The position numbers were made by a program, and so were the translations under genes. Under the pieces are notes generated by a model. That model searched no databases. It was not told the origin of the DNA and worked only from the letters and a program-made list of their open reading frames with translations. Of a stretch of 24,005 nt of DNA, positions 1-24,005 are shown piece after piece (within the stretch, counting starts at the first letter, position 1; each line of letters starts with the position of its first letter). This DNA is from a virus: positions 1 to 24,005 of the IMG/VR virus record IMGVR_UViG_3300009506_000187; one strand, given 5' to 3'.

Positions 1-44
1 CGCAAACACCTCCGGCTCATGGCCTTTGTAGGTGTATAACAGTA

Positions 45-60
45 CCGGTTGAATAACCGG
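45..60 (+). other. Intercistronic hairpin near the 5' edge
   Basis: CCGGTT and AACCGG pair perfectly around a GAAT loop. The hairpin lies between the end of an upstream gene and the first complete gene. The next bases (CTTTCGGGG) are not T-rich, so it is a poor intrinsic terminator and may be an mRNA-processing or stabilising hairpin. Bases 1-54 probably hold the last codons of the upstream gene, but all three forward frames reach a stop within 54 bases, so its frame cannot be decided. Confidence 0.4.
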
Positions 61-80
61 CTTTCGGGGAAGGTAGGAAG

Positions 81-434
81 ATGGTTTACAAACAACGACA
101 CGAAGTTTTAGCTAATATGTTGCAAGACCCACAAAAGATTAATTTGGTCTTGCGCGCATTCGTGAAAATCGTCGCCGGATCGTTTAAGACAGATCGCGAT
201 CGCTTACATAGTGACACTATTCTTTTGTCGCCCGCGTACAACCCCACACAGCGTGAAATTCAAGAACGTACCCGCATGTGCTATGATCTTTTTATGGCGA
301 TGCGTCATGATTTGCATTGGTCAACACAACGTAGTCTCGACATGTTACCGGTCGCGTTGCGCACTGAACTCGACGGAGGAAAGTGGGAGCCGCAAACCAA
401 CCGGCAATCTTGGGGTACCCCGAAAGTAGAGTAA
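81..434 (+). CDS. Small protein of unknown function upstream of head protease (117 aa)
   Basis: The ATG at 81 follows a good ribosome binding site (GGAAGGTAGGAAG). The stop is one base before the next gene, so translation is probably coupled. The protein is soluble, basic to neutral and apparently mostly helical, with no signal peptide, membrane segment or motif I recognise. In tailed phages the place just before the head protease is usually held by portal or minor head genes. At 117 residues this is far too short to be a portal, so it may be an accessory head or packaging protein. No function is claimed beyond membership of the head operon. Confidence 0.8.
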   Translation: MVYKQRHEVLANMLQDPQKINLVLRAFVKIVAGSFKTDRDRLHSDTILLSPAYNPTQREIQERTRMCYDLFMAMRHDLHWSTQRSLDMLPVALRTELDGGKWEPQTNRQSWGTPKVE

Positions 435-435
435 C

Positions 436-1815
436 ATGGCAACAACAAAGGAATTACTTGACGATGTAGCCGCATTTCTTGATAAGCGATGTGGTGGCAA
501 AGGAAAAGATAAAGAGCGCAATCGTCGGCACAAGGCGGATATGAGCGGTACGTTCCCGACGCTCAAAGTCCACGATCCCGAGTTTCTTCTCGAGCGGTTG
601 CGTTCCGGTGAAAGCGCCGGTTTCTTTTCGAAAAATAGACTAATCGCTAAAATCGGCGAAGCACAGGTGCTTGTAAGCGATAGCGGTATACCCCTCGCAT
701 TTGCGCTCGTACGACAAGGTGGTCCGGTATCGACGGCCGATGTGGAGAAGTTTGCGAGTAGCGTTCGCGACGGGGTGGATCCCGCGACGCGAGCCGACTT
801 TCACGAAGTGGATAGTTTTTACTACATTCCTTTAGAACTGTCGGAAGAATTTCCGGAACCGATGATCTTGAAGTCGCGAAATGCGACAATTAACTTCGAG
901 ACAGATATCGCGAAAGCGATGGTAGATCCTCGCGCATTCGCAGAAAATCCGACTATCGTTGAGCTGTCGAGTGTGCCGGACTCCGAGCTATTACTAATTC
1001 GCGGCGGATTAGTAGACCTTGTTTCGAGTGAGGCTGACAACAAACCTCTTCTCGAAAAAGTGCAACAAGCGCACACATTAGTTGCTGACGAACTACGTCA
1101 ACGCGGTGTGATGCCGGCCGAGAAAGCTGTTTGGTCGCGTGCGTTCATAAACGATTTGCCGGATAGCTCGTTCTTGTTTATCGAGTCGGGCGGTAAGAAA
1201 GACGGCGAAGGTAAAACCGTTCCGCGATCGTTGCGGCATTTTCCTATAAAGGATAGCGACGGAAAGATCGATCTTCCCCATCTTCGAAACGCGATTGCTC
1301 GAATTCCACAAAGCAACGCGCCGGGGCTTAGCGCTGACAAAAAGAAGTCTTTACAAGAACAAGCTCGGCGAATGCTCGGGGAAACACAAAAGGGCGACGT
1401 CACGAAATGCGCAGTTCGCGATCGCGCGGTGCGAATTGTGAAAGCAGAAACCTCCAAAGACGCGCGCGAGCAAGAAGAGCGTTTTATTTTTGGCGTCGTT
1501 TTAGTACCCAACGAGCCGGATTCTCAAGGTGATATCTATTCCGCCGAAGAAGTAACGAAGGCGGCGCACGCATACATGGAAGACGCCGGAGGCACTTTCA
1601 AGATCATGCACGCCGGGAAACCGATAGAGGGCTTAAAAGTGCTCGAAACGTATGTCACGAAAGTTTCAGAAACCCACAGCGACGAAACTTTTCCGATCGG
1701 TACGTGGCTCATGGCGGCGCGCGTACTCGACGATGCGTTATGGGACGATATCAAAAAAGGTGTGTTTACCGGCTTTTCAATTGGTGGTAGTGCCATTCGA
1801 GAGCGCTTGCGCTAA
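436..1815 (+). CDS. XkdF-like phage head maturation protease (putative serine protease)
   Basis: 459 residues. The C-terminal third matches the XkdF/Peptidase_S78_2-type prohead protease family. It has the segment FIFGVVLVPNEPDSQGD, then a His in IMHAG (H392), and the closing GTWLMA and GVFTGFSIGGSA motifs with Ser448, plausible His/Ser catalytic residues. Residues about 233-315 (from WSRAFINDLPDSSF through SLRHFPI to LPHLRNA) are a domain often fused ahead of this protease in phages. Residues 1-230 are unrecognised. The enzyme would cleave scaffold and capsid precursors inside the prohead. The ATG at 436 begins two bases after the previous stop. The protein ends abruptly after GGSAIRERLR. 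The EISLVDRPAN-like motif expected next in this family is at the N terminus of the following gene, in another frame. Confidence 0.85.
   Translation: MATTKELLDDVAAFLDKRCGGKGKDKERNRRHKADMSGTFPTLKVHDPEFLLERLRSGESAGFFSKNRLIAKIGEAQVLVSDSGIPLAFALVRQGGPVSTADVEKFASSVRDGVDPATRADFHEVDSFYYIPLELSEEFPEPMILKSRNATINFETDIAKAMVDPRAFAENPTIVELSSVPDSELLLIRGGLVDLVSSEADNKPLLEKVQQAHTLVADELRQRGVMPAEKAVWSRAFINDLPDSSFLFIESGGKKDGEGKTVPRSLRHFPIKDSDGKIDLPHLRNAIARIPQSNAPGLSADKKKSLQEQARRMLGETQKGDVTKCAVRDRAVRIVKAETSKDAREQEERFIFGVVLVPNEPDSQGDIYSAEEVTKAAHAYMEDAGGTFKIMHAGKPIEGLKVLETYVTKVSETHSDETFPIGTWLMAARVLDDALWDDIKKGVFTGFSIGGSAIRERLR
1804..1811 (+). repeat. 8-bp direct repeat CGCTTGCG, left copy, at the protease stop
   Basis: CGCTTGCG encodes the final Arg-Leu-Arg of the protease, with TAA at 1813-1815. 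An identical copy at 1991-1998 encodes the same residues at the same codon phase in the next gene. The copies are 187 bases apart. The similarity extends weakly upstream (CGAGAG before this copy, CGAAGAGT before the other). Confidence 0.7.
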
Positions 1816-1918
1816 CGAAATTTGGTGGTTTACTAAAATGTATGGAATTGGACAGAATGCTAAGAGAAATCTTGAAGTGAAGTAGCACAACTGTCACACT
1901 AAGAGAAAAGGGCACATA
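1816..1918 (+). other. Spacer inside the 187-base protease/scaffold interruption
   Basis: This gap is AT-richer than its surroundings. It contains the 10-mer CTAAGAGAAA twice (1860-1869 and 1899-1908); the second copy runs into the weak AAGGG ribosome binding site of the next gene. One forward frame is open across it but stops at 1885. I see no group I or group II intron core, no tRNA and no convincing promoter. Confidence 0.5.
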
Positions 1919-3238
1919 ATGCCAAACAACGGAATGACTGCATTACTAGAAACTCTTCGCGCGATCATGAAAGATTCAGGCGCGAAGAGTCGCTTGCGTG
2001 ATATCATTCCGGTCGAAATCTCTCTCGTTGATCGAGCTGCAAACAAGCGTCGATTTTTGACCATAAAAAACAAGGATGGAGTTAATACTATGGCCACATT
2101 GCTAAAAGTAGATCTTCCCGCCAATATGCGAGAAGGTGTCGAAAAGGCGCTAGCAACGGCGCTTCAACAGCTTCACACAATCACAAAGGCGGTTACGGAA
2201 GGCGAAGCAATAACCACAGAAGGCGCGCAAGTTCCGGAAGACTTTTACAAAGCGCTCGGGATGGTACTCGAACAGCTTGCCCCAATCGCGAAGGAAGCTC
2301 CCTCGGAACTAGGGACCGAAGCCAGCGATAAGCTAAAGGCTATCGCGGCCGCGATGGCAATGATAGCGGAAGCCGACAGTCCCGATTCGGTGACCGATAT
2401 GGTCGGTCGACTGATCAAGCTATCCGGCGGTGATTCGAAAGAGGCTTCCACTCTAAAGGCACTCGGCGAGCTCTCAATCGCTCTTTCGGCCGATCCAATG
2501 AAGGACGGCAAGCACGCCGAAGGCACTGTCGAAAAGGTGAAGGCGCTTACGAAGACTCTCAGCGATTTGGTGAGCGTTGACGCTCCCGCCCCCGCCGATC
2601 CTCCGGCGACCGAGCCAACTCCCGCGGCGAAGACTGACGAACCGGTAACTCCCCCGGAACCAACTCCCGCGGCGAAGACCGATGAACCGGCTCCGGCTCC
2701 GGCCGCTAAGACCGACGAACCCGCACCTCCCCCGGAACCGGCTGCGAAGACTGACGAACCGGCGGCACCTCCGGTAGCCGACCCGGCTCCCGCTCCCGCC
2801 GAGCCAACTCCCGCGGCGAAGACCGATGAACCGGCTCCGGCCGATCCTCCCGCCCCGAAAGACGGAGATAAAGTCGAAAAGGCTTTGACAGCTATCGTCG
2901 AAGAGGTGGCGAAGGCTGGCGCGAAGATGAGTGCGAAGCGGAAAGAGCAACTACGCGGCGCGTTGAAAGCTATCTCTGCGTTGATGGAAGAGGTAGATCC
3001 TCCCGCCGAACCGACTCCCGCAGCGAAGGTAGATGAACCTTCCCCCGCACCCGTTACCAAGAACGATGAGCCGGTCGACGTGCTCAAGATGGTGCAAGAA
3101 CTGAACAATAAAGTTTCTACTCTTATGGAAAAACCGGTTGCTCCGGCTTCCAGGCGGGTAGAGGGTAACCCCGAGACGGGCACTGAGTCGCCGGTTCCCG
3201 AATCTCCAACACGTAGAAAGCGGCGTTGGATCGCGTAA
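1919..3238 (+). CDS. Capsid scaffolding protein with displaced protease C-terminal motif
   Basis: 439 residues, acidic and Ala/Pro-rich, between protease and major capsid protein, the usual place for scaffold. Residues 25-49 carry IIPVEISLVDRAANKRR, which in related phages is the end of the XkdF-type protease. From Met58 the protein becomes scaffold-like: helical segments (about 60-220), five AAKTDEP repeats in a Pro/Ala-rich tract (about 222-314), a second helical block (KVEKALTAIVEEVAKAG), an AAKVDEP repeat, a further helical stretch (VLKMVQELNNKVSTLM) and a basic C terminus (RRKRRW), plausible for capsid binding. Met58 (ATG at 2090) has a stronger ribosome binding site (AAGGATGGAG, 8-base spacing) than the ATG at 1919, so two products (439 and 382 residues) are likely. 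The function rests on position and composition. Confidence 0.75.
   Translation: MPNNGMTALLETLRAIMKDSGAKSRLRDIIPVEISLVDRAANKRRFLTIKNKDGVNTMATLLKVDLPANMREGVEKALATALQQLHTITKAVTEGEAITTEGAQVPEDFYKALGMVLEQLAPIAKEAPSELGTEASDKLKAIAAAMAMIAEADSPDSVTDMVGRLIKLSGGDSKEASTLKALGELSIALSADPMKDGKHAEGTVEKVKALTKTLSDLVSVDAPAPADPPATEPTPAAKTDEPVTPPEPTPAAKTDEPAPAPAAKTDEPAPPPEPAAKTDEPAAPPVADPAPAPAEPTPAAKTDEPAPADPPAPKDGDKVEKALTAIVEEVAKAGAKMSAKRKEQLRGALKAISALMEEVDPPAEPTPAAKVDEPSPAPVTKNDEPVDVLKMVQELNNKVSTLMEKPVAPASRRVEGNPETGTESPVPESPTRRKRRWIA
1991..1998 (+). repeat. 8-bp direct repeat CGCTTGCG, right copy, in the scaffold gene
   Basis: Second copy of the repeat at the protease stop. It encodes Arg-Leu-Arg directly before DIIPVEISLVD. 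Joining the two copies by removing 187 bases (not a multiple of 3) puts the protease and this gene in a single frame. Confidence 0.7.
2072..2092 (+). promoter_or_regulatory. Internal ribosome binding site and start within the scaffold gene
   Basis: AAGGATGGAG sits 8 bases before an in-frame ATG at 2090 (protein beginning MATLLKVDLP). It is a better Shine-Dalgarno match than that of the annotated start at 1919. It would make a scaffold lacking the protease-derived N-terminal 57 residues, like the nested protease/scaffold genes of lambda (C/Nu3). Confidence 0.5.
2582..2861 (+). repeat. Degenerate repeat tract coding AAKTDEP/PTP units
   Basis: The core AAKTDEP occurs five times here, usually with EPTP before it and AP or PP after it. 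A sixth, variant copy (AAKVDEP) lies apart near 3020-3042. At DNA level the copies share CCCGCGGCGAAGAC or close variants, so copy number could change by recombination or slippage. The encoded segment should be an extended, flexible, negatively charged linker between two helical blocks of the scaffold. Confidence 0.75.
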
Positions 3239-3282
3239 GGATTGGCGACAACCGACAAAACACGAAAATAGGAGCAAACAAC

Positions 3283-4218
3283 ATGTCCACAGATAACAGA
3301 GAACTAATCCAAAAGGCGGATATGCGACTTGCGGATCTCGCGCCCGGCGGGTTGCTAAACGCTGAACAGCTCGACAAGTTCATACGGCTTGCCGTTGACG
3401 ATGCTGTCGCGATGAAAGATATGACGGAAGTCAGAATGAAGTCGCCGACGCAAGAGCGTAGCAAGATCCGGTACGGAACTCGCGTGCTTCGGGGTGGGTC
3501 GGAAGCGACCGCTCTCCCGGTGGCCGAGCGAAGTCGACCAACCACGAGCAAGATCACGCTCAACGCGCAACTGGTCAAGGGTGAAACCCGACTGTCTTAC
3601 GAAACCCTCGAAGACTCGATCGAACGGGGAACTTTCGAAGACACCGTGCGCGCGGTTATGGCGGAAAAGATGTCCGAAGATCTCGAGGATCTCGCTTTCA
3701 ACGGCGACACCACGAGCGCGGATACCTTGCTGGCCATTTTAGACGGTTTCATCAAACAAGCGACTTCGAACGTGGTTCCCGCGGGTAGTGCGTCTATCTC
3801 GCGAGATCAGTTCAAGAACATGCTCAAGACCATGCCGAGCGAATTCCGGAAGGATAAGCGCTCACTGGCTTATTACACGGCCGACGAAGTGGTTATCGAT
3901 TACCACGAGCTATACGCGGCCCGCGAAACCGCAAAAGGTGACGCGCACACTGACGGAATGACGACCGCAGGGTTCGAGGGTATTCCCGTGAAGGGCGTTC
4001 CCGTTTTCCCGACGAATCTCGGTGGTGGCAACGACGAGACGGTTGCTCTTCTGTTGGATCCGGCCAACATGCTTTTCGGCATTTGGCGCGAAATTCGAGT
4101 CGACACGGACAAAGACGTGATTGCGGGTGAGTGGATCATCGTCGTTTCCGCTCGCGTCGATTTCAAATACGGGCATGAGCCGGCAGTTGTTGAAGGCACG
4201 GCAATCACCGCTGTCTAA
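3283..4218 (+). CDS. Major capsid protein (HK97 fold)
   Basis: 311 residues from the ATG at 3283, which has a clear ribosome binding site (ATAGGAG, 8 bases upstream). An in-frame ATG at 3226 overlaps the scaffold stop and lacks a comparable site, so I prefer the later start. The sequence has the features of a phage major capsid protein: a charged helical N-arm, a long helix with RLSYETLEDSIERGTFEDTVRAVM and a following AEKMSEDLEDLAFNGDT, a P-domain with FRKDKRSLAYYTADEVV, the GIPVKGVPVFP segment, and a C-terminal strand pair ending VDFKYGHEPAVV. It follows protease and scaffold as expected. It forms the icosahedral shell. No N-terminal delta domain is evident, in line with a separate scaffold. 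Confidence 0.88.
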   Translation: MSTDNRELIQKADMRLADLAPGGLLNAEQLDKFIRLAVDDAVAMKDMTEVRMKSPTQERSKIRYGTRVLRGGSEATALPVAERSRPTTSKITLNAQLVKGETRLSYETLEDSIERGTFEDTVRAVMAEKMSEDLEDLAFNGDTTSADTLLAILDGFIKQATSNVVPAGSASISRDQFKNMLKTMPSEFRKDKRSLAYYTADEVVIDYHELYAARETAKGDAHTDGMTTAGFEGIPVKGVPVFPTNLGGGNDETVALLLDPANMLFGIWREIRVDTDKDVIAGEWIIVVSARVDFKYGHEPAVVEGTAITAV

Positions 4219-4234
4219 TAAACACTGAGATCAC

Positions 4235-4266
4235 CAAAAACGAGTTTCTAATCATAGGAGTTTTTG
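4235..4266 (+). other. AT-rich inverted repeat spanning the ribosome binding site
   Basis: CAAAAAC (4235-4241) and GTTTTTG (4260-4266) can pair across 18 bases. The Shine-Dalgarno TAGGAG lies at the edge of the 3' arm, before the ATG at 4271. The stem is weak, so a regulatory role is only possible. Confidence 0.3.
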
Positions 4267-4270
4267 AACC

Positions 4271-4591
4271 ATGGCAATCACAGTAAATAGTGCAACTCTA
4301 ACGAGCGGGCAGACCAAAGCCCCAAGTCGTTGGGCGAAACTGAACGTTGACCTCGACGCTTCGTATCCGACTGGCGGATACGACATTTCCGATCAGCTCG
4401 AAAACGGGACTGTGCGGTATTCCGAAAGTGTGTTCGCATACGACGGCGCCGTACTGAACATTCTGAAAGTTGACGAAAATGGCATGCTGAAAGCGTACGT
4501 CGCAACCAACGGCGAGCAAGGCGCGGAAGTAGCAAACGGCGTCGATCTTTCCGGCATCACCGGCAAAGAAATTAACGTTTTCTGCGAGTAG
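4271..4591 (+). CDS. Small capsid-associated structural protein (YPTGG type), possible decoration protein
   Basis: 106 residues with a good ribosome binding site (ATAGGAG). The segment LDASYPTGGYDIS followed by a small beta-rich C-terminal half (ILKVDENGMLKAYVATNGEQG) resembles a family of small phage structural proteins typically encoded directly after the major capsid protein (often with FDSSYPTGGE). Their role is not well defined; head decoration or stabilisation is the usual guess. There is no signal peptide or membrane segment. The name rests on this motif and the position. Confidence 0.65.
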   Translation: MAITVNSATLTSGQTKAPSRWAKLNVDLDASYPTGGYDISDQLENGTVRYSESVFAYDGAVLNILKVDENGMLKAYVATNGEQGAEVANGVDLSGITGKEINVFCE

Positions 4592-4615
4592 TCCACAAAT
4601 CACAACGCAATACCG

Positions 4616-4642
4616 ATCACCCTTCCATACAGGTTGGGTGAT
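4616..4642 (+). other. Intercistronic hairpin
   Basis: ATCACCC (4616-4622) pairs perfectly with GGGTGAT (4636-4642). Inside, a symmetric TT/TT internal loop is followed by CC/GG and an ATACA loop. It lies between two head genes, just before the ribosome binding site of the second. No T-run follows, so it fits an mRNA stabiliser or processing hairpin better than a terminator. Confidence 0.45.
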
Positions 4643-4668
4643 TGGGTGTTGGGGAAGGCAAGGTAAAC

Positions 4669-5229
4669 ATGGGTTCGAATATAAGATATGTGCGGGTACA
4701 ACCGTACAACAAAAACAAAGGCGCGCTTGTTCAGCGAGTCAACATCGACGGTAAGCTTTTCGAGTCAGGCAATTGGTATACAATGCCAACCGAGATCGCC
4801 GCGAAGTTGGGGAAAATAAAACAGAAGAGCGGCGCTAATATGTTTCAAATTTGTACGCCCGAAGACTACCGCGAAACGTCGCGCGCGGAATTGTCTGCGA
4901 TGGCGGTAGCGGCTGGCCTAAAGGGTTTGGCTCTTCAAAGCCAAGAGGTGCCAGAGCCGAAAGCTTACAACGCCAAACGAGAAAAGAAGAGTGAGTTGGC
5001 TGGTTTGGGCGATCAGATATCCGACGTTGACCCAACTTTAGAGGGTGGGACGATGACGACCGAGCACCTTAATGGTGACGAGCCGGCCGCGGAAGAAGAC
5101 GTCGATATCGATAGTATGAAACGCCCCCAACTCGAGAAGTTCTGTAAGGCCAACAACGTCACGATTCCTTTCGGGTCTTCGAACGCCGAAATAAAGCAAT
5201 TATTGCGCGATCAAGGCATCGTCGAGTAA
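4669..5229 (+). CDS. Head protein with C-terminal HeH/SAP-like motif (packaging accessory candidate)
   Basis: 186 residues from the ATG at 4669, which follows GGGGAAGGCAAGG. A TTG 27 bases earlier is in frame but less likely. The N-terminal half is a compact basic domain (IRYVRVQPYNKNKGALVQRV, then FESGNWYTMP). The centre is acidic and disordered. The C-terminal 35 residues (SMKRPQLEKFCKANNVTIPFGSSNAEIKQLL in shape) form a helix-extension-helix motif of the HeH/SAP type, found in phage head and packaging proteins such as FI-like factors. Together with its position after the capsid genes, this suggests a head completion or DNA-packaging accessory role, but only the motif is supported. Confidence 0.6.
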   Translation: MGSNIRYVRVQPYNKNKGALVQRVNIDGKLFESGNWYTMPTEIAAKLGKIKQKSGANMFQICTPEDYRETSRAELSAMAVAAGLKGLALQSQEVPEPKAYNAKREKKSELAGLGDQISDVDPTLEGGTMTTEHLNGDEPAAEEDVDIDSMKRPQLEKFCKANNVTIPFGSSNAEIKQLLRDQGIVE

Positions 5230-5246
5230 CTCTTGCCACAGGCACG

Positions 5247-5291
5247 CGTAACCCAGCAAAGCGGCGGACTAACCGCCGTGTCTGTGTTACG
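5247..5291 (+). other. Two-part intercistronic hairpin
   Basis: An inner stem CGGCGG/CCGCCG (5262-5267 with 5273-5278, loop ACTAA) is nested in an outer pairing CGTAAC/GTTACG (5247-5252 with 5286-5291). TTTA follows. It may be a weak terminator or an RNA-processing structure separating the capsid genes from the fibre and decoration block. Confidence 0.45.
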
Positions 5292-5310
5292 TTTATAGTG
5301 GAGCGGTCTT

Positions 5311-5919
5311 GTGGCTAAACAGAGATTTGATCAAGAAACTCAAGTAGGACCTTCCGATTCCTACGTCGATGATTTATCATCCGGCTCCACTCTTCAAACC
5401 GATGCGGAGAATCTCCGCGATGATCTGAACGCGCTTCGTTCGCAAGTGCGCAGAATCATTCACGGGCTTAGTCTTACCGGAAAATGGTACGACGATCCCG
5501 CTTCCGTTTTCGGTGGTGACGCTTCCCTCAAAGCTCTTATTGGTGCGCTTGGAAACGCGTCGACAGTGCGGTCGGAATCCGGGCAGTTTACCGTACCGAT
5601 CGGCGTAGTGTTTCATGATTTGGTTTACATGACCGGTGGATTGACTGCCGACAAAGCCGATAACAGCTCGCTCGTGACCGCTCCAATTGTCGGTATTGTT
5701 ACCGAAAAGGTAACAGATACGACCGCGACGTTGGTATTTTTCGGCGTTGTGACTGGTTTCTCGGGGCTTACCCCGGGAAGTGATTTATTTTTAGGCACTA
5801 GCGGGGGAATTATTACCCCACCTTTGCCCGAAACACCCGGAACTGTTATACAGAAAATTGGGCAAGCGTTGAGCTCGACAACACTCTTGCTTGATCCAGA
5901 TACCCCAATAGTCCTATAA
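5311..5919 (+). CDS. Virion structural protein with DUF2190-like C-terminal domain
   Basis: 202 residues. The start is GTG at 5311, after GTGGAGCGG. The N terminus (FDQETQVGPSDSYVDD, then DAENLRDDLNALRSQVRRII) resembles structural proteins seen near phage head genes: a polar lead followed by an amphipathic helix. Residues about 90-202 form a beta-rich domain (APIVGIVTEKV, then GSDLFLGTSGGIITPP, then IGQALSSTTLLLDPD) like capsid-cement DUF2190 proteins. The same layout recurs at the C terminus of the protein at 6359-8233. It probably sits on the virion surface, either on the capsid or as a fibre base. There is no signal peptide. Confidence 0.6.
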   Translation: MAKQRFDQETQVGPSDSYVDDLSSGSTLQTDAENLRDDLNALRSQVRRIIHGLSLTGKWYDDPASVFGGDASLKALIGALGNASTVRSESGQFTVPIGVVFHDLVYMTGGLTADKADNSSLVTAPIVGIVTEKVTDTTATLVFFGVVTGFSGLTPGSDLFLGTSGGIITPPLPETPGTVIQKIGQALSSTTLLLDPDTPIVL

Positions 5920-5933
5920 TACATGGTGAGGTT

Positions 5934-6347
5934 ATGGCGAAATTACCAGTAAAAGTAGCAAGTGACCGTACACGACGTGTACGTGTTTTGGACAACGCAG
6001 AAACCGAAGCGGCCACGATTGGTGTGAAACTGTACAAGCTCAACGCAGAGCTAGCGGCGCCGTTCATTCGCGATGGGAAGTTTTCTTTCCGGATCGCGTT
6101 CGACAAGATTGTGAACGGAAAGCCGAAAATGATGCATCGCTCTCGCTGTCCGGTTATTGCGATCAGCGAAGATGAAGTCGTGCAAACCGAAAACGAGACC
6201 GCGCAGCGCATGCTAGAAAATTTCATCGTACCAACAAAAACGGTGCGAAACGGGGCAACCCGTCAAGGAGGTCACTTGTTCGAAGATGTGACCGCGACAG
6301 CAACGGAATACGACATCGATTTAGACGCAACTTTTGACGCCGTCTAG
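5934..6347 (+). CDS. Hypothetical protein in the fibre/decoration block (137 aa)
   Basis: The ATG at 5934 follows GGTGAGG. The protein is mixed alpha/beta with a basic N terminus (KLPVKVASDRTRRVRVLD) and an acidic C terminus. It has no recognised motif, signal peptide or membrane segment. It lies between two structural genes, and its stop (6347) overlaps the ribosome binding site of the next gene (TAGGAGGG), implying coupled translation. It could be a small virion component or an assembly factor. The sequence does not decide. Confidence 0.75.
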   Translation: MAKLPVKVASDRTRRVRVLDNAETEAATIGVKLYKLNAELAAPFIRDGKFSFRIAFDKIVNGKPKMMHRSRCPVIAISEDEVVQTENETAQRMLENFIVPTKTVRNGATRQGGHLFEDVTATATEYDIDLDATFDAV

Positions 6348-6358
6348 GAGGGCATACC

Positions 6359-8233
6359 ATGGCTATAGCACTAAAGCTCGACACTACTGATGGTTTTCTC
6401 TATCAGTTCGGTGTTAGCGATGATCTCGACATTGACGTAATAAGTCAGCGCACGGCTGGCGTAGACATGACCATCGGCGCGAATCTCGGTTCCGGCGATG
6501 AGTTACAACTAGGTAAATCCGGCGAGCTCGTGCGTGTGATGGGTGACCTCACCGTCGACGGATCGGAAATCGTTTCGACGAATGAAACGGTAACCGGTAC
6601 GTTTACCGCAAACGGCGATGTGAACCTCGGTTCCGGTGACGATACAATCAACATCGGTTCGGGTAGCGGCGATACTGTGAACTTGGAAGAAAACCTAGTT
6701 CTCGGCGCTGGCTTAGTTTCGATCGGTAGTTCGGTAACCGATTACCTCTCGGCGTTGTGGCTCGTAGCAGTCAACGACGCGGGACCGGATAACGCAGCGT
6801 ACAATCTCGGGGCTTCGGGTACGAATGCCGGCGCATACGCAATCGGTGTCGATCCTTCCTTATTGTCGAATTCTTCGGCGACCGATTTGATGTCGGCGTT
6901 GGACGACTTGGATGCGGCAATCACGGCGGCCGGTGCGGACACTTTGCAGACCGCGTACGAGGCGGGAAACACGATCGCCGTTTCTTCGACTTACGGCGCT
7001 GTCGCACTGTCAAATAATACTGATTCCGACACCACGATCGTGTTGGATATCAATAAGTCCCCAACCTCCACTTCGACCGGTGGCAACGCGGCTCAAATCA
7101 CGATGGGGGCGAACGCAACCGGAACCGGTTTGGAAATCGATAACGGTGGTAGCGGCGCGGCCCTAGACGTGCAAGACGGTGGGGCAAGTGTGTTGGTGGT
7201 CAACGGCTCCGGTGGAATCGTCGCGACTCCGACAAGCGGTCAAGACTTCGACATCACGACCGCGGGCGCCGGCAAGCTAGACGTTTCAGCGGCCGGTGGA
7301 ATCGACCTCGACGCAAGCGCGGCTTCTCACTTCACAGTAGACAGTGCTGGCCTAACTTTGTCGACGACCACTTCCGGCGCGTTGACCTTGTCGTCGGCGG
7401 GTCTTTTGGATGTGGACGCAACTTCCATCGAAATCGACTCGAGTGGCGCAATCGCGATCGAGAGCTCCGGCGGTGCGATCAGCATCGGTGCGGATGCGGT
7501 GGCACAACCCATCAATATCGGTACCGGCGCAGCGGCCCGGACGATCACCATGGGTAACGCTTCTTCGACCGAGGTGGAACTAAACGCCGGCTTGATTGAC
7601 ATCAATGCGGGTGCGAACGGTTTCACAATCGACGGCGGTGCGGCTTCTTCGATAGCGGTTTCGGCCGGTAACCTAAGCCTAGACTCGGCGGCCGGCGAGC
7701 TGGTTTTCGACGATGTCGGAAATAGCGGAATCACGCTGTCGCAAGCCGGCGATCGTACTTTGAACGAAACCGGTACAGGCGAAGTTTTCGAAGGAATCAC
7801 CTCGATAATCGGCGCGTTGAATGCATTGGCTGACGCAACCGCAATCGGTACTCTTCAAGAGTTGGCAATAGAAAACGGCGTGACCATCGCGGCGGGTGAG
7901 TGTGTAGCACAGTCAACCACTTCCGGGCGCGTAACTCAATGGAACGGCAACGCTGCAACGAATGCGCGATTCATTGGAATAGCGATTACGGGCGGAACCG
8001 GTAACGTTGGCGGAACAGTTCTATGTCAATTCGCGATGCCGGGTAGTTTGGTGTCGGTCTCCGGCGCTGCGTTCACGGCTGGCCAAGCTCTGTTTGGGCC
8101 GGATGGAACCGGTATTCCGGTTGCAATCGGTTCGGCTCCGTCGAATACGGGCGATGCGTTTCGACGCTTGGGTTGGGCACACACTTCGACCCTTATGTTC
8201 TTGGATCCGGGACCTACGATTATTCTAGGGTAA
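6359..8233 (+). CDS. Repetitive beta-structured fibre protein with N-terminal anchor and DUF2190-like C-terminus
   Basis: 624 residues with a strong GGAGGG site. Residues 1-68 (from MAIALKL and GFLYQFG through GDELQLG to MGDLTVDG) are an anchor domain shared with the protein at 9258-9887. Residues about 70-480 are Gly/Ser/Thr/Asp-rich with short beta repeats such as INIGSGSGDTVNL and PINIGTGAAARTITMGN, typical of phage tail fibres and beta-helical adhesins. Residues about 500-624 are a beta domain ending RRLGWAHTSTLMFLDPGPTIIL, similar in layout to the C terminus of the protein at 5311-5919. It is probably a homotrimeric surface fibre. Whether it attaches to the head or the tail is open, given the capsid-proximal location. 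Confidence 0.75.
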   Translation: MAIALKLDTTDGFLYQFGVSDDLDIDVISQRTAGVDMTIGANLGSGDELQLGKSGELVRVMGDLTVDGSEIVSTNETVTGTFTANGDVNLGSGDDTINIGSGSGDTVNLEENLVLGAGLVSIGSSVTDYLSALWLVAVNDAGPDNAAYNLGASGTNAGAYAIGVDPSLLSNSSATDLMSALDDLDAAITAAGADTLQTAYEAGNTIAVSSTYGAVALSNNTDSDTTIVLDINKSPTSTSTGGNAAQITMGANATGTGLEIDNGGSGAALDVQDGGASVLVVNGSGGIVATPTSGQDFDITTAGAGKLDVSAAGGIDLDASAASHFTVDSAGLTLSTTTSGALTLSSAGLLDVDATSIEIDSSGAIAIESSGGAISIGADAVAQPINIGTGAAARTITMGNASSTEVELNAGLIDINAGANGFTIDGGAASSIAVSAGNLSLDSAAGELVFDDVGNSGITLSQAGDRTLNETGTGEVFEGITSIIGALNALADATAIGTLQELAIENGVTIAAGECVAQSTTSGRVTQWNGNAATNARFIGIAITGGTGNVGGTVLCQFAMPGSLVSVSGAAFTAGQALFGPDGTGIPVAIGSAPSNTGDAFRRLGWAHTSTLMFLDPGPTIILG

Positions 8234-8280
8234 CGCGGATTCGCTGACACAAACAAAGCCAAAAGCGGGAAGGTGAAATA

Positions 8281-9258
8281 ATGGCTACAACGAAAAAGAA
8301 GACTACGGGTACGACCACAAAAAAGCGTACCCGCAGCACACCGAAGAAAAAACGAGTAACAAAGAAGAACGAAGAGCAGCCGGTTGTCGAGGTTGTCAAA
8401 AATGTGGAAGAAGTGCAAACGCCAATTGCGCAAGTTCTCGAAAACATATCTCCTCGACTACCCGACAGCGTTATCATTGACGGGAAACCGGTACCATTGA
8501 ACGGAATTGCTCCCGGGGAAATACCGGTAAACCCGGCGCCTCCCGCAACTCCGGTACCTCCCACCCCTCCGGTTGTTACCCCTGTACCATCACAGCGCAC
8601 ATCGGTAGACGATCGCGAAGCGGCTCGTGTTGCTCGAATGCAACGGCGTCAACGTGAACGAGAACAGAACGGTCACGCGGCGGCCGCGGTAAACCAACCC
8701 GCTCCGGCCGCAAATCCACCCGTTCCGGCGGTGCAACCTGTACCGGTAGCTTCGGTTCCTCCAATACAACCGACGCCTCCCGTGAACGAGTTAGGGCAGC
8801 CAACACCCCCGAATACCCAACAGCTCGCAGCGGAAGCACTAAAAACTGTTATGCCGCCACAAGCACAACCACAGCAACAACAGCCAAACCCGGCGGCGCT
8901 TCCGGTACCTCCCCCGTCTGCAGATCATCCAGATCTAAAGATTCCCATATCCGAGTTGTTTCAATACAAAATTCAGGTTCTCGAGGGGCAAATGCGCGAG
9001 CTCGCCGCCCCTATCCGTGCACAACTAAAAGCGCAAGCGGAACAGTGGCTAAAAGACGCCATTGTTTCGACGCTTGCACAAAACGAGGCTTATCAAGTAG
9101 CATGTAGACAGACCGAAAATTGTGTCAATGAGCTTCTTGCGCAATTGGCACCTACATTACCTGAAGGGTATGCCGTTGTATTGATTGGTGCTAAAGAAGG
9201 CCAAGCCATATGTCGATATGCCCCTGACCAAGCCGGGAAGAGATTTAAAATTGATTAA
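8281..9258 (+). CDS. Lys-rich/Pro-rich modular structural protein of unknown function
   Basis: 325 residues, with GGGAAGGTG upstream. There are three parts. Residues 1-34 are dense in Lys, Arg and Thr (TTKKKTTGTTTKKRTRSTPKK), like a nucleic-acid-binding histone-type tail. Residues about 80-220 are a disordered Pro/Ala/Gln tract interrupted by a basic helix (RVARMQRRQREREQ). Residues about 225-325 are a folded, mostly helical domain (ISELFQYKIQVLEGQM) with two cysteines (ACRQTENC) and a short beta ending. I do not recognise the family. It could bind packaged DNA or act as a flexible linker in the virion. The stop overlaps the next start by one base (TAATG). Confidence 0.7.
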   Translation: MATTKKKTTGTTTKKRTRSTPKKKRVTKKNEEQPVVEVVKNVEEVQTPIAQVLENISPRLPDSVIIDGKPVPLNGIAPGEIPVNPAPPATPVPPTPPVVTPVPSQRTSVDDREAARVARMQRRQREREQNGHAAAAVNQPAPAANPPVPAVQPVPVASVPPIQPTPPVNELGQPTPPNTQQLAAEALKTVMPPQAQPQQQQPNPAALPVPPPSADHPDLKIPISELFQYKIQVLEGQMRELAAPIRAQLKAQAEQWLKDAIVSTLAQNEAYQVACRQTENCVNELLAQLAPTLPEGYAVVLIGAKEGQAICRYAPDQAGKRFKID

Positions 9259-9887
9259 TGGCGATTGCACTGAAATTAGGTACCGACGGATTTCTGTACC
9301 AAATCGGAGATAGTGAGGCTCTCCAAGCTGACGCATTTGAAAGAAAGCAAGCTTCGGGGGATCTTCTTGTCGGTTCTACTTTAGGTGTATCCGACGAGCT
9401 TCAACTTGGTTCTTCGTCCGCGATTGTGCGATCAATGGGTGACGCTCGTATCGATGGATATATCGAGATAATCGACACGAGCGCGCCCGGTAATCCATCC
9501 GATGGTGAAGGGCGTCTTTACAAAAAGACGGGCAACGACGGGTTGTTTTGGCTCCCCGATTCGGGCGGAAGCGAGGTTGATCTAACCGGCGGCTTTTCTT
9601 CCGAAGAACACCGCACTCTCGATCAGCTTACGCACGAAATCGACGAGGATTATTACGGCGAATACACGTACGGTGCGCCCGGTGGTAACGTTTCGAATTA
9701 TACGATTTGGACGAATTCGGGGAAAACCCTAAAAATACGAGAATTTGACTATACTTATTCGGGCGGAAAGATGACAACGTCGACCGCGAAGCAATACAAT
9801 GGTGCGGGTGCGGTAGTAGAAACTCTAACGTATACTTACAATTGGAGTGGTTCTCACCTCTCCAATGTCACATGTGTGAGGAGTTAA
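9258..9887 (+). CDS. Fibre protein with shared N-terminal anchor domain
   Basis: 209 residues, translationally coupled to the gene before it. Residues 1-67 align with the first 68 of the fibre at 6359-8233, with 37 of 67 positions identical by eye, including MAIALKL, GFLYQ, DELQLG and the MGD...DG ending. Next comes a segment typical of phage fibre and head proteins (SDGEGRLYKKTGNDGLFW). The C-terminal 80 residues are Tyr/Thr/Gly-rich beta structure (YYGEYTYGAPGGNVSNY), likely a small trimeric tip. The shared anchor suggests that both proteins dock on the same virion site. Confidence 0.7.
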   Translation: MAIALKLGTDGFLYQIGDSEALQADAFERKQASGDLLVGSTLGVSDELQLGSSSAIVRSMGDARIDGYIEIIDTSAPGNPSDGEGRLYKKTGNDGLFWLPDSGGSEVDLTGGFSSEEHRTLDQLTHEIDEDYYGEYTYGAPGGNVSNYTIWTNSGKTLKIREFDYTYSGGKMTTSTAKQYNGAGAVVETLTYTYNWSGSHLSNVTCVRS

Positions 9888-9891
9888 TTGA

Positions 9892-11322
9892 ATGTCCGCT
9901 GCTAGTCCCATTGTTGTAATCATAGATTCATCGAATCCACGTGTAATTACAGGGACATACACATTCGATACCGGTAGCTCTCTTCTTATACCAAGTGGCT
10001 CTTCACTTCCCGGGACACCTACCGCAAAAGAAGTCTTTTGGAATACAACCGACGACATCTTGTATCGGCGAAATGATGCCGATACCGCGTGGGTTGCGGT
10101 TAGCGCATCTCCGGCGGCGCACGCATCGTCACACCAAAGCGGCGGTGGGGACGCGATCAAGCTCGACGATTTGGCTGCGCCGGACGATAACACAGATCTC
10201 AACGCCACCGTTAGCGCGCACGGACTCTTGCCGAAACTTGGGGGCGGAACAACCAACTTTCTTCGAGCCGATGGAACGTGGGCGGAGCCTCCCGGCGGTT
10301 CGCACGCAGCGACGCACCAAAACGGCGGCGCTGACGAGATTAGTGTTGCCGGTTTATCGGGTTTGCTAGCAGACGGGCAAACACCGCTTTCACACGCATC
10401 GTCACACCAAAGCGGCGGCGCAGACTCAATAAAACTCGATGATCTTGCGGCACCCGACGATAACACAGATCTGAATGCGACAACGAGCGCACACGGCTTA
10501 CTTCCAAAATTGGGTGGTGGTACGACAAACTATTTACGCGAAGATGGAACGTGGCAGAATCCAACTAGCGGATCGGGTGGATTTCCCACCATGTACAAGT
10601 ACGGTTTTGGTCATTACAACAACGCCACAAATCCAAACTATCAAATCGATATCGAAACCGGTATCTGCCGAAGCGATGACGATACCACCGATTTTTCTAC
10701 CTCTTCCACAATTACGGTGGATATTACCCAGTCCGGCGCGAACGGGTTGGATGCGGGAAGCGAAGCATCGTGGACGTGGTACTACATTTATGTAATCTAT
10801 AACCCCACTACTACCACGTACGCCGGATTGTTGAGCACAAGCTCGAGTTCTCCGACCATGCCAAGCGGTTACACAAAAAAGCGTCGTATTGGTGTGGTGA
10901 TCAATAACGGTAGTAGCAATTTCAAACAATACCGCGCGAATTACCATCTAGGGCGAGAAGTTTTTCACGTCTACAACGATGAAGACGAAGACAACGTTCA
11001 GCTACTTTCAAATGGTGGTGCCACTTCATGGACCGATGTTTATGCGGGCGCTTCCATACCGCCAACTTCGCTACACGGCTATTTTGTAATGCGCTTTTCT
11101 GCGAATAACTACGATCAGAAATGCTTTGTTAGGCCAAAAGGAGCAACAATCAACGAACCTCCGACGTGCGCGTACGCGGGTGCACAGACAATTTCAGCGC
11201 TTGCTACTTCGAGTCTTGCATTTGAAATGAAAACGGATAGTTCAAGGTATATTCAATATATACATAGTTCGGCTAGTAACGAGTTGAGTTTGTGGGTCAT
11301 GGGCTTTATTGATTTTTGCTAG
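9892..11322 (+). CDS. Tail-fibre-like protein with HASSHQSGG repeats
   Basis: 476 residues, with GAGGAG before the ATG. The N-terminal 75 residues resemble fibre lead segments (PTAKEVFWNTTDDILYRRND). Residues 77-130 and 168-221 are two copies of a 54-residue unit (49 of 54 identical) running from HASSHQSGG through GLLPKLGGGTTN to DGTW. A third short copy (HAATHQNGG) starts at residue 138. These H-rich motifs are common in phage tail fibres. Residues about 230-476 are a beta-rich head domain of known fibre style (DIETGICRSDDDTTDFS, WTWYYIYVIYNP, GYTKKRRIGVVINN), likely the receptor-binding part. It is a probable host-recognition fibre. The C terminus ends in aromatic residues and a Cys. Confidence 0.8.
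   Translation: MSAASPIVVIIDSSNPRVITGTYTFDTGSSLLIPSGSSLPGTPTAKEVFWNTTDDILYRRNDADTAWVAVSASPAAHASSHQSGGGDAIKLDDLAAPDDNTDLNATVSAHGLLPKLGGGTTNFLRADGTWAEPPGGSHAATHQNGGADEISVAGLSGLLADGQTPLSHASSHQSGGADSIKLDDLAAPDDNTDLNATTSAHGLLPKLGGGTTNYLREDGTWQNPTSGSGGFPTMYKYGFGHYNNATNPNYQIDIETGICRSDDDTTDFSTSSTITVDITQSGANGLDAGSEASWTWYYIYVIYNPTTTTYAGLLSTSSSSPTMPSGYTKKRRIGVVINNGSSNFKQYRANYHLGREVFHVYNDEDEDNVQLLSNGGATSWTDVYAGASIPPTSLHGYFVMRFSANNYDQKCFVRPKGATINEPPTCAYAGAQTISALATSSLAFEMKTDSSRYIQYIHSSASNELSLWVMGFIDFC
10120..10281 (+). repeat. 162-bp repeat unit 1 in the fibre gene
   Basis: It encodes HASSHQSGG...DGTW (54 residues). It matches unit 2 at 10393-10554 in 49 of 54 residues, while synonymous sites have drifted considerably. 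This indicates an old duplication kept by selection on the protein. Confidence 0.85.
10393..10554 (+). repeat. 162-bp repeat unit 2 in the fibre gene
   Basis: Second copy of the 54-residue unit, offset 273 bases (91 residues) from unit 1. The spacer between the copies contains a degenerate third motif (HAATHQNGG). Confidence 0.85.
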
Positions 11323-11329
11323 GTGAACA

Positions 11330-12040
11330 ATGAGCATTGACAGATACGCAGTAACAGACAACCAAACCGGCGCCGTTTTGAAGATCGGTTACACTGATTT
11401 CTCTAATGATCACGATCCGGCTACCCAAACGCCTATTCTTCTCGCTTCCGATTCTGTTAGAGTGCAAGGTGTCCCCCCCTACTACCAAAAACTTGTAGAC
11501 GGACAGTTTGTTGAAATGACACCCGCGGAAAAGGCTGCAGTCGATGCGGCGAAGATTCCTCCCCAACCGACAGCACAGCGACACCCGGATTCAGAAACAG
11601 ACCCCGAAGTTTGTGGTGACGGTGATCGGTATTTTAACACCCTTCTCGGTTTTGAAATGCAATACGACGCCGAGCGGGGGAAGTGGCTATCTGTTATTGG
11701 AGCGACCGTTCACGCGGAGCATAACGGAATCACAGCAATCGGGGCGTATTTCAAAGGTAGTGACGGGCGCGTAATGTCAGCGACGCGAGGAATCACGGCG
11801 CGTTATAAAGGCACTGTCGTCGCAGTAAATTACACGCGTGATAACAATGATCCAACCACTTTCGAAATCGTAGCGGACGGTGAGCCAATTGCGGAAATAG
11901 CGTCTAGCTCGCAAAATGATTTTTTCAACCATTTGGATGGTGATTTTGAACAAGGGGAAGTGCTTGCTCTTCGCAATCGGGCAGACGGAGCACCAACCAA
12001 ATACACCTCTTTAGATGTCGAAATTCGTTGGAGGGTGTAG
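11330..12040 (+). CDS. Fibre-associated structural protein with C-terminal beta-sandwich
   Basis: 236 residues; AGGTGAAC overlaps the previous stop as ribosome binding site. The first 85 residues include a linker common in tail fibre and fibre-assembly proteins (VDGQFVEMTPAEKAAVDAAK). The rest (YFNTLLGFEMQYDAERGKWL onwards) is a beta-rich domain ending SLDVEIRWRV, reminiscent of small phage receptor-binding or collar domains in which a polypeptide of this size caps a fibre. It overlaps nothing and is followed by a related gene with a similar ending (SLKVRRYV). The exact role is not established. Confidence 0.65.
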   Translation: MSIDRYAVTDNQTGAVLKIGYTDFSNDHDPATQTPILLASDSVRVQGVPPYYQKLVDGQFVEMTPAEKAAVDAAKIPPQPTAQRHPDSETDPEVCGDGDRYFNTLLGFEMQYDAERGKWLSVIGATVHAEHNGITAIGAYFKGSDGRVMSATRGITARYKGTVVAVNYTRDNNDPTTFEIVADGEPIAEIASSSQNDFFNHLDGDFEQGEVLALRNRADGAPTKYTSLDVEIRWRV

Positions 12041-12042
12041 AA

Positions 12043-12798
12043 ATGTCAACTGTTCAAATTTTCGTACGCAACGAAACCGCGGCCGCACTCCCTCTTGATA
12101 ATCTAATTGCTGAATATCACATGCTTCCCCCGGGCGTTGATGTTGAGCTCACGTTGTATAATAACGTACCCGAGATTCAAGCCGATCCACAACTTCAACA
12201 GTATGTTGCTAGCGGCGACTGTACGCTAAACGACGGAACGCGTGACCTTTCTCTCGAAGAAGCGCTTAATGTGTGCGCGCCGGTCGTGAGTACCGCAAGC
12301 ATCTACGATTTTAATTCAGCTCCCGAAAAATCCATTGTTCACGGAAACGACTTATTTCTTATCGAAGACAGTGAAGACGGCTTCAAAAAGAAGAAGGTGA
12401 AATCCGAATACGTGATTTTTCTCGGTGCGGGTACGATTGTCTACACCCCTACACAGATAACCGAAACAGGGATTGTCTACACAAAATCAAAAAATCCGAT
12501 CTTGTTGCACGGGATGGAAACGACAATTGAAAACGAAGGAAACTACGAAATCGAGTTCAGTAGTCAATTCGCGTGCTTGAAGGGGTGGGAAATTGTTTTA
12601 GTGGCGATTTTCGTGGATGACACCATGATTGCAGATACCCGGCGAATCATCGAAGCCGAGTCGTATGTTGCGGTGCAAACCGAAGCGTTAATTCCCAACG
12701 CAGCGATCGGAAGTAACATACATGTGCGATGGTGGACGGATCGCGGTAGGAGTGTTGTAGCCGAAGCGCGTTCTCTAAAGGTACGAAGATATGTTTAA
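12043..12798 (+). CDS. Fibre/receptor-binding-like structural protein with C-terminal jelly-roll-like domain
   Basis: 251 residues from the ATG at 12043, which has GGAGGG eight bases upstream. A TTG at 12028 is in frame but would overlap that site. Residues about 1-80 form a small domain (VRNETAAALPLDNLIAEYHM). A link segment follows, of a kind frequent in phage fibres (LFLIEDSEDGFKKKKV). Residues about 125-251 resemble a TNF/C1q-like beta sandwich (GNYEIEFSSQFA, WEIVLVAIFVDDTMIAD, SNIHVRWW), likely trimeric and surface-exposed. The next start lies inside this gene (8-base overlap). Function is inferred from fold-like features and context. Confidence 0.65.
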   Translation: MSTVQIFVRNETAAALPLDNLIAEYHMLPPGVDVELTLYNNVPEIQADPQLQQYVASGDCTLNDGTRDLSLEEALNVCAPVVSTASIYDFNSAPEKSIVHGNDLFLIEDSEDGFKKKKVKSEYVIFLGAGTIVYTPTQITETGIVYTKSKNPILLHGMETTIENEGNYEIEFSSQFACLKGWEIVLVAIFVDDTMIADTRRIIEAESYVAVQTEALIPNAAIGSNIHVRWWTDRGRSVVAEARSLKVRRYV

Positions 12799-13348
12799 GG
12801 TCGACTATACAATTTCAAAAGATATGATTAATTTGCGCTTACTCATCGGTGAATTGGATGCCGAAGAAACAATTCCGGATCCACAATCGATCGCATTTTC
12901 GAAAGACGGGTTGGCGCTTTCCATCTATTTCGAAAATGAGTTGTCAACGGCGGAGCAACAAACGCTTGATACATTGGTGAGTGAGCACAACCCGGAAACG
13001 CTCGAAGAAGCTAAGCAGCGAAAGTGCGAAGAAATCGACGATCGTACCGCGGAGCTCGTTGCGGATGGTTTCGAGTTCAATGGGGTTGTGTTTAGTGGTT
13101 CCGTGGAATCCCAAAGTCGTGTGATAGGGGCGTACACCGCACGCGCGTTTGCAACTTACCCAATTCGATGGATGTCAAAAGACGATTCAACCTATGTCGA
13201 CCTTGTAGACGAAAGTATGCTAACGTCGTTTTTTCTCATAGGTTTCGGTACTTTGAAGGCAAAAATTGATGTTGGCTCAACTTTAAAAATTCAGGTATCG
13301 GGTGCAAATTCGGTTGAAGAGGTTAATAGTATAACTGATCCTAGATGA
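12791..13348 (+). CDS. DUF4376-like fibre-associated protein
   Basis: 185 residues, overlapping the previous gene by 8 bases, with AAGGTACGAAG as ribosome binding site inside it. The centre (EEAKQRKCEEIDDRTAELVA, then GFEFNGVVFS) matches the shape of DUF4376 domains found at the end of tail fibre or fibre-assembly proteins. In those proteins it is a helix that begins with repeated charged residues, then a DGF...FSLS-like turn. It is probably a fibre chaperone or a small fibre component. No signal peptide is present. Confidence 0.6.
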   Translation: MFKVDYTISKDMINLRLLIGELDAEETIPDPQSIAFSKDGLALSIYFENELSTAEQQTLDTLVSEHNPETLEEAKQRKCEEIDDRTAELVADGFEFNGVVFSGSVESQSRVIGAYTARAFATYPIRWMSKDDSTYVDLVDESMLTSFFLIGFGTLKAKIDVGSTLKIQVSGANSVEEVNSITDPR

Positions 13349-13395
13349 CGGACAGTTATCAAAACCTATTTCAATTCACCCACAAAGGAGGGGGC

Positions 13396-14904
13396 ATGTT
13401 TCGATATATTTCGAATTTGATATTGGCTTGCGCGTACGCGCTGGTTTTTTCTTGCTGTGCGGTTTACGACCCCGGCGATGTTGATCCCATTGGCACCAAC
13501 GAAAGCGTAAAATCACGTCTAGTGCTCGACACAATCGATTTTGCGGGGCATGAATGGATCGTGAAAAGCGGTTATTGCTCGGTCGGTAATACTGCGGGTC
13601 CCGGACCAAATTATTGGTGTGGGGACGAAGAAGATTTGTGGGTGGATGCATACGATCGCCTTCATATGAAAATGAACTATAAATCGGCGCTTAGCCATTA
13701 CGGGGCGGTTTCAATCAAGACACCTGTAAGCGGCTGCGGTTTTTATCGGTATTCTGTGACTGACGGACCGAACGGATCACCCGACTCATTTGATCCCAAT
13801 GTGGTACTCGGTTTGTTTACTTACGACGATGCTCCCACATATGACAACTACGAAATCGATATAGAAATCTCTGATTGGGGCGACTTAACACCCGACGTGA
13901 ATTTGTATTACGTTACATGGGAAGACAGTAGCTCAACAGCCGATAGCACGCTCGAAACGTTTGGTGATGGGGTAATAGACCACTCGTTCACGTGGCTACC
14001 ATCTTCGATCGTATTTAATTCGACCAAAGACAGCGTTTACATGTATGACGGGGTACGCACAGGATCGGAAGTTTACCCATGCCCAACCACACCGATATAT
14101 GCACGAATCAACTTTTGGTTAGTAGACGGTGATGACCCGGCGTCTTGGCAAGAGGTGGTAATTGACGATTTCGAATTCATCCCGCTTGTGATTCTCAATC
14201 AACCAACCGGTCTTTCGGCAACAGCAACGTCTAGCTCAAGCATCGATCTTTCATGGAATGATACGTCAAGCGGCGAGTACGGCTACCAAATCGAGCGGAA
14301 AGAATCCGGTGGATCGTATAGCATTGTAACAACTACCGATCCGGAAGCAACTTCGTATACTGACGAAAACTTGAGCGCAGGTACAACTTACATTTACCGA
14401 ATTGCTGCAGTGAATGACGGAGACGAATACAGCGATTATTCAAGTGAAGCGCAAGACACGACCGATAGTGAACCGGATGCGGGTGTCGACGGTGGAAGCG
14501 AAGGGCCGGGATTGTCGGCGATTACGTTCTCGTTTGTGGGATGGAATGGCTACGTATCCGGCACAATATCTGATTTACCGGAAGGTAGTTTTCACGCGCG
14601 GTCTTGGGTGCAAACGAATATGATGTATCGCGAAGGAAAAGATTTGACAGTTGATTCGAGCAACAATTCATTCTATGCGACACATGGTTTATGGGGAGAC
14701 CCGGGAGTAACTACGTGCATTTGGGTGAGTCTCCATTACGCTTCGACCGACGTTTACGGAACAGGCGACGGTGTTTCAATGGACAAAGAGGATTGGCCAG
14801 ACGAAGCGGAACCGGATTATGTGTGGTCGTGTTCTTTGGATACTTCAACGACAGGGACGTGTGAACCCTACACGGGTGTCGAAGAAGTTTGTGGCTACAA
14901 CTAA
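13396..14904 (+). CDS. Putative lipoprotein with GH16-like and fibronectin type III domains
   Basis: 502 residues from the ATG at 13396, which has a strong AAAGGAGGGGG site and gives a signal peptide. An in-frame ATG at 13345 overlaps the previous stop but would bury the signal. The N terminus MFRYISNLILACAYALVFSC fits a lipobox (V-F-S-C20). Residues about 40-262 resemble GH16/concanavalin-like glucanases: FAGHEWIV, GPGPNYW, LWVDAYDRLHMKM, DPNVVLGLF, and the catalytic motif E-I-D-I-E (E153, D155, E157) intact. Residues about 267-355 are a fibronectin type III domain (PTGLSATATSSSSIDLSW). A DAGVDGG linker follows, then a Cys-rich C-terminal domain (about 125 residues). It is probably exported and anchored to a host membrane, acting on or binding a glycan. 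It does not look like a virion protein. The operon ends here at a terminator. Confidence 0.75.
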   Translation: MFRYISNLILACAYALVFSCCAVYDPGDVDPIGTNESVKSRLVLDTIDFAGHEWIVKSGYCSVGNTAGPGPNYWCGDEEDLWVDAYDRLHMKMNYKSALSHYGAVSIKTPVSGCGFYRYSVTDGPNGSPDSFDPNVVLGLFTYDDAPTYDNYEIDIEISDWGDLTPDVNLYYVTWEDSSSTADSTLETFGDGVIDHSFTWLPSSIVFNSTKDSVYMYDGVRTGSEVYPCPTTPIYARINFWLVDGDDPASWQEVVIDDFEFIPLVILNQPTGLSATATSSSSIDLSWNDTSSGEYGYQIERKESGGSYSIVTTTDPEATSYTDENLSAGTTYIYRIAAVNDGDEYSDYSSEAQDTTDSEPDAGVDGGSEGPGLSAITFSFVGWNGYVSGTISDLPEGSFHARSWVQTNMMYREGKDLTVDSSNNSFYATHGLWGDPGVTTCIWVSLHYASTDVYGTGDGVSMDKEDWPDEAEPDYVWSCSLDTSTTGTCEPYTGVEEVCGYN

Positions 14905-14920
14905 CGAAACCGTGCAAAAA

Positions 14921-14940
14921 GGTGCCCCAATAGGGGCACC
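14921..14940 (+). terminator. Intrinsic terminator after the lipoprotein gene
   Basis: GGTGCCCC and GGGGCACC form a perfect 8-bp GC-rich stem with an AATA loop. AAAAA precedes it and GTGTGCTTTAATT follows. The T-run is interrupted, but stem strength and position (17 bases after a stop codon) make termination likely. Confidence 0.75.
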
Positions 14941-14969
14941 GTGTGCTTTAATTAGAACAAAGAGGTAAT

Positions 14970-15044
14970 ATGCTAGCGGTTGTTCTTTCGGGTGGTGGCG
15001 CAAGCGGCATTACGTGGGATGAGGTGGTAAACTACCATAGATGA
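14970..15044 (+). CDS. 24-residue leader-type ORF coupled to the next gene
   Basis: The ATG at 14970 follows AAGAGGT. The peptide (MLAVVLSGGG then ASGITWDEVVNYHR) ends with TGA at 15042-15044, overlapping the next ATG (ATGA). This first start after the terminator may serve to couple translation of the following gene, whose own Shine-Dalgarno (GAGG) is 16 bases away behind a small hairpin. It could also be a fortuitous ORF. No known peptide is recognised. Confidence 0.4.
   Translation: MLAVVLSGGGASGITWDEVVNYHR
15025..15037 (+). other. Mini-hairpin between ribosome binding site and start
   Basis: TGGTA-AAC-TACCA folds just after GAGG (15021-15024) and before the ATG at 15041. Folding would shorten the long Shine-Dalgarno to start distance, so it may tune initiation of the 92-residue protein. 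Confidence 0.3.
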
Positions 15045-15319
15045 ACAACTACTCCGAAGTCGTAAACCTCGCAATCGGTGATATCAACGGGGCGAACGAC
15101 GAATTTGGTACACCGACGGATTACGTGTCCGGCACTCTCCGCGCGATCGTAAATGGTGCGATTTATGATGTCAGCGACGACCAATTCGGTTTGACTGAAT
15201 TGACAAGCAATACGTTTCGGCTCAATACTGCCCCCAAAACCGGATTTATTTTGCAAGTGCGCTACCGTGAAATTCCGGTTGTTGGTAGTCCATATGATCC
15301 GGACGGTGTGCTACCATAA
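15041..15319 (+). CDS. Small hypothetical structural protein (92 aa)
   Basis: It starts at the ATGA overlap with the leader ORF. It is compact and beta-rich (LRAIVNGAIYDVSDDQFGLTEL, then TAPKTGFILQVRYREIP), similar in style to small phage domains that present a single beta sandwich. It has no signal peptide or membrane segment. It is the first full gene after the terminator and precedes the connector gene, so a neck or virion role is plausible but unproven. Confidence 0.65.
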   Translation: MNNYSEVVNLAIGDINGANDEFGTPTDYVSGTLRAIVNGAIYDVSDDQFGLTELTSNTFRLNTAPKTGFILQVRYREIPVVGSPYDPDGVLP

Positions 15320-15334
15320 AAAGAGGTTTAAGCT

Positions 15335-16417
15335 ATGCCTTCTATTCCGCGCGGACAAGAAAACACCTCGAATAACATAAATTGGTTCACGTCAATCAAC
15401 AACGTGAAAGTCGATATGTTTCTGGTAGAATTCCAGATATTCTATATCGGCGGCGGCCTCCCGGGAACACAGGTGTTCCCCGCGACCGGTTGGGAAGATG
15501 TGACAAGCGCGCCCGGGCGTTTCGCCGAAGGTTCCTACTATGCGTACGACAATACTTTAGGTCAAGGGTGGACACCTGACGTAACCGCCGATGTAGGTCA
15601 ATACCGGATTTATTGGCGGTGGAAATACCTCTCAACCTCTTCTTACCAAACCGACAGCGAAGACTTTACCGTTGAAGTGGAGTCGACCGGTTCCCCCGGA
15701 ACCGAAACAATGTACTGTTCGGTACAAGACATGCGCGACGAGGGCGTACCGGATAGCGGTTACGGGGCGGTGACCGACGCGCGTTTGACCACACTTATTC
15801 AACGAGCATCACGATTAATCGACATGTATACCGGACGATGGTTCGAGCCGCGTACAATGACGTTTTCTCTCGATGCGCAAAACGCAATGACGCTCTTTAT
15901 TGAGCAACCGATAATTAGTATTTCTTCGGTTTCGATCGATGGGATCGCGTTGGTAGCCGATGACTACAAGGTATACAACCGCCACATCACCCAAAACTTG
16001 ATTCATCCGGATGACCGAGAGAATCCAAAAATAGAGATCGCCCAACCTCTCGAAAGTACATATCTATTCAAGCTTGGCCTAACGTGGTTTCCACGTGGTC
16101 AGCAAAACATAGACGTAGCGGGGGTGTTCGGTTATACCGATTACGATGGTTCGGCGGAAGGGGCGACACCTCTCGCAATTCAAGAAGCGTGCAAAAAGAT
16201 GGTTTTGCGCGATCTTCCCGTGAAATACGGCGCCGATCCGTCTAGCGATGAAAAAGCGTGGTGGCGCATGGTTCGTCAGCGCACGCGAGATCAATCTATT
16301 GATTTTTCAGATCCTTCTAAAATGGGTCACCAAGGTGTTGGTGTGTATACCGGCGACCCCGAAATCGACAATATTCTTCGTCGCTACACTCGCCCCCCTA
16401 GAATTCGGGTGGTGTAA
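15335..16417 (+). CDS. Head-tail connector (gp6/YqbG-like) with N-terminal Ig-like domain
   Basis: 360 residues, with AAAGAGG upstream. Residues about 15-115 are an Ig-like beta domain (VDMFLVEFQIFYI, GRFAEGSYYA, GQYRIYWRWKY). From residue 126 (MYCSVQDMRDEGVP) the protein looks like a gp6-type adaptor: TDARLTTLIQRASRLIDMYTGRWFEPRTM is the characteristic first helix and turn, followed by IISISSVSIDG and a long helical C-terminal part (IQEACKKMVLRDLP). This family forms the ring under the portal. A plain adaptor is about 100-200 residues, so the length comes from the extra domain. The stop overlaps the next start (TAATG). Confidence 0.75.
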   Translation: MPSIPRGQENTSNNINWFTSINNVKVDMFLVEFQIFYIGGGLPGTQVFPATGWEDVTSAPGRFAEGSYYAYDNTLGQGWTPDVTADVGQYRIYWRWKYLSTSSYQTDSEDFTVEVESTGSPGTETMYCSVQDMRDEGVPDSGYGAVTDARLTTLIQRASRLIDMYTGRWFEPRTMTFSLDAQNAMTLFIEQPIISISSVSIDGIALVADDYKVYNRHITQNLIHPDDRENPKIEIAQPLESTYLFKLGLTWFPRGQQNIDVAGVFGYTDYDGSAEGATPLAIQEACKKMVLRDLPVKYGADPSSDEKAWWRMVRQRTRDQSIDFSDPSKMGHQGVGVYTGDPEIDNILRRYTRPPRIRVV

Positions 16418-16929
16418 TGGCGCGCGGTAGACTCATCTTTCCTTTTCTAGTGGACATCGCACAGGTGGACACGGTCGCGACCGCTGCGGTCACTGACGGT
16501 GGGTATGACGATGTCTTTCGCGAGCCGATCATGGTCCCCCCGGGAAGCGGTTCGGGGCGGGGAACAATCAGCCGGGAAGAGGTTACATATACTTACAAAT
16601 GCCAAATCGAACCGGATACGTTCGAGGCGTTGGATATGATGATTTCAGGTAAGTCACCGAATTCTGAAATCACGATTGTGATGCACTACAAGGACCTAGA
16701 GATTGGCGGTTTGCTTGATACCGACGGTAAGCCCCTGCTACGTACCGGCGATCGTATGGTTCAAATCAAGAAGTTTCCTACCAGTGAGGTTATTGAAGTT
16801 ATTCCAGCTACACCGGGGTTGTACGTTGTACAGGTACGATCGGGTGGGTTTGGGTTGTCGAGTTTGCAGCGAAATCTTTTGTTTGTTACATTCGAAGAAC
16901 GCGAACTTTCAACTCGGACGGCCGGATGA
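16417..16929 (+). CDS. Head closure/head-tail joining protein candidate
   Basis: 170 residues, overlapping both neighbours by 1 and 4 bases, so expression is tightly coupled. Beta-rich segments (YTYKCQIEPDTFEALDMMISG, SEITIVMHYKDLEI, GDRMVQIKKFPTSE, GLYVVQVRSGGFG) fit the small beta-barrel stopper proteins found between gp6-type adaptor and tail-completion genes. The N-terminal 30 residues (MARGRLIFPFLVDIAQVD) have no signal-peptide character. Family membership is inferred from gene order and secondary-structure style. Confidence 0.6.
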   Translation: MARGRLIFPFLVDIAQVDTVATAAVTDGGYDDVFREPIMVPPGSGSGRGTISREEVTYTYKCQIEPDTFEALDMMISGKSPNSEITIVMHYKDLEIGGLLDTDGKPLLRTGDRMVQIKKFPTSEVIEVIPATPGLYVVQVRSGGFGLSSLQRNLLFVTFEERELSTRTAG

Positions 16930-17573
16930 CAATTCAAGTAAAACAATGGGGCGATTGGGTACGAGCTCGGCAAGCTATAAGCATCCCGGCGCAACATAGG
17001 CTCGAGCGAGCGTGGAAGAAGTCGATCTTGAAAGAGGCTCATTATTGGCGCAAGGCACTCGTACAAGGCATGACTAAACAAGCGCCCGGCGGGCAAAGGT
17101 TCCAAAAGTTATCCCCCCTCACTCGCGCGAAGCGGCGCGCACAAGGTTTCGCGGGGCGCAAAGCGTTGATAAGAACCGGAACGATGAGGCGTAGTATCGT
17201 TGTAAGCCAACGCGGCGGAACCGTATTCGTTGGAATTTTACGCGGGACTAAAACACGCGACGGAAAAGATCTCGTCAATATCGCACGAGTGCACGAAGAG
17301 GGGCGAATCGTTGTGATTCGCGTCACTGAAAAGATGCGTAGGTATTTTTACGCCATGATGCGCAAAGGTGGGTTGAACGCAACGTCTCGCGGGGGTAAGC
17401 GGCGAAAGACCGGAGGCGGCCTTGCTCGCGGCGTATTGGTAATTAAAATACCGGCACGCCCGGTATTCCAACCGGTTTACGATCACATGTACCGAAACAA
17501 AGGTTCCCTCTCGAAACGTATGGCAAAGCGCATAAGCGTAGCCACTAAGGGGGAATTCGGTCTTGTGTGGTGA
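16926..17573 (+). CDS. Tail completion protein (virion morphogenesis / HK97 gp10-like)
   Basis: 215 residues, starting at an ATGA overlap. It is very basic, with an N-terminal helix (RLERAWKKSILKEAHYWRKA), then the family-like stretch KLSPLTRAKRRAQGF...GRKALIRTGTMRRSIVV and RVHEEG, and a C-terminal PARPVFQPVYDH. These features match the phage virion-morphogenesis/gp10 type of tail completion protein, which joins the tail to the head. Position directly after the closure protein supports this. The family is usually about 110-200 residues, so a basic Gly/Arg/Lys insert near 150-175 (SRGGKRRKTGGG) makes this a long member. Confidence 0.75.
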   Translation: MTIQVKQWGDWVRARQAISIPAQHRLERAWKKSILKEAHYWRKALVQGMTKQAPGGQRFQKLSPLTRAKRRAQGFAGRKALIRTGTMRRSIVVSQRGGTVFVGILRGTKTRDGKDLVNIARVHEEGRIVVIRVTEKMRRYFYAMMRKGGLNATSRGGKRRKTGGGLARGVLVIKIPARPVFQPVYDHMYRNKGSLSKRMAKRISVATKGEFGLVW

Positions 17574-17576
17574 TCG

Positions 17577-17585
17577 TGTTATACT
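17577..17585 (+). promoter_or_regulatory. Candidate extended -10 promoter for a leaderless transcript
   Basis: TGTTATACT matches the extended -10 pattern TGnTATAnT. It lies 6 bases before the ATG at 17592, which has no Shine-Dalgarno, so transcription would begin at or just before the start codon. No -35 hexamer is evident at 16-18 bases. The position immediately after a stop codon, in a gap of only 18 bases, also supports it, but it could be chance. Confidence 0.35.
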
Positions 17586-17591
17586 AGACTA

Positions 17592-18626
17592 ATGGCCGTT
17601 CCAACTATTTCGACAATTTCTCCGAATACGGTGCATACCGGTGGGAAATCCCTAATTGAAATCATTGGAACGAACTTCAAAGTTCCAACGCTTCCACCTC
17701 CCGCGAACGAACCATATACAACAGCCGATCCAACTGTCGAAGTGTTATTTGACACAATCGCGTCGGAACAAGTTTCAGTTGTTTCAGCTACACGATTATT
17801 CGCGCTTGTACCGCGCTCCCCCGTTGAAATAAGTCAAGCTACGAATTATGGGGAGGGGTCGGTCGATGTAACGATCCGTAATCTTGACGACAACGGCGAT
17901 CCGATTCCCGGGGAAGAGGTGGTAGAAACGGATGGTCTGACATACTCACGTGTACAGCTCGCAACCCAAAGCGATTTTCAGCGATTGATTCGTCAAATAG
18001 TAGATGAGTTTCGCTGTCAAATGATACCTAATGTGCAAATTACAGCACACACTGATTTTGATTCAGATCCAACCGATGCGGCAAATATCACGGATTTGGC
18101 CGAACTTCCGGGGATTGTACTCGTAGGACCTACATTAAGCGAGAACCGACTTTTCTCTCAAAATCAACCGGTAACCGAAGAAGCGGATACGCCGGGTGAG
18201 TATTTGCGGCGACGGGTTGGGTACACGGTAGACCTCGAATTCTCAATTGTGGGAGTTTCCAACCTTACCGCTGAATTGGTGAATTTGATGGCGGTGGTTA
18301 ATGGGTTTTTCGAAAAGAACAAATTCTTGACGTTGGCTCGCGATCCGTCCGATTCTTCGCTAGGATCGGTGAGTTATGAAATAGACTTTCTCGAAGATGG
18401 CGACTTAGCTGTGGGCGGTTCACCAAACGACTCGAACATTCGCGTGTTTTCTGGTAGATTTGTAATCAGAGGTTTTGATATGCAAGATCTGACCGGTTTT
18501 GCGAATGACCAGACAATCGGACGAACAGCAGCTACGGATGACGAAGGCGTACGGCTGTCTACTTATCAAATCGGCGATTCCTACCGAACGGGACCTAGCC
18601 CGCGGGGAAGCGGAGGGACACAATAA
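17592..18626 (+). CDS. Tail terminator candidate with N-terminal IPT/TIG domain
   Basis: 344 residues. The N-terminal 118 form an IPT/TIG Ig-like domain, recognised by PTISTISPNTVHTGGKSLIE then IGTNF, and VSATRLFALVPRSP. The rest begins with a helix (SDFQRLIRQIVDEFRC) and continues with beta/alpha segments (RRRVGYTVDLEFSIVGVSNL then AELVNLMAVVNGFFEKN). That is the size and style of tail-terminator proteins coded between tail completion and sheath. The ATG has no ribosome binding site, but the TIG domain begins right after it, supporting the start. A TIG domain fused to a neck protein is unusual. The tail-terminator name is an inference from gene order. Confidence 0.6.
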   Translation: MAVPTISTISPNTVHTGGKSLIEIIGTNFKVPTLPPPANEPYTTADPTVEVLFDTIASEQVSVVSATRLFALVPRSPVEISQATNYGEGSVDVTIRNLDDNGDPIPGEEVVETDGLTYSRVQLATQSDFQRLIRQIVDEFRCQMIPNVQITAHTDFDSDPTDAANITDLAELPGIVLVGPTLSENRLFSQNQPVTEEADTPGEYLRRRVGYTVDLEFSIVGVSNLTAELVNLMAVVNGFFEKNKFLTLARDPSDSSLGSVSYEIDFLEDGDLAVGGSPNDSNIRVFSGRFVIRGFDMQDLTGFANDQTIGRTAATDDEGVRLSTYQIGDSYRTGPSPRGSGGTQ

Positions 18627-19040
18627 ATGCATAACGTGGTAAGCATCAAAAATAATACAGCTCGCTCTATTGCGATTGTTTTGGATCATCCAGCTTTCAG
18701 AAAACGGAAGTATGGCTTTACGCTTCGATCCGATCAACACGTAACAGAGAGTCGCGGCGGTGGGCGAAGCTTTCGGATAGTGCGGAAGGCCATTCCGGGA
18801 TCAATTACATTACCGGCGCACGGTTTACTGAAAGACTTGCATCCCGCAATTCGTGGGTGTGCACAGGTGCGCACGCTTGAGAAACAGGGTAGAATCACAG
18901 TACGGACCGAAAGTGTTGAATCTCAACCAAGCGAAAACGTTGAACCTCAACCGAAACCGGCTCCGGCGCGCACGCGACGCTCGCGCGTTGTTGCGGAACC
19001 CGAACCCGAACAACCCCAAGAAAACACTACTGAGGAGTAA
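18627..19040 (+). CDS. Small protein of unknown function before the tail sheath
   Basis: 137 residues, starting directly after the previous stop (TAAATG), with GGAGGGA about 10 bases before. The N-terminal 90 residues are basic and beta-rich (VVSIKNNTARSIAIVLDHPA then RSFRIVRKAIPGSITLPA). The C-terminal 45 are a Pro/Glu/Arg-rich disordered tail (PQPKPAPARTRRSR then EPEPEQPQE). Small proteins with such tails often sit between terminator and sheath genes in contractile phages, but I do not recognise a family. Confidence 0.7.
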   Translation: MHNVVSIKNNTARSIAIVLDHPAFRKRKYGFTLRSDQHVTESRGGGRSFRIVRKAIPGSITLPAHGLLKDLHPAIRGCAQVRTLEKQGRITVRTESVESQPSENVEPQPKPAPARTRRSRVVAEPEPEQPQENTTEE

Positions 19041-19045
19041 GATCA

Positions 19046-21304
19046 ATGTCGGCTGAATTGCTAGCATCAAAAATCGTCGTACAGGAAAGTGAACCAACTA
19101 TCCGTACGATTACCGGTGTAGCTACCGCAACCGCTGCGTCCGTTGGAATTACCGAAAAAGGTCCGGTTGGAACCCCCACACTGTGTACTTCGTTTGCACA
19201 ATGGCGGAAGATATTCGGAGGCGATATCGCCGACGGAATGGCGTGTCAAGCGGTGCGCGGTTTCTTCGAAAACGGTGGTCAGGTTCTATGGTTCACGCGT
19301 ACCATGCACTATACCGATATTTCGTTGCCGAACTCGGCGACCGGAGTAGCGGCAACTCTCAATCTCAATACCGCGACGGCGGCCGCAACGCCCGGCGTTG
19401 TTACCGGTACCATCGCTGAACCGTTTGAGCTTTCTCCCGGCGACACACTCGATATAGATGTCGACGGTGGCGGCGCGGCTACGGCAACTTTCGACGCGGC
19501 GCGTGCATCTCTTACCGCAGGTAACTCCCCGACGTACGCACTCTCAGACGGTCAAACACTAATCGTTGAGATTGACGGTGGGTCGGCTCAAACGATTACG
19601 TTCCTCACGGCTGAATTCGCAAATATCGCGGCGGCAACAGCGGAAGAGGTCATAGCAGTAATCAACGCGAAGATGACCGGCGGTTACGCAGATCTTGACG
19701 GCGGCGATCCGCGAATCAACAGTGACGTACAAGGCACTGATTCGCATGTTCAAGTGACCGGCGGGACCGCTAACGCGGCACTTGGTTTCTCGACGACGAT
19801 TGTTGACGGAACCGGCGATGTCGCCGATATAAGCTTGGTGACCGTTGCGGAGATCAAGACTGTCGTCGAAAACGATGTAGCCAATACAATCGTTAGTAGC
19901 GTAAGCGGTCTTGTTCGAATCACGGCTGACGGTGTGGCTCCCGGTCCGTCGAGCACGATTCAAGTACAAGCATCCTCAACGATGGATGGAAAAATCGGCG
20001 TCGATAACGCGGTTCACTCGGGAAGTGATGGCGCGGCCGCAGCTACGTTGACGGTAAATGGAAAATACCTTGGAACCTACGGCAACAACATCACGATTCT
20101 GATTTCCGATGCGACATCGGGCGACGCGGAGCGCTTCAACCTTGTGGTGCTCGTCAGCGGCGTAATCGCGGAGCGATTCCCGAACCTCACGATGGATCCG
20201 GATGACGATAATTACGTCGAAACGGTGATCAACGATGCGGATAACGGTAGCACTTATATAAGCGTTACCGACCTCGACATCGATCCCACCGATGCCGCGG
20301 CCGCTCGCCCGGCAAATAGTCCCGGCGCGACTCCCGTAGCGTACGGACCACTAACCGGCGGTGACGATGGATTGACAAGCATTGACGACAACGATTTCAT
20401 CGGCGATTCGACCGGAAAGACCGGTATCCGATCGTTCGATACTACTCTCGATTTGAGAATCCTTTTCATCCCGGATCGTCCAACCGCGGCGGTTCATAAT
20501 GCGATGATTACGTATTGCGAAATCACACGCGATATGAGCATGTTCGCAATCATCGATCCCCCTTCGGGTTTGGACGCGGCCGGAATCATCACGTACGTAG
20601 ACACGACCGCGGGTCTTCAAGATCTTTCGGAGTTCGGCGCCATCTATTGGCCTCAAATCAAAGTGTTGAATCCAAACTCCGCTGTGTTCGGTAACGATGC
20701 ATCGATCACGGTACCGCCAAGCGGTCACATCGCCGGTATTTACGCGCGCACGGACGGCGCACGCGTGGGTGGTGTTTACGATCCTCCATCGAATGAAAAG
20801 GGACGGATCGCGGGTGCAATCGGCCTCGAAACCGACGAGGTAATCGAAGAGGCGCGCCGAGACTTGGTTTTCCCGAAGAGGATCAACCCCATCGCGAAAC
20901 TGTCGGGGCTACCCATCGCGATCGACGGAGCGCGCACGCTTAAGGGCGGCGGAAACTTCCCAAGCGTAAGCGAGCGAAGAGGCGTTATCTTTATCGAGCA
21001 ATCGATCAAGAACGGTCTCGAGTTCGCACGGAACAAGAACAACGACGAGAAGCTTCGCGCGACTGTGAGGCGTACCATTGTCACCTTTTTGCTAACGCAA
21101 ATGAAGGTTGACGCGTTTCGTTCGAAAAACCCCGCAACGGCGTTTTACGTAGACGTTTCGGAAGCGTTGAACCCACCGAGCGAAATTTTCGCGGGTAAAC
21201 TGAACGCACGAATTGGTTTGGCCACCCAAAAGCCGGCCGAATTCATCGTTCTTGATTTCTCGCAAGATACACGAGCTTTAGACGAAGAGCTAGCTAGCAC
21301 CTAA
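19046..21304 (+). CDS. Tail sheath protein
   Basis: 752 residues; GAGGAG before the ATG. The N terminus has the sheath hallmark IRTITGVATATAASVGITEK then GPVGTPTLCTSFAQW...FGG and AVRGFFENGGQVLWFTR. The C-terminal domain has ERRGVIFIEQSIKNGLEFAR, a basic helix (LRATVRRTIVTFLL), ATAFYVDVSEALNPP and the final IGLATQKPAEFIVLDFSQDT. Between them, LTGGDDGLTSIDDNDFIGD and RILFIPDR belong to the middle sheath domain. Residues about 100-330 are an insert with the phage domain form DGQTLIVEIDGGSAQTITF then IAAATAEEVIAVIN. Common sheaths are about 380-500 residues, so the insert explains the size. It contracts around the tube during injection. Confidence 0.92.
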   Translation: MSAELLASKIVVQESEPTIRTITGVATATAASVGITEKGPVGTPTLCTSFAQWRKIFGGDIADGMACQAVRGFFENGGQVLWFTRTMHYTDISLPNSATGVAATLNLNTATAAATPGVVTGTIAEPFELSPGDTLDIDVDGGGAATATFDAARASLTAGNSPTYALSDGQTLIVEIDGGSAQTITFLTAEFANIAAATAEEVIAVINAKMTGGYADLDGGDPRINSDVQGTDSHVQVTGGTANAALGFSTTIVDGTGDVADISLVTVAEIKTVVENDVANTIVSSVSGLVRITADGVAPGPSSTIQVQASSTMDGKIGVDNAVHSGSDGAAAATLTVNGKYLGTYGNNITILISDATSGDAERFNLVVLVSGVIAERFPNLTMDPDDDNYVETVINDADNGSTYISVTDLDIDPTDAAAARPANSPGATPVAYGPLTGGDDGLTSIDDNDFIGDSTGKTGIRSFDTTLDLRILFIPDRPTAAVHNAMITYCEITRDMSMFAIIDPPSGLDAAGIITYVDTTAGLQDLSEFGAIYWPQIKVLNPNSAVFGNDASITVPPSGHIAGIYARTDGARVGGVYDPPSNEKGRIAGAIGLETDEVIEEARRDLVFPKRINPIAKLSGLPIAIDGARTLKGGGNFPSVSERRGVIFIEQSIKNGLEFARNKNNDEKLRATVRRTIVTFLLTQMKVDAFRSKNPATAFYVDVSEALNPPSEIFAGKLNARIGLATQKPAEFIVLDFSQDTRALDEELAST

Positions 21305-21319
21305 CCGGAGGATTAATCA

Positions 21320-21781
21320 ATGGGCGTAATAGGAACACCCCGAACATTCCACAAACGTTTCAAGTTTGTGGTCGAAATCGATGGAATTGCGAGCGCCGGT
21401 TTTCAATCGTGCTCGGAGCTCTCCGTCGAGATTGCTAAAATCGAGCATTGGGAAGGCGGGGCGCTGACCCCCGACAAAAGCCCGGGACGCGTGACATTCG
21501 CTGACATCACCCTTGAACGCGGAGCGACCAACGATCGCGACATGTGGGATTGGTTGAAAGAGGTCGCGGACGCGTCCGCGAATTCGGGACTTGTTGATCC
21601 CGAGTACAAGCGAAATTTCGATATAGTTCAGCAAGAGCGCGATGGAACCACATTACGAAGGTGGAACATATCCAACGCTTGGCCGATCAAGTATGTCGGC
21701 GGCGCGTGGGATAACAACACTGACGAAACAAACATCGAATCAGTCACGCTCACGTTTGACAATTTCGATCTCGAACAATAA
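21320..21781 (+). CDS. Tail tube protein (T4 gp19-like family)
   Basis: 153 residues; CCGGAGGA before the ATG. It begins [22 protein letters not shown] then [22 protein letters not shown], continues with the [20 protein letters not shown] loop and DMWDWLKEV, and ends with [13 protein letters not shown]. This is the standard signature and length of gp19-type tube proteins (about 140-160 residues). It polymerises inside the sheath. The order sheath, tube, chaperone, tape measure is the usual one in contractile phages. Confidence 0.93.
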
Positions 21782-21799
21782 GCTTTAGAAACCATCGGA

Positions 21800-21814
21800 G
21801 ACGGTTAAGCCGTC
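21800..21814 (+). other. Small hairpin before the chaperone ribosome binding site
   Basis: GACGG-TTAAG-CCGTC lies immediately before the Shine-Dalgarno GGAGGG (21815-21820). It may separate or stabilise the abundant tube message from the chaperone message. No T-run follows. Confidence 0.35.
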
Positions 21815-21826
21815 GGAGGGAAGATC

Positions 21827-22588
21827 ATGGCAGAAAAATCGATTATATGCCCGTCGGGATTTGGCGGGCGCATTCGTAGTTTAAAGGGTAGCGAGCTAAA
21901 CTTGCTCGGCGACAAGAAGGCGATTCGTTCCGGCGACTTGTTCGACAACTTACTCCGCGCTTGTTGGCTAAAAACAGAAGACCCCGGTCCGTATAACTTC
22001 GAGGTTGACGGTGCTGTGAATTGGGGAAAGGTGCTAGTTGCCGATCGCTTTTTCACATTGCTTCAAGTTCGAGACGCAACGTATCCCGAAGATCCGTATA
22101 GCTTTCGCGTCACGTGTAGCGATTCGTCATGTGGCGCGCCATTCACGTGGGATATCAACCTAAACGATTTACCGGTTAAATCGATCCCCAAAGAAAGTCT
22201 CGAAAAACTGCGCAGCGGTGAGCCGTTCGTTACTTCAATACTCGGGAAAAAGATTCAGTTTCGTTTAACCACAGGCGACGACGAGCGGAAAGGTGCGAAG
22301 TTCCTTAAGGGAATGCAGCAACGCATACTCGATGTTTTGAACATGCGCGTTATCGCAATCGAGGGAGTCGAGCCGAAGAATAAGCGTGCGTGGTTGGCAG
22401 ATCTTGACCTCGGTTTTCACCGGGATATGATCGACGCATTTGACGAGCATGACGGCGGCGTCGAAACCGAAATTGAAATTGAATGCCCGGAATGCGGGAA
22501 TGTATTTCCGATCGACCTCCCTTTCGGCCGGGAGTTCTTCTTGCCAAAGCGTCGATCGAAGGACTCCTCGACTACGGCGCAGAAGTAG
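21827..22588 (+). CDS. Tail assembly chaperone, upstream frame (gpG-like position), with zinc-knuckle cysteines
   Basis: 253 residues, with GGAGGG as ribosome binding site. The order is tube, this gene, an overlapping -1 ORF, tape measure: the classic tail-assembly-chaperone locus. The layout resembles a T4-baseplate/gp26-like family found there in contractile prophages, with a helical core, two cysteine pairs (C97-x4-C102 and C220-x2-C223, CPECG) that could bind a metal, and an end like LPFGREFFLP. Codon 232-233 (CCT TTC) lies within a slippery heptamer. The last 20 residues are present only in the unshifted product. The chaperone would coat the tape measure and recruit tube subunits. Confidence 0.75.
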   Translation: MAEKSIICPSGFGGRIRSLKGSELNLLGDKKAIRSGDLFDNLLRACWLKTEDPGPYNFEVDGAVNWGKVLVADRFFTLLQVRDATYPEDPYSFRVTCSDSSCGAPFTWDINLNDLPVKSIPKESLEKLRSGEPFVTSILGKKIQFRLTTGDDERKGAKFLKGMQQRILDVLNMRVIAIEGVEPKNKRAWLADLDLGFHRDMIDAFDEHDGGVETEIEIECPECGNVFPIDLPFGREFFLPKRRSKDSSTTAQK

Positions 22589-22821
22589 AGGAAGACCCAT
22601 ACGGAATTTTTAGCGGGTTGTTTCAATACATAGACAGCGACACCGCTAATCAGATAATTTTTGATCTCACGTATCACCAACACGGTGGATCGGGATTGAA
22701 CATAACCTACAGTGACGTCAAGAATATGGATTTTGCCGAGATTGGGTGGTATTCTGACACTCTAGGCAACCGAAGACGACAGGAGGCTGCAGCTATCGCG
22801 CGTGCGTCCAAAGTAAGGTAA
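22483..22821 (+). CDS. Tail assembly chaperone, -1 frame extension (gpT-like)
   Basis: This ORF is in the -1 frame to the gene before it, overlaps it by 106 bases, and none of its starts has a ribosome binding site. Joined at the heptamer (22519-22525), it would add 98 residues (from RPGVLLAKASIEG and EEDPYGIFSGLFQYIDSD to the C terminus KVR), giving a 331-residue fusion. The downstream part looks like a genuine small domain with a Tyr/Asp-rich helical end (YSDVKNMDFAEIGWYSD). It ends 9 bases before the tape measure start. If it were expressed independently, the start would have to be ATG 22483 or 22492 without a Shine-Dalgarno. Confidence 0.7.
   Translation: MPGMRECISDRPPFRPGVLLAKASIEGLLDYGAEVEEDPYGIFSGLFQYIDSDTANQIIFDLTYHQHGGSGLNITYSDVKNMDFAEIGWYSDTLGNRRRQEAAAIARASKVR
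22519..22525 (+). promoter_or_regulatory. Candidate -1 programmed ribosomal frameshift site CCCTTTC
   Basis: In the frame of the upstream chaperone it reads C CCT TTC, an exact X_XXY_YYZ heptamer. Slippage by -1 gives CCC TTT and continues in the open -1 frame to 22821. A short hairpin (TCGA-A-GG/CCTCGA) lies about 30 bases downstream, which is farther than usual for a stimulator. Confidence 0.7.
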
Positions 22822-22830
22822 ACTAGGTGT

Positions 22831-24005
22831 ATGGCCCTTAATAGGATGGGTTTAGGCTTCGACTTTATCGGGCGGGACTTTGTCTCTCACACGATGGGAG
22901 GAATTCGCCGTCAATTTGGTCTGACCGAAGGGGCAAGCAAGAAACTTGCGAAGACTGTCGGTGCCGGTTTCGTAATGCTTACCGCGGGAGCGCTGACCAC
23001 TGCGGTCGCTCTCGGCGCTCTCGGCGGCGCGATAAACTTAGCCAATCAAGCGGGAGAGTTCGAGCAACAAATGGCGGCTGTGGGCGCAATTACGCGCGCA
23101 ACCGCTAAAGACATGAACACCCTCGAAACCGCTGCGATCAATGCGGGTATTGCAACACAATTTTCCCCCAAAGAAGCGGCCGAAGGATTGCGCAATTTAG
23201 GTCAAATGGGGTTTAATGCCACACAAGCGGCGAAAGCGTTGGTACCCGCTTTAGACTTCGCGGCGGGCGGCCAAATATCGGTCGCACAGGCTTCGCAAAC
23301 GGCGGCATCAGCTTTACGAGTGTTCAGTCTAGAAACGGACGACGCGGCCTTAACGGTCGATAAACTGCTACGTATATCGAACGTGACTGCATTGAAGGCG
23401 GCCGATCTCGAGCTCGCGATTGGTAATTTAGGGCGTGGTGTTGGATTAACAAAGCAATCTATTGACGAGATGCTCCCCTCTCTCGGTCTTGTTCGAAACA
23501 CAGGTGTTGAAGCATCGACGGCCGCGACGTCGGTATCTTCGGCGTTGCTGTTCATGGCCAAAAACTCGAAGAAGTTTAAGAAGGATCTTGGGGTTGACCT
23601 CACGGATGCAACCGGCAACTTTCGCCCGTTCATGGATGTGATTCTCGATACGAGCGAAGCGTTGAAAAACAAGTATGCGGATAGCGCGGAGCGGGCCGCG
23701 AAAGCTCAAGAGTTGTTCGGTCGATTCGGTGTAAGTTCATACACTGCAATTAGTGGACAGCTTACAAAAGGAATTAAGACGGCAACCGGCGAGACGTTGA
23801 AAGGTGCCGACGCGATGAACTACCTCCGCGAGCAAATGAAAAAAGCCGCGGGCGCGGCCGCTGAGTTCCGCGAGAAACTACTCGAAACATTCGAGGGGCA
23901 AAAGACATTGCTGCGTGGTACCCTCGAAACAATGGCGGTTGTATTCGGCAAGCCGTTCGCGGCTGTATTCAAACCGTTTGTGAGCGCGCTTACTAATAGC
24001 CTTAA
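22831..24005 (+). CDS. Tail tape measure protein, TP901-type, 5' part (runs off window)
   Basis: The ATG at 22831 follows a modest AGGTG. 391 codons are visible without a stop. Residues about 40-66 are strongly hydrophobic (GAGFVMLTAGALTTAVALGA). Residues about 75-300 match the TP901 tape-measure core: FEQQMAAVGAITRATAKDM, then FSPKEAAEGLRNLGQMGF, AAGGQISVAQASQTAASALR, and LGLVRNTGVEASTAATSVSS, ending with ELFGRFGVSSYTAI. The visible tail is helical. This protein sets tail length and is ejected during infection. The rest of the gene lies beyond the window. Confidence 0.9.
   Translation, partial: MALNRMGLGFDFIGRDFVSHTMGGIRRQFGLTEGASKKLAKTVGAGFVMLTAGALTTAVALGALGGAINLANQAGEFEQQMAAVGAITRATAKDMNTLETAAINAGIATQFSPKEAAEGLRNLGQMGFNATQAAKALVPALDFAAGGQISVAQASQTAASALRVFSLETDDAALTVDKLLRISNVTALKAADLELAIGNLGRGVGLTKQSIDEMLPSLGLVRNTGVEASTAATSVSSALLFMAKNSKKFKKDLGVDLTDATGNFRPFMDVILDTSEALKNKYADSAERAAKAQELFGRFGVSSYTAISGQLTKGIKTATGETLKGADAMNYLREQMKKAAGAAAEFREKLLETFEGQKTLLRGTLETMAVVFGKPFAAVFKPFVSALTNSL

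Follow-up and report, generated by a model that had tools for sequence, protein, structure and literature searches.

Why would a phage place a gene for an apparently exported glycan-cutting enzyme among the genes for its particle? Most phage enzymes of this kind that are known belong to the virion itself. The question arose in the window analysed here, a 24,005-base IMG/VR record that looks like a section of a contractile-tail phage's structural block, with genes for a protease, the major capsid protein, several proteins that are fibre-like or of unknown kind, a head-tail adaptor, a neck protein, the tail sheath and the tail tube. After the fibre-like genes and before the head-tail adaptor lies an open reading frame (13396-14904, + strand) of 502 amino acids, in which we read, in this order, a signal peptide, a GH16 domain, a fibronectin type III (FN3) domain, a linker and a C-terminal domain. 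An initial annotation had seen in it a possible exported glycanase that keeps its active site and is encoded within a virion operon, and our analysis supports this description at the level of prediction.

The gene, its relatives and its surroundings

Two in-frame start codons come into question, the ATG at 13396 and an alternative upstream ATG at 13345. A strong ribosome-binding site, AAAGGAGG (13384-13391, + strand), can be read 4 bases 5' of the former, and equivalent sites are found in three homologues (L002, L003 and L006). For these reasons 13396 is the likely start, which agrees with the coordinates in the initial annotation. The homologue set comprises the window protein, its counterparts in two close syntenic phage contigs, L002 (82% identical) and L003 (78%), and that of a more distant phage, L006 (56%). 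In all four phages the same small gene and the head-tail adaptor are found downstream of it. L002, L003 and L006 come from uncultured phages of Mai Po wetland sediment, the origin of both metagenomes in which relatives occur, 3300009506 (MaiPo-8) and 3300010413 (MaiPo-9; PMC6461988). No tRNAs were found in these phages. Since no tyrosine integrase was found in relatives of 140 kb and 98 kb, a lytic life style is suggested.

The initial annotation had placed the gene last before a terminator. A perfect 8-bp inverted repeat does follow it (14921-14940, unstranded), and is terminator-like at best: it has no T-run on the + strand, such sites are no more numerous in the window than in shuffles, and structural genes on the same strand resume beyond it. 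A related hairpin could be read in L002 and not in L003. We therefore rejected a terminator, which was not supported above chance, and kept only the repeat. Directly after the GH16 gene, L002 (11580-12458) and L003 (11530-12417) carry an intact patatin-like gene (PF01734). None is present in the window, which has a patatin-like phospholipase remnant of 24 codons (14970-15044, + strand), the first 11 reading MLAVVLSGGGA before a deletion junction. This neighbour has thus been deleted to a remnant, with the GH16 gene still intact.

Two further observations concern other genes of the block. In the protease-containing protein (436-1815), residues 226-314 form an 89-residue stretch that recurs at 71% identity within another, non-corresponding gene of L006 (11100-11792), where this mobile module stands in a new context. 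The neighbouring structural proteins at 6359-8233 and 9258-9887 have a related N-terminus of about 70 residues (41-46% identical in cross-matches to relatives), which suggests a common attachment domain.

The GH16 domain, its active site and its descent

Direct sequence searches of the window protein in Pfam, NCBIfam, PHROGs and the PDB returned FN3 alone and no GH16. A viral-only profile likewise found no GH16 in the PDB, so that the assignment needs bacterial relatives. The domain (amino acids 46-262; 13531-14181, + strand) was found in 27 bacterial and archaeal genome loci at about 25-40% identity, giving an alignment of 28 rows. Seven of the 28 matched PF00722 with E values no higher than 0.1, the lowest being 2.2e-7, the window protein by itself being unmatched. 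The joint profile of this alignment reached the Bacillus lichenases 1BYH, 1MAC and 1GBG in the PDB (E 7e-12), and the EIDIE motifs of the two sides coincided in the alignment. Foldseek with a full-length model was discarded as evidence for GH16 because FN3 proteins swamped the matches, and the domain was therefore modelled by itself with AlphaFold (AF2; pLDDT 88.8, pTM 0.88). A missing GH16 cleft, which the initial annotation had named as evidence against its reading, did not appear; the model has the beta-jelly-roll GH16 fold, and its top PDB matches were the lichenases 1MAC and 1GBG (TM 0.66-0.71), followed by other GH16 beta-glucanases. We regard the assignment to GH16, drawn from relatives, profile and fold model and thus from remote evidence, as secure.

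The catalytic motif E153-I-D155-I-E157 (13852-13866, + strand) is intact, as the initial annotation had read it. Its two Glu and its Asp are invariant in all 28 rows and belong to just 11 invariant columns of the alignment. They are also kept in seven of seven phage GH16 sequences as well as all aligned bacterial relatives, the residues between them exchanging Ile and Val. The GH16 roadmap sets EXDXE enzymes apart from bulged EXDXXE enzymes, and names two features of lichenases, a Phe in the -1 platform and a Trp at +1 that is strictly conserved (PMC6827312). By alignment, the window domain has EXDXE without the beta-bulge, F141 (a position held by Phe or Tyr in 28 of 28 rows) and, in an NxW motif, W241, which would correspond to the +1 Trp. 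The features of lichenase subfamily 21 thus appear to be present, and the domain is likely to be catalytically active.

The Bacillus lichenases (GH16 subfamily 21; 1MAC, 1GBG) are alike in the jelly-roll fold, the motif without a bulge, the Phe platform and the aligned Trp, whereas the window protein is only 15-19% identical to them, is encoded by a phage and has FN3 and a C-terminal domain attached. Among bacteria, GH16-like exported proteins from Bacteroidota, Verrucomicrobiota and other groups have the same domain, many behind N-termini that look signal-like by eye, but the FN3 and C-terminal arrangement was not seen among them. No full-length relatives were found in annotated phages.

Three further viral contigs encode a GH16 domain with intact EXDXE: L067, L069 and L072. 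The L069 protein ends in this domain, and its N-terminus matches a minor-tail family; in the L072 protein (7491-8825) the domain comes after a head-structural one (phrog_3758), so that a glycanase exposed on the capsid is possible. The L067 protein has a Pro/Glu-rich N-terminus. None of the three has a signal peptide, and the L069 and L072 proteins further differ from the window protein by their virion-type N-terminal domains. A phage GH16-domain protein in BFVD (A0A8S5SMD8), matched by fold only, has a very similar fold. Because other phages fuse GH16 to virion-type domains, the link between GH16 and phages is not new; what is new is the predicted exported form inside a structural block. As a separate observation, a RecQ-like helicase gene (L067 4597-7116) with an intein-like interruption, recognized by eye, lies beside the L067 GH16 gene.

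The gene is conserved within its own group of phages. Synonymous sites were near saturation, and comparisons were therefore made with pN. For the GH16 domain pN was 0.084 against L002 and 0.121 against L003, and for FN3 0.036 and 0.092; the capsid protein gave 0.221 and 0.235, and the tail sheath 0.136 against L003. Both parts thus rank with the most constrained regions of the block, and the gene evolves more slowly than that for the capsid protein. These pN values show it to be under purifying selection.

The initial annotation had proposed a moron-like gene recently acquired from the host. In the tree of GH16 domains the window group forms a long-branched clade of its own, separate from the bacterial proteins, and the scan found no near bacterial kin. 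The conserved slot, the slow evolution and the separate branch together argue against a recent pick-up from a host and mark the gene as a conserved phage gene, although the ultimate source of the domain was presumably cellular. Among 200 bootstrap trees, 0% placed all phage GH16 sequences in a single group, which suggests several acquisitions; the well-supported branches do not force the separation.

Signals for export and the accessory domains

The N-termini were read heuristically. In the window protein the signal peptide (13396-13458, + strand) takes up amino acids 1-19/20, with a predicted helix at 2-19 and Cys20/Cys21 at its end (LVFSCC). All four homologues begin with a short charged stretch, followed by a hydrophobic run that ends near one or two Cys. 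This stretch is merely 26-28% identical in close pairs. Signal peptides usually evolve in this way, keeping hydrophobicity while the sequence diverges. The lipobox of the initial annotation held in part: the PROSITE-style pattern fits the window protein (LVFSC) and L003 (IVYSC), but not L002 (CTNC) or L006 (AVCC). The mature part contains eight Cys, compared with zero to six in every other protein of the window, and all eight are invariant across the three close homologues, which suggests disulfides. Export is well supported by these features, and the Cys at the signal end may be lipidated in some of the homologues. With an export signal encoded, the infected cell probably bears the enzyme on its own surface. 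In the 140-kb relative, phage G002, at least four further proteins have classical lipobox-like signals, one of them with a weak Cor match (L058 4244-4879, L060 17063-17698, L061 3917-4237 and L061 18886-19314).

The FN3 domain, recognized in the initial annotation too, spans amino acids 269-347 (14200-14436, + strand; PF00041, E 2.2e-10). It is followed by a DAGVDGG linker (14476-14496, + strand), a motif that recurs in the L002 and L003 homologues and in no other part of the phage sequence examined. We take it to be reminiscent of Myxococcota-type lipoproteins. The C-terminal domain (14512-14901, + strand) is 75-78% identical in L002 and L003 and accounts for the Cys-rich end that had been noted, with Cys441, 479, 489 and 499. 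It resembles weakly, in a profile comparison (probability 35%), an accessory module that bacterial relatives of the GH16 protein carry, which is only suggestive of homology.

Possible roles at the surface of the infected cell

Our best explanation, held tentatively and still ahead of the others, is that the gene encodes a late, exported, probably membrane-anchored endo-beta-glucanase of lichenase type that, by trimming glycan at the infected cell's surface, aids release or prevents progeny from binding again. The position of the gene between the fibre-like genes and the head-tail adaptor points to late timing, and the gene would be expressed together with the late structural genes. The protein would then be exported by Sec and held at the membrane by a lipidated Cys, probably in at least some homologues, or otherwise by its hydrophobic segment. 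FN3 and the linker could serve as a stalk, and the C-terminal domain may bind glycan. Displayed in this manner, the enzyme would cut a beta-linked glycan on the surface or in the matrix of the infected cell or its neighbours. Progeny might thereby be released and spread more readily, and fewer new particles would be trapped by glycan, be it on debris or on cells that are already infected. Other phages carry the domain on virion-type proteins, which suggests that phages profit from GH16 activity at the cell surface.

A possible partner is the C-terminal tip (10582-11319, + strand) of the fibre-like protein encoded at 9892-11322, which has a weak PHROG tail-fibre match. This tip is 65% identical to that of L006 (7141-7878), compared with 61% for L002 and 60% for L003. 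Since it is closer to the distant L006 than to its close relatives, tips have evidently been exchanged between phages, as far as these identities tell. In L006 the tip-bearing gene is directly upstream of the GH16 gene. The capsid proteins of L006 and the window are about 29% identical, against 56% for the GH16 proteins and 67% for their GH16 domains, and the tip module and the GH16 protein alone give long matches above 50%. An idea that we consider rather unlikely is that the tip recognises a beta-glycan and has a receptor-destroying partner in the exported enzyme, which would strip the same glycan from the infected cell, an arrangement that could be likened to viral neuraminidase and haemagglutinin. 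L006 falls outside the trio of window, L002 and L003 in the GH16 tree, as expected for vertical descent, so slow evolution with vertical descent could account for the identity of its enzyme as well as joint transfer with the tip could; furthermore, no GH16 was found in the records examined of the tip relatives L042 and L043. A strict pairing of fibre and enzyme is for these reasons not proven. In another phage, two genes downstream of a fibre with a related tip, lies a lipoprotein-like gene for 512 residues (L050 9118-10656, MKSLVILFASAVFLFSCAED).

The most serious rival to the surface-trimming enzyme, because other phages appear to use the GH16 domain so, is a virion-associated depolymerase that degrades host glycan on arrival, with the hydrophobic N-terminus acting as an assembly or anchoring element. 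The location among structural genes, the fusions of GH16 to a minor-tail domain in L069 and a head-structural domain in L072, and the common occurrence of FN3 domains on virions fit it. We nevertheless judge it unlikely, given that no virion-attachment domain was found in the window protein, that the N-terminus resembles a signal peptide in four of four homologues, and that the Cys content is far above that of the structural neighbours. Still less probable is an auxiliary metabolic gene whose enzyme would nourish the infected cell by breaking down environmental beta-glucan from debris of plants or algae. The enzyme type and the origin in mangrove wetland sediment (PMC6461988) would suit such a gene, for which an active soil virus-encoded GH5 endomannanase provides a precedent (PMC6786970), but it lies in the structural block and not with early metabolic genes, no adjoining genes for sugar transport or metabolism were seen, and late expression would leave little time for a benefit.

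The initial annotation had also considered a superinfection-exclusion lipoprotein, which would remove or mask the receptor glycan against a second infection. This is possible in principle for an exported, glycan-directed protein, the more so as the L006 gene is directly downstream of one that shares the fibre-like tip of the window. Known exclusion lipoproteins such as Ltp, likewise phage-encoded, exported and at the cell surface, are genes of temperate phages (PMC3952083), whereas the window protein is a large enzyme in a structural operon, different in architecture and position, and a search of the two long relatives gave no integrase. A weak match to the exclusion protein Cor (E 0.007) belongs to a different lipoprotein of G002. 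With nothing specific in its favour, we consider this role quite improbable. A catalytically dead, lectin-like scaffold for adhesion would have a parallel in the GH16-fold match 4WZF (Rv0315), described as a pseudo-glucanase; it is very improbable in view of the catalytic residues kept throughout the phage and bacterial sequences.

The GH16 roadmap of 2019 names the beta-glucanase of Chlorella virus PBCV-1 as the sole characterised viral member (PMC6827312). That enzyme is also encoded by a virus, but by one of eukaryotic algae, and differs by its GH16_3 kinship and its context. A working phage GH16 would therefore be the first of its kind, as far as could be found. With the domain on tail-type, head-type and predicted exported proteins, one enzyme has apparently been placed in three ways. 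If the surface-trimming explanation is true, some phages make the infected cell cut its own surface glycan late in infection.
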